DNA of 64,000 nucleotides from Bacillus sp. ISL-41 (GTDB lineage: Bacteria; Bacillota; Bacilli; Bacillales; Cytobacillaceae): NCBI RefSeq assembly GCF_018613235.1, contig NZ_JAGGQP010000034.1, positions 1 through 64,000 of the forward strand, read 5' to 3'. Under the pieces are notes generated by a model. It searched no databases and had not been told where the DNA came from. It was given only the letters and a program-made list of their open reading frames with translations. Made by a program: the position numbers and the translations under genes. Below, piece by piece: positions 1 to 64,000 of the stretch (positions within the stretch are counted from its first letter, which is position 1; each line of letters opens with the position of its first letter).

Positions 1-440
1 GTCAAGTTAAAGGGCTATTCGTGACAGGTTTTTACCTGGAGGGGGTGAACCTGTCAAGATAAAGGGCTATTCGTGACAGGTTTTTACCTGAACGGTGTGA
101 ACCTGTCAAGATAATGTGTTATTGATGACAGCTTTTCGCCTGAAGGGGGTGAACCTGTCAAGATAAAGGGCTATTCGTGACAGGTTTTTACCTGGAGGGG
201 GTGAACCTGTCAAGATAAAGGGCTATTCGTGACAGGTTTTTACCTGAACGGTGTGAACCTGTCAAGATAATGTGTTATTGATGACAACATTTCGCCTGAA
301 GGGGGTGAACCTGTCAAGATAATGTGTTATTCGTGACAGCTTTTCGCCTGAAGGGGGTGAACCTGTCAAGATAATGTGTTATTGATGACAACATTTCGCC
401 TGAAGGGGATGAACCTGTCAAGATAATAGACTAATTAATG
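1..440. repeat. 52-bp tandem repeat array, at least 8 copies, open at left edge
   Basis: The motif CTGTCAAGAT recurs at 51, 103, 155, 207, 259, 311, 363 and 415, exactly 52 bp apart. Each unit carries an internal inverted repeat, GACAGG near its middle and CCTGTC at its end. Unit variants differ mainly in the middle; the order is A, B, C, A, B, D, E, D, so an A-B-C/D super-repeat of 156 bp is visible. The unit length is not a multiple of three and no gene is present. It has no unique spacers, so it is not CRISPR. The array continues beyond the window start. Confidence 0.95.
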
Positions 441-662
441 ACAACTCTTACTAGGTAATACTAGGAACTATTAAAGCTGTTGATAGAGTAAAATGATGAC
501 TAAATTTCCTTCCTTGACTACTTTAAGCCTGGAAAATTCTCTTCATTGACTAATCTTACAAAATCCGTGAAAACTTCTGATATATCGACAACTTCTCCTA
601 TTGAAATTTCCTCCTAAAGAGGTATGTTTAAGGTAGATGATGGAATATAAGGAGTGGTTTTT

Positions 663-1211
663 ATGGGCCTTGTATCAATAGTAGCAAGAGAGGATTTCAT
701 TTCATTGGTAACAGATTATGGGACTCATCAGAAGGTCGATGATATCAGATTTAAAGAATTAATACCTAATACAGCGGTAATTGCTTACTCAGGTGATGAA
801 GAATATGCCTTGATGGCTGCCAATGCTGCCGAAAGTCTTGTTATGCAAGGTTTCAGTCTTAAGGAACTGGCTGAATCAATTCAGTCATTGATCAATGATC
901 TCACACTCATGGTGGATGGACAGCCCTTTGAAGCTGTGGTCGCAGGGTACTCTCAAAACGGAGAAGCACAGTATCATGTCATATCCAATATAAAGCCTCT
1001 GGAATCCTATTATCCTCGTACTGGTGAAAGTCTCTACTATGTAAACGGTCATGAATCTATGCTTGTACTTGAGAATTCCTTGAAGATGTATGGCATGGGG
1101 ACAGTCGACCAGGCACAGGCTGCACAAATCCATCTGTTGCAGGAAGCTTCGAAGTTCATCCCAAACGTTCATACCAACGCATCATCACATGTTCTCAAAA
1201 AAGTAAATTAA
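663..1211 (+). CDS. Ntn-hydrolase (proteasome-subunit-like) family protein, tentative
   Basis: A 182-residue protein with no signal peptide or membrane segment. The N-terminus (MGLVSIVAREDFISLVTDYG) and the later beta-rich pattern resemble the proteasome/HslV-like Ntn-hydrolase fold, in which an opening strand is followed by a substrate-facing turn, but I see no obvious N-terminal Thr/Ser/Cys nucleophile after Met-Gly-Leu-Val. The start chosen is ATG 663, because AAGGAG at 649-654 is about 8 bases upstream; a GTG at 654 is in frame but overlaps that site. It stands alone between the repeat array and a terminator. Family assignment is inference. Confidence 0.6.
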   Translation: MGLVSIVAREDFISLVTDYGTHQKVDDIRFKELIPNTAVIAYSGDEEYALMAANAAESLVMQGFSLKELAESIQSLINDLTLMVDGQPFEAVVAGYSQNGEAQYHVISNIKPLESYYPRTGESLYYVNGHESMLVLENSLKMYGMGTVDQAQAAQIHLLQEASKFIPNVHTNASSHVLKKVN

Positions 1212-1278
1212 AACCGCCCTGGGGATTTTATTAATCATTCTGTTTTAGGGTGCATAACTTATAAATGACAATGAAAAT

Positions 1279-1317
1279 GGCGTGTAAACTGACATCAGTT
1301 ATGACACGCCTTTTTTT
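1279..1317 (+). terminator. rho-independent terminator
   Basis: GGCGTGT pairs with ACACGCC, with an inner AACTGA/TCAGTT pairing, followed by seven T. It lies about 70 bp after the preceding gene's stop. Confidence 0.8.
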
Positions 1318-1674
1318 ATTTATTTTCTTATCCCAAAAAACACTCTTAATCATCATAAACCAGCAGCCTCGACAATGTAAGTAATATAAACCTCTTTTAC
1401 CTCTATTCTCTTACTTAAGTTTTTTGTACCTAGGTGTATTTCCCGATTCAATTTCTCCTCAGACACTACCTATGTTGTTTCATAAATCTTTTAGGGATAC
1501 TGTCCATATTGCATGTATCTGACTTATGTTTTAACCAGGAAAACAAGGGAATTATCGTTAATACCTATTTTAGAAACATATATTGATCATAGAAGCTAAA
1601 AGAGAAATGTTGACTTGAATTTTTGTTATTAAGGGCACGCGGGATAAACTCAAACCAATATAAGGGGGCACAAG
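1318..1674. other. intergenic, nothing recognised
   Basis: About 360 bp of AT-rich sequence before the EamA gene. I see no open frame with a ribosome binding site, no repeat and no clear structured RNA. Confidence 0.6.
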
Positions 1675-2544
1675 ATGAAGTTTTCAGGGGTAGGCTTAGT
1701 TATACTAGCCGCAATATGCTGGGGCATTAGTGGAGGGATTGCCGATATTTTAATGACCAAAGGCTGGGACCCTATTGTGATTTCACTTTACCGGGGCGCA
1801 GTTGGATTTTTATGTTTTTTCGCGTGGCTTCTCTTCCGCTTTAGACAGAATTTGACCTCCTCTACACGCTTATTCTTATGGTCCCTATTGGCGGGTGTTG
1901 GTGTAGCAGGAAATTTTACTTTTTATTTTCTAAGTATTCAAGCTTCCAGCATTGCTGTAGCTGCTACTTTAATGTACACGGCGCCTGTCTTCGTCCTCTT
2001 AATATCTTTTTTGTTGCGAATAGAACGTTCAACCTGGTTTAAATGGGGGTGCATTGCAGGTGTACTTATAGGCATTACCCTGCTTACAGGTGCCTACAAC
2101 ACAGAAACGGTTTCAGTGAGTTTTCTAGGAGTGGCAGCGGGGCTAGCTGCTGGTCTTTCCTATGCATTGTTTATATTTGGATTTAAAAATGCCTCGTCTA
2201 TCGGAAATCCGCAGACAACGTTAACCATTGCATTTTTTTCATTGTGTCTCATCCTTTTTCTTTTTGCAGACAAAGATGAAGCAGTTGCTGTGGCTACGTC
2301 AAGCGACATAGGATGGTTTCTTCTATTAGGGGTCGTGGGTGCTGGCATTTCATTTATATTTTATGTGATTGGCATTCGCAGGACTGCTCCAACAACTGCT
2401 TCCATGGTTGCTATGGTAGAGCCGGTGACAGCTTCATTATTTGGAGTGCTGATTATCGGAGATCAATTGACCACCATTCAACTTTTTGGAATGATGGTCA
2501 TCTTGGCTACGATCACTATACTTAGTGTGAAGCAATCTAACTGA
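1675..2544 (+). CDS. EamA/DMT-superfamily transporter
   Basis: A 289-residue membrane protein with about ten hydrophobic segments in two similar halves, the layout of drug/metabolite transporters of the RhaT/EamA type. The first half begins VILAAICWGISGGIADIL, and the second half carries the usual late motif around APTTASMVAMVEPVTASLFG. Such proteins export metabolites or amino acids through the cytoplasmic membrane; the substrate cannot be told. GGGGG at 1663-1667 serves as ribosome binding site for ATG 1675. It is monocistronic and converges on a purine permease. Confidence 0.88.
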   Translation: MKFSGVGLVILAAICWGISGGIADILMTKGWDPIVISLYRGAVGFLCFFAWLLFRFRQNLTSSTRLFLWSLLAGVGVAGNFTFYFLSIQASSIAVAATLMYTAPVFVLLISFLLRIERSTWFKWGCIAGVLIGITLLTGAYNTETVSVSFLGVAAGLAAGLSYALFIFGFKNASSIGNPQTTLTIAFFSLCLILFLFADKDEAVAVATSSDIGWFLLLGVVGAGISFIFYVIGIRRTAPTTASMVAMVEPVTASLFGVLIIGDQLTTIQLFGMMVILATITILSVKQSN

Positions 2545-2583
2545 GCAAGCTTGCCTTCACTCAAATAAATAAAGGGTGGCACA

Positions 2584-2620
2584 ATAAGAAAAATGGCGCG
2601 GACAAATTTCCGCGCCATTT
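2584..2620 (-). terminator. terminator of the NCS2 permease gene
   Basis: A 12-bp perfect stem AAATGGCGCGGA/TCCGCGCCATTT. Read on the minus strand it is followed by TTTTTCTTATT, so it mainly serves the minus-strand permease gene; it can also stop plus-strand reading from the EamA gene. Confidence 0.8.
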
Positions 2621-2686
2621 GCTATGTTTTTAACGTTGCACCCCAAAACAGAACAATTTTGGGGTAATTCGAGAATTTTGAATGCA

Positions 2687-3973
2687 TTAAAGTGCATACT
2701 TAAGTACGAAATTGCCAAGGAACAGCAATGCAATCATATAAAGTGCAGGCTGTATTTCCCGGCCTTTTCCCATCAACAGTTTTAGGAGCGGGTATAGGAT
2801 AAACCCAATCGCCATTCCATCAGCAATGCTGTAGGTTAATGGGATTAATACGATAATCAGAAGTGCCGGGAAGCTTTCCATCAAATCGTCAAGCTTGATG
2901 TTCGTTATATTCTGAAGCATCAATATTCCTATCAAAATCAATACCGGTGATACCGCACTTTCAGGTACTACTTTAATAACAGGAATGAGCACGATTGAAG
3001 CTAGGAACAGGACACCTGTAGTAATACTCGTTAATCCTGTTCGGCCGCCAGCGGCTATCCCAGCAGCACTTTCTACAGATGATACTGTTGGGCTCGTGCC
3101 GAAAATACCTGCAGTGGCAACCGAAATCGAATTAGCCTGGAGTGCCTTCTTACTTTTTTGAGTCTGATTAAGCATTTTTGTATGGCCATGGATCAGACCA
3201 ATATTTTCAAAAATGACGACCATTGCAAGAGAAAAGGCTGTCAGCCAGAAAACAAAATTACCTGCCTGGGCAAATGACAGCTGCCCAAAAACAGATGTGT
3301 ACTCACCAATAGCCGGCATACTCCACGATACTCCACCACTTCCGAAGTCCCCGAAAAGAAGGGAAAGTACAGATGTGAAAACAATGCTCAGCAATAGATT
3401 GCCAGGAATATTTTTAATAAATAAGACGACTGTGACAATTAAACCAATCAATGTGATGAGCGCAGTTGAGCTGCTAAGGTCCCCGATTTCTAGCAGGGTA
3501 TGCTCCGAGCTTGTAATTATCCCGCTATTATCAAAACCAATTAAAATCAACAGTATTCCTATACCGACTGTAATTGCCTCTTTCAACGAGTCAGGAATGG
3601 ATGCAATGATGGTTTTTGCCAGCGGAGTGAAGGCTAAAACCATGAACAGGATACCAGATACAAAAACCATTGCTAGAGCTTCCTGCCAAGTGAAACCGCC
3701 GGATTGCACGATTGAATATGTAAACATCGCATTTAACCCCATGCCAGGAATCACTAGAATTGGAGTGTTGCTCCAGAATCCCATAAGCAAACAGCCTGCG
3801 AACACGGTAAGAATCGTAGCAATGATTCCAGCTTCAAGTGGAATGCCTGCTGCTGCTAATATTGTTGCGTTGACAATGATAATGTATACAACTGTGATAT
3901 AGGAAATAAGGCCTGCAGATAACTCTCTTCCAAACGTTGTACCATGTGCCTGTAATTGAAATAATTTATCCAT
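2687..3973 (-). CDS. NCS2-family purine permease (AzgA/PbuG type)
   Basis: A 428-residue polytopic membrane protein. The N-terminal MDKLFQLQAHGTTFGREL, the VIPGMGLNAMFTYSIV segment and SIPDSLKEAITVGIGILLIL closely follow the adenine/guanine/hypoxanthine permeases of the AzgA branch (B. subtilis PbuG and PbuO). It imports a nucleobase with a cation. It is transcribed divergently from a LysR-type regulator 135 bp away, which is the usual arrangement of a LysR gene and its target. I looked for a purine riboswitch in the divergent region and saw none. The exact base transported is not known. Confidence 0.85.
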   Translation of the reverse strand: MDKLFQLQAHGTTFGRELSAGLISYITVVYIIIVNATILAAAGIPLEAGIIATILTVFAGCLLMGFWSNTPILVIPGMGLNAMFTYSIVQSGGFTWQEALAMVFVSGILFMVLAFTPLAKTIIASIPDSLKEAITVGIGILLILIGFDNSGIITSSEHTLLEIGDLSSSTALITLIGLIVTVVLFIKNIPGNLLLSIVFTSVLSLLFGDFGSGGVSWSMPAIGEYTSVFGQLSFAQAGNFVFWLTAFSLAMVVIFENIGLIHGHTKMLNQTQKSKKALQANSISVATAGIFGTSPTVSSVESAAGIAAGGRTGLTSITTGVLFLASIVLIPVIKVVPESAVSPVLILIGILMLQNITNIKLDDLMESFPALLIIVLIPLTYSIADGMAIGFILYPLLKLLMGKGREIQPALYMIALLFLGNFVLKYAL

Positions 3974-4108
3974 TTTTTCTCCTCTCTCTTTTACAGATAA
4001 ATTTTTCCGTTTTGAAACGAATGAAAATATCGTACCATAAACTTGTGCTATATTGAAAATATATAATTTATATTAAAATCATATCTTTTTTAAATAGAAG
4101 GAGTTTTT

Positions 4109-4999
4109 ATGGATATTAGACAAATGCGTTATTTCATCGCAATCGCCGAAGAAAAGAATATAACAGCTGCAGCACATAGACTACATATGTCACAGCCGCC
4201 ATTAAGCCTTCAATTAAAGCAAATGGAAGAAGAATTAGGAGTGTTGCTGGTTGAGCGTCATGGAAAAAAGCTTGAATTGACTGATAAGGGACAGTTGCTA
4301 TATAGACATGCACTAAACATTGTCCATGCCTTTGAGGAAGTTAAAAATGAACTTCAAGAGACGGATGAGGGGAGGAAAGGTAATTTATCAGTTGGGATCA
4401 ACACTCTATCTGTGCCGGAATTTCCCGAATGGTTGCAAGCATTTCACTCTTCCTTTCCGCTAGTCTATTTACGGATTGTACAAAATGATTCTGCTTACTT
4501 GGCTGAACTTGTAAAAAATCGAACAATTGAACTGGGGCTGGTCAGGCTTCCATTGGCCAATCAAGATCTTAACTACCTTCATTTATATAATGAATCATTC
4601 GTTTTCGTTTGCAGGCAAAATGGACAAGACAAGATATCCATAAAAGAAATCAGCGACTATCCACTCATTCTTCCATCTACAGAGGGACTGGGCAGCTTTA
4701 ATATAATCCACGATGCCTTTACAAAAGTGCAGCTGCCGCTCCAGGTCATTTGTGAATGCTCGGATATGAATGTACTGATGCAAATGGTATCCTCAGGTAT
4801 TGGGTCAACCATAGTTCCTGAATCTGTTTTTCAATCATATGGATATTCGAATCTCTTTGCCCGAAAAATTTCAGATGCCGAGTTGGTTTCATCTGTAGGG
4901 CTGATCTGGTTAAAACAACATCACCTCTCGAAACCGGCAAGAAACTTCATCGGGTTGGTAAAACAGAGGCTTGGCATAACTGAAAACGGTCATGAATAA
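4109..4999 (+). CDS. LysR-family transcriptional regulator (BsdA/AlsR-like)
   Basis: A 296-residue LysR regulator. An N-terminal winged helix-turn-helix (residues about 1-60, MDIRQMRYFIAIAEEKNITA then HMSQPPLSLQLKQMEEELG) is followed by a periplasmic-binding-like effector domain from about residue 90. The N-terminus is very like B. subtilis BsdA. AAGGAG at 4098-4103 precedes ATG 4109. It is divergent from the NCS2 purine permease and is likely to control it, which is inference; the effector is unknown. Confidence 0.88.
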   Translation: MDIRQMRYFIAIAEEKNITAAAHRLHMSQPPLSLQLKQMEEELGVLLVERHGKKLELTDKGQLLYRHALNIVHAFEEVKNELQETDEGRKGNLSVGINTLSVPEFPEWLQAFHSSFPLVYLRIVQNDSAYLAELVKNRTIELGLVRLPLANQDLNYLHLYNESFVFVCRQNGQDKISIKEISDYPLILPSTEGLGSFNIIHDAFTKVQLPLQVICECSDMNVLMQMVSSGIGSTIVPESVFQSYGYSNLFARKISDAELVSSVGLIWLKQHHLSKPARNFIGLVKQRLGITENGHE

Positions 5000-5060
5000 A
5001 AGGAATTTATTCTTCCAATAATAACTGCAAATTCTTTTGCAGAAAGGAAGGTGTCATGCT

Positions 5061-5597
5061 TTGAATCTTCTTGAGGTAATGAAGGATGCATTCGGCCCTT
5101 TTATGGATGGTGAAAAAAAGCCGTTGCATGTCGGAGAAGTAATGAATCTGTGGTTTTATCTTCATGGAACCGAACAAACTCTCCGATATGACCAGCACGC
5201 TTACAATTTAGCACAGAATCCTGAACTCAAAGAAAAAATCATGGATATCATCGAAAATGTACACAGACCCATGATCGAAGAATTAACACAGTTTTTCAAA
5301 GATGAAGGAATCCCTCTCCCTGATGTTGGAGCGGAAAAGATAATTGGTGAATATCAGTCCCTTCCAGAAGGGGCAAGGATGAATGATGAGGAAATTGCCA
5401 ATCTGATTGCCTATAATCTTGTAGTAGGAATCACTTCTGCAACAAGGGGAATTACTGAATCTGTCAGGTCAGATGTTGGTTACTTATTTGCAAAATACCA
5501 TATGATGAAAATCACCTTTTCTTTGACATTTAAATCGCTTATGCAGGAAAAAGGATGGTTAAGAGTTCCACCATACTATATTACCGGTAAACAGTAA
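5061..5597 (+). CDS. DUF3231-family ferritin-like protein
   Basis: About 178 residues. The body (KKPLHVGEVMNLWFYLHGTE, HRPMIEELTQFFKDEGIPLP, YNLVVGITSATRGITESVRSDV) matches my recollection of the all-helical DUF3231 proteins common in Bacillus; they have no established function. The start chosen is TTG 5061, because AAAGGAAGGTG at 5043-5053 lies 7 bases upstream and the protein then opens MNLLEVMKDAFGPFMDG. A start further upstream would put the Shine-Dalgarno inside the gene. It ends in its own terminator. Confidence 0.75.
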   Translation: MNLLEVMKDAFGPFMDGEKKPLHVGEVMNLWFYLHGTEQTLRYDQHAYNLAQNPELKEKIMDIIENVHRPMIEELTQFFKDEGIPLPDVGAEKIIGEYQSLPEGARMNDEEIANLIAYNLVVGITSATRGITESVRSDVGYLFAKYHMMKITFSLTFKSLMQEKGWLRVPPYYITGKQ

Positions 5598-5598
5598 A

Positions 5599-5625
5599 AG
5601 CAGCGTCAAATGACGCTGCTTTTTT
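5599..5625 (+). terminator. rho-independent terminator
   Basis: AGCAGCGTC pairs with GACGCTGCT, followed by five T, immediately after the DUF3231 stop codon. Confidence 0.9.
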
Positions 5626-5751
5626 AAATGTCGATTCCATGCTGAAGGTAAAAACTTTTCTTTGAAAATAATTTTCACTTGCTATGGAGCCTATAATTGA
5701 TAAAATGATATTTAGTTCAGAATTGTCTTAAAAGCCAGAAGGAGGATCACC

Positions 5752-6801
5752 ATGGAAGAATCATTTTTACAATCCGTCAAATATGATGGTGAAAAACTAT
5801 ATATATTAGACCAAACAAAACTTCCCCAGGCAACAGAATTCCTTGAAATCGAGAATATTGAAGATGTATGGGACGCGATTAAACAGCTTAAAGTAAGAGG
5901 TGCTCCAGCGATTGGCATTGCGGCTGCTTACGGCCTTTCCCTTGGCATCAAGGAAGCTCCTGAAAGTGACTATGACACATTTTATGAGTTTTTTAAAGAG
6001 AAAGCAGATTATCTTGCCACATCTCGGCCAACTGCAGTCAATTTATTCTGGGCTTTGAAGAGGATGGATACATGTGCTAAGCAATCAAGCTCTAAGCCTG
6101 TAGCGGAAATAAAAAGTCTATTGGAACAGGAAGCTCATCTGATTCGCCAGGAGGATGAAAATGTCTGCAATTCCATTGGCGAGAATGCTTTAACTTTATT
6201 TAAAGACGGCATGACTGTGTTAACTCATTGCAACGCTGGCGGCATTGCCACAGCAAGATATGGAACAGCGCTTGCGCCAATCTATTTGGCTAAAGAACGC
6301 GGAATGGATATAAAGGTGTACGCGGATGAAACCCGTCCGTTGCTACAGGGGGCGCGCTTGACAGCGTGGGAATTAATGCAGGCTGGAATCGATGTTACCC
6401 TGATCACTGACAGTATGGCCGCTATGGTCATGCAACAGGGAAAGGTCCAGGCAGTCATCGTGGGGTGCGATCGCGTAGCAGCTAACGGAGACGTAGCCAA
6501 TAAAATTGGCACATATGGTGTTGCATTGCTCGCAAAAGCCCATAATATCCCTTTCTATGTCGCTGCACCTCTATCGACAATTGATCTTGAGACAAAAACT
6601 GGGGATGAAATACCTATTGAAGAACGAGCAGCTGAGGAAATCACTGCTGGTTTTGGAAAATTGACAGCACCTGATGGAGTCAAGGTTTTCAACCCTGCAT
6701 TTGATGTAACACCACATCACTTAATAACAGCAATCATTACAGAAAAAGGAATCATGCGAGGAAACTACAGCGAAGAACTGCCGCGTTTATTTGGACAATA
6801 A
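5752..6801 (+). CDS. mtnA: S-methyl-5-thioribose-1-phosphate isomerase
   Basis: 349 residues. It converts methylthioribose-1-phosphate to methylthioribulose-1-phosphate in the methionine salvage pathway, in the cytoplasm. The family marks are all present: RGAPAIG at 49-55, the catalytic Cys160 in LTHCNAGG and the catalytic Asp240 in [10 protein letters not shown], at the same numbers as in the B. subtilis enzyme, and the late [14 protein letters not shown] segment. GGAGGATCACC sits before ATG 5752. No other salvage gene (mtnK, mtnW, mtnX, mtnB, mtnD) is in the window, and I see no SAM riboswitch in the 125 bp upstream. Confidence 0.95.
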
Positions 6802-6810
6802 GCATAGTTT

Positions 6811-6840
6811 ATGTCAGGGATGCACTCCCTGGCATTTTTT
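6811..6840 (+). terminator. mtnA terminator
   Basis: ATGTCAGGGA pairs with TCCCTGGCAT around a TGCAC loop and is followed by a T run. Confidence 0.85.
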
Positions 6841-7183
6841 ATGTTGGCTGGGATGGAGATGGTTTGTTTTAAAATGGGGCATAGTTCTAAGACAATTGCT
6901 TGTGTGTCGGTGATTAGTCGAAGGTGACCCAGGTTCGGACAAAACTCCGTGAGAGGAAGATGATTTTGTTTGAAGGTGACCTAGGTTCGACAAAGCTGTA
7001 CATGCGGTGCGGTCTAAGCTTGTACATACTACTTATCAGTCCTGAAGATACTAAGAAATTCACCCCAGTAACAACTTCTTTATAAAATTCACATAATCCT
7101 CAAATTTTCTCACTTTTCCACTTTCATTATCTTTGTATACTTGGGATATCCTACTTGTAAATTAACCCAAGGAGGTTTTTCCT
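6841..7183. other. intergenic region with short repeats
   Basis: 343 bp without a supported gene. It holds the direct repeat pair at 6920-6994 and a second near-repeat, AAGCTGTACAT and AAGCTTGTACAT, at about 6994 and 7017. The last 100 bp presumably carry the yneN promoter. Confidence 0.6.
6920..6994. repeat. two direct repeats 52 bp apart
   Basis: GAAGGTGACCCAGGTTCGG at 6920 is repeated as GAAGGTGACCTAGGTTCG at 6972, start to start 52 bp; the match runs on through GACAAA. The spacing equals the period of the array at the window start although the sequence differs. Confidence 0.8.
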
Positions 7184-7705
7184 ATGGTCAAAAAAGCGAT
7201 TGTGGCTGGGATTCTTGCTGGACTGGTTTTGGTTGCCATTTTCCAGCAGTTTTATACAATCGAGGAACCACAAGCAATTGAAGCATCAAAAGCAACTACA
7301 GGAATTGGGGCGGGTATGGCAGCTCCTAATTTCAAATTGAAAAACCTCGCCGGTGAAGAGGTAAGCTTGAAGGACTACAGAGGTAAAAAGGTGATGCTGA
7401 ACTTTTGGGCTACTTGGTGTCCGCCCTGTAAAGAAGAAATGCCGGCGATGGAGCAATTTTACAAAGAAAAGTCGAAGGATGTTGAAATACTGGCCGTAAA
7501 TCTGGATCCCCAGAATAATGTAAAATCATTTGTGAAAGATAATAATTTAACCTTCCCTATACTGCTTGATCAAGATGGATCAACACAGCAAACATACTCG
7601 ATCATATCGATTCCCACAACATTTATAATCGATGAGCAGGGATTGATTTTAAAAAAACACATCGGTTCGATGACATACGCTCAAATGCAGGAACTCACGA
7701 AGTAA
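7184..7705 (+). CDS. yneN: membrane-anchored TlpA/ResA-type thiol-disulfide oxidoreductase
   Basis: 173 residues: an N-terminal membrane anchor (about residues 5-20, AIVAGILAGLVLVAIF) followed by a thioredoxin fold facing the outside. The active site is WATWCPPCKEE with Cys79 and Cys82, and the cis-proline is in SIPTTF at Pro144. Proteins of this class reduce or oxidise extracytoplasmic thiols, for example in cytochrome c maturation or spore envelope assembly. Position beside sspN and tlp matches B. subtilis yneN. AAGGAGG precedes ATG 7184. Confidence 0.88.
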   Translation: MVKKAIVAGILAGLVLVAIFQQFYTIEEPQAIEASKATTGIGAGMAAPNFKLKNLAGEEVSLKDYRGKKVMLNFWATWCPPCKEEMPAMEQFYKEKSKDVEILAVNLDPQNNVKSFVKDNNLTFPILLDQDGSTQQTYSIISIPTTFIIDEQGLILKKHIGSMTYAQMQELTK

Positions 7706-7733
7706 CACCAGTACAATCTACTGGTGTTTTTTT
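7705..7733 (+). terminator. yneN terminator
   Basis: ACACCAGTA pairs with TACTGGTGT around CAATC and is followed by a T run; the stem begins in the stop codon. Confidence 0.85.
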
Positions 7734-7871
7734 ATGGTAAAAATTGCATGGGCAATACACGAAATTAGCGGGTATGAATAAAATACGATTAAATTTTCAA
7801 AAAGTTGTAATAATTGCAACCGTTTCCGGACATAATAACTGTTACAATGATGACAAAGGATGGTGAACACG

Positions 7872-8003
7872 ATGAGAAAACCTAGAAAGCGTTCTTTTCA
7901 AGAGCTTGTTATGGAAAATAAACGCCAACTTCTAAATGACCGTGATGCACTCGAGAAGATCGAGGCTAAATTGGAGCAAAAACACTTGGGAAAAGCTGAG
8001 TAA
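7872..8003 (+). CDS. FbpB-family small basic protein
   Basis: 43 residues, opening MRKPRKRSFQELVMENKRQL and ending in a charged helix. This is the pattern of the Fur-regulated small basic protein FbpB family, which in B. subtilis works with the small RNA FsrA in iron sparing. Several paralogs exist, so the precise role here is open; the B. subtilis counterpart at this position would be the short gene ynzL. AAGGATGGTG precedes ATG 7872. I see no clear Fur box upstream. Confidence 0.7.
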   Translation: MRKPRKRSFQELVMENKRQLLNDRDALEKIEAKLEQKHLGKAE

Positions 8004-8070
8004 ATATCATACATTACCATTTATGAAAACCTCTTCTTTAGGAGAAACTTATTCTAGAGGAGGGATATAC

Positions 8071-8214
8071 ATGAGCAATCCTAAAAGGGACAGTAAGCAT
8101 TATGTTCCAAGCCACCTCGGCACACAGCCGCGTGGTTTCAGTGGCAATAAAGGGAAGAAAATGAATGATAAATCGGGTGAACATGCCCAGGTAATACAAA
8201 CTAAAGGTGAATAA
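8071..8214 (+). CDS. sspN: small acid-soluble spore protein N
   Basis: 47 residues: MSNPKRDSKHYVPSHLGTQP, then the conserved core SGNKGKKMNDKSGEHAQVIQ and the end TKGE. This is the minor small acid-soluble protein SspN, made in the forespore and packed in the spore core. The start is ATG 8071, with GAGGAGGG seven bases upstream. It lies upstream of tlp, as in B. subtilis, where the two are co-transcribed from a sigma-G promoter; here a weak terminator separates them. Confidence 0.93.
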   Translation: MSNPKRDSKHYVPSHLGTQPRGFSGNKGKKMNDKSGEHAQVIQTKGE

Positions 8215-8225
8215 CTGGGTGAATA

Positions 8226-8254
8226 TGCCTGCCAATTACTTGGCGGGCCTTTAT
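8226..8254 (+). terminator. terminator between sspN and tlp
   Basis: GCCTGCCAA pairs with TTGGCGGGC around TTAC, followed by CTTTATTTT. Confidence 0.7.
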
Positions 8255-8308
8255 TTTGCCAACAAAAGATATCCACTGTTTTCCGCTAATAATTGATATG
8301 GCTAGTTG

Positions 8309-8315
8309 CATACTA
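8309..8315 (+). promoter_or_regulatory. possible sigma-G -10 element for tlp
   Basis: CATACTA matches the forespore sigma-G -10 consensus CATnnTA and lies about 33 bp before the tlp start. The -35 region (CTAATA about 17 bp upstream) is a weak match. Known sigma-G control of tlp makes this plausible. Confidence 0.45.
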
Positions 8316-8347
8316 TTGATGTACTTTTCAGAAGGAGGTACTTTATC

Positions 8348-8569
8348 ATGGCAAACAATACACCAAAGCCAGATGATCGAAGCGATAACGTAGAAAAGCT
8401 GCAGTCTATGATCCATCATACGATTGAAAACATGGAAGATGCGGAAGCTGCAATGGTCAACTCGAGTCCTGAAGACCAGCAAAGAATCAAGGCAAAGAAT
8501 GAGCGCCGCAGAGAAAGTATTGATGCCTTCAGGGCTGAAATTAAGGATGAAGCGCATAACCAGCAGTAA
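8348..8569 (+). CDS. tlp: small acid-soluble spore protein Tlp
   Basis: 73 residues, strongly charged and helical, with KPDDRSDNVEKLQSMIHHTI and ENMEDAEA near the N-terminus, the signature of Tlp (thioredoxin-like protein), a minor spore-core SASP. The B. subtilis protein is slightly longer (about 83). AAGGAGGTAC precedes ATG 8348. It has its own terminator, so it does not run into the large ATPase gene downstream. Confidence 0.93.
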   Translation: MANNTPKPDDRSDNVEKLQSMIHHTIENMEDAEAAMVNSSPEDQQRIKAKNERRRESIDAFRAEIKDEAHNQQ

Positions 8570-8576
8570 ACCCAAA

Positions 8577-8604
8577 GGACCCGTCAACAGGCGGGTCTTT
8601 TTCC
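8577..8604 (+). terminator. tlp terminator
   Basis: GACCCG pairs with CGGGTC, followed by TTTTTCC. Confidence 0.75.
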
Positions 8605-8679
8605 GTTTGGTTGAAAATGTGATAATATACGGAATGTAAACTAAACAACGAAAACTCTTTAGATAAAGAAGTGATTTAG

Positions 8680-11001
8680 ATGGATCGACAAAAAAAGCAA
8701 ATTCCCATGGATGAACAGATTAAGCTGTGGGAAGAGGAGATAAATACAAAAGGTTTTATTCAGGATGAAGCCAGCTTGATCACCGCAATCAGGAAACTGT
8801 CAAAAACGGAAGACCGTAAGCAGCTGTCTCAAACCCTGACTCTGGCTGCACAATCGAGAGCCCAGCGAAACGGGTATGATTCTCTCGTCCTTGAGTGGTT
8901 AAGGACTGCGATTGAACACGATACAGCAAACAAGAAGGCAAAATCCCTGCTGGCGAGAAATCAATGGAAAAATAAAGGGGATCTATTTGACCAGCTAGTT
9001 TATCCTCGGATCAGGGAAACTGATAATCGGGCATTAAAAAAGAAAACAGCAGAGCAGTACATAAATATTTCACAGCAATTCCTGTCACATGCTGAAGAAG
9101 AGCTGGATGACCTTCAAGCCCAGCAGCTTGAAGCAGGCTCTGAAGCTGAGGCTAAATTCAAAAGGCTGACCAATTTGCTGGAGCAGGCTGTAGAAGAGAC
9201 TGCAGCCCTCTTGAAAGCAACAGAGCTATATGAAGAGTCGGTTACCGGAGTGTTTCACACAGCTGTCCATTATGAAGAAATGCAGAAAAGACTTCAAACC
9301 CTGGAAGGAATCAAGCTAAACTGGGAAGAAGAATTTGCTGAGGAATCGGAAAGCCAAAAACGATCTGAAATTGATCCTTTGGCCGAACTTAACAAAATGA
9401 TAGGACTTGAATCGGTCAAGGAGAGAGTGAATGATTTTTACCGATTCTTGAAATATCAGAAAAAAAGGAAAGAGCTTGGTCTGCAAACGAAGGATGATCA
9501 AAGCTTGAATATGGTGCTGACCGGGAATCCAGGAACAGGGAAAACTTCATTAGCACGATTGCTTGCCAAAATTTATCACCAGCTGGGAGTACTGCCGCGG
9601 GAAGAAATAATTGAGGCGGATCGTTCCCAGCTTGTAGGGGCTTATGTTGGTCAAACAGAAGAAAATGTCAGAAAGGTCGTCGAGCAAGCTCTGGGTGGAG
9701 TGCTATTTATTGATGAGGCTTACAGTCTAAAGCGGGAAGGCCAGACTGGAAATGATTATGGCCAAACTGCTATTGATACTCTCGTTTCCTTAATGACCGG
9801 GAAAGAGTATGGCGGCAAATTCGCCGTGATTCTTGCTGGGTACCCAGAAGAGATGAGACAATTTCTTGATGCGAATCCAGGTTTAAGATCACGGTTCCCT
9901 CAATCAAATTTAATTCATCTACCTGATTATTCGAATAGTGAGCTATTACAAATCGCTGAGCAAGCTGCACAGGATAACGATTATGCCATGACAGAAACCG
10001 CAAAGCTCGAACTAACGGATCGTATCGAAAAGGAAAGAGTCGATGACACCTTTGGAAATGCCAGGACGGTACGCAACCTTGTTTTGGAAGCGATTTTTAA
10101 AAAGGGATCAAAGCAAAGTGAAGAACATGACTTTTCGACCTATACCTTATTGGAAAAAGAGGATTTTGAATCTACAGCAAATATTTCAGCTGAAAAACCA
10201 CTCGACAAACTGAATGCACTCGTAGGATTGGACACTGTAAAAACAGAGGTTACCTCCCTGATCTCCTTCGTGAGGATGCAGCAGCTGCGAAAGGAAAAAG
10301 GACTGCCTGCTGTGCCGATCCAGCTCCACTCTGTATTCACCGGGAATCCTGGAACAGGAAAAACGACCGTAGCCAAGATTTACGCTGAACTTTTAAAGGA
10401 ATGCGGCATGTTGAAGAGGGGGCACTTAATTGTCAGCAGCCGGGCGGATTTTGTCGCTGGTTACGTTGGACAGACAGCCATCAAAACAAAGAATAAAATC
10501 CGTGAGGCGCTCGGAGGAGTATTATTTATTGATGAGGCATACGCTCTTCTTGGACAAAGCTCGGGTGATTTTGGCAAGGAAGTGATTGATACTCTTGTCG
10601 ATGAAATGACAAGACATAATGAAAATCTAGTCGTGATTCTTGCAGGCTATCCTGCTGAAATGGATATGCTGCTGGAAAGCAATCCTGGCCTAAGATCACG
10701 GTTCAAGAAGTTTTTCCACTTTCCTGACTATAGTGTGGGTGATTTGCTGCTCATCATCAGAAACTACGCTGGCAAGTATCAATATAGAATGGGGACCGAA
10801 GCTGAAGCGTTTTTGACTGAGCAACTTTCAGAAACAGAAATAAAAGGGAATGGGCGATTCGCCACAAACTTAGTGGATGAAGCGATTCAATCCCAGGCAT
10901 TTCGGTTGATTGACTACGACCATTTAGACGATTTGGATGAGGATGTTCTATACCTGGAAAAACAGGATTTTGAAGCGGCTTTAAAAAAACTTTTAGGATG
11001 A
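8680..11001 (+). CDS. double-AAA ATPase of the SpoVK/CbbX class
   Basis: 773 residues. A helical N-terminal part (about 1-235, rich in Glu, Lys and Ala, possibly TPR or coiled coil) is followed by two AAA modules of the SpoVK/CbbX type. Module 1 has Walker A GNPGTGKTS near 282-290 and Walker B VLFIDEAYS near 340; module 2 has GNPGTGKTT near 555-563 and VLFIDEAYA near 613. Both keep an arginine-finger-like NPGLRSRF. B. subtilis SpoVK has one module and is about 320 residues, so this is a distinct architecture. It sits between tlp and yneP, neighbours that are adjacent in B. subtilis. A remodelling role in sporulation is inference. The ribosome binding site (AAGAAGTGA) is weak. Confidence 0.88.
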   Translation: MDRQKKQIPMDEQIKLWEEEINTKGFIQDEASLITAIRKLSKTEDRKQLSQTLTLAAQSRAQRNGYDSLVLEWLRTAIEHDTANKKAKSLLARNQWKNKGDLFDQLVYPRIRETDNRALKKKTAEQYINISQQFLSHAEEELDDLQAQQLEAGSEAEAKFKRLTNLLEQAVEETAALLKATELYEESVTGVFHTAVHYEEMQKRLQTLEGIKLNWEEEFAEESESQKRSEIDPLAELNKMIGLESVKERVNDFYRFLKYQKKRKELGLQTKDDQSLNMVLTGNPGTGKTSLARLLAKIYHQLGVLPREEIIEADRSQLVGAYVGQTEENVRKVVEQALGGVLFIDEAYSLKREGQTGNDYGQTAIDTLVSLMTGKEYGGKFAVILAGYPEEMRQFLDANPGLRSRFPQSNLIHLPDYSNSELLQIAEQAAQDNDYAMTETAKLELTDRIEKERVDDTFGNARTVRNLVLEAIFKKGSKQSEEHDFSTYTLLEKEDFESTANISAEKPLDKLNALVGLDTVKTEVTSLISFVRMQQLRKEKGLPAVPIQLHSVFTGNPGTGKTTVAKIYAELLKECGMLKRGHLIVSSRADFVAGYVGQTAIKTKNKIREALGGVLFIDEAYALLGQSSGDFGKEVIDTLVDEMTRHNENLVVILAGYPAEMDMLLESNPGLRSRFKKFFHFPDYSVGDLLLIIRNYAGKYQYRMGTEAEAFLTEQLSETEIKGNGRFATNLVDEAIQSQAFRLIDYDHLDDLDEDVLYLEKQDFEAALKKLLG

Positions 11002-11030
11002 AAATCCTTGAAAAATAAAGGGGAATACCA

Positions 11031-11474
11031 ATGATAATTTCTACAAGGGAGATTGAGGTTCGATACGCGGAAACAGACCAGATGGGGGTCGTATATCACG
11101 CTAATTATCTGGTGTGGATGGAGCTGGGCAGAACACAGTTGATCAAAGAGCTTGGCTTTAATTATGCAGAGATGGAGAAGGATGGAATCATTTCACCTGT
11201 ACTTGATATACAGGCTTCCTATAAAAAACCATTGAGATATGGAGATACAGCTACAATTAAGACCTGGGTGGATGAGTATGATGGAATCCGCTCTGTCTAT
11301 AAATATGAAATCTTCGATGGGGAAGGGGAGCTTGCTTTGACTGGAAGCTCAAAACATGTCTGTGTTAAAAAAGACAGCTTCCGTCCGATTTCTTTGAAAA
11401 GGAGCTATCCTGACTGGCATGCAGCTTATTTACAGGCCATGAGAAAGCCGGAAGCTGAAAAGGAGCAGGTCTGA
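11031..11474 (+). CDS. yneP: YbgC/FadM-type acyl-CoA thioesterase
   Basis: 147 residues, a single hot-dog domain. The family motif YAETDQMGVVYHANYLVWME (residues about 11-30) includes the Asp of the 4-hydroxybenzoyl-CoA thioesterase group. It should hydrolyse acyl-CoA in the cytoplasm; the natural acyl chain is unknown. AAAGGGGAA precedes ATG 11031. The next gene (yneQ) starts at the base after its stop codon, as in B. subtilis, so the two are translated together. Confidence 0.9.
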   Translation: MIISTREIEVRYAETDQMGVVYHANYLVWMELGRTQLIKELGFNYAEMEKDGIISPVLDIQASYKKPLRYGDTATIKTWVDEYDGIRSVYKYEIFDGEGELALTGSSKHVCVKKDSFRPISLKRSYPDWHAAYLQAMRKPEAEKEQV

Positions 11475-11777
11475 TTGGCTTTCGGGATTAAACGCCCTGA
11501 ACTGGATGAATGGAAAGCGAAAATAGACAGAGGAGAACTCGCTTTCCTCACGCACTATTGGCTGGATGACCGCTTCCCGGACTGTTCAACGGTTACGAAG
11601 GTGGGATGCAGGGATCTTGAAAGGTTAGCTGAGTGGGGGAGAAAGTATGGTTTGCGGCCAGAGTGGATTGACAAAAGGAAGGCCAATTACCCTCATTTCG
11701 ATCTTTTAGGAACGAAGCAGGCTGAAATTTTAAAACAGGAGGGTATTGAAAGCCCCCTCATAAAAGGTGAAAAATAA
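11475..11777 (+). CDS. yneQ: conserved Bacillus protein YneQ
   Basis: 100 residues starting at TTG 11475, directly after the yneP stop (AAAAGGAGCAGG upstream). It is soluble, with no membrane segment; recognisable stretches are FLTHYWLDDRFPDCSTVTKV and LAEWGRKYGLRPEWIDKR. Position and length match the uncharacterised B. subtilis YneQ. No function is known to me. Confidence 0.85.
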   Translation: MAFGIKRPELDEWKAKIDRGELAFLTHYWLDDRFPDCSTVTKVGCRDLERLAEWGRKYGLRPEWIDKRKANYPHFDLLGTKQAEILKQEGIESPLIKGEK

Positions 11778-11810
11778 GGCAGGCGCTTTCGCGTCTGCCT
11801 TATTTCTTTT
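11773..11810. terminator. bidirectional terminator yneQ / yneR
   Basis: AATAAGGCAGGCGC pairs with GCGTCTGCCTTATT around TTTC. T runs lie on both sides; the stem overlaps the yneR stop codon region. Confidence 0.88.
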
Positions 11811-12093
11811 CAAATTTAAAGTCAGGTTCATGGCCAACCGGGTGGAGTTCCACGATCATATCATGGCCATCAAAATACCAAATATCTTTTTCTTCAATAT
11901 AATAGGTGATCCCATTTTTTTCTGTTTTAACACCAATGTGATCCGGTTCTTCCTTGGAGACACCTAATGAAAAACCTTTCTGGATTGAACTGAAACCGCC
12001 GTACCGGACAAAAAATCGCAAATAGCTTCCGGATGAAAGGTCCATTTCATTTTCATACCATGCTGCTGCATCATCATTAATTGTAATTTTCAT
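11800..12093 (-). CDS. yneR: HesB/IscA-fold protein YneR, lacking cysteines
   Basis: 97 residues with the HesB-like pattern (SYLRFFVRYGGFSSIQKGFS, then VSKEEPDHIGV, DGHDMIVELHP). The three cysteines that bind Fe-S clusters in IscA are absent; the protein has no cysteine at all, so it cannot be a classical scaffold. Gene order after yneQ, but on the opposite strand, matches B. subtilis yneR. AGGAGAACAAT precedes the start. Confidence 0.88.
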   Translation of the reverse strand: MKITINDDAAAWYENEMDLSSGSYLRFFVRYGGFSSIQKGFSLGVSKEEPDHIGVKTEKNGITYYIEEKDIWYFDGHDMIVELHPVGHEPDFKFEKK

Positions 12094-12137
12094 ATTGTTC
12101 TCCTTCCATACCAGATAGAACGATTATAACATAAGCA

Positions 12138-12165
12138 ATGCCCGGTCTTCATGGACCGGGCTTTC
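12138..12165 (-). terminator. hairpin between the capA-like gene and yneR
   Basis: GCCCGGTC pairs with GACCGGGC. In the minus direction (after the CapA-like gene) the following bases are not T-rich; in the plus direction they are TTTCTC. Termination here is likely but not certain. Confidence 0.45.
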
Positions 12166-12171
12166 TCACAT

Positions 12172-13338
12172 TTATTCTTTTATTAATTGAGTCATATGAT
12201 GCATGATCTCATTGTATTTATTTTCAGCTTCAGCAAGGCCGTATTGACCGGCTTGTTGCAATGGAACAACTCGGTAATTACTTTGCCTGCTGCTCGAAAC
12301 AAAGGTTGGAAGGAAATCAGGGTTTTGCAATACGACTTTATTGCCATCGGGTGTAATGGTTTTTATTATTTCAACAGTAGCGAGACCGCCGATATCTTTA
12401 TAGTCCCACATTTGACCTGACAGGAAATTTCCCAGAGAGTAGAAGACCAATGCCTTTCTGCCGTCCGTCGCCATCAGCCATTCCATAGGCTGAAGAACAT
12501 GAGGATGATGACCAAAGATGATGTCAACACCTTCATTGATGAGAAACTGGGCAAGCTCTTTTTGATCAATGGTAGGGAAACGCTGGTATTCATTTCCCCA
12601 ATGGATACTCATAACGACAATGTCTGATTCTGTTCGGGCGCGGTGAATCTCCGCTTTCATTGCTTCTCGGTCAATCAGGTTTACTAGGTGGTTCTTTCCA
12701 AAAGGGACGGGGATGCCATTTGTTCCATAGGTGTATGACAAATATGAAACATTTATCCCATTTCTATTTAGGATCCGCAATTCTTGCTTGTCTGCATCGT
12801 CCTTATACGAACCAACATAAGGAAGACCGGTCGCTTCCAAATTCTTTATGGATGCAAGAACACCCTTTTCAGATTTATCAAGGGAATGATTATTTGCATT
12901 CGATACAATATCCACCCCTGCATCGATCAATGCCTCTCCAACTTCAACCGGGCTATTGAAACTAGGGTAGCTTGATAAGCCGATTTCTTCACCGCCAAGA
13001 AGTGTTTCCTGATTCGCCAGCAAAAGATCCGGTTCTATCAAGTATTCTTTGACATTACTGAGCATTGGTTTGAAATCATACCCTGGATTCACAAAGGCAT
13101 CTTCATAAACTGTATCGTGGATCAGGATGTCCCCGATTGCTCCAATCTTTACTGTTTCTACAAAACTCTTGCCGCTAACATCAAAGCTTCTTTCAAGATG
13201 GGATTTTTGAGATTTCATTTTAATACTTGGTGCCTTTGCCTCGGCTTCATGGTACATCTGGAATGTTAATACAGATGCCAAAACACCTAAGCCAGTAAAC
13301 AAGGCCAGTCCATAAGGTTTTTTCTTCTTTTTTCTCAT
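12172..13338 (-). CDS. CapA/PgsA-family membrane-anchored metallophosphatase-like protein
   Basis: 388 residues. A basic N-terminus (MRKKKKKPYGLAL) leads into one membrane segment (about 12-28), and the rest lies outside. Family motifs are GAIGDILIHD, NANNHSLD, HWGNEYQ, FGHHPHVLQP and YSLGNF, the metal-binding set of the calcineurin-like CapA fold used in poly-gamma-glutamate capsule synthesis. No capB, capC or capE gene is nearby, so this is one of the stand-alone CapA-like proteins common in Bacillus; its substrate is unknown. Confidence 0.88.
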   Translation of the reverse strand: MRKKKKKPYGLALFTGLGVLASVLTFQMYHEAEAKAPSIKMKSQKSHLERSFDVSGKSFVETVKIGAIGDILIHDTVYEDAFVNPGYDFKPMLSNVKEYLIEPDLLLANQETLLGGEEIGLSSYPSFNSPVEVGEALIDAGVDIVSNANNHSLDKSEKGVLASIKNLEATGLPYVGSYKDDADKQELRILNRNGINVSYLSYTYGTNGIPVPFGKNHLVNLIDREAMKAEIHRARTESDIVVMSIHWGNEYQRFPTIDQKELAQFLINEGVDIIFGHHPHVLQPMEWLMATDGRKALVFYSLGNFLSGQMWDYKDIGGLATVEIIKTITPDGNKVVLQNPDFLPTFVSSSRQSNYRVVPLQQAGQYGLAEAENKYNEIMHHMTQLIKE

Positions 13339-13516
13339 GGTAATCTCCCCAGATTAGAATGAGGCATTTTTATTTTTTCGCCTCTAAGGATAATATATTA
13401 TAAGAATGGTGTTAAATGTATAATTTTCAGTATGATATTCACTATTTTGTCAAAATTCGATAATCTTTTTTTAAAAAAGGATATGGAAGAAAGTGACTAA
13501 AAAAGGGGGAGAGGAC

Positions 13517-13804
13517 TTGTTCAAAATAACAGAAAGTGCATCTAAAATTTTGCGTCAGGCAATACGGAAAGAGAGCAAGGATGGGGAAAAGCTATATGTC
13601 CGACTGACGATGGGAATCGGCTGAGGAGGACCTCAGCTTCGGGTCGCTCTGGAAGAGCAGCCATTAAGAAATGATCAGATTTTTACATTTGAAGAGGTTT
13701 CTATCCTGATTCATGAAGGTGATTCAGTTTATTTCACTGATACAAAACTGGATTATGTAAAAGATGTTTTTGGCACGGGAAAGTTCAAACTGCTAAAAGT
13801 GTAA
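13517..13804 (+). CDS. HesB-like selenoprotein (in-frame UGA read as Sec36)
   Basis: Reading from TTG 13517 gives 95 residues if the TGA at 13622-13624 is read through. The first part ends LYVRLTMGIG, the TGA follows, and the frame continues GGPQLRVALEEQPL without another stop to TAA at 13802-13804. The TGA falls where IscA/HesB proteins have their first metal-binding Cys (consensus GGCSG), and HesB-like selenoproteins with GIG-U-GG are an established prokaryotic selenoprotein family. The product has no Cys elsewhere and no C-terminal CGC. GGGGGAG sits six bases before TTG; a GTG at 13493 is also in frame. Alternatives are a nonsense-mutated gene or a sequencing error, but the intact downstream frame argues against them. 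Confidence 0.85.
13621..13658 (+). promoter_or_regulatory. candidate bacterial SECIS element
   Basis: CTGAGG pairs with CCTCAG (13621-13626 with 13631-13636), a perfect hairpin that contains the TGA. Further on GCTC pairs with GAGC (13646-13649 with 13655-13658) around the loop TGGAA, about 25 bases after the TGA, a distance and G-containing loop that suit SelB recognition. Which fold forms in the RNA is not known. Confidence 0.5.
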
Positions 13805-13817
13805 GCAGTAATGCAAA

Positions 13818-13849
13818 AAAAATGCGGTTCTTCGGGAATCGCATTTTTC
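13818..13849. terminator. bidirectional terminator
   Basis: AATGCGGTTC pairs with GGAATCGCATT around TTCG. A T run follows on the plus strand and a longer one on the minus strand. Confidence 0.8.
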
Positions 13850-13933
13850 TAATAACTAATTTTGTGAGGGGAATTTCTAGTCTATTTTCAAATTAGGAAA
13901 TCCAATAATCAGTAAGAAACTTAGTGAATCATA

Positions 13934-14122
13934 TTACCATTCCATTTTCTCCAGGAAATCCAATAGTTCATCCATATTCTTTATCTTGACCGCAGAAGGA
14001 TCATTTTTTTCATTGTCAGGATTTTCAGTGAGAATTTCTACAATAAAATCATCAGGCGACGTGACATCAGCGGTTGTGGTTGTAAACACAAAACTTTCAG
14101 CCTGCTTAATAACTTCTTCCAT
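13934..14122 (-). CDS. small acidic protein, function unknown
   Basis: 62 residues, acidic, starting MEEVIKQAESFVFTTTTADV and ending in a charged helix MDELLDFLEKMEW. AAGAAGGCGG lies about seven bases before the ATG, which supports it as a real gene. No membrane segment or known motif. It follows the histidine kinase gene but the two are separated by about 100 bp. Confidence 0.6.
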   Translation of the reverse strand: MEEVIKQAESFVFTTTTADVTSPDDFIVEILTENPDNEKNDPSAVKIKNMDELLDFLEKMEW

Positions 14123-14229
14123 TACAATCCGCCTTCTTTCCCTTATTCTTACCTACATTTTACCAGTCAAAGGAAGAGATGAACGATTTTCAATATGACA
14201 ATTTTTCGAATAATCGAATGACCTCCACA

Positions 14230-15228
14230 TTAACCAGCAGGAAGCGAAAATTTAAATATCGTTTTAAAGGGTTGAGTGGTAACACTCAATTCGCCCCCAT
14301 GGTTTTCGATTATTTGCTTGCAGATTGCCAATCCCATCCCTGTGCCTCCTGTTTTTGTAGTGTAAAATGGAGAGAAAATCTTCTTTAGGGTGCATTCATC
14401 AATCCCGCCGCCGTTATCGATGACACTTACGGCAACTGAATCCCTATCCTTACTTACAACTAATTTTATAGAAGCCTTTGTATGATGATTTCCTTCAACA
14501 GCCTCGATTGCATTTTTTAACAAATTGACCAGCACCTGTTTAAGCGCATTTTTATCTACAAATACATACAACTCTTCACCAGGAAATTCACCACTGATTT
14601 CGATATCTTTCAGAATTGCCTCGCTTGAGAATAGCTTGATCATACTTGCTGCCAACTCGTTCATAGACAGCTTCTCTTTCTCAGAAGAGCCAGGTTTTAA
14701 AACAGAAAGAAAATCAGTAAGTAAGCTGTTAGCACGGTTAATTTCATCAAGAGCTACGTCTACGAACTCCTGCTTGCCAACAGCCTGAAGTTCCGGCTTC
14801 AGCAACTGGATAAAACCCTTGAGCGTTGTCAGTGGGTTTCTTATTTCATGGGCTAAGCCGGCTGCTAAATGGCTTGCTGAAACAGCTTGATATTCTCCTG
14901 TGGCAGTTTGAATGGCTTTTTGAAGGATCATTAAAGTCTGCTCTTTTTCAACAATTTCCTGTTCAAGTTTTAAACTTTTGCTTTGGAGATCTGCTTTTTT
15001 TTGATCTAAATCATTCATTATCAAATCATCCTTCGATATAGCGAGTTTATGAATCAAGAAAGATTTTTTGCTTGTTGGGCCAGCTTGGGATAGTGGTTGA
15101 TGCATATCCATCTCCGTGCTGAAATGAAAGGGTTTAGAGCATGCTATTACTTGGATTTCGTTCACCTCTTTTTCCAGTGTAGGTTGAACTTGATTAGTTT
15201 GAAGCATTATAGTTTCGGGTAATTTCAT
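14230..15228 (-). CDS. orphan soluble sensor histidine kinase
   Basis: 332 residues with no membrane segment. Residues about 70-110 form a coiled coil, then the phosphoacceptor domain carries His127 in LAAGLAHEIRNPLTTLKGFI. The ATPase domain has the N box around NAIEAVEG, DNGGGID, FSPFYTTKTGGTGMGLAICK. The kinase core resembles the sporulation kinases KinA-E. No response regulator is adjacent. The first 70 residues have no recognisable sensor domain. AAAGGATG precedes ATG 15228; later Mets (42, 71) are possible alternative starts. Confidence 0.88.
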   Translation of the reverse strand: MKLPETIMLQTNQVQPTLEKEVNEIQVIACSKPFHFSTEMDMHQPLSQAGPTSKKSFLIHKLAISKDDLIMNDLDQKKADLQSKSLKLEQEIVEKEQTLMILQKAIQTATGEYQAVSASHLAAGLAHEIRNPLTTLKGFIQLLKPELQAVGKQEFVDVALDEINRANSLLTDFLSVLKPGSSEKEKLSMNELAASMIKLFSSEAILKDIEISGEFPGEELYVFVDKNALKQVLVNLLKNAIEAVEGNHHTKASIKLVVSKDRDSVAVSVIDNGGGIDECTLKKIFSPFYTTKTGGTGMGLAICKQIIENHGGELSVTTQPFKTIFKFSLPAG

Positions 15229-15384
15229 CAGGAATTCACATCCTTTAAACTTGGCAGTCTAAATTCGATTTCTTTCGAATGTATATGACATAATCATTTA
15301 AATTATACCAGCAAAAACACTTTATTTGTTATAAAGAACAAAAAATATTTTATACAGAACTTACCGTTCAAAAGGAGCTATTAG

Positions 15385-16224
15385 ATGGATAAAGCCATTC
15401 AGTTATTTAGAGAATTTCTAATTGATAGAGAAGAAAAAATTCTGATCAATATATTGGATTCAATTGATGATAATCAGCCTGAAGCATTCATTAAATTAAC
15501 CAGCCAAACTAAACTTAGTTTTTATAAAGAACAAGTAAGAGAATTAATCCATTTGCTTGAAAGTCATTTAATCGGAGAATCAGACGATGAAAAAATCAAG
15601 GATTGGGGTAAGAGGGTGAGTGAAGATAAAGTGCGTTTCGGACTCTCTCTCAGTCAATCCATTCAGCATTTTAATGGTATTCGCGGTGCATTGTGGGAGG
15701 AACTCTCGATAATGGCCGATAATAATAAAAATCTTAGTGCAGGCCAAAGTTTAAGAGTGTGTAATCTTATAAATGAGTTCATTGACGGCCTGATTATCAT
15801 TTTCACTAATTCTTATACTGGACAGGCCAATAAGCGGCTTCGGGCACAGCAAGAAGTTATTGATGAACTGAGCACACCAGTCATTTCTATTGTTGACGGG
15901 GTAGCTGTCCTGCCGATCATTGGTGATATAGATACACACAGAGCAAGGATCCTGATGGAGTACACCCTTCGGGAAACGAATAATAAGGAAGTTGACTGCC
16001 TGATCATGGATCTTTCAGGCGTATTCATTGTTGATACAATGGTTGCCCAGGAATTATTTAAAATCATTGACAGTCTTAAACTGACAGGAGTTGACGTGAA
16101 CCTGACCGGAATGAGGCCAGAACTGGCTCATTCAGTGGTTACTCTTGGCATCAATTTTGATAATGTCAAAATGTATAACAATCTTGGACAGGCATTGAAG
16201 GCCTTTGGAATCGTCCGAAAATAA
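15385..16224 (+). CDS. RsbR-type stressosome protein (RsbRD N-terminal domain plus STAS)
   Basis: 279 residues. The N-terminal helical domain (about 1-150) resembles the RsbRD_N/globin-like sensor part of RsbR paralogs; the C-terminal STAS domain begins at about 160 with ELSTPVISIVDGVAVLPIIG. Thr184 (DIDTHRA) and Thr218 (VDTMVA), 34 residues apart, appear to match the two RsbT-phosphorylated threonines of RsbRA. Such proteins form the stressosome that controls sigma-B. It is divergent from the orphan histidine kinase with 156 bp between. No rsbS or rsbT in this window. AAAGGAGC precedes ATG 15385. Confidence 0.9.
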   Translation: MDKAIQLFREFLIDREEKILINILDSIDDNQPEAFIKLTSQTKLSFYKEQVRELIHLLESHLIGESDDEKIKDWGKRVSEDKVRFGLSLSQSIQHFNGIRGALWEELSIMADNNKNLSAGQSLRVCNLINEFIDGLIIIFTNSYTGQANKRLRAQQEVIDELSTPVISIVDGVAVLPIIGDIDTHRARILMEYTLRETNNKEVDCLIMDLSGVFIVDTMVAQELFKIIDSLKLTGVDVNLTGMRPELAHSVVTLGINFDNVKMYNNLGQALKAFGIVRK

Positions 16225-16225
16225 A

Positions 16226-16262
16226 AAGCCGGCAAACCTGTTTATATGGGTATGCCGGCCTG
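16226..16262. terminator. bidirectional terminator RsbR-like / plsY
   Basis: GCCGGCAAACC pairs with GGGTATGCCGGC. On the minus strand it is followed by TTTTTATTTT, serving plsY; on the plus strand a weaker T run follows. Confidence 0.85.
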
Positions 16263-16282
16263 TATTTTTATTCTCTTAAGTT

Positions 16283-16867
16283 TTAAAGCCACTTTATTTT
16301 CGGCTCTGTTTTGTTGCGGATTCTTTCAAGATTAGCGCGATGCCTGTAAATGACGAAGCTGGCCAGGACAGCGACTACTATGATCAAAGGGAGATCCTGG
16401 GTAAACAGCGAGTAAATGAACGCGGCTATACCGGTTAGAATCGATGATAGGGAAACATACTTTGTTATGTACAAGCTGATGAAAAAGATAATGAGCATGA
16501 ATAAGAACAATACCGGTATATACGCCAGTAAAACACCTCCGGAAGTAGCGACCGCTTTACCTCCACGGAATCCAGCGAAAACAGGGTACATATGGCCGAT
16601 TACAGCAAAAACCCCTACTAAAAGCATATGGAGATCAGCATTCAGCAGCAAAGGCAGACTAGCTGCAAGAGTCCCTTTCAAGACATCAGCTATACTTACG
16701 ACTAAACCTGCTTTAACTCCCAGCGTCCGGAATGTATTTGTACCGCCTAAATTCCCGCTCCCATGTTCACGGATGTCTTTCCCATAGAACACTTTTCCGA
16801 TAATGAGACCAGAGGGTATTGATCCCAGCAAGTAAGCTAGAATAATGATGATTGCGTTTAATGCCAT
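16283..16867 (-). CDS. plsY: acyl-phosphate:glycerol-3-phosphate acyltransferase PlsY
   Basis: 194 residues with about five membrane segments. It puts the first acyl chain on glycerol-3-phosphate using acyl-phosphate, making lysophosphatidic acid at the cytoplasmic membrane. The three family motifs are present: [11 protein letters not shown] (about 16-26), [12 protein letters not shown] (about 37-48) and [13 protein letters not shown] (about 98-110). AAGGAGAAAATTTC precedes the start. It corresponds to B. subtilis yneS. Confidence 0.96.
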
Positions 16868-17051
16868 GAAATTTTCTCCTTTTAAGATTTTAAGGTTCTT
16901 TTATTTTACCATGTTCTCTTAAAAACTCCATGCAATTCTTGAACAAAAACTGTTTTGTTCATGAATGGCTGAAGTTCTTGCTGGCTAAGTTTATAACTTG
17001 CTGAATAAGTGAATAAGTAAGTATATCAACGATATTAAGGAGCCCTTCTAA

Positions 17052-18488
17052 ATGAGGATCGGGAAAAATTCAGCTAATAGGAAACCATTATTGTTCCTAA
17101 TCATCCTAGCATTAATACTTGGGATTACCGCTGTCTACCAAATAAATAAGGAACTCCCCGAAGGCTTATCCTATGAAGGGGAAGTCCACCGCGTCAAGGA
17201 TGTCCGGTTTTTATCTGATTTAACCTACAAGGGGATGGACGGTGAAAAAAAGTACGAGCATGAAATATTCGATACGATCATCAAAAGGATTGGAGAAGCA
17301 GAAGAATTCATCGTCCTGGATATGTTTTTATTCAATGGCTATTACAAGGAGGACATGGGCTATCCGGAGATAAGCGAATCGATCAGTGATAAACTTATAG
17401 CCCAGAAGAAAAAGCATAAAAACCTTAAGATTGTTTTCATCACGGATGAAATTAATTTGACGTATGGATCCCATAAATCCGGTATTTTAAAGGAACTTCG
17501 GGAAAATGACATAAAAGTTATTTTCACCAATCTGGATCCATTGAGAGATTCCAATCCATTGTATACTGCTTTTTGGCGGGTTTTTCTCCAGTGGTTTGGA
17601 CAATCGGGGGAAGGCTGGATTCCGAATCCGATGGCAAAGAATGCACCTGATGTAACACTTCGCTCCTATCTTGAACTGCTGAACCTGAAGGCTAATCACA
17701 GGAAAGTATTCGTCACTGAAAAGACAGCAATCGTGGCATCCGCGAACCCGCATGATGCAAGTGGCTTCCACTCCAATATTGCCTTTGAAACGAGCGGAAA
17801 TATAATAGGAGACATTTTGGAGTCTGAGCAGGCAGTAATCGACTTCTCAGGCGGCGGCGACCTCCCTGATTACACACCTGTAAAAGAAAAAGGGGATATT
17901 AAGGTCCAGATTTTAACAGAAGGGAAAATCCTCAAGCATCTCCTGAACGAGTTGAAAAATACGGGGAAAGGCGATCATATTTGGATAGGCATGTTCTACC
18001 TTGCCGAAAGGAAAGTCATCGACGAGATTGACAAGGCCGCAGATCGGGGAGCGAAAATCAATATTATACTTGATCCTAATACCAATGCATTTGGCAACCA
18101 GAAATCAGGATTGCCCAACATTCCGGTATCAGAAGAAATAATGGAATTTGGCAGCGAAAATATCAAGATTAAGTGGTACAATGCTGGCCAGGAGCAATAT
18201 CATACAAAAATGATTTATTTTGACCGGGGAAATAACAGCGTAATACTGGGAGGGTCCGCCAACTTTACAAGAAGGAATCTCGATGATTTAAACCTTGAAA
18301 CCAACATCAAGATAGCGGCGGGACCTGATACTCAAGTCATCAAAGATGTTGACCAGTATTTCAACAGAATCTGGAATAATGACCGGGTAAAATATACACT
18401 GGATTATGAAGAAAATAAGGACAAGATGACGCCATTTAAATATGTAATCTATTGGATTCAAAGAATATTATGGTTTACAAGCTATTAA
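17052..18488 (+). CDS. membrane-anchored phospholipase D-family protein
   Basis: 478 residues: an N-terminal membrane segment (about 13-29, LLFLIILALILGITAVY), then two PLD halves. The second HKD motif is intact (H384, K386, D391 in YHTKMIYFD, followed by GGSANFTRRNL). The first is NHRKVFVTE, with H216 and K218 but Glu223 in place of Asp, and it lacks the usual GSxN companion (ASANPHD instead). The cardiolipin-synthase-like family joins or hydrolyses phosphodiesters; the reaction here is not clear. AAGGAGCCC precedes ATG 17052. A terminator follows. Confidence 0.85.
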   Translation: MRIGKNSANRKPLLFLIILALILGITAVYQINKELPEGLSYEGEVHRVKDVRFLSDLTYKGMDGEKKYEHEIFDTIIKRIGEAEEFIVLDMFLFNGYYKEDMGYPEISESISDKLIAQKKKHKNLKIVFITDEINLTYGSHKSGILKELRENDIKVIFTNLDPLRDSNPLYTAFWRVFLQWFGQSGEGWIPNPMAKNAPDVTLRSYLELLNLKANHRKVFVTEKTAIVASANPHDASGFHSNIAFETSGNIIGDILESEQAVIDFSGGGDLPDYTPVKEKGDIKVQILTEGKILKHLLNELKNTGKGDHIWIGMFYLAERKVIDEIDKAADRGAKINIILDPNTNAFGNQKSGLPNIPVSEEIMEFGSENIKIKWYNAGQEQYHTKMIYFDRGNNSVILGGSANFTRRNLDDLNLETNIKIAAGPDTQVIKDVDQYFNRIWNNDRVKYTLDYEENKDKMTPFKYVIYWIQRILWFTSY

Positions 18489-18491
18489 CAT

Positions 18492-18522
18492 AAAGGGCAT
18501 CCTACGTGGATGTCCTTTTTTA
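18492..18522 (+). terminator. rho-independent terminator
   Basis: AAGGGCATCC pairs with GGATGTCCTT around TACGT; six T in total follow the stem arm. Confidence 0.88.
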
Positions 18523-18680
18523 TGGTCTAAAATATTCATTCTCATTTACATTATCCTTAAGTACGATATTATTAAGGCGAAGGAAAATGGACTGCATTTA
18601 TAGAATTAGGATAAAAACCTGAGCGCAATATCAGAATATCTGCACTATAACTTATTACGCCAAGAAGATGGAGATTTTAG

Positions 18681-19985
18681 ATGAAGACTATATTATCAGC
18701 CATACAGTGGATGGCGTTTATCATTGCTGGTTCAATCGTTGCACCGATTGCGATCGCCGATTTATTCCAATTGAATGATTTAGAGACGACAGGGCTCGTT
18801 CAAAGGACAATGTTTGTTTTGGGCATTTCGAGTCTGCTGCAGGCCCTGTTCGGGCATCGTATGCCAATTAATGAGGGGCCGGCCGGACTATGGTGGGGTG
18901 TTTTTACTATATATGCAGGATTGAGTACGACACTGTTTTCCTCCAGCATTGAAACGCTGCAGGCTTTAGAAGGAGCCATGATCATCAGCGGTTTTGTATT
19001 CTTCCTGTTAAGTTTATTCAAACTTATCGATAGACTGGCTGTGTTATTCACACCTGTAGTCAGCGGAATATACTTACTATTGCTTGTCATTCAGCTCAGC
19101 GGATCCTTCCTGAATGGAATGGCTGGTCTTGGCGGAGGACAAAGCGAAGTCAGCCTCCCAATTGCGTTCTTCAGCTTTACTATGGTTGGGATCACTTTTT
19201 ATCTGACAAGGCATCATATTAAGTGGGTCAGCCAGTATGCCATTTTAATCAGCCTGGCCGCTGGCTGGGCGCTATTTGAAATTTTTGACCTGGGAAAAGC
19301 ATACGAACGATACGATGGAGCAAAGATCGCACTTCCGGAAGTTTTTGCATTCGGGAGGCCTGTTTTTGATTCAGGTTTAATTGTGACTTCTATTTTTATA
19401 ACGTTCCTGTTAATCACCAATATGTTAGCTAGCATAAGGGTTACTGGACAAGTTTTAAAGGACATGGGGGCAGATATTAAGGATTTCCGCTATCGTGCCA
19501 GTGGTTTTACAGCCGGAATCAATCAACTGCTTGGAGGGGTGTTCTCGGCGATTGGCTCTGTTCCAATCTCTGGCGCAGCAGGATTTATTTCAACTACTGG
19601 TATCACAAGGGTCCTGCCTTTTATCATCAGTTCTTTGTTGATCGTCCTTGCAAGTATGCTGCCACATGTAATGTCTGTGTTTGCGGCACTCCCTGCACCT
19701 GTAGGTTACTCCGTTACTTTTGTTATATTCGTAAATATGACCGGGATTGCATTCTCGGAATTTGATCGTGAGAACGATAAAAAAAGGATTCGGGTCGTTA
19801 TTGGAACCTCCCTCCTGGCCGGTGTAGGGGCAATGTTCATTCCGGGCGAGGCTTTTCGCAATATCCCGCCTGTCCTAGTTTCAATCCTCAATAATGGTCT
19901 AATCCTTGGCACGCTGATTGCTGTAGCCGTAGATCAATTCACACTTCAGCAAAAAAAGAGAATGGAGAGATTTAAGGATTGTTAG
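18681..19985 (+). CDS. NCS2-family purine/pyrimidine permease
   Basis: 434 residues with about 12-14 membrane segments, of the uracil/xanthine branch of NCS2 (UraA/PbuX fold). Characteristic points are the N-terminal pair of segments with GSIVAPIAIADLF, the NEGPAGLWWG stretch, and ASGFTAGINQLLGG followed by SGAAGFISTTGITR near residues 275-315. It should import a nucleobase with protons. It differs from the AzgA-type permease at 2687. Start ATG 18681 follows a weak AGATGGAGA site. Confidence 0.88.
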   Translation: MKTILSAIQWMAFIIAGSIVAPIAIADLFQLNDLETTGLVQRTMFVLGISSLLQALFGHRMPINEGPAGLWWGVFTIYAGLSTTLFSSSIETLQALEGAMIISGFVFFLLSLFKLIDRLAVLFTPVVSGIYLLLLVIQLSGSFLNGMAGLGGGQSEVSLPIAFFSFTMVGITFYLTRHHIKWVSQYAILISLAAGWALFEIFDLGKAYERYDGAKIALPEVFAFGRPVFDSGLIVTSIFITFLLITNMLASIRVTGQVLKDMGADIKDFRYRASGFTAGINQLLGGVFSAIGSVPISGAAGFISTTGITRVLPFIISSLLIVLASMLPHVMSVFAALPAPVGYSVTFVIFVNMTGIAFSEFDRENDKKRIRVVIGTSLLAGVGAMFIPGEAFRNIPPVLVSILNNGLILGTLIAVAVDQFTLQQKKRMERFKDC

Positions 19986-20062
19986 GCAAGTTGATTTGAG
20001 ACTGAAGAATAGTACGATAAAATAAAGGGTAGGATCAAATTAATCCTTAGGAGTGATATAAT

Positions 20063-20476
20063 ATGGCAATTAAAAATCCAAGCCGTGAAGAAATAGGCCA
20101 AATCCTTAAGAAGGCAAAAAGGATTGCAGTTGTCGGATTGAGCGATAATCCGCAGCGGACTTCCTATATGGTATCACAGGCAATGCAGGCAGCAGGCTAT
20201 GAAATCATCCCTGTCAATCCTACTGTTGATGAGGTTCTTGGAGTTAAAGCTGTTAAAACGCTAAAAGAAATCGAAGGGCACGTGGATATTGTCAATGTGT
20301 TCCGCCGTTCAGAATACTTGATGGAGGTTGCGAAAGAATTTGCCGAAATCGATGCGGATGTATACTGGGCGCAGCTCGGTCTTGAAGACGAGGAGGCCTA
20401 TAATTTCCTAAAAGAAAAAGGGTATACCGTGATCATGGACAGATGCATCAAGGTAGAACATGCTTTAACGAAATAA
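20063..20476 (+). CDS. yneT: CoA-binding-domain protein YneT
   Basis: 137 residues, a single Rossmann-like CoA-binding domain (succinyl-CoA synthetase alpha-subunit type): KRIAVVGLSDNPQRTSYMVS, PVNPTVDEVLG, VDIVNVFRRSEYL, WAQLGLEDEEA. It probably binds CoA or a nucleotide in the cytoplasm; the role is unknown. In B. subtilis the gene lies next to plsY (yneS) and parE; here three transporters or enzymes are interposed. TAGGAGTGAT precedes ATG 20063. Confidence 0.9.
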   Translation: MAIKNPSREEIGQILKKAKRIAVVGLSDNPQRTSYMVSQAMQAAGYEIIPVNPTVDEVLGVKAVKTLKEIEGHVDIVNVFRRSEYLMEVAKEFAEIDADVYWAQLGLEDEEAYNFLKEKGYTVIMDRCIKVEHALTK

Positions 20477-20481
20477 TATGC

Positions 20482-20512
20482 GCGTGAGGACTTATGTTCT
20501 CACGCTTTCCTT
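20482..20512 (+). terminator. yneT terminator
   Basis: GCGTGAG pairs with CTCACGC, followed by TTTCCTTTTG. Confidence 0.75.
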
Positions 20513-20577
20513 TTGTTTCGGCAAATTATCAGCCATAATAAAAGACAGTATAGTTATTGCAAGGCAGGGATTTTGAT

Positions 20578-21690
20578 ATGGAGTTTTTAAACAAAGAGCT
20601 GGCTCAAGAAATTGTAGACAGGACGATGGGGATCATCGGAAAGAATATCAATATAATGGATAACCGGGGCGTGATCATAGGATCAGGCGACCCAAAACGA
20701 ATAGATGATGTCCATGAGGGCGCGGTCATTGTAATCAAACAAGGCACGGGTTTTGAAATAACCGAAGAGGAGGCAATAAAGCTCCATGGAGTACGGCCTG
20801 GAATAAACCTGCCCATCTTTTTCGATGGCAAAATCATGGGTGTTATTGGTATAACTGGTTCCCCGGATGAAATAAGGAGTTTCGGTGAACTCGTTCGCAT
20901 GGCTGCTGAGCTAAGCCTTCAGCAAGCGGTTTTGATAAATGAAATCCAATGGGATGAAAGGCTGAAGGAGGAGCTCGTCAGCCAAATCATCCATTCTGAA
21001 GGCAAGCATGACTCGCTTTTCCTTGAAAGAGCTATGCGCCTGGGTATTGATCTTGAATTAGCCAGGACAGCAATCGTCATCATGACTCCTGACAGAAAGA
21101 AAACATTTGGCTACTTAAAAAGCCGGCTGAAGAAAGATGATTTATTACTGATGCAGCATGACAGGATCGTTGTTTTAAAAGTGGTTCCTCGTGACGACAT
21201 AGATCATTTCATTAAAAAAATAACAGAAGCATGGCTTAATGGTTTAAGAAAGAATGATAATATTCAAGTGAAAATCGGGGTTGGTCAATACCATGAAGGA
21301 TTGTCAGGGTTCACAGAGTCCTACAGGCAGGCGGTCCTCACACTGAATTCAGGGTTGAAATTGACCCCCCAGCATGACATTTACTTGTATGAAGATTATT
21401 ACCTCCCTGTATTTCTTTTAAGTGCTGCTAAAAAAGGGCTGGCGGAAGGGTTGCAGCCATTCTATAAAAATTTGAAAGAAAAGGATGTAAAGGGTGAGCT
21501 GACTGAATCTTTAAGAGCACTGATCGAAACAAACAGCGACATGAATAAGGCTTCACAGAAACTATTTGTTCACAGGAACACGCTTCGATACCGCCTTGAT
21601 AAAATCACAGAAATAACAGGAAAGGATCCACGCAAAACGACTGACCTGCTTCATCTGTATTTGTCGTTTCTTACTAATGAGCTGGAATGA
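20578..21690 (+). CDS. cdaR: CdaR-family sugar-diacid/glycerate regulator
   Basis: 370 residues. The N-terminal diacid-recognition domain (about 1-135, with QEIVDRTMGIIGKNINIMD and GVRPGINLPIFFDGKIMGVIG), a central GGDEF-like part and a C-terminal PucR helix-turn-helix (NKASQKLFVHRNTLRYRLDK) give the classical CdaR layout. It senses glycerate or sugar diacids and activates uptake genes. The permease and glycerate kinase genes follow directly. The start is ATG 20578; an in-frame TTG at 20557 has no good ribosome binding site. B. subtilis calls its homolog YsfB/CdaR. Confidence 0.92.
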   Translation: MEFLNKELAQEIVDRTMGIIGKNINIMDNRGVIIGSGDPKRIDDVHEGAVIVIKQGTGFEITEEEAIKLHGVRPGINLPIFFDGKIMGVIGITGSPDEIRSFGELVRMAAELSLQQAVLINEIQWDERLKEELVSQIIHSEGKHDSLFLERAMRLGIDLELARTAIVIMTPDRKKTFGYLKSRLKKDDLLLMQHDRIVVLKVVPRDDIDHFIKKITEAWLNGLRKNDNIQVKIGVGQYHEGLSGFTESYRQAVLTLNSGLKLTPQHDIYLYEDYYLPVFLLSAAKKGLAEGLQPFYKNLKEKDVKGELTESLRALIETNSDMNKASQKLFVHRNTLRYRLDKITEITGKDPRKTTDLLHLYLSFLTNELE

Positions 21691-21691
21691 A

Positions 21692-21707
21692 TTGTGCAAT
21701 TGCACAA
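21692..21707. promoter_or_regulatory. perfect 16-bp palindrome, candidate CdaR operator
   Basis: TTGTGCAATTGCACAA reads the same on both strands and starts two bases after the cdaR stop codon, about 28 bp before the best -35 of the permease gene. Its place suits an activator site; binding by CdaR is inference. Confidence 0.6.
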
Positions 21708-21708
21708 A

Positions 21709-21736
21709 AGATCTGTTCTATTACAGGTCTTTTTTT
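21709..21736 (+). terminator. cdaR terminator
   Basis: AGATCTGT pairs with ACAGGTCT and is followed by six or more T, between the palindrome and the permease promoter. Confidence 0.8.
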
Positions 21737-21776
21737 GATGGTTTGACTAATGCAATAAGAATAGATAGCGCTTACA
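21735..21776 (+). promoter_or_regulatory. candidate promoter and cre-like site of the glycerate permease
   Basis: TTGATG (21735-21740) and TAAGAAT (21756-21762) make a possible sigma-A promoter. AGATAGCGCTTACA (21763-21776) matches the CcpA cre consensus TGWAANCGNTNWCA at 12 of 14 positions and lies just downstream of the -10, a place that allows catabolite repression. Confidence 0.5.
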
Positions 21777-21810
21777 ATTGGGTTACAAAAAAGTTTGGGG
21801 AGGAATCACC

Positions 21811-23079
21811 GTGGATATTCAAGTAAGCGCTTTCGGCGCTATTGTAGCACTAGTAGTAGCTATTTTCCTTATTTTAAAGAAAGTTTCACCAGCATATGGA
21901 ATGATTGCCGGTGCTTTGATTGGTGGTCTTGTAGGCGGAGTTGATGTCACGAACACTGTTGCGTTGATGATGGAAGGGGCGAAGGGGATCATACCTGCAG
22001 TATTAAGAATCCTGGCTGCCGGTGTGCTTGCAGGCGTCCTGATTGAATCAGGTGCTGCTGCCGTAATCGCTGAAACAATTGTTAAGAAGGTCGGGGAAAC
22101 ACGAGCGTTGCTTGCACTGGCCATCGCGACAATGATTTTGACTACTGTTGGGGTATTCGTTGATGTTGCGGTTATCACTGTTGCGCCAATCGCATTGGCA
22201 ATTGCCAATAAAGCAGGTATTTCTAAAACAGCTATCCTGCTTGCGATGATTGGCGGCGGTAAGGCTGGTAATATTATGTCACCGAATCCGAATGCAATAG
22301 CTGCAGCGGATGCGTTCCAAATCCCATTGACTTCTGTAATGGCTGCTGGAATCATACCAGCTGTTTTCGGATTGACCGTTACGTATATTTTAGCAAAGAA
22401 GCTAGTCAATAAAGGTTCTATCGTTACAGCTCAAGAAAGTGAAACAACAGTTAAAGGGAAACTTCCGGCAGTAGTCCCAGCAATTGTCGCACCATTAGTA
22501 ACAATCATTCTGCTTGCACTAAGACCTTTGTTTGATATTAACATCGATCCTATGATCGCCCTGCCAGCAGGGGGGATCGCGGGAGCACTTGCTATGGGAC
22601 GAATCAGGCATATCAATGACTATGCGGTTGCAGGTCTCGGTAAAATGTCAGGTGTGGCTATTATGCTCCTTGGTACAGGTACACTAGCGGGAATTATCGC
22701 TAATTCAGGGTTAAAGGACGTTTTGATTAACAGCCTGGATGCACTTGGTCTTCCAGCATTCGTCCTGGCACCAGTATCGGGTATTTTCATGTCCGCTGCT
22801 ACTGCTTCGACAACTGCGGGAACAGCAGTTGCTTCCCAGGTATTCGGAACAACCATTTTGGAAATGGGTGTTACTGCATTAGCCGGTGCTGCCATGGTTC
22901 ACGCTGGTGCCACCGTACTTGACCACCTGCCACACGGAAGCTTTTTCCACGCAACAGGCGGAAGTGTCAACATGGAGATTAAAGAGCGTCTAAAATTGAT
23001 TCCTTACGAAACAGCAGTCGGTTTAACTCTTGCGATCGTATCGACATTAATCTTTGGTATCTTCAAGTTTTTCGGATAA
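21811..23079 (+). CDS. GntP-family glycerate/gluconate permease
   Basis: 422 residues with about 12 membrane segments and the GntP-type pattern: PAYGMIAGALIGGLVGG, GVLIESGAAAVIAETIVKKVG, TVGVFVDVAVITVAPIALAI, GGGKAGNIMSPNPNAIAAAD, and a HAGATVLDHLPHGSFFHATGG end. The context (cdaR upstream, glycerate kinase downstream) makes glycerate the likely substrate. The start is GTG 21811, seven bases after GGGGAGG; the in-frame upstream TTG at 21778 would bury that site. Confidence 0.9.
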   Translation: MDIQVSAFGAIVALVVAIFLILKKVSPAYGMIAGALIGGLVGGVDVTNTVALMMEGAKGIIPAVLRILAAGVLAGVLIESGAAAVIAETIVKKVGETRALLALAIATMILTTVGVFVDVAVITVAPIALAIANKAGISKTAILLAMIGGGKAGNIMSPNPNAIAAADAFQIPLTSVMAAGIIPAVFGLTVTYILAKKLVNKGSIVTAQESETTVKGKLPAVVPAIVAPLVTIILLALRPLFDINIDPMIALPAGGIAGALAMGRIRHINDYAVAGLGKMSGVAIMLLGTGTLAGIIANSGLKDVLINSLDALGLPAFVLAPVSGIFMSAATASTTAGTAVASQVFGTTILEMGVTALAGAAMVHAGATVLDHLPHGSFFHATGGSVNMEIKERLKLIPYETAVGLTLAIVSTLIFGIFKFFG

Positions 23080-23087
23080 ATAAAAAG

Positions 23088-23118
23088 GGTCTGGATTTTC
23101 AAAGAAGTCCAGACCTTT
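23088..23118 (+). terminator. terminator or attenuator between permease and glxK
   Basis: GGTCTGGA pairs with TCCAGACC, followed by TTTC. Read-through would still deliver glxK transcript; the intergenic gap is only 87 bp. Confidence 0.65.
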
Positions 23119-23166
23119 CATATCAAGTGTATTGATACTCCGTATATGATGAGAGGAGAAACGAGC

Positions 23167-24300
23167 ATGAAAATTGTGATTGCACCAGATTCTTTTAAAG
23201 AGAGCCTTACAGCGCTTGAAGTAGCTACAGCGATCGAAAATGGAATGAAAAAAATTCTTCCTGAGGCAAATTTCGTAAAAGTACCCATGGCAGACGGAGG
23301 CGAAGGAACTGTTCAATCCCTTGTTGACGCCACAGGCGGGAAAATAATCACGAAAACAGTAACTGGACCACTCGGTACTCCAGTTGATGCATTTTTTGGT
23401 ATATCCGGCGACGAAAAGACCGCGGTCATAGAGATGGCCGCGGCCTCAGGACTCCATCTTGTACCTCCCGGAGAACGAAACCCGCTGGTTACTACCACTC
23501 GGGGAACAGGCGAATTGATTGCTGCGGCTTTGGATTATGGTGTTGAACATATCATCATTGGGATTGGCGGGAGTGCCACTAATGATGGAGGTGCCGGCAT
23601 GGCAAGAGCCCTTGGGATCATGCTTCTGGATTCAGATGGAAGAGAAATTGGCGAAGGTGGAGGAGCTTTAGATTCTCTTGCTTCAGTCAACATGGATGGA
23701 ATAGATAAACGGCTGGAAACAGTAAAAATTGATGTTGCCTGCGACGTAGATAATCCATTAACAGGCTTGAGAGGCGCATCACATATATTCGGACCACAAA
23801 AGGGTGCAGTACCTGAGATGGTTGAAGTATTGGACAACAACCTCCACCATTTCGCTGAAATTCTCCGTACTGACCTTGGCAAAGATATCGAACCTGTTTC
23901 AGGCGCCGGAGCAGCAGGGGGACTTGGCGGCGGGTTGATGGCATTCCTGTCAGCCGAGTTAAAAAGAGGAGTTGACATTGTACTTGATGCTGCCAATCTT
24001 GAAACCCACATACTAGATGCTGATTTTGTCATTACTGGTGAAGGCAAGATTGATGGACAGACAATTTTCGGGAAAACTCCTATTGGCGTTGCCAAGACAG
24101 CGAAACGACATAATGTACCTGTCATTGCCATCGCAGGAAATGTAGCCTCGGACAGTGAGGTAGTCCACGAGCATGGGATCGACGCTGTGTTCAGCATAAT
24201 ACCAGGTGTTATTTCTCTAGATGACGCATTTAAAAACGCACACACATATGTCGAAAGAATGGCAGCAAATATCGCATCCGTAATCAAACTAAGCAAATAA
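23167..24300 (+). CDS. glxK: glycerate kinase
   Basis: 377 residues, the type I (GckA/GlxK) family. It phosphorylates glycerate with ATP, feeding it into glycolysis. Recognised parts are MKIVIAPDSFKESLTALEVA, the PMADGGEGTV loop near 42, GIGGSATNDGGAGMARALG near 140, GPQKGA near 217 and TGEGKIDGQTIFGKTPIGVA near 300. GAGAGGAGA precedes ATG 23167. It ends the cdaR-permease-glxK module and has a strong terminator. Confidence 0.95.
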   Translation: MKIVIAPDSFKESLTALEVATAIENGMKKILPEANFVKVPMADGGEGTVQSLVDATGGKIITKTVTGPLGTPVDAFFGISGDEKTAVIEMAAASGLHLVPPGERNPLVTTTRGTGELIAAALDYGVEHIIIGIGGSATNDGGAGMARALGIMLLDSDGREIGEGGGALDSLASVNMDGIDKRLETVKIDVACDVDNPLTGLRGASHIFGPQKGAVPEMVEVLDNNLHHFAEILRTDLGKDIEPVSGAGAAGGLGGGLMAFLSAELKRGVDIVLDAANLETHILDADFVITGEGKIDGQTIFGKTPIGVAKTAKRHNVPVIAIAGNVASDSEVVHEHGIDAVFSIIPGVISLDDAFKNAHTYVERMAANIASVIKLSK

Positions 24301-24316
24301 ACGAATAATAAATAAA

Positions 24317-24366
24317 CATGAAAACCGCGTGCTGCAAGATCAGCATCGCGGTTTTCATGTTTAAAA
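24317..24366. terminator. glxK terminator
   Basis: ACATGAAAACCGCG pairs with CGCGGTTTTCATGT, with an inner TGCTG/CAGCA helix. T-rich flanks follow. Confidence 0.85.
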
Positions 24367-24602
24367 AGGTTGGTAATAGAATAAATATAATTAAAACTTA
24401 TGTAAAAAATAAAAAAGCACCCTTAAGGTGGTTTTAGGTTTTAGGTTTTAGATATTTGTAATAAAGATATGTACATAGTAAAATGAATGATGGCAGTTAT
24501 TAGACAAGGTTTTACATGCACAAAGATTCTAATATAACAATAACACAAATTAAAGTTGTAGTCAAGTATAAGAGCAGAGCTTTGAGTTTGGGAGTGATTT
24601 TC

Positions 24603-26930
24603 GTGGAAGAAAAGCAGCTTAAAGATTTAGGAATAGAACAGGAACGTGTCGATTCCATCATTCAGGAAATTGATAAAAAAGCAGAAAAATGGAATGAAAG
24701 TTCAAGTGATGTAGGCTCAGATGCTCTTCAAATCAGAAAAACCTTCTGGGAGGATGTTACGGTTAACTTCGATGAAGCTGATGATGTAGCGGAAACCTTC
24801 ACGAGTATTAAACAGCAGGCCGCTCTTTTATCAGAACGTGAGCGGACACAATCACAAATGATCAAGCAGCTGCAAACATTATCACGCCTAAGGTTTTCAC
24901 CTTACTTCGGCAGAGTCGATTTTAAAGAAGATGGGGAAAAAGAAGCTGAGAGGATATACTTGGGCATTGCAACCCTAATGGATGAAAAGGAAGAAAACTT
25001 CCTGATTTATGACTGGAGAGCGCCAATTTCGGGTCTTTATTACGACTACTCCCCCGGTCCCGCACAATATAAAACAGAAACAGATATCATTGAAGGATCA
25101 ATGGAGTTAAAACGCCAGTTCGTTATTAAAGGCGGCAAAATCAAAGCAATGTTTGAAACCGGGGTAACAATTGGTGACGAAATGCTTCAGGAAGTCCTGG
25201 GCAACAATGCCGATACCCAGATGAAAACGATTGTGGCAACGATTCAGAAGGAACAGAACCAAATAATCCGCAATGACTCAAGCAGCCTTGTTGTTGTCCA
25301 GGGTGTGGCCGGGAGCGGCAAAACTTCTGCAGCCATGCAGCGGGTTGCTTATTTACTTTATAAGTACAGGAATATCATTACATCAGAAAATATTATGTTA
25401 TTCTCACCAAATCCGCTTTTTAATAGCTATGTTGCAACGGTATTGCCTGAGCTTGGCGAGGAAAATATGCAGCAAGCTACCTTCCAGGAATATCTTTCAA
25501 CTCGTTTTGGCTCGGATTATCAACTTGAAGATCCTTTTGAGCAGATGGAATTCCTTCTTGAGGCAGAAAAAAATGAAAGTTATTTTGACAGGATAGAAAG
25601 CATTCGCTTTAAGGCAAGTTTGGAATTTAAAGAATTATTGGATCAGTACGCCGGGAAACTTTCCAGGGAGACTCTTGTTTTTAAGAGTTTGGGGTTAAAT
25701 AAACGGGCGATCATATCCAAGAAGGATATAGCGGCTTACTATGGCTCACTCGACAGCAATATTTCAATTCCGAATAGAGTTCAGCTTGTTAAGGAATGGC
25801 TGCTAAAGGAACTTAAGAAAAAAGCAAAAGCCGAATTGTCCCAGGAATGGGTGGAAAAAGAGATTCAATTCCTTGAAAAGGAAGATTACTTGGAGGCCTT
25901 CAAACAAAGTCAGCAAAAACAGGGAGGATCGGATGATACCTTCCATGATTATGACCGTGAGCAGCAGTGGCTCTCGGAAATGGTAGTCAAAAGACGTTTT
26001 AAGCCTTTGTTCAATGCGGTAAAAAGATTGAAATTCATTAATATCAGAGCCATATACAAGAATTTCTTCAAGGATGGACAGCTTAAAACTGCCTCAATGC
26101 CTAAAAATTGGACTGTCTCTTGTGAACAAGCCATCAGTAATTTAGAAAACAGATATATAGCATATGAGGACGCGACTCCTTTTCTGTACCTTCAAGACTT
26201 GATTGAAGGAAGGAAATCGAATACTTCGATACGCCACGTGTTCATTGATGAAGCACAGGATTACACACCTTTCCAGTTTGCCTATATAAAAATGATGTTT
26301 CCATACAGCAAGATGACTTTGTTAGGGGATATTAACCAGGCGATTTACTCGGGACCAACAGGCGCACCCACTATTCTTGCTGAATCAGCTCTTGAATTTG
26401 GGGAAAAGGAACTTTACAGGCTTACGAAGACATACCGGTCAACGAAACAAATTGTTGAATTTACCCGCCAATTGATCGAGGGAGGAGATATGATTGAGCC
26501 TTTCAATCGTACGGGACCTAAGCCGGTTATCGTTCAAAGCCTTGAAGGCAGCGATCATAATCTAAAGGTAAATGATATTATTTCCGATTTACAGAAATCA
26601 GGACATAAAAATATCGCGGTTATTTGCAAAACTGCCAGAGAGAGCAAAGCAGCTTTCGAGGAAGTGAAAAAAGCGTATGACGCGAGATTGATCGAAAAAG
26701 GCACATTGACGTTTGAAAATGGTATCAATGTTGTACCGACATACCTGGCAAAAGGGATTGAATTCGACGCAGTGATTATTTACGATTCATCGTCCTATAC
26801 AAGAACTGAAGAAAGGAAATTGTTATATACCGCCTGCACACGGGCCATGCATGAGCTGTATGTCCTTTCTAAAGGAAGGCTTAGTCCGCTTCTTCAACAG
26901 GTAGATGAACAACTATATAATCTGGTCTGA
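24603..26930 (+). CDS. helD: RNA polymerase recycling helicase HelD
   Basis: 775 residues, a UvrD-like superfamily 1 ATPase of the class found in B. subtilis HelD (774 residues), which frees stalled or post-termination RNA polymerase. The N-terminal coiled coil is followed by a first RecA-like part with Walker A VVQGVAGSGKTSAAMQ (about 229-245). Later come VFIDEAQDYTPFQF (about 546) and GDINQAIYSG, and the last motif is TYLAKGIEFDAVIIYD. The start chosen is GTG 24603 (GGGAGTGA just upstream), which gives the family length; an in-frame ATG at 24516 adds 29 unrelated residues. Confidence 0.9.
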   Translation: MEEKQLKDLGIEQERVDSIIQEIDKKAEKWNESSSDVGSDALQIRKTFWEDVTVNFDEADDVAETFTSIKQQAALLSERERTQSQMIKQLQTLSRLRFSPYFGRVDFKEDGEKEAERIYLGIATLMDEKEENFLIYDWRAPISGLYYDYSPGPAQYKTETDIIEGSMELKRQFVIKGGKIKAMFETGVTIGDEMLQEVLGNNADTQMKTIVATIQKEQNQIIRNDSSSLVVVQGVAGSGKTSAAMQRVAYLLYKYRNIITSENIMLFSPNPLFNSYVATVLPELGEENMQQATFQEYLSTRFGSDYQLEDPFEQMEFLLEAEKNESYFDRIESIRFKASLEFKELLDQYAGKLSRETLVFKSLGLNKRAIISKKDIAAYYGSLDSNISIPNRVQLVKEWLLKELKKKAKAELSQEWVEKEIQFLEKEDYLEAFKQSQQKQGGSDDTFHDYDREQQWLSEMVVKRRFKPLFNAVKRLKFINIRAIYKNFFKDGQLKTASMPKNWTVSCEQAISNLENRYIAYEDATPFLYLQDLIEGRKSNTSIRHVFIDEAQDYTPFQFAYIKMMFPYSKMTLLGDINQAIYSGPTGAPTILAESALEFGEKELYRLTKTYRSTKQIVEFTRQLIEGGDMIEPFNRTGPKPVIVQSLEGSDHNLKVNDIISDLQKSGHKNIAVICKTARESKAAFEEVKKAYDARLIEKGTLTFENGINVVPTYLAKGIEFDAVIIYDSSSYTRTEERKLLYTACTRAMHELYVLSKGRLSPLLQQVDEQLYNLV

Positions 26931-26933
26931 CAG

Positions 26934-26969
26934 CAACAAGCCGCCAAATATCAATGGCGGCTTGTTGTT
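26934..26969. terminator. bidirectional terminator helD / S8 protease
   Basis: CAACAAGCCGCCA pairs with TGGCGGCTTGTTG around AATATCAA; TTTT follows on the plus strand. Confidence 0.85.
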
Positions 26970-26983
26970 TTATGGATTAATCA

Positions 26984-28378
26984 TTATCTGAGCCATTCAA
27001 ACAATGACTTCTCTCGTTTGCTGTGGCTTGGTTGTTCTCTGCCTGCTTCCTGCAGTGCTGAATTCACATCAATTAAGCCATTTCCATAGTTACTATCTTT
27101 CCCTTGTTCCCCAAGATCGATCGCGGAATTCTTTATGATTCTAATCACTTGAGAACTGCTTAAGTCGGTGTTGGCAGATTTAATTAAAGCAGCAAGGCCA
27201 GCGACATGCGGTGCAGCCATTGATGTCCCGGAAAGGGCAGCATATTGCTTGTTAAAATAAGTGCTGGGAATATAAACACCTGGAGCAGCAATATCAATAT
27301 AATCCCCGTAGTTTGAAAAGCTTGCTTTGTTCCCATTATAATCAACTGCAGAAACACTCAATACTTCAGGATATGCAGAAGGATAGGTCGGCTGGTCTGA
27401 ACCATCATTGCCAGCTGCAGAAACCATGACTACATTTTTCTTATAGGCATAACGTACAGATTCTTCAAGAACCTTTGAAGGCTGGTAATTGCCAAGGCTA
27501 AGATTGATCACATCCGCTCCATGGTCGACAGCCCAGACAATCCCTTTAGCGATATCGAATGTTGTGCCATAGCCTTTTGCACCCATCGCTTTTATGGGCA
27601 TGATTTTACTGAACCATGTCATGCCGGCCACACCTTCGTTATTGTTCGTTTCTGAAGCAATTATTCCTGCTACATGGGTTCCATGCCCGTTGTCATCATC
27701 CGGTTCGGATTTTTCATCAATCACGTTATAGCCTTTAACAAGGCGGTTCCTTAAATCGGGATGGTCCAAATCAACACCTGTATCGACGATCGCTATTTCA
27801 ATATCTTCATTTCCGCGGGTTACCTTCCATCCTTGTTCAGTACCTATGACTGGCAAATTCCATTGATAATTTTCCTGGTAGAGCAGGTCATTGGGACCGA
27901 TCACTTCATTTTGCATCAAGATAAAGTTGGGCTCAGCATATTCAATATTTTTTCTCTGGTTAAAATACTCGATCATTTCCGGCGTTTCCATCACCGTTGA
28001 CCTGAAAATATATATTGAGTTTAGATGCTTGATGACCCAGCCTTTAATATCACGTGTAATTTCTTCTAATTCCTCTACACTTGGTTCGTTAACAAAATCA
28101 ACTGTGGCTTCATGATCATAATAGTGGCTTGTATCCTTTTTGTTATGAAAAATCAGTGTGACTTCTTCTTGTGTGTCGAGTTGATTCTTGACTTCCTCAC
28201 CCATCTTCACGTTATTAACTTTTGCCATAGACTCTGTTAACATAATTTGCTGTCCCGAGGAATGGGTTCTTGCTCCATGCCCTGTTTGATAATCGTCATT
28301 CCTGAACACCCCGCCGGCAGTAAGGGCGAGAAGAAGGATGAATGACAACCCAAGAATAAACACCTTCGTTCTTCTCAT
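26984..28378 (-). CDS. subtilisin-like serine protease (peptidase S8)
   Basis: 464 residues: a signal peptide or anchor (about 4-22), a long propeptide to about 160, and a catalytic domain with Asp199 (AIVDTGVDLDHPDL), His232 (NGHGTHVAGIIA) and Ser386 (LSGTSMAAPHVAGLAALI); the oxyanion Asn324 is in AAGNDG. It acts outside the cytoplasm. The C-terminus ends in a short basic tail, with no extra domain. It is monocistronic and converges on helD. The catalytic domain resembles thermitase/subtilisin-type extracellular proteases of Bacillus; the target is unknown. Confidence 0.92.
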   Translation of the reverse strand: MRRTKVFILGLSFILLLALTAGGVFRNDDYQTGHGARTHSSGQQIMLTESMAKVNNVKMGEEVKNQLDTQEEVTLIFHNKKDTSHYYDHEATVDFVNEPSVEELEEITRDIKGWVIKHLNSIYIFRSTVMETPEMIEYFNQRKNIEYAEPNFILMQNEVIGPNDLLYQENYQWNLPVIGTEQGWKVTRGNEDIEIAIVDTGVDLDHPDLRNRLVKGYNVIDEKSEPDDDNGHGTHVAGIIASETNNNEGVAGMTWFSKIMPIKAMGAKGYGTTFDIAKGIVWAVDHGADVINLSLGNYQPSKVLEESVRYAYKKNVVMVSAAGNDGSDQPTYPSAYPEVLSVSAVDYNGNKASFSNYGDYIDIAAPGVYIPSTYFNKQYAALSGTSMAAPHVAGLAALIKSANTDLSSSQVIRIIKNSAIDLGEQGKDSNYGNGLIDVNSALQEAGREQPSHSKREKSLFEWLR

Positions 28379-28526
28379 AAATAAAAGGCCTCCGTAAAAT
28401 GTATTTGTTCTTATGTTGCAGTACTACTGAAAAAATTAACGGCGGAAATCTCTGGGAGTTTAAAAGCCCGGTAATTGTGGAAGGGTGAAGGAGATTTATT
28501 TCTCTATGGGAGTGAATATACAACAA

Positions 28527-28949
28527 AAAAATGACATGAAAGCTTCACATTAGTCCCCAAATAACCGATTTTTTATGACAAAATTCCAATTAATTCTTGA
28601 ATTCCGTTTGCCAAATCCCAATTAATCGCTACAATTAAGCATAGACGCCATTCTTATGGTAAAATAACTAAGAGAACAACTGTTCTGATACTGAAAAAGG
28701 AGATAAGAACCTAGTCCTTTTTCAACGGTTCTTTTCGTTAACGTGTTGTTTCACAAGCTAAAGAAACAGGTTATCCATTTAAAGAACACAGTTTCGAAGC
28801 CTAAATACGCTGGAGTAGACATTTTATACGAAAAGCAACTATCAATACGAAAACAGCCTTATTTAAAAAAGACGAATACTTAACGAATTCATTGACACTA
28901 TACATAAAAACCGTCAATGTTGTTTGCAAGAAACGAAAGGGGTATGTTT
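28527..28949. other. parE upstream region with competing hairpins
   Basis: About 420 bp with no gene. At 28692-28701 TGAAAAAGGA pairs perfectly with TCCTTTTTCA at 28715-28724, while AAGAACC in its loop (28705-28711) pairs with GGTTCTT at 28727-28733. The two helices interlock, so they would compete or form a tight pseudoknot. They lie about 220 bp before the parE start. Confidence 0.5.
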
Positions 28950-30929
28950 GTGGCAAGAAATCAGCAAGCTTTTGATTATAATGATGATGCCATACAGGTA
29001 CTTGAAGGCCTAGAAGCGGTTCGCAAAAGGCCGGGTATGTATATCGGCAGCACGGATACACGGGGACTTCATCACCTCGTATTTGAAATCGTTGATAACT
29101 CTGTAGACGAAGCACTTGGCGGCTACGGCAGTCAAATCATTGTCAAAATCCATAAAGATAATTCCATCAGTGTACAGGATAAAGGCCGAGGCATGCCAAC
29201 GGGGATGCACAAGCTTGGAAAACCGACTCCAGAGGTGATCCTTACTGTCCTGCACGCAGGGGGAAAGTTTGGTCAGGGCGGATATAAAACGAGCGGCGGA
29301 CTTCATGGTGTAGGTGCCTCCGTTGTAAACGCATTATCAGAATGGCTGGTTGTAACCATAAAACGTGATGGTTTTGTCTATGAACAGCGTTTTGAAAATG
29401 GCGGAAAACCAGTGACTACGCTCGAAAAGATCGGAAAAACCAACCAATCAGGAACGATAATCCACTTTAAACCTGACCCGGCAATTTTCTCTACGCTAAC
29501 CTATAACTATGATACCCTCTCGGAACGTCTTAGAGAGTCTGCCTTTTTATTAAAAGGATTGAAAATAGATTTAATCGATGAGCGTAATGATGTAAAAGAT
29601 GTTTTCCATTATGAGACTGGAATCCAGGCATTTGTTGAATACTTGAACGAAGAAAAAGATGTGATGCATCCAGTTGTCAGCTTTGAAGGTGTGTACAGCA
29701 ACATAGAAGTGGAGTTTGCCTTCCAATTTAATGATGGGTACTCAGAGAATGTGCTCTCATTCGTCAACAATGTCCGGACAAAAGATGGCGGTACACATGA
29801 AGCTGGGGCCAAAACAGCGATGACGAGAGTATTCAATGAATATGCCCGAAAGGTTGGTTTGCTCAAGGAGAAGGACAAGAACCTTGATGGTGCTGACATT
29901 CGGGAAGGATTGGCCGGCATCGTCTCCGTGCGAATCCCTGAAGAGCTGCTGCAATTTGAAGGCCAGACAAAGGGAAAGCTGGGGACAAGTGAAGCCAGGT
30001 CCGCGGTTGATTCTGTCGTTTCAGAACATCTGTCATATTTCCTTGAGGAAAATCCTGATATCAGTACATTGCTGATCCGAAAGTCCATCAAGGCTTACCA
30101 GGCACGTGAAGCTGCCCGAAAAGCGCGCGAAGATGCAAGAAGCGGGAAGAAGAGAAAGAGATCAGATGCAGTGCTGTCTGGCAAACTGACTCCAGCACAA
30201 TCAAAGAACCCTGCAAAAAATGAATTATACCTGGTAGAGGGTGATTCCGCTGGTGGTTCTGCCAAACAAGGGCGTGACAGGAAGTTCCAGGCTGTGCTGC
30301 CATTGCGCGGTAAAGTCATCAACACGGAAAAAGCAAAGCTGCAGGACATTTTCAAAAACGAAGAAATTAATACGATCATCCACGCGATTGGTGCCGGTGT
30401 TGGTTCAGACTTCAATGTAGAAGACATCAACTATGACAAAATAGTCATCATGACGGATGCTGATACCGACGGTGCCCATATCCAGGTGCTGTTACTGACA
30501 TTCTTTTACCGTTATATGAAACCGTTAATTGAAGCTGGCAAGGTATTCATTGCATTGCCGCCTTTATATAAGGTCAGCAAGGGAACGGGTAAAAAAGAAA
30601 TTATCGAATATGCCTGGAGCGACGATGAGCTGAAGGACGCGATGAAAAAGGTCGGCAAAGGCTATATTATCCAGCGTTATAAGGGTCTTGGGGAAATGAA
30701 TGCCGACCAGCTTTGGGAAACGACAATGGATCCCGAGACAAGAACGTTAATCCGAGTGCGTATTGATGATGCAGCAAGAGCGGAGCGAAGAGTGACGACC
30801 CTTATGGGGGATAAGGTAGAACCACGCAGAAAGTGGATTGAATCAAATGTGGCGTTCGGCCTGGAGGAAGATGGGAACATCCTTGAAAATGAAAATATCT
30901 CAGTTGCAGAGGAGGTTGCTGACGAATGA
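28950..30929 (+). CDS. parE: DNA topoisomerase IV subunit B
   Basis: 659 residues. ParE is the ATPase subunit of topoisomerase IV, which separates linked daughter chromosomes. The GHKL ATPase domain opens [20 protein letters not shown] and [20 protein letters not shown]; the TOPRIM domain has [16 protein letters not shown] (about 428) and [11 protein letters not shown] (about 503). The start is GTG 28950, seven bases after AAAGGGG, and it reproduces the N-terminus of B. subtilis ParE; ATG 28944 is too near the ribosome binding site. It overlaps parC by four bases. Confidence 0.97.
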
Positions 30930-33367
30930 GTTCAGTAGAAAAATTTCGTGACCTCCCTTTAGAAGACGTATTGGGCGACCGTTTCGGCCGCTATAGTAAA
31001 TATATAATCCAGGAACGTGCACTCCCTGACGCAAGGGACGGACTAAAGCCTGTTCAACGCAGGATTTTGTACGCTATGCACGTGGAAGGAAATACAAGTG
31101 AAAAAGGCTTCCGTAAATCGGCAAAGACAGTCGGTAACGTAATTGGTAACTACCACCCTCACGGTGATTCCTCTGTTTATGAAGCCATGGTCCGTATGAG
31201 CCAGGATTGGAAAGTGCGGAACTATCTTGTGGAGATGCACGGGAACAACGGAAGCATCGACGGTGACCCTCCGGCTGCGATGCGTTATACAGAAGCAAGA
31301 TTGTCGGCCATCGCCGGCGAACTATTAAGGGATATCGAGAAAAGGACAGTCGAGTTCATTCCGAATTTTGATGATACCTCAAGTGAGCCTACGGTGCTTC
31401 CTGCGATGTTCCCTAACTTGCTGGTCAATGGTTCAACAGGAATATCAGCGGGTTATGCGACTGATATTCCTCCCCATAACTTAGCGGAAGTAATTGATGG
31501 GGTCATCATGAGGATGGATAACCCTGCATGTACTGTGGAAGATCTGATGCAAGTCATAAAAGGCCCGGATTTCCCGACAGGAGGAATCATACAGGGAATC
31601 GAGGGTATGACTAAAGCATATAAAACCGGCAAAGGTAAGATCATCGTTCGCGGCAAAGCTGAAATTGAAGACATCCGCGGCGGCAAGCAGCAAATTGCAA
31701 TCACAGAAGTTCCCTATGAAATCAATAAAGCCACTCTGGTAAAACGTATTGATGAATTTCGACTGGACCGTAAAGTGGAAGGCATTGCAGAAGTACGTGA
31801 TGAGACCGACCGCACAGGGCTACGTGTTGTAATCGAACTGAAAAAAGAAGCGGATGCAAATGGTGTGTTGAACTACCTCTACAAGAACAGCGATTTGCAG
31901 ATTACGTATAACTTCAATATGGTAGCCATCAACAAGAAAAGACCTGTACTGATGGGGCTTGCCGAGTTGCTTGATGCTTATATTGACCACCAGAAGGATG
32001 TTGTGACAAAGCGTTCGCAATATGACCTTCAAAAAGCTCGTGACCGTCAGCATATCGTCGAAGGGCTTATAAAAGCTTTATCGATTCTTGACCAGGTAAT
32101 CGCAACGATCCGGGCGTCAAAAGATAAACGTGACGCCAAGGATAATTTAATTAAGAAATTTGAATTCACCGAGGTCCAGGCTGAAGCGATTGTATCCTTG
32201 CAATTATACCGCCTGACGAATACCGATATTACTGCGCTTCAAGCCGAGGCAGAAGAGCTAGCCAAGAAAGTAGAGGAGCTTACCGCTATTCTCGGCAGTG
32301 AGAAAAAGTTATTATCTGTCATTAAAAAGGAACTGAAGGATGTCAAAAAGCGGTTCTCGGATGAACGCAGAACAAAAATCGAGGAAGAGATTGAGGAAAT
32401 CAAGATTAACCTTGAAGTTCTGATTGCAAGCGAGGATGTCATCGTAACTGTGACGAAGGATGGGTACGTTAAACGAACCAGCCAAAGATCATATGCCGCC
32501 TCCAATGGGCAGGATTTTGCGATGAAGGACACGGATAGGCTTTTATCACAGTTGAATATGAATACAAAGGATGTCCTGCTGTTGTTCACGAATAAAGGCA
32601 GCTTCCTATATTTGCCTGTCCATGAGCTGCCTGACATACGTTGGAAAGATCTTGGCCAGCATGTAGCAAACCTTGTGCCGTTAGACCGGGATGAAGAGAT
32701 CATAAAAGCTGTCCCTGTCACGGATTTCGAACAAAATTCTTTCTTTGTATTTGTGACCAGGAATGGCATGGTAAAGAAATCCGAATTAAACCTTTATAAA
32801 GCACAGCGTTACTCCAAGCCGCTAACCGCGATCAATGTGAAAGGTGACGACCGTGTCATCGATGTACATGTAACCAATGGTGAGAAGGATTTATTCCTCG
32901 CATCACATCTCGGCTATGGTCTGTGGTTCAGCGAAGAAGAAATCAGTCCAATTGGGGTAAGGGCAGCTGGTGTAAAGGGGATGAACCTGAAGGATGGGGA
33001 TTATGTTGTCGGCGGGAAAATTCTCGACAACAATCAAAGCCATTCTATTGTCATAGCTACCCAGCGTGGTGCCGTTAAAAAAATGAAGCTGTCTGAGTTC
33101 GAGAAAACTTCCCGGGCGAAACGCGGTGTTGTCATGCTGCGTGAATTGAAAGCAAATCCTCACCGTATTATTGGTATGGACGCAGTCAAGGACGATGAAG
33201 AATTATTCTTCCAGTCAGAAAAACAGCATATTGTTTCAGTAAAAGCTTCAGAATTAAGGTTTAGCGATCGATATACAAATGGATCCTTCCTTGTGGATGA
33301 AAGTGAAACTGGAAAGCTTACAGGAATCTGGAAAAGCGAGAATGAACAAGCAAAAGACTCTCAATAA
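30926..33367 (+). CDS. parC: DNA topoisomerase IV subunit A
   Basis: 813 residues, the DNA-cleaving partner of ParE. The catalytic Tyr121 is in [14 protein letters not shown]. The quinolone-resistance-determining segment is [14 protein letters not shown] with Ser82 and Glu86, the residues expected in a drug-sensitive enzyme. The C-terminal beta-pinwheel carries repeated GXXKR-like blades ([30 protein letters not shown]). Its ATG lies in the ATGA overlap with the parE stop, so translation is coupled. Confidence 0.97.
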
Positions 33368-33380
33368 TACCAATTCCAAC

Positions 33381-33418
33381 AAAAAACACAGTGAATTTGC
33401 TGTGTTTTTTGTTTTTCT
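33381..33418 (+). terminator. parC terminator
   Basis: AAAAACACAG pairs with CTGTGTTTTT around TGAATTTG, followed by more T. Confidence 0.88.
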
Positions 33419-33486
33419 TAACATAATCAGGGTAATAGGTAGGTAACTTCCTGTCTTTCTGAGGCAAATCTGATAATGGGAGTGAA

Positions 33487-33533
33487 GTACCATTGTAAAG
33501 CGATTACAATTTTGGTACATTAAAAACTATATT
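33487..33533 (+). promoter_or_regulatory. inverted repeat over the alsT promoter
   Basis: GTACCATTGTAA (33487-33498) faces TTACAA and TGGTAC (33504-33518), a 5-bp spaced dyad with an extra TT on one side. The TTACAA arm is also a possible -35, 18 bp before TATATT (33528-33533), so a protein bound here would block the promoter. It is one base longer than a canonical cre and lacks the 7-base spacer of a GlnR/TnrA box. Confidence 0.55.
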
Positions 33534-33571
33534 GAAATAACTTTGTCTAGAACATAATAAAGGAGTTTTTT

Positions 33572-35005
33572 ATGGAGATTTTCAACAACATTATATCCGA
33601 ATTAAACAATTATATGTGGAGCTATGTTTTAATTGCTGTACTGGTTGTATTGGGTACATATTTTACGTTCAGAACCAGATTTGTTCAATTCAAATACTTC
33701 CCTGAAATGATTAAAGTACTTAAAGATCCAGCGACCGTATCATCAGAGGGAAAAAGGGGCAGGTCTTCATTTCAGGCTTTTACGGTCAGCTTAGCTTCTA
33801 GAGTTGGGACAGGGAACCTGGCTGGAGTTGCGACGGCCATCTCTGCAGGAGGGCCAGGAGCGGTCTTCTGGATGTGGATCATTGCCCTTGTAGGCGCAGC
33901 TTCCAGCTTCATCGAAAGTACTCTAGCCCAAATTTATAAGGTTAAAGATAAAGATGAGGCAGAATATCGCGGCGGTCCAGCTTATTATATGGAACGCGGG
34001 TTAAATAAGAGATGGCTGGGAATCTTATTTGCTATAATTATTGTCTTTACTTTTGGTTTGGTCTTTAGTTCTGTACAATCCAACACCATTTCCCTTGCTT
34101 TTGACCAGGCGTTTGGATTCGATCGCTTTTGGATGGGAGTCATTTTGGCTGTTATGACTGCGGCGGTCATTTTTGGCGGGATTAAAAGGATCGCTTTTGT
34201 TTCTCAAATTATCGTGCCAATCATGGCGGTGTTATATTTGATTCTTGCCGTGATCATTGTGATCATGAATTTCAGTGAAATACCTGCTATGCTATCATTG
34301 ATCGTCAAGAACGCATTCGGCCTGCAGGAAGTAGTAGGCGGTGGAATGGGTGCAGCGGTTATGATGGGAATCAAGAGAGGACTATTCTCCAACGAGGCTG
34401 GAATGGGCAGTGCGCCAAATGCAGCTGCTACTGCGGCTGTAACCCATCCAGTGAAACAAGGCCTAATCCAAACATTAGGTGTATTTACGGATACTTTACT
34501 GATTTGTACGGCAACAGCCTTTATCATCATCATGTCGGGCGAATATACGAACCCTGATTTAGATGGAATACAGTTAACCCAGGCAGCTCTGACAGCGCAT
34601 GTTGGTTCATGGGCACCAGCGTTTGTCGGCGGAGCTATTTTCCTTTTTGCCTTCACCTCTATTATTGGAAATTACTATTATGGTGAAACGAATATTGAAT
34701 TCATCAAGGAAAGCCCTACGGCATTATTAGTTTATCGTCTTGCTGTTATTGGAATGGTTTTGTTCGGTTCAATTGCCGAGTTAGCCATTGTCTGGAATTT
34801 GGCAGATCTCTTCATGGGCATAATGGCATTGATCAATCTTATAGCCATTACCTTGTTAGCGAAGATTGCGATGGCAGCATTAAAGGATTACAGGGAACAG
34901 CGAAAACAAGGAAAAGATCCAGTTTTCTATGCGGATTCAATCGATGGTTTGACAGGAATAGAGTCCTGGGATTATCGAAAGTCTGTAGAGTCCGAAAATA
35001 AGTAA
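33572..35005 (+). CDS. alsT: AGCS-family amino acid (alanine/glutamine) symporter
   Basis: 477 residues with about 10-11 membrane segments. The family marks are RVGTGNLAGVATAISAGGPG with MWIIALVGAASSFIESTLAQ, and FSNEAGMGSAPNAAATA near residue 270. B. subtilis AlsT, reported as a glutamine transporter, lies next to parC too, which supports the name. It moves the amino acid with sodium or protons. AAGGAG precedes ATG 33572. A second AGCS gene is at 60568. Confidence 0.9.
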   Translation: MEIFNNIISELNNYMWSYVLIAVLVVLGTYFTFRTRFVQFKYFPEMIKVLKDPATVSSEGKRGRSSFQAFTVSLASRVGTGNLAGVATAISAGGPGAVFWMWIIALVGAASSFIESTLAQIYKVKDKDEAEYRGGPAYYMERGLNKRWLGILFAIIIVFTFGLVFSSVQSNTISLAFDQAFGFDRFWMGVILAVMTAAVIFGGIKRIAFVSQIIVPIMAVLYLILAVIIVIMNFSEIPAMLSLIVKNAFGLQEVVGGGMGAAVMMGIKRGLFSNEAGMGSAPNAAATAAVTHPVKQGLIQTLGVFTDTLLICTATAFIIIMSGEYTNPDLDGIQLTQAALTAHVGSWAPAFVGGAIFLFAFTSIIGNYYYGETNIEFIKESPTALLVYRLAVIGMVLFGSIAELAIVWNLADLFMGIMALINLIAITLLAKIAMAALKDYREQRKQGKDPVFYADSIDGLTGIESWDYRKSVESENK

Positions 35006-35013
35006 TCATGTCT

Positions 35014-35046
35014 AACCCTTCTGATTCAGTCAGAGGGGTTTTTTTG
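35014..35046 (+). terminator. alsT terminator
   Basis: AACCCTTCTGA pairs with TCAGAGGGGTT around TTCAG and is followed by a run of T. Confidence 0.9.
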
Positions 35047-35097
35047 TGTATTTTTTTACCATTCCTGGAGAAATTAACTTTAACGGGGTGATTTAAA

Positions 35098-35856
35098 ATG
35101 AGAAGGGAACTATTAATCACGTTTGGTGCATTCTTTTTTATGTCGTTAACCGCCTTCGCCGGCGTATATACAGGAGAATCCAACGAAAAAACGGGGACGA
35201 TTTCAGAAGACAAAGTGGATATTACGGGCGACGGTAAGAAAGACTTGATTTATGGAAAAGGCGTGCCTTATGAAGAAGGTGCTCAGTTTCTCAAGAAGAT
35301 TTTCCTGAAAATCAGGGCTTCCAATGGAGAAATCTATAAAATCGATCTAAAGGGTGGATACGATCCCGCTACTATATATAAAGATTTGAATCACGATTCT
35401 GTGAAAGACATATTTATCAGTATTCCTACGGGAGGAAGCGGAGGTCTTTCGAATTATTTTTTATATAGTTTAAAGGATTTCCAAGTTGCCAATCTCACTG
35501 TACCAGAAGCTTTGGCAGTTAGCAGCCAATTTGAGGATGGATACAAGGCTTCCATTAAGATTGAAGAAACAGGCCAGTCGTACAGCTTTGATTTAAGCGA
35601 CAGGAAAGATGATTATGAAAGGCTCGGGCTATATCAGAATGGAAAATTAAATGAACCGACTGAACTAATGATTCTTCCATTCGGATTATTGGAGCCAGTA
35701 AAGGTCAAAAAGGGGCTTTACGGATTAATAGGCAGTCAGCGGATAAATGGAGCATATAATGCGGATGGAATCGCCAATCTTGAATCGTCCTGGTTATATG
35801 AAAACGGAAAATGGAAATTATTAAGTGCTGAAGTCAAACCCTTGAAAGCTCAATAA
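35098..35856 (+). CDS. secreted protein with FG-GAP/VCBS-like Asp-rich motifs, function unknown
   Basis: 252 residues with a signal peptide (MRRELLITFGAFFFMSLTAFAG). Two segments look like calcium-binding VCBS/FG-GAP repeats: DITGDGKKDLIYGKG (about 42-56) and DLNHDSVKDIFISIP (about 97-111). No catalytic motif is seen. It may be secreted or surface-bound and stabilised by metal; nothing else is known. It follows alsT but has its own spacing and ribosome binding site (AACGGGGTGA). Confidence 0.75.
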   Translation: MRRELLITFGAFFFMSLTAFAGVYTGESNEKTGTISEDKVDITGDGKKDLIYGKGVPYEEGAQFLKKIFLKIRASNGEIYKIDLKGGYDPATIYKDLNHDSVKDIFISIPTGGSGGLSNYFLYSLKDFQVANLTVPEALAVSSQFEDGYKASIKIEETGQSYSFDLSDRKDDYERLGLYQNGKLNEPTELMILPFGLLEPVKVKKGLYGLIGSQRINGAYNADGIANLESSWLYENGKWKLLSAEVKPLKAQ

Positions 35857-35937
35857 AATAGGCGATTGTCACGTATTTCACACAGCTGGCATAAGCTATC
35901 GGAAAAGGATTCTTTTATCAGGAAGGAGCCTTCTGAC

Positions 35938-36429
35938 GTGAGCAAATTCAAGCCAGAACGACTGAAAGTTACCTTTATTCCACCAGCAACTGCTTTTGTG
36001 CCTATAGACAGCAGGAAGTATACTTTAACTCATTCTGACCTTACTGGAGAATTATTTCTTGCCATCGGGAATGAATATGACTACCAGGCCATCAATTATG
36101 AAATGCGCGATGAAGTACTGGCCGACTGGGTGACAATCAACGGTGAATACTTACTGTATGGAAAGGTTTATATCAGCAACGGAGAATTTGATCTGAATAT
36201 GTCCAGAATCCGATATATGATTTTCAAGAAAGAACTGGATTTAGCATTGACAGCAATGATTTATGGAGATAGAAGCTTCTTCACATATTATCCATGGCTG
36301 CTTGATGTGCCAATTTACGTACAGTTTTCATCAATCTATCCAGAATTTAATCAAATAGGCTACTATGGTACGCCAAGAATGTATCTTAACAAAGCGAATA
36401 AAGAAAGAACACCAGAAGCACAGGCATGA
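35938..36429 (+). CDS. staygreen-family protein
   Basis: 163 residues. The run KFKPERLKVTFIPPATAFVP, the pair YTLTHSDLTGELFLAIG, and the MIYGDRSFFTYYPWLLDVPI and YPEFNQIGYYGTPRMYLN segments match the staygreen (SGR) family. In plants SGR removes Mg from chlorophyll a; homologs occur in many non-photosynthetic Bacillus and their role there is unknown. The start chosen is GTG 35938, nine bases after GGAAGGAG; an in-frame start upstream would bury that site. There is no signal peptide. Confidence 0.82.
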   Translation: MSKFKPERLKVTFIPPATAFVPIDSRKYTLTHSDLTGELFLAIGNEYDYQAINYEMRDEVLADWVTINGEYLLYGKVYISNGEFDLNMSRIRYMIFKKELDLALTAMIYGDRSFFTYYPWLLDVPIYVQFSSIYPEFNQIGYYGTPRMYLNKANKERTPEAQA

Positions 36430-36447
36430 TAAATCCTGTGCTTTTTA
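36417..36447 (+). terminator. terminator overlapping the staygreen stop
   Basis: AGCACAGG pairs with CCTGTGCT, followed by TTTTTAT. The stem starts inside the last codons. Confidence 0.78.
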
Positions 36448-36885
<438 letters not shown>

Positions 36886-36937
36886 AAACACGAAAAATCT
36901 TCTGAACTTCCTTCAGAACACTTTTCGTGTTTTTTAG
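36886..36937. terminator. bidirectional terminator
   Basis: AACACGAAAA and TTCTGAA pair with TTCAGAA and TTTTCGTGTT across a small internal loop; T runs lie on both sides. Confidence 0.85.
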
Positions 36938-36944
36938 TGTGCTT

Positions 36945-37505
36945 CTATTCCTCTATTTTATGCGAAACAAAATCACTATGTTGATTTACATTTGTGTATG
37001 TGGATCTTCCTAAATAAAGCGGAATCGTGAGCTTATCGAAATTCGGCATGCCGTTTTCAAGGAATTTATCAGCATCCCTGTAAAATTGTACGATATTTGC
37101 AACGAACCAATCGTGGTCGCCGTAACTATTGATGTCTATGACTTCACATTCATATGCTATGTATGCATCACGCAGTATCGGTGAATTCGTTGCTGATCCA
37201 GAGTTAAAACATATGTTTGCTTTTTCAAATTTGTTCACCTCTGAACCCGAATATACCCCTGCTTGCTGAATTAGAGCAGATTTATCAAATGGCACAAAAT
37301 TAATGGCGAATTTGCCTGCAGATTTAACCAGCTGATGAGTATGGCGCTCACGACCGATAGAGACTCCATAAATTGGCGGTTGATAGGATATGTATGAGTG
37401 CCAGCCAGCAGCCATTATATTGTTTTCTTCTCGATGTGACACGGTAACGAGTGCGACCATTCCTGGATAACTATGCATGACAGTTTGATTGATTAATTGA
37501 ATCAT
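36945..37505 (-). CDS. flavin reductase-like domain protein
   Basis: 186 residues, a split-barrel FMN-binding fold (flavoredoxin/DIM6 type). Recognised stretches are YPGMVALVTVSHREENNIMA, PPIYGVSIGRERHTHQLVK and SAGKFAINFVPFDKSALIQQ. It would bind FMN and reduce flavin or a small substrate; its partner is unknown. The start chosen is ATG 37505, because GGAGGAAC lies nine bases upstream; an in-frame ATG at 37523 overlaps that site. Confidence 0.85.
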   Translation of the reverse strand: MIQLINQTVMHSYPGMVALVTVSHREENNIMAAGWHSYISYQPPIYGVSIGRERHTHQLVKSAGKFAINFVPFDKSALIQQAGVYSGSEVNKFEKANICFNSGSATNSPILRDAYIAYECEVIDINSYGDHDWFVANIVQFYRDADKFLENGMPNFDKLTIPLYLGRSTYTNVNQHSDFVSHKIEE

Positions 37506-37633
37506 TATGTTTTGTTCCTCCATTTATTAAAATTTTCCGATGAATCATGGGCAACTGTCTATTTTTTCTATTTTCATGCCATCAAATTTTTAGTCACATA
37601 TCCTATATTGAATAAAATATAGGAGGTTGCTCA

Positions 37634-37873
37634 ATGAATTATCCTCAAACTTATTTTCACAGGCAAGGTCAGCAGAATGATGAAAGGATTATCCCATTAT
37701 TGTTCCTCGCCGCTGCCGCACCTGCATTTTATGGCGGTTATGGATTCGGTGGTCCCTGGTATGGTTACGGACGTCCTGGATACTGGTACGGCCGCAGACC
37801 ATGGTATGGATTTGGCCGACGTCCCTGGTATGGTTATGGACGTCGCCCCTGGTATGGCAGGCCATGGTGGTAA
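37634..37873 (+). CDS. small Gly/Tyr/Trp/Arg-rich repeat protein
   Basis: 79 residues. After a hydrophobic stretch (about 20-33, IIPLLFLAAAAPAFYGG) the second half is made of near-repeats RRPWYGFG, RRPWYGYG and RRPWYGRPWW, with four or five copies of the WYG core. TAGGAGGTTG is well placed before ATG 37634 and a terminator follows, so it is a real gene. The composition is like spore coat or adhesive low-complexity proteins. No known family could be named; codons within the repeats vary, which argues against a recent duplication. Confidence 0.8.
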   Translation: MNYPQTYFHRQGQQNDERIIPLLFLAAAAPAFYGGYGFGGPWYGYGRPGYWYGRRPWYGFGRRPWYGYGRRPWYGRPWW

Positions 37874-37887
37874 TTCTTAAATAAATG

Positions 37888-37917
37888 AAGCTCCCTGTTC
37901 ACCAGGGAGTTTCTCCC
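37888..37917 (+). terminator. rho-independent terminator
   Basis: CTCCCTG pairs with CAGGGAG, followed by TTTCTCCC. Confidence 0.7.
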
Positions 37918-38036
37918 TTCTAATGAGAAATTTATTATATTATAGCAAAAAACTGAAATTTCGTATTGTGAAGTAAATTTAAAATCTTTAAAATAAAACA
38001 GTATAACTATACTACCTCATGATTAAGGGAGATATT

Positions 38037-39257
38037 ATGAACACCAAAGTTTTTCTTTATGTAAAAGCATTTTCCGATCTTGGAACCTTTATGGATTTAA
38101 TCGCAATCAATGTCTTGATGTATATTGCTACCGGGAGTCCCGCCTGGCTTGCAGCCACGATGGCGTTCAGGACACTGGGCGGAGTTTTATCAAGCTTATT
38201 TTCTGGTGTTCTTGCTGACCGATTTGACCGCAGGAAAATCATGATATGGACCGATGTTTTTCGGGCAATTATCATTTTGAGCCTGATCCCCTTCCCTAAT
38301 CCGGTAATGATATTGGTTGTCTGCTTTCTGATCGGTTTAACGAGCAGCTTTTTTGCTGTAAGCTACAGTGCGGAAATCCCGCAAATTTTTGGCCAGGATA
38401 AGGTTTTAGAGACGAATGCCCTTATATCCAGACTTACATCGATCAGCCTGGTTTTTGGGTTCATTGGTGCTGGTTTAATCACAGATTTTCTTGGTTACCA
38501 GGTTACCTTGATTATTGACGCTGCAACTTATCTAATATCTGCAGCGGTATTAATCAAAATCAAGTGGGAAACAACTAAGCCAGCTCATTCAGGTTTGATA
38601 ACGAATGGAGTTAAACAAAGAGTTTCCCAGATTGGTAAAGATTTAAAAGAAGTATTTTCATTCATCCGTTCAGTGCCAATGTTATTATACGTAAATATCG
38701 TTTTCCTCGTAGGTTCATTTGCTGGTGCTTCTCATAATCTTGGAATTCCTTTGTTAGCAGAATCAATAGATTCCAGCAAACAAAGCTTAATTTACGGACT
38801 CATTTGGGGTGTCTGGGGAATTGGTTCCGTGTTAGCCACCCTACTTTTACCCAGAATGAAATTCCTGCAGGGAAACCAGTTGTATCGAACATATTTTCTC
38901 GCAGCAATTTTGATGTCAACCGGCTTCATAATCTTCCTGTCTAATATAAATGTTTGGATTGTCATGATGTATGCCTTTCTTACCGGGATTTTTGATGCAT
39001 GCTTCACCACCCTTCACGCGACAATCCTCCAGAAAACGGATAATTACATAAGAGGAAGAATATTTGGAGTTGGCATGCTGTTAAAGTCATTAGGATTTGC
39101 ACTTGGTTTTGTCATTGCCCCTATTCTGTTAGAAGCTTTGTCACTGCCTAGAATGGTCTGGATTTTCCACGGAACCTTGATTATCTCAAGCCTTTTGGTG
39201 ATGTTTTATTCAAATGCTGACAGGAAAAAGTATAGGGAAGTAAATCAAAGTCTATAA
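38037..39257 (+). CDS. MFS transporter, EntS/MFS_3-like
   Basis: 406 residues with 12 predicted membrane segments. The loop after segment 2 has GVLADRFDRRKIMIWTD, the typical MFS A-motif, and the second half has GIFDACFTTLHATILQ. It is an efflux-type facilitator; the substrate is unknown. The start is ATG 38037, after AAGGGAGATATT; an in-frame TTG or ATG further up would not have a better site. It converges on the nucleoside hydrolase gene. Confidence 0.85.
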   Translation: MNTKVFLYVKAFSDLGTFMDLIAINVLMYIATGSPAWLAATMAFRTLGGVLSSLFSGVLADRFDRRKIMIWTDVFRAIIILSLIPFPNPVMILVVCFLIGLTSSFFAVSYSAEIPQIFGQDKVLETNALISRLTSISLVFGFIGAGLITDFLGYQVTLIIDAATYLISAAVLIKIKWETTKPAHSGLITNGVKQRVSQIGKDLKEVFSFIRSVPMLLYVNIVFLVGSFAGASHNLGIPLLAESIDSSKQSLIYGLIWGVWGIGSVLATLLLPRMKFLQGNQLYRTYFLAAILMSTGFIIFLSNINVWIVMMYAFLTGIFDACFTTLHATILQKTDNYIRGRIFGVGMLLKSLGFALGFVIAPILLEALSLPRMVWIFHGTLIISSLLVMFYSNADRKKYREVNQSL

Positions 39258-39262
39258 CCGAA

Positions 39263-39298
39263 AAAGGAACTCCCATTTTTATAGGAGTTCCTTTCTTT
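39263..39298. terminator. bidirectional terminator
   Basis: AAGGAACTCC pairs with GGAGTTCCTT around CATTTTTATA; T-rich on both sides. Confidence 0.88.
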
Positions 39299-40256
39299 AA
39301 TTTTTAGACTGGGTCTCCCCCATGAAAACAAGGGTGAAATCTTCAATAAAGGCTGGTATGTCTGCTTCCATGCCTATCCAGTCCAAGTTTTCACCTGGTT
39401 CCTGATCAGGCTTTGGCCTGAAGTCTGCAATACTCTTGCCTCTGGCACGCCCGAATAATTCAACGGTTACTCGTCTTGGCAGATATTTCACCAGATTTTT
39501 GTTCACCAGGGCACTTAATGTGATTACATCATGAAGAGGCGCCCCCTGGATGCCCGGGACATTCTTTTTATACGCATCAAAGTAATAATCATATACAGGT
39601 TTAATCAGATCCTTAAAAGGAGACTGGCTGTTTTGTGCAAGATAGTCTATTACTGCTGGGGGAATGATGGCTCTATTAGTGATATTTAAAGGATGCAGAA
39701 ATACATTTCTTGCCTTTTCCAGCACCTGATTAGCCGCAATCGGATCGGCATAGAAATTTGCCTCAGCTTCCGCGGTGACATTTCCAGGCACGAGGAAGGC
39801 TCCCCCCATGATATAGACAGCGCTGACTGTTTTGAACGCTTCCACGCCATATAAGATAAATGGGATCGCCAGTTCCGTTTGCCTTCCTACTCCGACGATT
39901 ACAAGGTTTTCAGGATACTGATTAACAATTTCAAGGATTTTATCAATATCATATACCTCTACTTCACCCAAATCCTCTGGTGGTCTGATCGGGCCAAGCC
40001 CCTCTGGTCCATGTATCTCCGGATAAAAAGTAGCAAGTTCACCAGATAAAGGGCCGGATGCACCGGCGATGATCGGTATATCCTCTCTTCCTCCCAGCTG
40101 CAATAAATAGGCTGTATTATTTATTGCCTGTTCTTTTGTGATATTCCCGTACCCGGTAACAACCCCTACAACATTTAGTTCAGGATGAAGCAAGGCATAC
40201 ATAAGGGCCAATGAATCATCAACGCCTGAATCTGTAAACAACAGAATATTGTACAT
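39297..40256 (-). CDS. nucleoside hydrolase (IunH/RihB family)
   Basis: 319 residues. The N-terminal TDSGVDDSLALMYAL motif provides the calcium-binding aspartates of inosine-uridine preferring hydrolases (the usual DTDPGxDDxxAL, here with Ser in place of DPG). Further marks are VVTGYGNITKEQAINN, YIMGGAFLVPGNVTAEAEAN and DPIAANQVL, and HDVITLSAL near the C-terminus. It cleaves a nucleoside to base and ribose. GGAGGCGAG lies before the start. The divergent neighbour is an MFS transporter, separated by a perfect inverted repeat. Confidence 0.9.
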   Translation of the reverse strand: MYNILLFTDSGVDDSLALMYALLHPELNVVGVVTGYGNITKEQAINNTAYLLQLGGREDIPIIAGASGPLSGELATFYPEIHGPEGLGPIRPPEDLGEVEVYDIDKILEIVNQYPENLVIVGVGRQTELAIPFILYGVEAFKTVSAVYIMGGAFLVPGNVTAEAEANFYADPIAANQVLEKARNVFLHPLNITNRAIIPPAVIDYLAQNSQSPFKDLIKPVYDYYFDAYKKNVPGIQGAPLHDVITLSALVNKNLVKYLPRRVTVELFGRARGKSIADFRPKPDQEPGENLDWIGMEADIPAFIEDFTLVFMGETQSKN

Positions 40257-40402
40257 AGCTCGCCTCCTTGTTTTAAGATAATCTTCCGTACTGCTTTTCT
40301 TCTAATTTCGTGTTTATCCTGAAAGGAGCTTTTTGCTTACCAATAAGCCTCTTTGTCAGTATATGTTTCCCGCATTAATCTTCATTCGGATTACTTAAGG
40401 GT

Positions 40403-40445
40403 ATTATGATTACCTTCCGTTCTTTATTGAGAAGGTAATCATAAT
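40403..40445. promoter_or_regulatory. 15-bp perfect inverted repeat
   Basis: ATTATGATTACCTTC (40403-40417) is the exact reverse complement of GAAGGTAATCATAAT (40431-40445), with a 13-base loop. No T run follows, so a plain terminator is unlikely. It lies between two divergent genes and may be an operator or an RNA hairpin. Confidence 0.65.
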
Positions 40446-40535
40446 GTACTGTTTTTATCTGCTTCTATTGCCAATCGAGAAGCAAAATCGTACAATCCAA
40501 TTCGTGTGATTTATTTGAGAGGAGAAAAATGAGGA

Positions 40536-41762
40536 TTGAAATTTAATGAAAATGAGAAGTTGAGCATCTATAACGGGCTTGCTTCAACTGCAGCTACTAA
40601 CATGGTTAACGGTTATATTCCTTTGTTTGCAATTGGAGTACTGGGAGCAACAAACCAGCAAATCGGCTTGATTGTCTCCCTGCCATCAATAATCGGCATG
40701 CTTGCATTGATTCCAGGCGCTATTTGGCTTAATCGGGTGCATAGCAAGAAGAACTTTGCTGTTATTTCAACGTTACTTACCCGTTTATTATTCAGCTTGA
40801 TCCTATTCGTTCCCTTCCTTGGAAGTCCATATGCAGCATGGGCACTGGTGATCCTGATTGCACTGCTAAACTTTCCTGGTGCCTTATCTGGTTTGTCATG
40901 GCAGTCAATGATTGGGGATTTGGTTCCTGAAAAACGCAGAGGGGAATTCTTTAGCTCGCGTAACCGATACAACACGATAGCAGCTATGGCTGTCACATTT
41001 GGTACTGGAGTATTCCTGCAGCAATTTGATAAAGATAACGCTTTTCCTTACCAAGTATTATTCATTGCTGCATTTCTGTTTGCAGTGTTTGAGATATATT
41101 ATCTTTTTAAACACAAGGAACCTGAAAGGCTCAAGAATGAAAAAGTTACAGAAGAGAAAAGCAAGAAGCTTTCGCTCGCTGTATATAAACATAAGCCGTT
41201 CTTAGCATTCGTTATTTCAGCCTTATTGTTCGGTTTTTCTGCGCAGATGGCATGGTCTCTGTTCAGTATTTACCAAATTAAAGAGGCCAATGCCACCGCA
41301 TTGTGGCTGAGCCTGTTTTCTGTCACAAACCAGCTGGCCCAAATCATCAGTATAAAATGGTGGGCGAATGCTGCAGACCGCCGGGGAAACAGCTTTGTTT
41401 TATTTATTGCTGCAGCCGGTATGGCTACTGCTCCTGCTTTGACGATGCTTTCAACGAACCTCGTCTACCTGACACTGATAAATTTGTGGATTGGCTTGTT
41501 TGTTTCTGGAACCAACCTGCTGTTGTTCAACCAGCTCCTTAAAGCTTCTCCAGAGACTGACCGGACGAATTATATTGCCAATTATAACTTCCTGCATTCG
41601 ATCGTCGGGTTTATTGCCCCGCAGATTGGTGTCCTGCTCCTTAATGGTTTTGGAATGAATGCCCCCATGAATCTGATAGCCCTGTTCCGGATGATTGCCG
41701 CCTTTTCCTTCCTGTTTGTAGCTTTAAAATTCGAACGTAAAGTGATAGCGGAATCAATATAA
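40536..41762 (+). CDS. MFS transporter
   Basis: 408 residues with 12 predicted membrane segments; the first loop has IWLNRVHSKKNFAVIS, and the segment-4 end has GDLVPEKRRGEFFSSRNRYN. The start is taken as TTG 40536, with GAGAGGAG about a dozen bases upstream, but a start at a slightly different codon cannot be excluded. A short ATG frame just upstream (ATGAGGATTGAA) ends after five codons. Substrate unknown. Confidence 0.82.
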   Translation: MKFNENEKLSIYNGLASTAATNMVNGYIPLFAIGVLGATNQQIGLIVSLPSIIGMLALIPGAIWLNRVHSKKNFAVISTLLTRLLFSLILFVPFLGSPYAAWALVILIALLNFPGALSGLSWQSMIGDLVPEKRRGEFFSSRNRYNTIAAMAVTFGTGVFLQQFDKDNAFPYQVLFIAAFLFAVFEIYYLFKHKEPERLKNEKVTEEKSKKLSLAVYKHKPFLAFVISALLFGFSAQMAWSLFSIYQIKEANATALWLSLFSVTNQLAQIISIKWWANAADRRGNSFVLFIAAAGMATAPALTMLSTNLVYLTLINLWIGLFVSGTNLLLFNQLLKASPETDRTNYIANYNFLHSIVGFIAPQIGVLLLNGFGMNAPMNLIALFRMIAAFSFLFVALKFERKVIAESI

Positions 41763-41778
41763 ACTTAACCTTTGTTAA

Positions 41779-41812
41779 AGCAGAAACAGGTCCTAACTGT
41801 TTCTGCTATTCT
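41779..41812 (+). terminator. MFS gene terminator
   Basis: AGCAGAAACAG pairs with CTGTTTCTGCT, followed by ATTCTCATT; the T run is weak. Confidence 0.65.
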
Positions 41813-41841
41813 CATTAATCAGCAAGCTATAACCTTAAATT

Positions 41842-42411
41842 CTATTGCAATTCATTCTTTTTCTGGCAAAAAATTGTCTGTCGTCCTTCCTGCTCATTCT
41901 CCTCAAAAAAGAGAACCTTCCAATCTCGGAATTCTTTTAGCAGCTCATTTGATTCCAGCTTGTATTGACTCGAAACCTGCCCGTTAACTGCGGCTTTATG
42001 CTTGTAAAACGTTTCGAAAAACAAGTATCCCTGGTCCTTGATTACTTGTTTGACTAGTGGAAATAAAGAACGGTCCAGATAAAAGGTCATTATCGCTAAA
42101 TCAAGCTTATGGCCTTTTAAAAAGGTTCTTTCCTTTGTGAGATCGGTTACTTTAGCCGTAATATTCAACCCTCGTTTGGCTGCCTGCTCTTGTACATAGT
42201 TGATAGCAACCTCGGAAATATCAACGGCAGTGATGTCATAGCCCATTTCTGCCAGATAAATGCTATTGCCTCCCAGTCCAGAGGCAAAGTCGATTGCTGA
42301 CCCTCCTTTCAAATAAGCAGCCATATTTAGCAGCCTTCTATTTGGTTCTGGAGGATTCCCGTCTATTAATCTATCCATGTATTTTCGATTCCATTTACTT
42401 TGAGCATCCAC
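41842..42411 (-). CDS. class I SAM-dependent methyltransferase (TehB-like)
   Basis: 189 residues with the SAM-binding motif I AIDFASGLGGNSIYLAEMG (about 39-57), then the acidic end of strand 2 in ITAVDISEVAINYVQE. The layout resembles TehB/UbiE-type small methyltransferases. The substrate cannot be told. It is monocistronic and convergent with the MFS gene. Confidence 0.82.
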   Translation of the reverse strand: MDAQSKWNRKYMDRLIDGNPPEPNRRLLNMAAYLKGGSAIDFASGLGGNSIYLAEMGYDITAVDISEVAINYVQEQAAKRGLNITAKVTDLTKERTFLKGHKLDLAIMTFYLDRSLFPLVKQVIKDQGYLFFETFYKHKAAVNGQVSSQYKLESNELLKEFRDWKVLFFEENEQEGRQTIFCQKKNELQ

Positions 42412-42559
42412 TTTATATCACTGCCTTCAAAAGAAAAGTTAACAAAAATATACCATAAATATATTGCTCTCTCATTTTTATCGTGTATTTTTAAAATATT
42501 CAGAAAACGTATTGTCTTTTCAAGCGAAAATAGTCATACTTTAAATGTAACAAAATATT

Positions 42560-42592
42560 TATAATTATCAGTTATTTTAGTAAGCGCTTTCA
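42560..42592 (+). promoter_or_regulatory. -10 element and cre site of the symporter gene
   Basis: TATAAT at 42560-42565 is a good -10. AGTAAGCGCTTTCA (42579-42592) matches the CcpA cre consensus at 13 of 14 positions and starts about 13 bp after the -10, where CcpA would repress. Regulation by CcpA is inference. Confidence 0.65.
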
Positions 42593-42624
42593 TTTTCATT
42601 ATTTTATTTTTAGGAGGAGATGAA

Positions 42625-43866
42625 ATGTCACTAACTCGTAAAATCCTTTATGGTATGGGATTGGGTATTATTGTCGGCCTTATTTTTAACTTGGCATTGC
42701 CTGGAGTGTTCGAAACAGTCAATAGTTATCTATTTGTCCCTCTTGGAAAAATCTTTGTTAATTTGATTAAAATGCTTGTTGTCCCTATTGTCATCGTTTC
42801 TCTTATATTAGGAACTGCGGGAATAAGTGATCCTAAGAAGCTCGGCAGGATCGGCGGCAAGACGATATCTTTTTTCCTGGTTACTACCGCAATTGCATTA
42901 GTTCTGGCGATTGGAATGGCACTTCTGGTTCAGCCGGGTTCAGGCAGCTTCCAATCGGATGGCGCAAGTTTTGAAGCTGCTGAGGCACCCCCGGTTATTG
43001 AAACATTATTGAATATCATTCCTGCCAACCCTCTTGGGGCCATGGTTGAAGGTTCTATGCTCCAGGTGATTGCATTTTCAATTATCATTGGATTTGGTAT
43101 AGCAAGAGTCGGTGAAAAAGCTGCTGGATTGATTAAACTGGTCGAACAGGCCAATGAAGTACTAATGTATTTAGTTCAGGCTATCATGAAATTCGCTCCA
43201 TACGGCGCTTTCGGTTTGATAGCAACGGCAATCGGCAGCCAGGGACTGGAGGCCATCGCAGCAATGGGTAAATATATGTTTGTGGTTCTTTTCGTTCTGC
43301 TGCTTCACCTTGTGATCACCTATGGGTCAGCAGTATCTTTGCTCGGAAAACTGAATCCAATTAAATTCATCAAAGAATTCTCACCAGCTATGATTGTTGC
43401 ATTCAGTACATCTAGCAGTGCTGCCACTCTTCCTATTTCGATGAAAACATTGCAAAATAATCTCAAAGTTTCCAAAAGTGTCAGTGGTTTCGTACAGCCG
43501 CTTGGGGCCACGATCAATATGGATGGAACAGCTATCATGCAAGGGGTTGCCACCATCTTCATTGCCCAGGTTTATGGAGCCGAACTTGGACTGGGGCAAT
43601 TATTGACCGTCATATTGACTGCGACACTTGCAAGTATCGGAACAGCGGGCGTCCCTGGAGTGGGACTTATCATGTTGTCTATGGTATTAACTTCAGTAGG
43701 CTTGCCTGTTGAAGCTATAGCTTTAGTACTGGGGGTTGACCGTCTCCTGGATATGTGCAGAACCGCAGTGAACATTACCGGTGATGCTGCCTGCGCCGTC
43801 TATGTAGCCCGCTCGGAAGGGGAAACTTTAGAAGAGGTTGAAATAGACGAGAATATTACTGCATAA
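42625..43866 (+). CDS. dicarboxylate/amino acid:cation symporter (GltT/DctA family)
   Basis: 413 residues, the DAACS fold. Key parts are FVNLIKMLVVPIVIVSLILG (about 44-63), the serine-rich hairpin FSTSSSAATLPISMKTLQNN (about 258-277) and NMDGTAIMQGVATIFIAQVY (about 294-313). It takes up glutamate, aspartate or C4-dicarboxylates with sodium or protons across the cytoplasmic membrane. AGGAGGAGATG precedes ATG 42625. The upstream cre suggests carbon control. Confidence 0.92.
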   Translation: MSLTRKILYGMGLGIIVGLIFNLALPGVFETVNSYLFVPLGKIFVNLIKMLVVPIVIVSLILGTAGISDPKKLGRIGGKTISFFLVTTAIALVLAIGMALLVQPGSGSFQSDGASFEAAEAPPVIETLLNIIPANPLGAMVEGSMLQVIAFSIIIGFGIARVGEKAAGLIKLVEQANEVLMYLVQAIMKFAPYGAFGLIATAIGSQGLEAIAAMGKYMFVVLFVLLLHLVITYGSAVSLLGKLNPIKFIKEFSPAMIVAFSTSSSAATLPISMKTLQNNLKVSKSVSGFVQPLGATINMDGTAIMQGVATIFIAQVYGAELGLGQLLTVILTATLASIGTAGVPGVGLIMLSMVLTSVGLPVEAIALVLGVDRLLDMCRTAVNITGDAACAVYVARSEGETLEEVEIDENITA

Positions 43867-43896
43867 GTTAATCTCCTTTCTTATATGCTGTAAATA

Positions 43897-43932
43897 GAAA
43901 CAGCTGCTCTTTTTCGGAGCAGCTGTTATTTA
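43897..43932. terminator. bidirectional terminator
   Basis: AACAGCTGCTC pairs with GAGCAGCTGTT around TTTTTCG; flanking AAATA and TATTT extend it. Confidence 0.85.
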
Positions 43933-43952
43933 TTCACAGTGAGTAAAACCCA

Positions 43953-44147
43953 TTAGTCAATTCCATGCTTTTCACAGTATTGGTCGATTAGTCGCTCAGT
44001 AAGACTGGGATCAGGAGCTTCGCCTTGGAAGGAAAATCTCAACTCTTCGATGAATTCCCCTTTATGATATACATGGATAGCTCCGTCCTGGTTAATCACA
44101 CTATATTCCGGTTCGAAAATATATCCGCTGCGTTCCACTGCACCCAT
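43953..44147 (-). CDS. small conserved Bacillus protein, function unknown
   Basis: 64 residues starting MGAVERSGYIFEPEYSVINQ and ending DPSLTERLIDQYCEKHGID. GGAGGGTGG sits six bases before ATG 44147, which decides this start over ATG 44174. It reminds me of the DUF5370 group of short Bacillus proteins, but I am not sure. It lies 35 bp downstream of an aldehyde dehydrogenase gene on the same strand and may be co-transcribed with it. Confidence 0.7.
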   Translation of the reverse strand: MGAVERSGYIFEPEYSVINQDGAIHVYHKGEFIEELRFSFQGEAPDPSLTERLIDQYCEKHGID

Positions 44148-44182
44148 CTGTTCCACCCTCCTTACAATTTGCAAATCCGTGC

Positions 44183-45553
44183 TTATTTAATAAACAGCTT
44201 CACTTTCTTCAGCGCATTCTTGGTGTTAGGATACCGGAAAGGAAGATCGAAGCGAGTGGTTTGCTTCAATATGCTTTTTTCATGTGAAAATACATCGAAG
44301 CTGCCCTGTCCATGATAAGCACCGATACCGCTTTCACCTACACCGCCAAATGGCAGGTACGGTGAGCTTAAGTGGTAGACGGTATCATTGATGCATCCAC
44401 CGCCAAATGATATATGTTCAAGAATCATTTTCTGGACCTGTTCACTTTCAGAGAAGATATAGAGTGCGAGCGGCTTAGGCCGAGCATTGATTCTGGTTAT
44501 CATATCAGATAAATCCTCGTATTCCAGGACAGGCAGAATCGGACCGAAAATTTCGTCCTCCATCACTTCATCTTCCCAGTTGATATTGGTTAGAACGGTA
44601 GGCTCTATTGAAAGCTTTTCTTCATTTGTTCTTCCGCCAAAGAATGTGTCACCATTATCGAGGAAACCCGTTAGTCTGTTAAAATGCCGCTCACTTACAA
44701 TTTTCGTAAAGTTTCCGCTTGAAATCGCATCCAATGAGTATAATTCCTCTACTGATTCTTTTAACAGCTTTAAAAATTCATCTTTTACACTTCTATGGAT
44801 ATAAAGATAGTCCGGAGCAACACAGGTTTGTCCTGCATTCATGAACTTGCCCCATGCAACTCTCTTTGCTGCAAACTTTAAATGGGCATCATGGTGTACA
44901 ATGCATGGACTTTTACCTCCTAATTCAAGGGTAACGGGAGTAAGTTTCTTAGCTGCCGCTTCCATTATGATCTTTCCCACCGGAACACTTCCTGTAAAGA
45001 AGATATAATCCAGTTTCTCTCTTAAAAGTCCCTGGCTGGTTTCCACTCCGCCTTCAACAACAGCCAGATATTCCTCAGGAAAATTATCATGAATGAGCTT
45101 CGCGAGGACCCCGGAGGTACGGGGAGTAAGCTCTGAAGGCTTTAAGATGGCACAGTTTCCGGCAGCGATAGCTCCAATTAAAGGGGCTACCGCCAGTTGG
45201 AAAGGATAGTTCCATGGAGCAATGACAAGAGCTACTCCATACGGTTCGGGATATATATAGCTTTTAGACCCTAACAAAGTCAGAGTAGATTTTACTTTTC
45301 TTGGCTTTGCCCATTTGCGGACATGCTTTATGGTAAACCGCAACTCCTCAAGTACTATTCCAATTTCGGTTAGGTATGAATCAAACTCAGTCTTATTCAA
45401 GTCCGCCTTTAAGGCATCCATCAGTTCCTGTTCATGGGATTTGATCAAGCTTCTTAATAATCTCAGAGCCTCAAGCCTGAATGGAATTTCCTTTGTTTTT
45501 CCACTGAAAAAAAACTGTCTTTGTTTCTCTATTAGTCCACTGTAATTCTCCAT
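44183..45553 (-). CDS. aldehyde dehydrogenase (YwdH-like, class 3 type)
   Basis: 456 residues, oxidising an aldehyde to the acid with NAD(P). The catalytic Cys244 is in FMNAGQTCVAPDYL and the general base Glu210 in TLELGGKSPCIV; the nucleotide-binding FFTGSVPVGK is at about 185-194. Length and termini fit B. subtilis YwdH, and there is no transmembrane tail. It is followed by a small gene of unknown function. Confidence 0.93.
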   Translation of the reverse strand: MENYSGLIEKQRQFFFSGKTKEIPFRLEALRLLRSLIKSHEQELMDALKADLNKTEFDSYLTEIGIVLEELRFTIKHVRKWAKPRKVKSTLTLLGSKSYIYPEPYGVALVIAPWNYPFQLAVAPLIGAIAAGNCAILKPSELTPRTSGVLAKLIHDNFPEEYLAVVEGGVETSQGLLREKLDYIFFTGSVPVGKIIMEAAAKKLTPVTLELGGKSPCIVHHDAHLKFAAKRVAWGKFMNAGQTCVAPDYLYIHRSVKDEFLKLLKESVEELYSLDAISSGNFTKIVSERHFNRLTGFLDNGDTFFGGRTNEEKLSIEPTVLTNINWEDEVMEDEIFGPILPVLEYEDLSDMITRINARPKPLALYIFSESEQVQKMILEHISFGGGCINDTVYHLSSPYLPFGGVGESGIGAYHGQGSFDVFSHEKSILKQTTRFDLPFRYPNTKNALKKVKLFIK

Positions 45554-45756
45554 CCTGTCCCCTCCAATAAGAATAAAAAGTTTCTCTTTATTTTCCCCAT
45601 TTCATATAATCCATACCTAATTGGATTTAATAGTTCAATTCATACCTTTTACAATAGTAAATAAAGGGTAGATTATATACATGTGCGTTATACAAACCTT
45701 AATGTGAACCAGAGTTTTATTTTGTATGACCTAAGAATTTTCAAGGAGGTTATCTG

Positions 45757-46401
45757 ATGAAAGTACTTGTCGTAGGTGCAAATGGACAGATTGGCAAACA
45801 ACTCGTTGATCTGCTTAAAGAAAGCAGCGAACATGATGTAAGAGCGATGCTGAGAAAACCGGAACAAACTCCGGAGTTTGAAGAAAAAGGTGTTGAAACT
45901 GTAATCGCCAGCCTTGAAGGTACCGTTGAAGACATCGCATCTGCAGCAAAAGGCTGCGATGCCATTGTGTTCGCAGCAGGTTCAGGAGGACATACAGGTT
46001 TGGATAAAACTCTGTTAGTGGATCTTGACGGCGCTGTGAAAACGGTGGAGGCTGCAGAACAGGCTGGGATTGACCGGTTCATAATGGTCAGTGCCCTGCA
46101 AGCACACAAAAGAGAGAATTGGTCTGAAGCCATTAAGCCTTATTATGTAGCAAAACACTATGCGGATCGCGCTTTATTGCAGAGCAGCCTTAATTATACA
46201 ATCATCAGGCCTGGCGGGTTACTGAACGAAGCAGGTACGGGTAAAATTGAGGTTGCTGAGAACCTGAAAACGGGCTCGATTCCAAGAGTTGATGTAGCAA
46301 AAACCGTATTGGCATGCTTAAAAGCGAAAAATACATTCAAGAAATCTTTTGATTTAATTTCTGGAGAAACTGATATTGTTGATGCTCTTAAAAACATTTA
46401 A
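45757..46401 (+). CDS. NAD(P)-binding SDR-like oxidoreductase (YhfK family)
   Basis: 214 residues, an atypical short-chain dehydrogenase. The Rossmann glycine motif is VVGANGQIGKQLV (about 5-17), and the active-site region is MVSALQAHKRENW with the catalytic-like YYVAKHYAD further on. The size and sequence match B. subtilis YhfK. Substrate unknown. AAGGAGGTTATCTG precedes ATG 45757. Confidence 0.88.
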   Translation: MKVLVVGANGQIGKQLVDLLKESSEHDVRAMLRKPEQTPEFEEKGVETVIASLEGTVEDIASAAKGCDAIVFAAGSGGHTGLDKTLLVDLDGAVKTVEAAEQAGIDRFIMVSALQAHKRENWSEAIKPYYVAKHYADRALLQSSLNYTIIRPGGLLNEAGTGKIEVAENLKTGSIPRVDVAKTVLACLKAKNTFKKSFDLISGETDIVDALKNI

Positions 46402-46410
46402 TCAGCATCA

Positions 46411-46446
46411 AAAAGAGAGTTTGCCATGCTGGTAAACTCTCCTTTT
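46411..46446. terminator. bidirectional terminator
   Basis: GAGAGTTTGCCA pairs with TGGTAAACTCTC, followed by CTTTTTC; a good stop for YhfK-like and for the channel gene. Confidence 0.88.
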
Positions 46447-46448
46447 TC

Positions 46449-47546
46449 TTATTCTGCTTCTTCTGATGTGAAATGGTTAGTTTTATCACTCATTTGGAAG
46501 GTTATTGCTGGCAGCTGAATATTTTTATCGACAAAAATCGCTGCTACCATATGTCTCAATTTACTTTCGATCTTCTCTTTAATTTCAAAGTTAACGACCG
46601 GAATTTCGATCAGGAACTCCATTGCCTTGCTGTGGAAATCAATAAAACGGATATCAGGTTCCGGAGAATCAAGGATTCCTTCCTCATTTTCCTTAATTTC
46701 GTGTACCGCTTGTTCAAGCAGTGCCTGCACCATATGGGTATCTGTTCCAAAAGCGACACTCACCTTTACCTGAGCCATCATTCTTGCGCTGGTTCGGTTC
46801 TTGACGATCTGTTCGATAAAATACTGGTTAGGAACAATCAAAGTCCCTTCCTTTGCAGTACGGATAATTGTAGATCTTAAGCGGATATTTTCTACCCGTC
46901 CGACCTTATCATTGATCTCAATGATTTCCCCTACCTCGATTGGTCTTTCAAACAAAATAATGATACCCGATACAAAGTTACCAGCAACATTCCTCATGCC
47001 AAAACCAATACCAATGCCAAGAACTCCAAAAACGGCTCCTATCGCAGTCAGGTTGATCCCGACACTGGTCAGACTTACAGCCAGTGCGGCAAACATAACA
47101 GTATAGTATATTATTTGGTTGAAAGTGTAGCCCAATCCTCTATCCACTCCGTAGTAATCGTAGATCGAGGATAAAATATACTTATTGAAAAGCTTAACTA
47201 GCCTGTGTGCCAGCGAAACGATCAGGAAGGCTATGACAATCAGCAAGATTGTCACCTTTACTTCCCCATGGGTATATAGCGGTTCAAATAACCATTCATT
47301 CTCTGAGAAGGTTAATAGGAGTAAAATGATAATCCCATAAAAAGTTACCCAGTCCGCAAGCGAATCGATTATCGGCAGAGATCTTTGGAAGAATCTCGAA
47401 TCTTGTGCAGCCGAAACCTTAGCAACCCTTTTTATTAGCCAATTTCCTACTATAATGATCACTAAAAATACAGCAAGTCTGATAATATCGCCGCGAGAAA
47501 TGTCCCTAATAAAAGTATCTACCATGTGTCCCACCTGCAATTCCAA
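46449..47546 (-). CDS. small-conductance mechanosensitive channel (MscS family)
   Basis: 365 residues with about five membrane segments. The pore helix and beta domain have the MscS pattern AIGAVFGVLGIGIGFGMRNV, then NFVSGIIILFERPIEVGEII and the LRSTIIRTAKEGTLIVPNQ stretch. It relieves turgor during osmotic down-shock. It resembles B. subtilis YkuT in being short. Monocistronic, convergent with the YhfK-like gene. Confidence 0.9.
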   Translation of the reverse strand: MELQVGHMVDTFIRDISRGDIIRLAVFLVIIIVGNWLIKRVAKVSAAQDSRFFQRSLPIIDSLADWVTFYGIIILLLLTFSENEWLFEPLYTHGEVKVTILLIVIAFLIVSLAHRLVKLFNKYILSSIYDYYGVDRGLGYTFNQIIYYTVMFAALAVSLTSVGINLTAIGAVFGVLGIGIGFGMRNVAGNFVSGIIILFERPIEVGEIIEINDKVGRVENIRLRSTIIRTAKEGTLIVPNQYFIEQIVKNRTSARMMAQVKVSVAFGTDTHMVQALLEQAVHEIKENEEGILDSPEPDIRFIDFHSKAMEFLIEIPVVNFEIKEKIESKLRHMVAAIFVDKNIQLPAITFQMSDKTNHFTSEEAE

Positions 47547-47644
47547 TATATCAGTCTATTCCTGTAAAACAAGGGCATTAAACTTAACAGGGATAAAAGC
47601 AGCGGATCTGCTCAAATTCAGTATAAAGACTTCAAATCATATAA

Positions 47645-47668
47645 AAAGACTGCCTCGGCAGCCTAACA
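47645..47668 (-). terminator. terminator after the minus-strand CotF-like pair
   Basis: On the minus strand CTGCC pairs with GGCAG with a short loop and is followed by TCTTTTTATAT. Confidence 0.6.
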
Positions 47669-47751
47669 AGGAGAAATATAAAATTTCACTCAGAGTAATG
47701 TCCAGAGTCCAGCGCTTGCCGGGGCTAAACAAAGCCCATGCACTTTTCATA

Positions 47752-48048
47752 TTAATCCGCAAGGTTCAAAGCGGTATCGGCAGTATCCAAATCCACTCTG
47801 ATTTGTTCCCCAAGGTTATGCGGGTGGTAAAATCCCATTTCGATCATATACTCTGAAATGTTTTCATGAGCTTCTACAGCCGCCCTCAGCTGTTCTCGAA
47901 ATGCCTCCCTTAATTCGGGCGTGGCAGTTTCCGTGATTGCGAATGAAAGGTTTCGGATCCCTGACTTAATGGAAATCAAATAATCCGTTGAAATTACCTG
48001 GTCTGTCATTCCTGCCATACCCGCCAGATTGTGCAAGATGTTCGTCAT
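47752..48048 (-). CDS. CotF-like spore coat protein (YraF-like), minus-strand copy
   Basis: 98 residues, all-helical, with the CotF/ferritin-like core IKSGIRNLSFAITETATPEL and MIEMGFYHPHNLGEQIRVDL. It is a paralog of the plus-strand protein at 48611 (ITETA and ELR motifs shared). It overlaps the small upstream gene by four bases (ATGA), so translation is coupled. AGGAGGA lies nine bases upstream. Probably a spore-coat component. Confidence 0.82.
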   Translation of the reverse strand: MTNILHNLAGMAGMTDQVISTDYLISIKSGIRNLSFAITETATPELREAFREQLRAAVEAHENISEYMIEMGFYHPHNLGEQIRVDLDTADTALNLAD

Positions 48049-48254
48049 GCCCGATTCTCCTCCTTCTTGGTCAATAGCTCCTTCATCCGATTGATGTGTG
48101 CGGTTGTTGCCGCCACTTCATCGGCTAAAATTTCTTTTAGCCGTAAGTCCTTAACAAGCAAGCCCATGGCTGTTGCTTTTGTCAATGTCACACTTTTGAA
48201 CGTCATAACCTCCAGCAATTCAAGGGTCTCATGTATACCTAAATATTTCGTCAT
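48045..48254 (-). CDS. small CotF-partner protein (YraG-like), minus-strand copy
   Basis: 69 residues: MTKYLGIHETLELLEVMTFK and a charged helical tail. It shares the HETxE start with the plus-strand protein at 48384 and resembles the first half of CotF. The start is ATG 48254, eight bases after AGGAGA; a TTG two codons upstream is in frame but has no good site. First gene of a two-gene unit. Confidence 0.75.
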   Translation of the reverse strand: MTKYLGIHETLELLEVMTFKSVTLTKATAMGLLVKDLRLKEILADEVAATTAHINRMKELLTKKEENRA

Positions 48255-48383
48255 CAGCAATCTCTCCTAATTTTGTGAGCTCTCCCTGTTATATTTCCAT
48301 TAAAACAATTCATTATTCTGTCATTCTGTATAAACACCCTCCATAATTGGAAAATTAGATATGTTCTTATTGGAGGTGATTTT

Positions 48384-48611
48384 ATGGAAAAAGAAACACT
48401 TGCCTTCCATGAAACAATGGAAGCTCATGAAATATTGAACCTTAAAACGATTAGTGTCCTTAAATCAAAATTAATGCAAGGCCTCTGTTTTGATAACGAA
48501 TTAAAAGCATTGATGGAAAAAGATGTCCAACAGTCGATCGCAGCAATTGATGAATTGAAAGTATTTTATAAAGGTGCTAGAACAAAACCATTGCAGGAAG
48601 GTGAAGTCTAA
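48384..48611 (+). CDS. small CotF-partner protein (YraG-like), plus-strand copy
   Basis: 75 residues, MEKETLAFHETMEAHEILNL then a helical basic/acidic remainder. It corresponds to the YraG-type short proteins of the B. subtilis yra cluster (yraD, yraE, adhB, yraF, yraG). TTGGAGGTGA precedes the ATG. It ends in the base that begins the next gene's start codon. Confidence 0.8.
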   Translation: MEKETLAFHETMEAHEILNLKTISVLKSKLMQGLCFDNELKALMEKDVQQSIAAIDELKVFYKGARTKPLQEGEV

Positions 48612-48973
48612 TGGAAATGGATTACCTCGATCCCCAGGGTGCTGAGCACATGCCCGAGATGGCCGATGCATCATTTGCGCTGGACTTTCTTCTCTGGATC
48701 AAAACTGGTATACACACTTACGGTATTGCCATCACTGAAACAGCCAATGCAGAGCTTAGGAAAACATTATACAAACAAATGGAACAAGCGATTGACCTTC
48801 ACGCTGAAGTTTCCGACTTGATGATGAAGAAGGGCTGGCTGTACCCCCATGATGTAGGAAAGCAGGTGGAACTGGATTTAAAATCTGCGGACATGGCAGT
48901 AAGTATCGGAAAGATGGATTTATTCCCAATTGACACGGATCGGCTTGGAATGTTCGCGACACCAGATAAATAA
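48611..48973 (+). CDS. CotF-like spore coat protein (YraF-like), plus-strand copy
   Basis: 120 residues with the CotF core WIKTGIHTYGIAITETANAE and MMKKGWLYPHDVGKQVELDL. GGAAGGTGAAG lies within the end of the preceding gene, and the start overlaps its stop by one base. It is followed 16 bp later by adhB, the order seen in the B. subtilis yra cluster. The protein is probably incorporated in the coat; its partner may be the preceding small protein. Confidence 0.84.
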   Translation: MEMDYLDPQGAEHMPEMADASFALDFLLWIKTGIHTYGIAITETANAELRKTLYKQMEQAIDLHAEVSDLMMKKGWLYPHDVGKQVELDLKSADMAVSIGKMDLFPIDTDRLGMFATPDK

Positions 48974-48989
48974 AGGAGGAATGTCTATT

Positions 48990-50126
48990 ATGAAAGCCGT
49001 TACGTATCAAGGGAGCAAAAATATACAAGTCAAAAATGTAAAAGATCCTGAAATAAAGAATTCAGATGACATCATCATAAAAGTAACCGCTTCAGCTATT
49101 TGTGGGTCTGATTTGCACCTTTTGCATCAAATGATCCCGAACTTGCCTACAGATTATGTAATTGGGCACGAACCAATGGGTGTAGTCGAAGAAGTGGGAC
49201 CTGGTGTGAACAAACTAAAGAAAGGCGATAGAGTGATTATTCCTTTCAATGTCAGCTGCGGAGAATGCTGGTATTGTAAAAATGACATCACTTCACAATG
49301 TGATAATTCCAATCCTCATGGAGAAATGGGCGGTTTCTTTGGCTACTCAGAAACAACGGGTGGTTATGCTGGCGGCCAGGCCGAATATATGCGTGTACCT
49401 TACGGAAATTTCACTCCTTTTAAAATCCCCGAGGATTGTGAAGTTGAGGATGAAAAACTTGTACTTTTGGCTGATGCTGCAGCAACAGCATTATGGAGCG
49501 TTGACCATGCAGGTGTCAAATCAGGCGACACAGTGGTAGTTTTAGGCTGCGGTCCGGTTGGTTTGCTCGCACAAAAATTCGCCTGGTTCAAAGGGGCGAA
49601 GAGAGTAATAGCTGTTGATCATTTAAACTACCGTTTAAAGCATGCAAAAAAGACAAATAAAGTAGAAACAGTTAACATAGAGGAACACCAGAATACCGGC
49701 GAATACCTGAAAGAGATCACCAAAGGCGGAGCTGATATTGTCATTGATTGCACAGGCATGAGCGGGAAAATGTCTCCGCTTGAATACCTGGCTACTGGCT
49801 TGAAGCTGCATGGAGGTGCGATGGGCGGTCTTGTCATAGCCTCTCAGGCTGTCCGCAAGGCTGGTACAATCCAAATCACTGGTGTCTATGGAGGCAGATA
49901 TAATGCTTTTCCACTGGGAGACATCTTCCAGAGAAACGTGGATCTCAAAATGGGCCAGGCACCGGTAATCCCTTATATGTCCTACCTTTATGATATTATT
50001 TCTACAGGAAAAATGGATCTAAGCGATGTCATCACTCATGTGTTGCCGCTCGACCAGGCGAAACACGGCTATCAAATTTTTGATACCAGGACAGATGGCT
50101 GCATTAAAGTGGTCCTGAAGCCGTAA
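48990..50126 (+). CDS. adhB: zinc-dependent alcohol dehydrogenase AdhB
   Basis: 378 residues, the same as B. subtilis AdhB. The catalytic zinc site is Cys38 (AICGSDLHL), His60 and Glu61 (GHEPMG); the structural zinc Cys90, 93, 96 and 104 are in CGECWYCKNDITSQC. The NAD-binding motif is VVLGCGPVGLLAQKFAW (about 181-197). The start chosen is ATG 48990, nine bases after AAAGGAGGA; ATG 48981 directly touches that site. It is probably made with the CotF-like pair during sporulation. Confidence 0.92.
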   Translation: MKAVTYQGSKNIQVKNVKDPEIKNSDDIIIKVTASAICGSDLHLLHQMIPNLPTDYVIGHEPMGVVEEVGPGVNKLKKGDRVIIPFNVSCGECWYCKNDITSQCDNSNPHGEMGGFFGYSETTGGYAGGQAEYMRVPYGNFTPFKIPEDCEVEDEKLVLLADAAATALWSVDHAGVKSGDTVVVLGCGPVGLLAQKFAWFKGAKRVIAVDHLNYRLKHAKKTNKVETVNIEEHQNTGEYLKEITKGGADIVIDCTGMSGKMSPLEYLATGLKLHGGAMGGLVIASQAVRKAGTIQITGVYGGRYNAFPLGDIFQRNVDLKMGQAPVIPYMSYLYDIISTGKMDLSDVITHVLPLDQAKHGYQIFDTRTDGCIKVVLKP

Positions 50127-50137
50127 AGCCTGAACCA

Positions 50138-50166
50138 AAACGTCCCATTTTCAGGGACGTTTTTAG
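50138..50166. terminator. adhB terminator
   Basis: AACGTCCC pairs with GGGACGTT, followed by TTTTA. The opposite strand has fewer T. Confidence 0.82.
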
Positions 50167-50168
50167 GT

Positions 50169-51410
50169 TCATAAGAATATTGGTGATAAGGCTTTGGTTT
50201 CATTGATAAAAATAAAGGCATTATATCTTCTGGCAACATAGGATGGAACATAATTGCCCAAGTGTTCGAGCTCAGGATCATAGACGACCCCGATGGCTCG
50301 ATGGCCTAAAACACGATCAAAGTCCCTTTCGTTTGCCTGATTGAATAAAATATACTTATCGAATGCTCCTGCCTGGTGCAAAGCATCCTCCCAGCTTCCA
50401 GCCTGAGCCTCCGGAACGTCTTTTACATCGACAGAACCGCCCCACTGATCAGAAGCAATCACTGTGCCATGGTGTGTACCAAAACCAATAGCGTAAACAT
50501 CCTGGCCATATTTTTCCCTTAGAATTTGCCCAACATTTATCATGCCTTCATCCGCCATATCTGTTGCCCTTGCATCTCCAATATGGGTATTATGCTCCCA
50601 TATGATGGCTTTGGCACCTTCCCCATGGGCGTGCACGACCTTTTCAAGTGCGCTCACCATGTGGGTATCACGGATGTTCCAATCCTCTGCACCGCCTGTG
50701 GCCATTGCCCGGTAGTAACGTTCAGCGTCTAGCATGACAAGGCTGTTAACCTCCAAATTCAAGTCGCCCTCCTGCTCTTTTGGGTAACTCTTCCGTTTTT
50801 TCTGAAGATCAATCAGGACCTTTATGACTTCCTCTGTACAATTTTCTCCATAATAAGCTGATGAAATCGCATAATTCTCCCCTCGTCGATCAAAGGGTTC
50901 GAAGCAGGAAAAAGCTTGCTTCGCCGATTCGACATCATCAGGCGATATTTTTTCAAGCTGCCTGATGATTTCTTCCATTGACTCCCACAGACTGTAAACA
51001 TCAAGACCGTAGAAACCAACTGGTTTTTCTGCAGACTCATTATAGTTCTTTAACCAACTTACAAGTTCAAGTATTTCTTCATTTGCCCACATCCAGGAAG
51101 GCCAACGGTCGAAATCTTTAAGTGCTGTATGAGCGTCGGTGACACGATACCCTTTAATATATTGATTCACAGTGAAACACGATGGCCAGTCACCTTCTAC
51201 AGCAATAAAAGAAAACCCATGGTCTGCAATCAATCTTTTGCTGATTTCTGCCCTGATGGTATAGAATTCGGATGTTCCGTGAGAAGCTTCTCCCAGCATC
51301 ACATACTGTTTTTCTGCTGCAGATTCTACAATTGCATCGAGGTCATCATATGTATCAAATCTTACTGCATGATTTTTAATAGATTGAAACAGATCACCTT
51401 TTGTAGCCAT
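50169..51410 (-). CDS. erythromycin esterase-family protein
   Basis: 413 residues with the family marks MLGEASHGTSEFY (about 37-49), IAVEGDWPSCFTVN (about 69-82) and IWEHNTHIGDARATDM with the active-site-like His. EreA and EreB hydrolyse the macrolide lactone, but most environmental members have no known drug activity, so resistance should not be assumed. GGAGGTGCACC precedes the start. Monocistronic. Confidence 0.85.
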   Translation of the reverse strand: MATKGDLFQSIKNHAVRFDTYDDLDAIVESAAEKQYVMLGEASHGTSEFYTIRAEISKRLIADHGFSFIAVEGDWPSCFTVNQYIKGYRVTDAHTALKDFDRWPSWMWANEEILELVSWLKNYNESAEKPVGFYGLDVYSLWESMEEIIRQLEKISPDDVESAKQAFSCFEPFDRRGENYAISSAYYGENCTEEVIKVLIDLQKKRKSYPKEQEGDLNLEVNSLVMLDAERYYRAMATGGAEDWNIRDTHMVSALEKVVHAHGEGAKAIIWEHNTHIGDARATDMADEGMINVGQILREKYGQDVYAIGFGTHHGTVIASDQWGGSVDVKDVPEAQAGSWEDALHQAGAFDKYILFNQANERDFDRVLGHRAIGVVYDPELEHLGNYVPSYVARRYNAFIFINETKALSPIFL

Positions 51411-51621
51411 GGTGCACCTCCGCTTTTATAACTTTTTTTTCGTTATGCATGATTAAATGGATTGAACTAATATGCTGGCTATCCGTTCATTGATTGTCCT
51501 TTTGGCTGCAGACTATTATTAATTTACCCTTTCTTCCCACAAGAAATCTGTATTCTGGAAAATTAGAGGGATTTGAATGAGCACATAGAAATATATAGTA
51601 AATAATATTAGGAGGTTGACA

Positions 51622-51948
51622 ATGGAGTTTAAAGATTATGAAGAGTTTTGGCCTTTCTATTTATCGCAGCATAGTAAACGTTCAACAAGAGGATGGCATT
51701 TTGTTGGTACAAGTTTCGTTTTCGTATTTTTGGTCGCTGCTTTCATTACGTTTAACTTCTGGTTAATATTGTTGGCTCCAGTCACTGCTTACGCGTTCGC
51801 ATGGTTCAGCCATTTCTTTATCGAAGGCAACAAGCCAGCCACATTCGGGCACCCAGTCTGGTCACTCCGTGCAGATTTCCGCATGTACAGGTTAATCTTA
51901 TTAGGTAAGCTGGACAAGGAGCTGGACAAACATAAGTTGGCAGGTTAA
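51622..51948 (+). CDS. DUF962/Mpo1-like membrane protein
   Basis: 108 residues with about two membrane segments (WHFVGTSFVFVFLVAAFITF and WLILLAPVTAYAFAWFSHFF) and the signature SRKRSTRGWH-like LSQHSKRSTRGWH plus HFFIEGNKPATFGHPVWS with its clustered His. The family includes yeast Mpo1, an Fe-dependent dioxygenase for 2-hydroxy fatty acids; the bacterial role is not known. The start is ATG 51622, six bases after AGGAGG. Confidence 0.85.
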   Translation: MEFKDYEEFWPFYLSQHSKRSTRGWHFVGTSFVFVFLVAAFITFNFWLILLAPVTAYAFAWFSHFFIEGNKPATFGHPVWSLRADFRMYRLILLGKLDKELDKHKLAG

Positions 51949-51954
51949 ATTTTT

Positions 51955-51996
51955 ACAAAAAAACAAACCCATTCTGCATAGGATTGGGTTTGTTTG
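51955..51996. terminator. bidirectional terminator DUF962 / yeeI
   Basis: AAACAAACCCA pairs with TGGGTTTGTTT; the minus strand has a long T run, serving yeeI. Confidence 0.85.
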
Positions 51997-52005
51997 ATGA
52001 AACAA

Positions 52006-52722
52006 TTAAGCTAAATCAACATTATGGTATACCTGCTGGACATCCTCTAAATCTTCCAGCGCATCAACTAGCTTCTCGAATTGTTCCTGCGACTCTGGGT
52101 CCAGAGCAACTTCATTCTGAGGCAGCATTGTCAGTTCAGCAACAGTAAAATCTGTGATACCGGCATTCCTGAATGCCTCCTGGATTGCGTGGAATTGTTC
52201 AGGCTCACCATAAATAATGATGGATTCATCTTCTTCTAGGATATCGCGTGCATCAACATCCGCTTCCATCAATATTTCCAATGCCTCATCAGCAGACTTT
52301 CCTTCAAATCCGATTACTGCTGTTTTGTCGAACATATAAGATACAGATCCTGCTACTCCCATATTGCCGCCGTTCTTTCCAAAAGCAGCTCGCACGTTGG
52401 AAGCCGTACGGTTTACGTTGTTTGTAAGTGCATCAACGATCACCATGGATCCATTAGGTCCAAAACCTTCGTATCGAAGCTCCTGATAATTTTCTTCGGC
52501 TCCGCCCTTGGCTTTTTCGATTGCACGGTCAATGATGACTCTTGGTACATTATATGTCTTTGCTCTTTCGAGGACGAATTTCAGCGCCTGGTTGGATTCT
52601 GGATTTGGTTCACCCTGTCTGGCTGCAACATAAATCTCAAGCGCAAATTTCGAATAAACCCTGCTTGTATTTGCATCCTTGGACGCTTTCTTCTCTTTAA
52701 TGTTGTTCCATTTACGACCCAT
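52006..52722 (-). CDS. yeeI: YebC/PmpR-family protein YeeI
   Basis: 238 residues with the three-domain TACO1/YebC fold. The N-terminus [20 protein letters not shown] and the [20 protein letters not shown] stretch match B. subtilis YeeI. Family members have been described both as DNA-binding regulators and as ribosome factors that ease poly-proline stalling. The start chosen is ATG 52722, with AAAGAGAGTG upstream, over a GTG three codons earlier. Confidence 0.92.
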
Positions 52723-52939
52723 AAATTCCACTCTCTTTCAACTTATATCAGATAGCTGCAATGTTTATACATGTAGCAGCTGCTGCTCACAGATAATATT
52801 ATACCTTAAATGAAAGATTTGTTAAGAGGTTAGTATACTGTGGAAGCAAAGAGTACATGTCCCAATAGGCACTGGTGGAGCACGAAAAAGAATTTGTGTC
52901 TCAATACGGGTTATTAGAACATGAAACTTCGCCCAACTG

Positions 52940-53932
52940 CTAAAGCACCTCTCCCCCAATTAGTTCATAGGATTTTATTCGGTCCTCAAATGAATACGTA
53001 ATGGTCAGGATCATGATTTCATCCGGGTTAAACTTCTTGTGTAATTCGATCAATCCATCTTTTACTTGCTTTGGATTCCCCATGATCATTCTTCGCTTCA
53101 TGTTTTCGACAGTTTCATATTCTTCTGGCGAAAGCTTGTAATTCTTTGCGTCTTCAATAGAAGGTACACCGGATGTTCCTTCACCTTTTCCCTGCTGGAT
53201 ACTCCATATGAGTGAGCTTAATGCAATCTCTTCCGCCTGTTCAGTGGTTTCAGCGCAAATGGCCGAAACCGTCAAAATGGTTTGCGGAGATGTTGGGCTC
53301 CCTGGCAAGAAAGAGTCATAGTAAACTTGCAAAATGTCTCGAGGGTCTTTGTCGCTCATAAATAAACCAAACGCATAAGCCATACCGTACTCAGCCGCGA
53401 GCCTTGCGCTTTTTTCACTCGTACCTAGAAGCCACGGTTCCGGACGGACTTCTGGGAATGGTGCGGCTTTGATTTTAGCAAATTCACTGTCTTCCGGATG
53501 ACTGTCATTAATAAAATGAAGAAAGTTCTTCAATGATTCAGGCAGTTTCCAAACATTTTGCAGGAAGTTATCTGTTAAAGCATTGGTTACTTCTGCAGAC
53601 CCTCCTGGTGCCCGGCCGATTCCGATATCAACCCGGCCTGGGAACAATGTTGCAAGCAAATTATAAAGCTCAGCCACTTTATACGGTTTGTAGTGAGGTA
53701 GCAATACAGCACCAGAACCTATTCGAATCTTACTTGTCCTTGCCCCAATATAGGGCAGCATGACCTCGGGTGCAGGACATGCCAAACCAGGTATATTATG
53801 GTGCTCAGCGATCCAGTAACGCGTATACCCTAATTTTTCGGCAATCTGTGCAAGTAATACGGATTGCTCCAATGCATCTCTGGCAGTCTGCTTCGCCGAT
53901 ATCGGAGCCTGGTCAAGTATGCTTATCTTCAT
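52940..53932 (-). CDS. LLM-class flavin-dependent monooxygenase
   Basis: 330 residues, a bacterial luciferase-like TIM barrel that uses reduced FMN. Marks are AEKLGYTRYWIAEHHNIPGL (about 33-52), IRIGSGAVLLPHYKPYKVAE and PGRVDIGIGRAPGGS. The MsnO8-type group includes B. subtilis YwcH and YceB. Substrate unknown. AAAGGAGTAAGCC lies within the end of the upstream gene, four bases separate them, and both are probably one operon. Confidence 0.88.
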   Translation of the reverse strand: MKISILDQAPISAKQTARDALEQSVLLAQIAEKLGYTRYWIAEHHNIPGLACPAPEVMLPYIGARTSKIRIGSGAVLLPHYKPYKVAELYNLLATLFPGRVDIGIGRAPGGSAEVTNALTDNFLQNVWKLPESLKNFLHFINDSHPEDSEFAKIKAAPFPEVRPEPWLLGTSEKSARLAAEYGMAYAFGLFMSDKDPRDILQVYYDSFLPGSPTSPQTILTVSAICAETTEQAEEIALSSLIWSIQQGKGEGTSGVPSIEDAKNYKLSPEEYETVENMKRRMIMGNPKQVKDGLIELHKKFNPDEIMILTITYSFEDRIKSYELIGGEVL

Positions 53933-53935
53933 GGC

Positions 53936-54229
53936 TTACTCCTTTACTTCCAACAAGACTAATTTGAAGGTACCGACCTGTCCGCTTTTATATAGGTTCG
54001 TAACCGAAGTAGAGTATTCAACAATTTGTCCCCTAAAAGCTATGTCTTTAGCAGGAACCTGTACATCAAATTCGCCTTTATATAATAATGTGGTGACATC
54101 ATGATAATCTTCGCTTGTAACGGGAAAATGCACTGCAATTCTCTTTAGTCCGCCAGTATTGTCTATTTCAAAATGACTGATTACGATTGTTCGTCCATCT
54201 AAAATAACTTTGTCAACCAAAATATCCAC
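53936..54229 (-). CDS. DUF3219-family protein (YkvR-like)
   Basis: 97 residues with a beta-rich body: ILDGRTIVISHFEIDNTGGL, YHDVTTLLYKGEFDVQVPAK and YSTSVTNLYKSGQVGTFKLV. This is like B. subtilis YkvR (DUF3219), a protein of unknown function. It lies four bases before the luciferase-like gene on the same strand, so a shared operon is likely. Confidence 0.72.
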   Translation of the reverse strand: MDILVDKVILDGRTIVISHFEIDNTGGLKRIAVHFPVTSEDYHDVTTLLYKGEFDVQVPAKDIAFRGQIVEYSTSVTNLYKSGQVGTFKLVLLEVKE

Positions 54230-54276
54230 TCCCTATATTCTTGCTGAAATACATTTTATCACTCATGAACTACAAA

Positions 54277-54306
54277 TAAAAAATGCCTGCCCTAAGTGGA
54301 CAGGCT
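54277..54306 (-). terminator. hydrolase gene terminator
   Basis: On the minus strand GCCTGTCC pairs with GGCAGGC, with a one-base bulge, then ATTTTTTATTT. Confidence 0.75.
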
Positions 54307-54317
54307 GCTCCGACTCG

Positions 54318-55109
54318 TTATATTTTTGCAAGAAATTCTCTCATCACCTTAACAAGTTTCTCAGGCTGTTCATACATGCTCATATGGCCCGCATTTTGAA
54401 TAACTTTCTTTTCAATATTTTGTCTCGATACAGTAAATGTTTTTTCAGGAGGGATAATTTGGTCCTGTTCACCAGCAATCAGGAGCACAGGAAGTTCCGT
54501 TTCCTCTAACACTTGATTTCGATCTGGTCGATCCTTCATCGCCATCAATGCACTGACAAGCCCTTCCACTTTGGTCATCATGCCGATTTTGACTGTCTCT
54601 TCCATTTCCTTTGCATTCACTTCTGTGTTATCAGGAGAAAATAGCTTCCTGGAAAGTCCTTCGATAAATGGTCCAGCACCCTCTTCCTGGATTTTCTTTG
54701 CATTGTTTTCCCGGGCTTCCTTCGCTTCTTCAGAATCAGGATTAGCCGTGGAGTGTACCAAAGAAAAACCTTTTAAATACTGAGGATATAGCTCGGCAAA
54801 TGCCAGGGTGATATATCCGCCTAGTGAATGACCGTAAAGTGTGACTCTTTCTAACCCTAACTTGTCCAAAAATTCTTTAATTGTACTGGCCATATCCTCA
54901 ATGGAGTTTCTGTCCTTCCCCATTCCTGACTCTCCGTGTCCAGGAAGGTCGAGTGCGATGACTCTATACTCGTTGGCCAAATCGGGAATGATTTTATCCC
55001 AATAGTGCTTGCTGCCGGCAAATCCATGTATGAGGAGAATTGGATCACCTTTGCCTTCATCATAAAAGCTCATTTCCGTGCTTCCAGCTCTTACTTTCTT
55101 TGAGTCCAT
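54318..55109 (-). CDS. alpha/beta hydrolase
   Basis: About 263 residues. The oxyanion stretch is PILLIHGFAGSKHYWDKIIP (HG motif), the second is VIALDLPGHGESG, and the nucleophile serine is in LYGHSLGGYITLAF. A late His in AGHMSMYEQPEKLVKVM completes the triad. It hydrolyses an ester or similar small substrate, which is unknown. ATG 55109 has AAGGGCGGAAGG upstream, whereas ATG 55127 has no ribosome binding site; the former is chosen. Confidence 0.85.
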   Translation of the reverse strand: MDSKKVRAGSTEMSFYDEGKGDPILLIHGFAGSKHYWDKIIPDLANEYRVIALDLPGHGESGMGKDRNSIEDMASTIKEFLDKLGLERVTLYGHSLGGYITLAFAELYPQYLKGFSLVHSTANPDSEEAKEARENNAKKIQEEGAGPFIEGLSRKLFSPDNTEVNAKEMEETVKIGMMTKVEGLVSALMAMKDRPDRNQVLEETELPVLLIAGEQDQIIPPEKTFTVSRQNIEKKVIQNAGHMSMYEQPEKLVKVMREFLAKI

Positions 55110-55263
55110 ATCCTTCCGCCCTTTCATTGAGTTATAGTTATTATATTCCCTGATTCCCGTTTATTAATCTATTGCTGAAATCGATAGGCTGATATTTCCA
55201 CAGCTATAAAGGTGTATTCTCTGTTACAATTTTGAGGTTGATAAAACACAGGAGGATACCCTT

Positions 55264-56412
55264 ATGAAAAAACGTTTCCTGCCTCTGATGGTCATAATCC
55301 TCACCTTCGTGGGCGGTTTTATATCTGGAACACTCTATTCGAATACGAAAAAAAGCAAGACGATCGCTACCAGTACAAAGGCTTCCTATTCAGCCAAAAT
55401 ACCTGGGGTTAAAAAAGAACCACAATGGAAAAAGCAAGAAGCAAAGGTTTTAATCGGCTATGTCCAGGATTTCAGGAAGCCAGAAGAGATTGATTATAAA
55501 AATATGACTCATGTGATTTTTTCCTTCGCGCATCCAGACTCGGATGGCAGCCTGTTAATGAATGGAGATCATTCCGTCAAAAATTTAAGGGCGGTTGTTG
55601 CTAATGCACAAAAGCACGATACGAAGGTCATGCTGGCAATCGGCGGCTGGTACCACATTAATGGCGGGGAATCTTATGACTATTTCAAAGCAGCTATTTC
55701 CAGCTCTGAAACAAGAAAAAAACTAGTTCAAGAGCTTGTAAGTTTTACAGAAAAAGAAAAGCTTGATGGAGTCGATATTGACTTTGAGCATCCTCGCTCT
55801 TCAGAAGATGCCCGCTATCTCGCTTACTTCGCAAAGGAGCTAAGTGAGCAGCTGAAACCAAACGGTAAAGAACTGTCCATCGCTGTAAATGCCAAGGTGC
55901 ACAGCGTGACAGGGACCGAAATTCACTCTGTCGTGTTTGAGCCATCCATGTTCAAGTACTTTGATCATGTCAATTTGATGGCTTATGATGGCCAATGGGA
56001 TGGAGAATATAACGCTGCTAATTTATCTCCTTACTCTTATTCTGCTAATATAGTAGCCTATTGGGCAGCCCTTTTTGACCAGCATGGATTTTCAAGGGAG
56101 AAACTGGTCCTTGGTGTGCCGCTCTATGCACAGCCTGAGGATCCTTCAATCAAACAGGTCTCTTACGAAGCTCTTATCAATCATCACCCTGCTAATACCG
56201 GAAAGGACCAGGTCGAAATGAATGGGACGACCTACCATTATAATGGCCATTCCACATTGAAAAAGAAAACAAGTCTTGCCCTCTCCCAACAGCTGGGAGG
56301 CATGATGCTATGGGAAGCAGGACTGGACGCTAAAGGAAACCATAGTGCCACAGCCTTAATCGCAGGAGAATTAAAGAAGCAAGAAGATACACGTTACTAT
56401 ACGAGGAAATAA
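55264..56412 (+). CDS. secreted GH18-family glycosidase (chitinase/peptidoglycan-like)
   Basis: 382 residues with a signal peptide or anchor (about 6-24) and one GH18 barrel. The catalytic DGVDIDFE gives Asp168, Asp171, Asp173 and Glu175, and the substrate motif MAYDG is near residue 242. The proteins of this family cleave chitin or act on spore cortex and cell-wall glycans (YaaH/SleL type); there is no LysM domain here. AGGAGGATACCC precedes ATG 55264. Confidence 0.88.
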   Translation: MKKRFLPLMVIILTFVGGFISGTLYSNTKKSKTIATSTKASYSAKIPGVKKEPQWKKQEAKVLIGYVQDFRKPEEIDYKNMTHVIFSFAHPDSDGSLLMNGDHSVKNLRAVVANAQKHDTKVMLAIGGWYHINGGESYDYFKAAISSSETRKKLVQELVSFTEKEKLDGVDIDFEHPRSSEDARYLAYFAKELSEQLKPNGKELSIAVNAKVHSVTGTEIHSVVFEPSMFKYFDHVNLMAYDGQWDGEYNAANLSPYSYSANIVAYWAALFDQHGFSREKLVLGVPLYAQPEDPSIKQVSYEALINHHPANTGKDQVEMNGTTYHYNGHSTLKKKTSLALSQQLGGMMLWEAGLDAKGNHSATALIAGELKKQEDTRYYTRK

Positions 56413-56415
56413 AAT

Positions 56416-56445
56416 GAGGAAGCCGCAGTTGGCTTCCTTTTCTTT
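56416..56445 (+). terminator. GH18 gene terminator
   Basis: AGGAAGCC pairs with GGCTTCCT around GCAGTT, followed by TTTCTTT. Confidence 0.85.
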
Positions 56446-56528
56446 ATGGTTCATAGTCCTGTAGGACACCGTTTAGTTACTGCATGAATAAGTTAGCAGT
56501 AAAGAACTATACGGTGGTGAACTGATGA

Positions 56529-58592
56529 ATGAGATTACCAACTATTTTGTCCGGACCTATTATTAGAAGGGTCGACCCTTCATCTGTATATATCTGGATT
56601 GCTTTAAGCATACAGGTAGAAATCGACGCTCAAATTTTCCAGATCGAGTATAGTGCTGGCGAAAAGTATCAATATATTCCTTTACAGACACACACTGAGG
56701 CAAACACCTTCAAAGCAGGTGAAAATCTATATATTTATTTGCTTAGGATATCCCCTGATGATTTACATTTTCCTCCTTGCACTCTCCTCGGTTATGATTT
56801 GTTTTTTAAAAAAGGGCGAAAAGTACGTACTCTAGACAGTTATAATCTGCTGGATCCTGAAAATCCACGTTCAATTGTATACGGAAATCTTAAGTATCCT
56901 TCGTTTACAATAAACCATGAAAGCGAGCCTGATAACTTGCTGTATGGCTCTTGCCGAAAGCCGCATGGACAGGGCGATGATGCCTTTTTTGCAGCAGATG
57001 TGCTGGTTGAGAACAAACATCTTAATCTTACAGAAAGGCCCAATGCTTTATTTTTAATGGGAGATCAGATTTATGCTGATGATGTTGCTGATCCGCTCCT
57101 TCCCATCATAACGGAACTTGGAAAGGAATTGGTCGGTGACAGTGAAAGGGATAAATTGAACGAACTGATCCCAAAAAATTTAATTCCCAGACTACACCAG
57201 GTGAATGGAAGGCAATTCTTGATTGAACACCTTGCCAATTTTTCAACAAGGAAAGGTGATAACCATCTGATTGCTTTTGGTGAATATGCTGCTATGTATT
57301 TATTCAGCTGGAGCCCGGAAATTTGGGATTATATCCATGAGAATGAGCTCCTCCTTTCTTTTCAACAGTTAAAAAAAAGAGAGAAACTACACCTTAAATT
57401 GGAAAATGATAAGAAAAGAAAAAAAGAATTATCCAGGCTGGAAGCAAGGTATGAGGAACAAATGGATAATGTGAGGGATTTTGTTGTCTCACTGTCTGCG
57501 GCCAGACGCTTAATGGCAAACACGCCAACTTATATGATCTTTGATGATCACGACATGACAGATGATTGGAACATATCCCATAAGTGGACTTCTGCTGTAA
57601 GTGATTCCTCTTTAGGAAAGTATATTATCGGTAACGGACTTGCTGCCTACTGGCTATTCCAGGGTTGGGGCAATGAACCTGATAACTTTGACCGTGAATT
57701 TGCCAAGGAAGTTAAGAGCTATTTAACATCATCCAGCATTGATTCCGCTGCCAATAAGAATGGCTTGAATCATCTTTGGGACTTTCATTCCTGGCATTTC
57801 ATTGCTCCAACAAATCCAAAAACTGTTTTTCTAGATACAAGGACCCAACGGGAGTTCGACCCAAGACCGGAGGCAGTTAAACTGGGCAGCTTGATCGAAG
57901 AAACAACACGCACGCCGCTATTGATCAGTGAGGCAGGCTGGGAAAATATAAGCCAAAAATTGCTTCAGAGCGGCTGGAGAAGCCAAACGCCCCTGAATAT
58001 CGTATCTCCAACCCCTTTTTACGGGATGGGATTGGTTGAATCCTTTCTCCATAAATACGTATATCCATTCAAAGTTTTAGGCTTCCCTGTCCAGACAACC
58101 TTTGACTTTGATGGATGGAAGTACAATGGTAAAGGATTTCATGCATTTATTTCACAAGTGGCCAACTGGGATCCGGCGTATTCTATTTTGCTTTCCGGAG
58201 ATGTCCACTTCTCATCATCCGTGAAATCGAATGTCCAGTTTCATTCCGGAGGAAAACAATCATTCTACCAATTTACAAGCAGCCCTATTCATAATGAGAG
58301 CTTTACCGGATTATGGGGAGTTTTAATGAAGTCAGTGCTCTGGTTTAACGCTAGCAAACGGAAAGACCAGTCTCTTTACCGCAGCTGTGGGGAAACTTAC
58401 AACCTCACGCTTGAAAAAAGTGATGTGAATCCCAAAGAACAGCTTTTATGGGAAGAAAGTATTCAGTATTATTCATTCGAAGATGGCAGCATTGCCGAAA
58501 CGAAAAACTCTATCGGATACCTGAAGGTTGAGAAAAACAGACTTGAAAATACCTTACTCAGGACTGTGGATTACGGTGAAAATGTGGAATAA
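56529..58592 (+). CDS. PhoD-like metallophosphatase
   Basis: 687 residues. The metal-binding blocks are GSCRKPHGQGDDAFFAAD (about 139-156), MGDQIYADDVADPLLP (about 176-191), FDDHDMTDDWNISHKW (about 337-352) and LLSGDVHFSSS (about 555). This is the PhoD/alkaline-phosphatase-D fold with a calcium and iron centre, but there is no Tat or Sec signal, so it is likely cytoplasmic and may act on something other than secreted phosphodiesters. A coiled-coil insert (about 275-320) is rich in Lys and Glu. The start is ATG 56529 after GGTGGTGAAC. Confidence 0.85.
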   Translation: MRLPTILSGPIIRRVDPSSVYIWIALSIQVEIDAQIFQIEYSAGEKYQYIPLQTHTEANTFKAGENLYIYLLRISPDDLHFPPCTLLGYDLFFKKGRKVRTLDSYNLLDPENPRSIVYGNLKYPSFTINHESEPDNLLYGSCRKPHGQGDDAFFAADVLVENKHLNLTERPNALFLMGDQIYADDVADPLLPIITELGKELVGDSERDKLNELIPKNLIPRLHQVNGRQFLIEHLANFSTRKGDNHLIAFGEYAAMYLFSWSPEIWDYIHENELLLSFQQLKKREKLHLKLENDKKRKKELSRLEARYEEQMDNVRDFVVSLSAARRLMANTPTYMIFDDHDMTDDWNISHKWTSAVSDSSLGKYIIGNGLAAYWLFQGWGNEPDNFDREFAKEVKSYLTSSSIDSAANKNGLNHLWDFHSWHFIAPTNPKTVFLDTRTQREFDPRPEAVKLGSLIEETTRTPLLISEAGWENISQKLLQSGWRSQTPLNIVSPTPFYGMGLVESFLHKYVYPFKVLGFPVQTTFDFDGWKYNGKGFHAFISQVANWDPAYSILLSGDVHFSSSVKSNVQFHSGGKQSFYQFTSSPIHNESFTGLWGVLMKSVLWFNASKRKDQSLYRSCGETYNLTLEKSDVNPKEQLLWEESIQYYSFEDGSIAETKNSIGYLKVEKNRLENTLLRTVDYGENVE

Positions 58593-58679
58593 ACTTAAAA
58601 AAGGGTAATCCTTATAGAAAAAGTGATTTATTGTGTGTCTCAAATCCAAAATTCAGAAGCATAAAATCGTATTTTAACG

Positions 58680-58712
58680 CGAAATAACCCAGGGGGGTGC
58701 CTCTGGGTTATT
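58680..58712. terminator. bidirectional terminator
   Basis: AAATAACCCAG pairs with CTGGGTTATTT around GGGGGGTGCCT; T on both sides. Confidence 0.85.
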
Positions 58713-58746
58713 TAAATATAAATTTATAAATACATGGATGATCGAA

Positions 58747-59016
58747 TTAAGTGTTGATCTCTTCAAACTCTTTAATCTTCTCAAGCTTTTCTACGAGCAC
58801 CACGCACTTTCGGTCTCCAATTTCATAGATATACATTTTATGCCCGTTTTCTTTAAGGAGCTTCTTGAATTGGATTTCGCCGGATAAGTCATATCCATTC
58901 GCCAAGTCAGTAATTTTCTTCAGTATTTGCTCCCTGGTGGGTTCGTTAGTAGAGGCTATTTTAATAGGTATTGGTATTCCCTTGATTTTAAAGGTAACAA
59001 GGATGACGCTATCCAA
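58747..59016 (-). CDS. small protein, function unknown
   Basis: About 89 residues: MDSVILVTFKIKGIPIPIKI, then a charged helical middle and MYIYEIGDRKCVVLVEKLEK. The start chosen is TTG 59016, nine bases after GGAAGGAG; TTG 59025 touches that site. No membrane segment. No known family recognised. Confidence 0.62.
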   Translation of the reverse strand: MDSVILVTFKIKGIPIPIKIASTNEPTREQILKKITDLANGYDLSGEIQFKKLLKENGHKMYIYEIGDRKCVVLVEKLEKIKEFEEINT

Positions 59017-59115
59017 TGGAATCAACTCCTTCCAAAAAACAATTCGACAAACTCGTTTGATTTCCTTCTATTTACAACTTTTTTACGTGAACATGCTTGC
59101 CTACTACTAATAATA

Positions 59116-59146
59116 CCAAAAAAAGAGAAAGGATTAACCTTTCTCC
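59116..59146 (-). terminator. DUF1292 gene terminator
   Basis: On the minus strand GAGAAAGG pairs with CCTTTCTC around TTAAT and is followed by seven or more T. Confidence 0.85.
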
Positions 59147-59152
59147 TGCTCG

Positions 59153-59422
59153 CTATTCTTCTTCATTCAGCATTTCATCAAACGCGGAAGAAACTTTTTC
59201 GAATTCTTCATCCGAATCAATTGCAGCTAAGTCTCCATCTTCATCCACTTTTAAGAAAAAGATATCGATATCTTCGTCCGTTTCTGTTTGAAGATCCTCT
59301 ACGAAGCTTACCGCTGCATAGTCAGTGCCCTCTATTGTCACAGTCCCAATAACCTCTACCTCTTGCTCCGCATCATTTTCATCACTTATTGTGAATACTT
59401 CACCAACTTCAAATTTTTCCAT
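59153..59422 (-). CDS. DUF1292-family acidic protein
   Basis: 89 residues, strongly acidic, with the DUF1292 (YrzB-like) pattern: FEVGEVFTISDENDAEQEVE, GTDYAAVSFVED, then DIFFLKVDEDGDLAAIDSDE. B. subtilis YrzB lies beside yrrK and yrzL; this is a separate paralog. No function is known. ACAGGAGGTAC precedes ATG 59422. Confidence 0.85.
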   Translation of the reverse strand: MEKFEVGEVFTISDENDAEQEVEVIGTVTIEGTDYAAVSFVEDLQTETDEDIDIFFLKVDEDGDLAAIDSDEEFEKVSSAFDEMLNEEE

Positions 59423-59529
59423 CGAAAGTACCTCCTGTCTTTTTTTTACACAGCATAGTATCTCAAAACTATGTAAACCACATACTGTTTAAGCCTAAGT
59501 TAAAAAGAAATTTTTAGCCAGTATAAAGC

Positions 59530-60444
59530 CTATTTACCCGATAAAAAAGATGCTATTTTATCTTTATTATCTTGAAAAACCTGCCGTCCCAGATTCTTGA
59601 GTTCCGCCATATTAGTAAAATCATCAAAAGGTACTTCTTCTGAAAGTTCTGTATTTAGCCGGAGATAATGATCGCTTAGCAAAAGCCGGCAGTGATAAGA
59701 AACTGATTCAGAGGATAAATCCATAGCCAGATCCAATAATTTTGGGGTAACCTTTAAAGTTGGAAAATGGAAAGGCAGCCATTGCCGGATGCCCCAGTAC
59801 TTTTCCTCCCCTATGGAAAAATCGATATTCTGTTGGCCAGTTCCTATCGACAGGATATGGATGTCAGCCAAGTCAGTTTTAAAGTGGTGCAAAGCTTCCG
59901 TCACACAAACCAAAGATGGATTATTTGCCCAAAGTCCTCCATCGATTGATAAATATTGATTGTTTACATTGTTGGGTGGAAAGTAGATTGGCGCTGAACA
60001 AGACGATAGTACAGCATCCCACAACTTTATCGATAATTCATTTTCGGACGAGTAACCAAAATCCGTTCGATGGATATAAGGTTTCCCATGTGTTATATCA
60101 ACAGCGGGTATCAACAAAGGCTTTTCGATATCGCCAAGAGTAATTTCCTTGAAGGCCTGTTTTAAAAGCCGGCGTAAATACCTGTCACTATAAACACTCT
60201 TGAAAAGACCGATTTTAGATTTTCTCACAAAAATCTTCTTGCCATAAGTCTCGTACCTGCCCATCACCTCTTCCATAGATGTGTTCAAAGCAGCTGAAGC
60301 AGCAATGATTGATCCTGTACTTGTACCTGAGATCACATCAAAGAGTTCACCCACAGGCTTTCCAAACTCTTCCTCTATCGCTTGCAGGATAGCAATCGGG
60401 AAAATGCCTCTTATACCGCCCCCATCGATGCATAACATTTTCAT
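59530..60444 (-). CDS. patatin-like phospholipase (CapV-like)
   Basis: 304 residues. The oxyanion glycines CIDGGGIRGIFPIAIL (5-20), nucleophile Ser42 in GTSTGS and Asp168 in SIDGGLWANNP make the patatin dyad. The compact form with this glycine motif is that of CapV, the phospholipase effector of CBASS anti-phage systems, which degrades membrane lipids when bound by cyclic nucleotides. No cyclase gene is adjacent, so stand-alone activity is possible. The start chosen is ATG 60444 after GGGGGAATTTC. Confidence 0.85.
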   Translation of the reverse strand: MKMLCIDGGGIRGIFPIAILQAIEEEFGKPVGELFDVISGTSTGSIIAASAALNTSMEEVMGRYETYGKKIFVRKSKIGLFKSVYSDRYLRRLLKQAFKEITLGDIEKPLLIPAVDITHGKPYIHRTDFGYSSENELSIKLWDAVLSSCSAPIYFPPNNVNNQYLSIDGGLWANNPSLVCVTEALHHFKTDLADIHILSIGTGQQNIDFSIGEEKYWGIRQWLPFHFPTLKVTPKLLDLAMDLSSESVSYHCRLLLSDHYLRLNTELSEEVPFDDFTNMAELKNLGRQVFQDNKDKIASFLSGK

Positions 60445-60518
60445 GAAATTCCCCCGATTCTTCCTTAATGCTCTCATTCTTCCCATTCCACCGGGACAAT
60501 ATAATCAAACAAATTAGT

Positions 60519-60555
60519 CAAAAAGAAGAGCTGCCCTTTAAAAGGCAGCTCTCCC
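60519..60555 (-). terminator. AGCS symporter gene terminator
   Basis: On the minus strand AGAGCTGCC pairs with GGCAGCTCT around TTTTAAAG, followed by TCTTTTTG. Confidence 0.85.
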
Positions 60556-60567
60556 TAACAGACAATA

Positions 60568-62028
60568 TTAAGAAACTTTTTCCTTATCATGGTTGAAGGA
60601 ATATTCTTCTTCCCAGTATTCAGCATTTTTGATGCCGAGTTTTTTGGAATTGAAGACTGGATCAAGTCCTTGTTTTTTCTGTTCCTCATAATCCTTCAAG
60701 GCAATCAATGCTGGTTTCGCGAGCAGGACAATGGCTATGAGGTTGAGCCATACCATCAATCCAAGGCCGGCATCACCAAGAGCCCATGCGAGTGAAGCTT
60801 CTTTCACTGCTCCGTAAAAAGTTGCTCCGAGGATGACAACTTTCAGGATAAACATTGGCACCTTGCCGTTTCTTCCTCTAAGAAGATAAGCAATATTTGT
60901 CTCAGCCATATAATAGTATGCCATGATTGTTGTGAAAGCGAAGAAGAAAAGTGCTACAGCGACGAATTCAGCACCGAAGCCAGGAAGAACCGCATCTACT
61001 GCAGCCTGTGTATATCCTGGACCTGCTTCCACGCCTTTTAGGTTTTCGACAATGAATGCCCCGTCAGCACCAACCGTGTTGAACATTCCAGTGAATAGGA
61101 TCATGAATGCTGTAGCGGAACAAACGAATAAAGTGTCGATATAAACAGAGAATGCCTGGACCAGGCCTTGTTTAGCCGGGTGTGATACTTCAGCAGCAGC
61201 AGCTGCGTGAGGCCCTGTACCCTGACCTGCTTCATTGGAATAGATACCGCGTTTTACACCCCATGCAATCGCGCTGCCTAGAATACCTCCAAACATTGAG
61301 TCAGCACCGAATGCACTTTTGAAGATTAAAGCGAACACCGCAGGAACTTCTGAGATATTCATTCCAATGATGACGAGGGCGACAAGGATGTATCCGACAG
61401 CCATGAAAGGAACGGTATATTGCGCGACAGTTGCAATCCTTTTAACGCCTCCGAAAATGATTAATGCCAAAAGTGCGATCACGACAGCTCCTGTCACTGT
61501 CTTGCTAACGCCAAATGCGTTCTCAAGACCAAGTGCGATTGAGTTGGACTGAATTCCTGGCATCAGCAGTGACATTGCCAGCAAGGCAGCTATGGCAAAA
61601 GCAATGGCAAACCACTTGATACCAAGCCCTTTTTCGATGTAATACGCCGGACCGCCTCGATAAAGACCATCTTGTTTTACTTTGTAGATCTGGGCTAAAG
61701 TCGATTCTACGAACGCACTTCCTGCCCCGATAAATGCAATTGTCCACATCCAGAAAACCGCACCAGGACCACCCATCGCGATAGCAGTGGCAGTTCCTGC
61801 AATGTTACCAGTTCCTACACGGCCGGATAAAGCGATAGATAAGGCCTGAAAAGATGAAACACCCGCGTCGGAACTTCTTCCAGTGAACATAAGTTTAACC
61901 ATGTCCTTCAATAATCTGACTTGCAAAAAACGTGTGAGGATCGAGAAGAGTAAACCGATTCCAAGAATGATATAAATAACCGGGTTGCTCCAAAGAATCC
62001 CATTGAGCCAAGATACAAAAGCTTCCAA
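60568..62028 (-). CDS. AGCS-family sodium/alanine symporter
   Basis: 486 residues, about 10-11 membrane segments. SGRVGTGNIAGTATAIAMGG (about 70-89), the MWTIAFIGAGSAFVESTLAQ segment and SNEAGQGTGPHAAAAA are the AGCS motifs. It imports alanine, glycine or glutamine with sodium. It is a paralog of alsT at 33572 but clearly a different branch. AGGGGGATTC precedes ATG 62028. Confidence 0.9.
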   Translation of the reverse strand: MEAFVSWLNGILWSNPVIYIILGIGLLFSILTRFLQVRLLKDMVKLMFTGRSSDAGVSSFQALSIALSGRVGTGNIAGTATAIAMGGPGAVFWMWTIAFIGAGSAFVESTLAQIYKVKQDGLYRGGPAYYIEKGLGIKWFAIAFAIAALLAMSLLMPGIQSNSIALGLENAFGVSKTVTGAVVIALLALIIFGGVKRIATVAQYTVPFMAVGYILVALVIIGMNISEVPAVFALIFKSAFGADSMFGGILGSAIAWGVKRGIYSNEAGQGTGPHAAAAAEVSHPAKQGLVQAFSVYIDTLFVCSATAFMILFTGMFNTVGADGAFIVENLKGVEAGPGYTQAAVDAVLPGFGAEFVAVALFFFAFTTIMAYYYMAETNIAYLLRGRNGKVPMFILKVVILGATFYGAVKEASLAWALGDAGLGLMVWLNLIAIVLLAKPALIALKDYEEQKKQGLDPVFNSKKLGIKNAEYWEEEYSFNHDKEKVS

Positions 62029-62174
62029 ATGAATCCCCCTTTACAAAATTAATTTCTTGCTATTTTGAATTATAAGATAATTTAGGTTAAAGGACAATCA
62101 AAATGTGATATTTAACAGGAAACATTTTCTTAAAACTGTGTTCAAACACGATATTGTGCGTTAGTTTACTGTTG

Positions 62175-62310
62175 TCCTGCAAACCAGGCTGTAATTGCCT
62201 TTTTGTTCAGACAGGTTTTGGCTATTTGCTGAAAAGCTGTCTTAAGTCGCCCTATGTTCAGCCAGGTTTTGGCTGATTCCCTCCAAACCTGTCTAATGTT
62301 TGCCTTATCC
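62175..62310. repeat. imperfect ~51-bp tandem repeats
   Basis: GTTCAGACAGGTTTTGGCT at 62205 and GTTCAGCCAGGTTTTGGCT at 62256 are 51 bp apart. Their tails match at lower identity: CTGAAAAGCTGTCTTAAGT and CTCCAAACCTGTCTAATGT. A partial earlier copy (CTGCAAACCAGGCTGTAATT) precedes them. The dyad CAGACAGGTTTTGG with CCAAACCTGTCT resembles the dyad of the 52-bp array at the window start. Confidence 0.7.
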
Positions 62311-62321
62311 ATTAATTAAAC

Positions 62322-62356
62322 CAAAAAAGCGAGAGACGACTGTCCCCCGCTCATTC
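62322..62356 (-). terminator. dimethylargininase gene terminator
   Basis: On the minus strand AGCGGGGGAC pairs with GTCTCTCGCT with two G-T pairs, then TTTTTT. Confidence 0.8.
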
Positions 62357-62365
62357 CATCAAGTT

Positions 62366-63232
62366 TTAATGCTCACTCTTCTCCCTCATAATCGGAAGTG
62401 TGCAGCATCTGAACGAACCACCAGATTTGATGATTTCTGTTATATCCACTTCAATAACTTCAAATCCTTTGCTTCGAAGCTGTTCATTAACGCCTTTATT
62501 TACAGGCAAGCTCAAAATTCTCTTGTTTCCGATACCCAGCACATTTGTTCCAAGCGTAAATTGTTCATCCTCACTCACATCAATCAAATCATATCTTGAA
62601 CTGAACAGTTTAATATCCTCATCTGTCAATGCAGGTCGATAAATTAGTGCAACTTCCGGGGAAACGACATTGAAGACACAGTCAAGGTGCAAATACTCTG
62701 CTTTAAACGGAATAGCTTTAACTTCAAAGGTCGGAAGCAGTCCTTGCAGGTGATCTGCTGCTTGTTGGTTGGTCCGGTTGCTCAAGCCTACATATACTGT
62801 GTCTTGATCGATGACTACATCCCCGCCTTCGATCTGATCACCGATTAAATTATAGTAGGAGATTCCTTCATCTTCGAGCCACTGTTTCAGGACATCCTCC
62901 TCGCCCTTTCGCACATCGCTGGCCATATCCGCAACAAATACCGTTTGGCCGAGGGTAAACCCGATATCCCTTGTAAAGACTTGCTCCGGATATTTTTTGT
63001 GATATGGAAGCAGGATTACCTCGATGCCGTAATTTTTCAATGTATTCACAAATTCATTGTGCTGTTTCAAGGCAACTTCTATATGTATACCTTCATCCTT
63101 GAAGTGTTTCTGGGTTTCATTTATTACTTCGCGTATTGTCATATACTGTGGCTGACAAAGAATGACTTTCTTAAGTACGTCATATTCATTTATGACATAC
63201 CCTCTATTTTCGGGTTGCATATTTTGTTCCAT
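62366..63232 (-). CDS. dimethylarginine dimethylaminohydrolase-like hydrolase
   Basis: 289 residues, the amidinotransferase/DDAH fold. VLKKVILCQPQYMTI, VFTRDIGFTLGQTVFVADMA and DQIEGGDVVIDQDTVYVGLS mark the barrel, and SGGSFRCCTLPI (about 271-282) holds the catalytic Cys. B. subtilis YkgA is of this type. It would release dimethylamine or ammonia from methylarginine or a related guanidino compound; the physiological substrate is not known. The start chosen is ATG 63232, seven bases after AGGAGG; earlier in-frame ATGs overlap or precede that site. Confidence 0.85.
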   Translation of the reverse strand: MEQNMQPENRGYVINEYDVLKKVILCQPQYMTIREVINETQKHFKDEGIHIEVALKQHNEFVNTLKNYGIEVILLPYHKKYPEQVFTRDIGFTLGQTVFVADMASDVRKGEEDVLKQWLEDEGISYYNLIGDQIEGGDVVIDQDTVYVGLSNRTNQQAADHLQGLLPTFEVKAIPFKAEYLHLDCVFNVVSPEVALIYRPALTDEDIKLFSSRYDLIDVSEDEQFTLGTNVLGIGNKRILSLPVNKGVNEQLRSKGFEVIEVDITEIIKSGGSFRCCTLPIMREKSEH

Positions 63233-63394
63233 CCTCATTCCTCCTAATGAACAAATCATTATAGTTTTTCCGGATTTCACTTGAAACATTACTTCACTTT
63301 GAAAAATCCTGTCAGATATCCTGACGAAGCTGCTGACTTTTTAGCAGGAATTCTTTACGATTGAAAAAATGTTCCACAAATCGAGGAGATGAAT

Positions 63395-63538
63395 ATGAAA
63401 AGTCGGAATGGATTGGAATTGGCCCAATTGATCATCATGATTGATCTTTTTCGGGATCAATTGTACGAGGAACTTTTGAAAAGGCACGGAAACGACGCTT
63501 TTGAGCTGTTACGTACTGCTCAGAATGAAACTTATTAA
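63395..63538 (+). CDS. small protein, function unknown
   Basis: 47 residues, starting MKSRNGLELAQLIIMIDLFR and ending helically in LLKRHGNDAFELLRTAQN. GAGGAGATG is close before the ATG. It precedes an FbpA-like gene by 13 bp and shares its strand, so the two may be co-transcribed. No family recognised. Confidence 0.6.
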   Translation: MKSRNGLELAQLIIMIDLFRDQLYEELLKRHGNDAFELLRTAQNETY

Positions 63539-63551
63539 GGAGGGATTCATT

Positions 63552-63698
63552 GTGTCCTTGCATTTGCGTACTGCCGTAGAAAAACTAAAGGACCATTATA
63601 TCCAGCATCTGATCAAGTCAAAAATGACAAACGAAAGCGAAGAAGAATTAAGAAAGCTGACATTAACTGAACTGAAAAATTTAATAAATGGGTTTTAG
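63552..63698 (+). CDS. FbpA-like small basic protein
   Basis: 48 residues starting at GTG 63552 (AGGAGGG seven bases before): MSLHLRTAVEKLKDHYIQHL and the end LRKLTLTELKNLINGF. This is the pattern of the Fur-regulated basic protein FbpA family (the LTLxEL motif). B. subtilis FbpA is an iron-sparing small protein. A Fur box was not recognised upstream, so iron control is unproven. Confidence 0.65.
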   Translation: MSLHLRTAVEKLKDHYIQHLIKSKMTNESEEELRKLTLTELKNLINGF

Positions 63699-63721
63699 CC
63701 AATTTACAAATCGATATCGCA

Positions 63722-63738
63722 TGTGAGAAAATATAACA
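63722..63738 (+). promoter_or_regulatory. GlnR/TnrA box upstream of tnrA
   Basis: TGTGAGAAAATATAACA fits the GlnR/TnrA consensus TGTNAN7TNACA exactly. It ends 35 bp before the tnrA start and may overlap its promoter (TATACT follows at once), so autoregulation by TnrA or repression by GlnR is likely. Confidence 0.8.
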
Positions 63739-63773
63739 TATACTATTAAAAGTGAAAAAGTGTGGTGAATGAA

Positions 63774-64000
63774 TTGGCTGCAGACCCTTCCTCCTACAAA
63801 GAAAAGAAAGTGATTACAATTGGAATTGTCAGTGAGTTGACCGGTCTTTCAGAACGGCAAATACGCTATTATGAAGAAAGGAAATTAGTCTTTCCGGACC
63901 GAACCCCTGGCGGAAGCAGGAGATATTCATTCTTAGATGTCGAACAATTAGTTGAGATTGCAAACAAAATCGAAGATGGTGTCCAGACTTATGAGATTCG
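63774..64000 (+). CDS. tnrA: nitrogen regulator TnrA (partial, cut by window end)
   Basis: 75 residues are visible. They follow B. subtilis Tnr[33 protein letters not shown] and [20 protein letters not shown]. This is the MerR-type helix-turn-helix, and TnrA activates and represses nitrogen genes when glutamine is low. The start chosen is TTG 63774 after GTGGTGA, which gives a 13-residue lead-in of the same length as in B. subtilis; GTG 63765 is an alternative. The C-terminal glutamine-synthetase-binding region lies outside. Confidence 0.92.

Follow-up and report, generated by a model that had tools for sequence, protein, structure and literature searches.

Gene and reading frame

The window, that is, the whole stretch of 64,000 nucleotides analysed here (positions 1 to 64,000 of contig NZ_JAGGQP010000034.1 of Bacillus sp. 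ISL-41), contains a short HesB-like gene whose frame runs across a single in-frame UGA. The gene and the features around it are as follows:

11800..12093, reverse strand: HesB-fold gene without Cys, YneR/PdhI-like (PF01521, 29.5 bits); context only
12172..13338, reverse strand: CapA-like (PGA_cap) gene, a divergently oriented neighbour that many relatives retain; shown for context
13505..13514, forward strand: gggggagagg, putative ribosome-binding-type sequence directly 5' of the TTG start, as read from the sequence
13517..13804, forward strand: predicted HesB-like selenoprotein gene, 95 aa, TTG start, UGA as Sec at codon 36, TAA stop
13622..13624, forward strand: in-frame UGA in the motif G-I-G-U-G-G-P, placed by translation, homologues and profile alignments
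13643..13661, forward strand: predicted SECIS hairpin, 25 nt after the UGA, stem 13643-13649/13655-13661, apical loop UGGAA (13650-13654)
13818..13848, forward strand: strong A/U-flanked hairpin 3' of the stop, probably a two-way terminator (fold -17.8 kcal/mol, z -5.47)

Translation of 13517-13804 on the forward strand gives 35 residues, the TGA, 59 residues and a TAA, and positions 13517-13801 form a single frame across 13622-13624. The original prediction of a frame open on both sides of one TGA is therefore confirmed. It had further stated that the product has no other Cys; the Cys count of the translation is indeed 0, which leaves selenocysteine (Sec) as the only chalcogenol. The TTG lies 2 bases 3' of gggggagagg, and a search for the coding pattern around this UGA gave one match in the window and none in 100 shuffles. 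No terminator was found by a consensus scan, although the fold shows the strong hairpin at 13818..13848.

The gene is a solitary one, flanked by capA and a histidine kinase gene, at a site that is kept in many relatives. Neighbours often kept with genes of its clade (clade A, see below) are spoVK-like, yneP, yneQ, yneR, capA, histidine kinase and plsY genes, these names being partly our assumption, and no pathway is suggested by this neighbourhood from the spoVK-like gene to plsY. We take the gene at 11800-12093 to be yneR from the gene order that we presume for B. subtilis.

Conservation of the UGA

The 193 genomes that represent the window's family, as the search tool delimits it, were searched with the protein, and 148 of them gave a match at E 1e-6. 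Among the matches listed, each row contains one TGA, and one row also contains a TAA. The 30 best and 40 further loci, picked by hand from the matches listed and ranked by score, were read, and at the Sec place TGA was found in 71/71 homologous places of these 70 loci (the window's own, L009, included; alignments of fewer than 40 columns were dropped, and a few places are near copies). Since all 71 places read have the same TGA, a sequencing error at 13624, which the original prediction had named as a refuting result, is untenable. The frame 3' of the TGA is kept in nearly all of these places; L077 has a later in-frame TAA, and L090 and L027 have a divergent C-terminus.

The 71 places split into clade A with 60 places, including the window's, and clade B with 11. 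One locus (L057 of genome G158) combines two clade B UGA genes with a third, truncated copy without the Sec region, all within 12 kb. The aligned starts of the 60 clade A places are ATG in 40, TTG in 15 and GTG in 2 cases, while 3 were not placed. Cys is absent from 52/60 clade A and from 11/11 clade B places. In a tree of 105 rows and few columns, with the YneR and SufA rows on very long branches, clade A forms one side of a branch with a support of 100/100, clades A and B together reach 100/99, and clade C, which comprises three paralogues of the window's genome and their kin, 100/99. Every second clade A row is omitted from this tree, as are L077, L090, L027, L299 and the phylum-sample rows L224 and L227.

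Scanning for the TGA-bearing octapeptide motif gave at least 119 stretches, 80 of which were taken as loci; because they were picked by their TGA, they are not counted as evidence for it. A scan of the genome contigs with U turned to C (MGIGCGGP with Cys codons) gave four stretches, none of them a relative. The record L149, titled Pseudomonas sp. ISL-84, bears the Bacillaceae motif and is probably mislabelled.

Selenocysteine machinery in the genome and in the family

The window's genome (57 contigs, 99.98% complete) encodes selA (563.1 bits, cut-off 267.9), selB (359.6 bits, cut-off 242.25), selD (394.1 bits, cut-off 125) and a tRNA-Sec (67.4 bits, cut-off 47; ARAGORN anticodon TCA). A search for selA, selB, selD and selC had been asked for beforehand, with a lack of selA, selB and selC counting against the prediction. 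All of them are present, so that the genes of the Sec system postulated for this organism are there, and the genome holds the complete set of selA, selB, selC and selD expected alongside a bacterial selenoprotein gene. The selD gene has a single in-frame TGA of its own, in the motif AGUGCK. SelD, encoded on contig C48 (L256, 6225) at about 0.5 kb from selA, is itself likely a selenoprotein.

The assumption that Sec is uncommon in Bacillaceae had to be given up, since selA exceeds the cut-off in 172/193 genomes and is thus the rule in the tool-defined family; the window's genome alone has at least four HesB-like UGA genes in addition to SelD. A match to the window protein is present in 144/172 selA-positive versus 4/21 selA-negative genomes (Fisher 3.5e-9, kinship ignored), which leaves 28 selA-positive genomes without a match at E 1e-6. 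As to the four selA-negative genomes, the match in G165 is weak (9.1e-7), G179 is 81% complete and has a tRNA-Sec, and G171 and G175 have a clade B gene with TGA, without selA over the cut-off and without tRNA-Sec. Among the best 30 genomes, 22 have the gene and selA on one contig, at a distance of 9.6-32.6 kb in 21 and of 80.7 kb in 1; in 3 others, including the window's, the two are on different contigs, and 5 are without a listed selA place. This distance pattern is due to inherited gene order.

The SECIS hairpin

The helix 13643-13649/13655-13661 is paired in 97.4% of 385 cells of a set of 55 sequences, which includes 25 phylum-sample relatives from outside the window's genus. The number of double-changed cells (64 versus a shuffled mean of 17.6) and the covariation score (0.531 versus 0.244) were matched in 0/500 shuffles each. 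The count of pairs with double changes (4; 85/500 shuffles as high) and that of pair types (12; 171/500 shuffles as high) were not above the shuffles. With the partner slid by 1-3 columns, the paired share was 22-56%. In 40 other clade A sequences the stem contains one bulged U, with 100% of 240 cells paired and two pairs changed on both sides. The fdhF element of E. coli presumably also has a bulged U.

Codon use supports the same region. Across the 59 distinct clade A sequences, hardly any synonymous variation is seen from codon +7 to codon +12 after the UGA, with Ser TCT in 41/41, Leu+9 CTG in 59/59, Glu+11 GAG in 59/59, Leu+7 CTG in 38/41 and Gln+12 CAG in 36/37 cases within the hairpin. 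No such constraint is seen for the Glu codon that reaches into the apical loop with its third base (GAA 42, GAG 17). Elsewhere, six codons each are used for Leu+5 and Arg-7, four each for Gly-3, +1 and +2, and three for Gly-1; Leu+14 is likewise codon-biased (TTA 33/45).

In the window the stem contains one C-A mismatch, which also occurs in L010. Folded over 54 bases, this copy does not stand out from shuffles (z -1.23), and the hairpin energy is -5.6 kcal/mol for 19 nt, -8.6 kcal/mol for 21 nt (13642-13662) and -10.0 kcal/mol for 23 nt (13641-13663). Because of the mismatch, the ordinary fold and the modest energy, the case for a SECIS rests on comparison. Bacterial SECIS elements are characterised, in PMC13188914, by a loop of 3-9 nt whose first two positions include a G, a distance of 16-37 nt from the UGA, a stem of 4-16 bp and an energy of -7.5 or below. 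The hairpin of the window agrees with these values, yet its 19-nt core alone (-5.6) stays above the -7.5 limit.

Against Rfam, 13400-13900 yielded no SECIS family, the two matches obtained being weak and unrelated. A covariance model from the 55 sequences found four places in the window's genome at E 8.1e-12 or below and a fifth at E 0.1. The four (the window, C23:18633, C23:66018 and C37:9671) each belong to the UGA of a HesB-like gene; since they are among the model's own sequences, only the lack of a strong fifth place is informative. We propose that the hairpin at 13643-13661 would direct SelB with Sec-tRNA to read the UGA at 13622-13624 as selenocysteine.

Fold and family membership

The window protein matches PF01521 with 29.4 bits (cut-off 26.3). 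An AlphaFold model from a 22-row alignment reached a pLDDT of 94.0 and a pTM of 0.84, and at E 0.001 or below Foldseek retrieved nine chains of IscA, SufA, AQ_1857, HI1723 and DsrR, IscA among them at E 1.2e-5; the protein thus has the HesB/Fe-S_biosyn domain. Profile alignments to solved structures put Sec opposite the first Cys of IscA-type proteins, and the Cys-type relatives of a paralogue agree, as was expected from the position of the TGA. Sec thus occupies the conserved Cys place within UGGP, in line with the UxGP motif that PMC13188914 lists for HesB-like selenoproteins.

That these selenoproteins are an established family had been stated from the outset and agrees with Table 1 of PMC1794560, with 11 of them, and with Table 3 of PMC5029168, with 90 proteins in 86 organisms. 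A HesB-like selenoprotein of M. maripaludis was identified via mutagenesis and 75Se labelling, and the function of HesB-like selenoproteins is termed unclear (PMC11097638). For the window protein the assignment as a HesB-like selenoprotein stands with regard to fold and Sec place. It does not extend to the two curated models, as the scores for TIGR01911 (HesB_rel_seleno; 24.1 bits, cut-off 66.35) and NF038090 (IscA_HesB_Se; 32.2 bits, cut-off 85) are both under the cut-offs. Missing TIGR01911 alone means little, since its cut-off was reached in 0/398 phylum-sample genomes; with both cut-offs missed, the clade is a divergent one within the established family.

The window protein shares with HesB-like selenoproteins the HesB fold, the UGGP motif, Sec in place of the first Cys and the bacterial SECIS type. 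It differs by its low model scores and by having no Cys, whereas at least one Cys, nearly always near the C-terminus, is present in 26/27 phylum-sample rows (30 loci fetched, 27 rows read, among them L224 and L227 of the window's genus and the Cys form L236), only L229 having none. A C-terminal Cys, which is common in the rows compared and not defining for HesB-like selenoproteins, is accordingly absent from the window protein. Judged from the sequences, the missing Cys and the scores far under TIGR01911 and NF038090 make the clade a variant, beyond one more member of the family. Among the open-licence papers listed for HesB and Sec in Bacillus, Bacillaceae, Mesobacillus, Neobacillus and Cytobacillus and for arsenic resistance, this mostly Cys-free Bacillaceae clade is not described, the family itself being already established. 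For decoding as Sec, HesB fold and family membership jointly, we put the probability at about 0.93.

Paralogues and plasmid copies

The paralogues of the window's genome are found in other gene contexts. One HesB-like UGA gene with the C-terminus DCC (L254 7890-8165, C23:65889-66164, reverse strand) belongs to an ars operon with the order arsR, arsB, arsC, arsD, arsA, UGA paralogue, a gene for a 151-aa protein, trxB. Another with a SECIS (L255 9671-9724, C37, forward strand), which reads GISURSS for UGGP, lies in a second ars-like cluster; of these two paralogues in ars clusters, family models were run on the first. A third (L253, C23:18507-18779, reverse strand) lies between a UppP-like gene and an apparent tungstate-type ABC transporter (names by eye).

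In the best 30 family loci of clade C, the Sec place is TGA in 29 and TAA in 1. The locus with TAA (L277, G010:C2:43781-44056) is from a selA-positive genome, and its SECIS string remains. A clade C homologue at E 1e-5 is present in 8/21 selA-negative genomes, with Cys in 7 (L300-L302 and L303-L304 being near copies) and TGA in 1, the gene of G171 (L299), which has no clear N-terminus. G032 is selA-positive, yet has the Cys form. In the eight Cys forms the hairpin string is gone by eye, though L306 has a similar one. Within 1.5 kb of an ars gene are 20/30 clade C loci with TGA and 6/9 without, these 39 loci being the best matches to an ars-linked query and not a random sample. A HesB-like gene is also reported from an ars operon of Bacillus sp. 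CDB3 (PMC4562236, PMC5481582). This gene, orf7 of the ars1 operon, is accompanied by arsD, arsA and a phosphatase-like gene, as is the L254 paralogue (PMC4562236), and differs from the window gene in being nearer to the clade C paralogues.

Clade B genes occur on plasmids. Stretches of 10,261 bases in G171 and G175 are identical, and 99.99% identical to G048 (L051, L052, L053), whose stretch we infer to be plasmid pBO1 of Cytobacillus oceanisediminis. Since they are near-identical to this plasmid, the clade B genes of G171 and G175 are read as orphan genes that probably moved recently into hosts without selA or tRNA-Sec. On pBO1 the gene occupies an unannotated gap, with rhodanese, TusA, DsrE, TauE, MBL-fold and peroxiredoxin genes clustered around it. 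In the PLSDB tables, which are incomplete, the four closest clade B plasmid records have no CDS annotated at the gene. A plasmid copy of M. foraminis reads GIGUGGP and has copper genes, among others, as neighbours instead of a persulfide cluster.

These comparisons bear on other readings of the UGA. If it were a true stop or a sequencing error followed by a pseudogene, the plain ORF list would be explained, which ends at the UGA and gives an ORF of 43 aa as the sole one on this frame; the TGA in 71/71 places, the frame mostly kept after it, the conserved SECIS and the Sec genes make this reading negligible. Decoding by another tRNA, through general read-through or UGA=Trp, would account for the open frame on either side and is just as improbable, because the UGA stands at a Cys place, UGA and Cys alternate in a paralogue with Trp in 0/39 rows, the SECIS is conserved and a tRNA-Sec is present. 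Pseudogene, sequencing error, plain stop and UGA as Trp were rejected on TGA conservation, SECIS, Sec genes and Cys alternation. Decoding of the UGA at 13622-13624 as selenocysteine is, from the same comparisons, almost certain.

Possible function

In the proposed mechanism a selenolate would stand where IscA-type proteins have their first cluster Cys. This single selenolate may handle a soft partner, either a persulfide or sulfane sulfur or a metalloid, and a thiol from outside would resolve the product. The presence of paralogues in arsenic and persulfide gene clusters leads us to favour such a soft-ligand selenolate protein over an Fe-S carrier. Extrapolating a sulfane or metalloid function from the paralogue neighbourhoods to the window gene itself is tentative, and we regard it as a possibility with the odds somewhat against it. 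Still more speculative is a role of these proteins across Bacillaceae in carrying or sensing sulfane sulfur or metalloids through a single selenolate, a job unlike Fe-S assembly, with sister copies that would travel on plasmids, in persulfide clusters, into hosts lacking selA and tRNA-Sec. A HesB fold is also found in DsrR of Allochromatium vinosum (2k4z), with 28% identity to the window protein in the alignment, and the clade B gene is located in a sulfur gene cluster. DsrR, which we take to be part of a sulfur-oxidation operon, is presumably not a selenoprotein.

Two other functions appear less likely. An ordinary A-type Fe-S carrier of the IscA/SufA/ErpA type, with Sec for one ligand Cys, would be in accordance with PF01521 over its cut-off, with the fold matches to IscA and SufA and with the first-ligand position, which is alike. 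However, the C-terminal CxC is absent, which makes a canonical A-type carrier unlikely; instead of the three ligand Cys of such carriers (C...CxC), the protein has Sec for the first and no Cys at all, as do most clade A and all clade B places. The ErpA, IscA and SufA models score it far below their cut-offs. Moreover, the genome has its own SufA-like protein with three Cys (L218; residues 45, 109 and 111 of the open frame), which together with the missing CxC makes Fe-S carriage less likely, and we consider it improbable. No more probable is a redox-switched protein-protein regulator, with Sec as the sensor. The model for this would be YneR/PdhI of B. subtilis, which has a HesB-type fold in common with the window protein and presumably no Sec. 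Unlike what we propose for the window protein, PdhI binds and inhibits pyruvate dehydrogenase E1, according to PMC10090944. In favour of a similar role are the Cys-less HesB-fold gene at 11800-12093, close by in the window and in many relatives, and a fold match to 9a4q, an OdpA-YneR model; this match is weak (E 1.8e-3), though, and the selenoprotein gene and the 11800-12093 gene are not co-directional.

The ars and persulfide neighbourhoods and the natural Cys controls in selA-negative relatives make the function of HesB-like selenoproteins testable in culturable bacteria. Besides the 11800-12093 gene, a further Cys-less relative is located at C57:134945 of the same genome.
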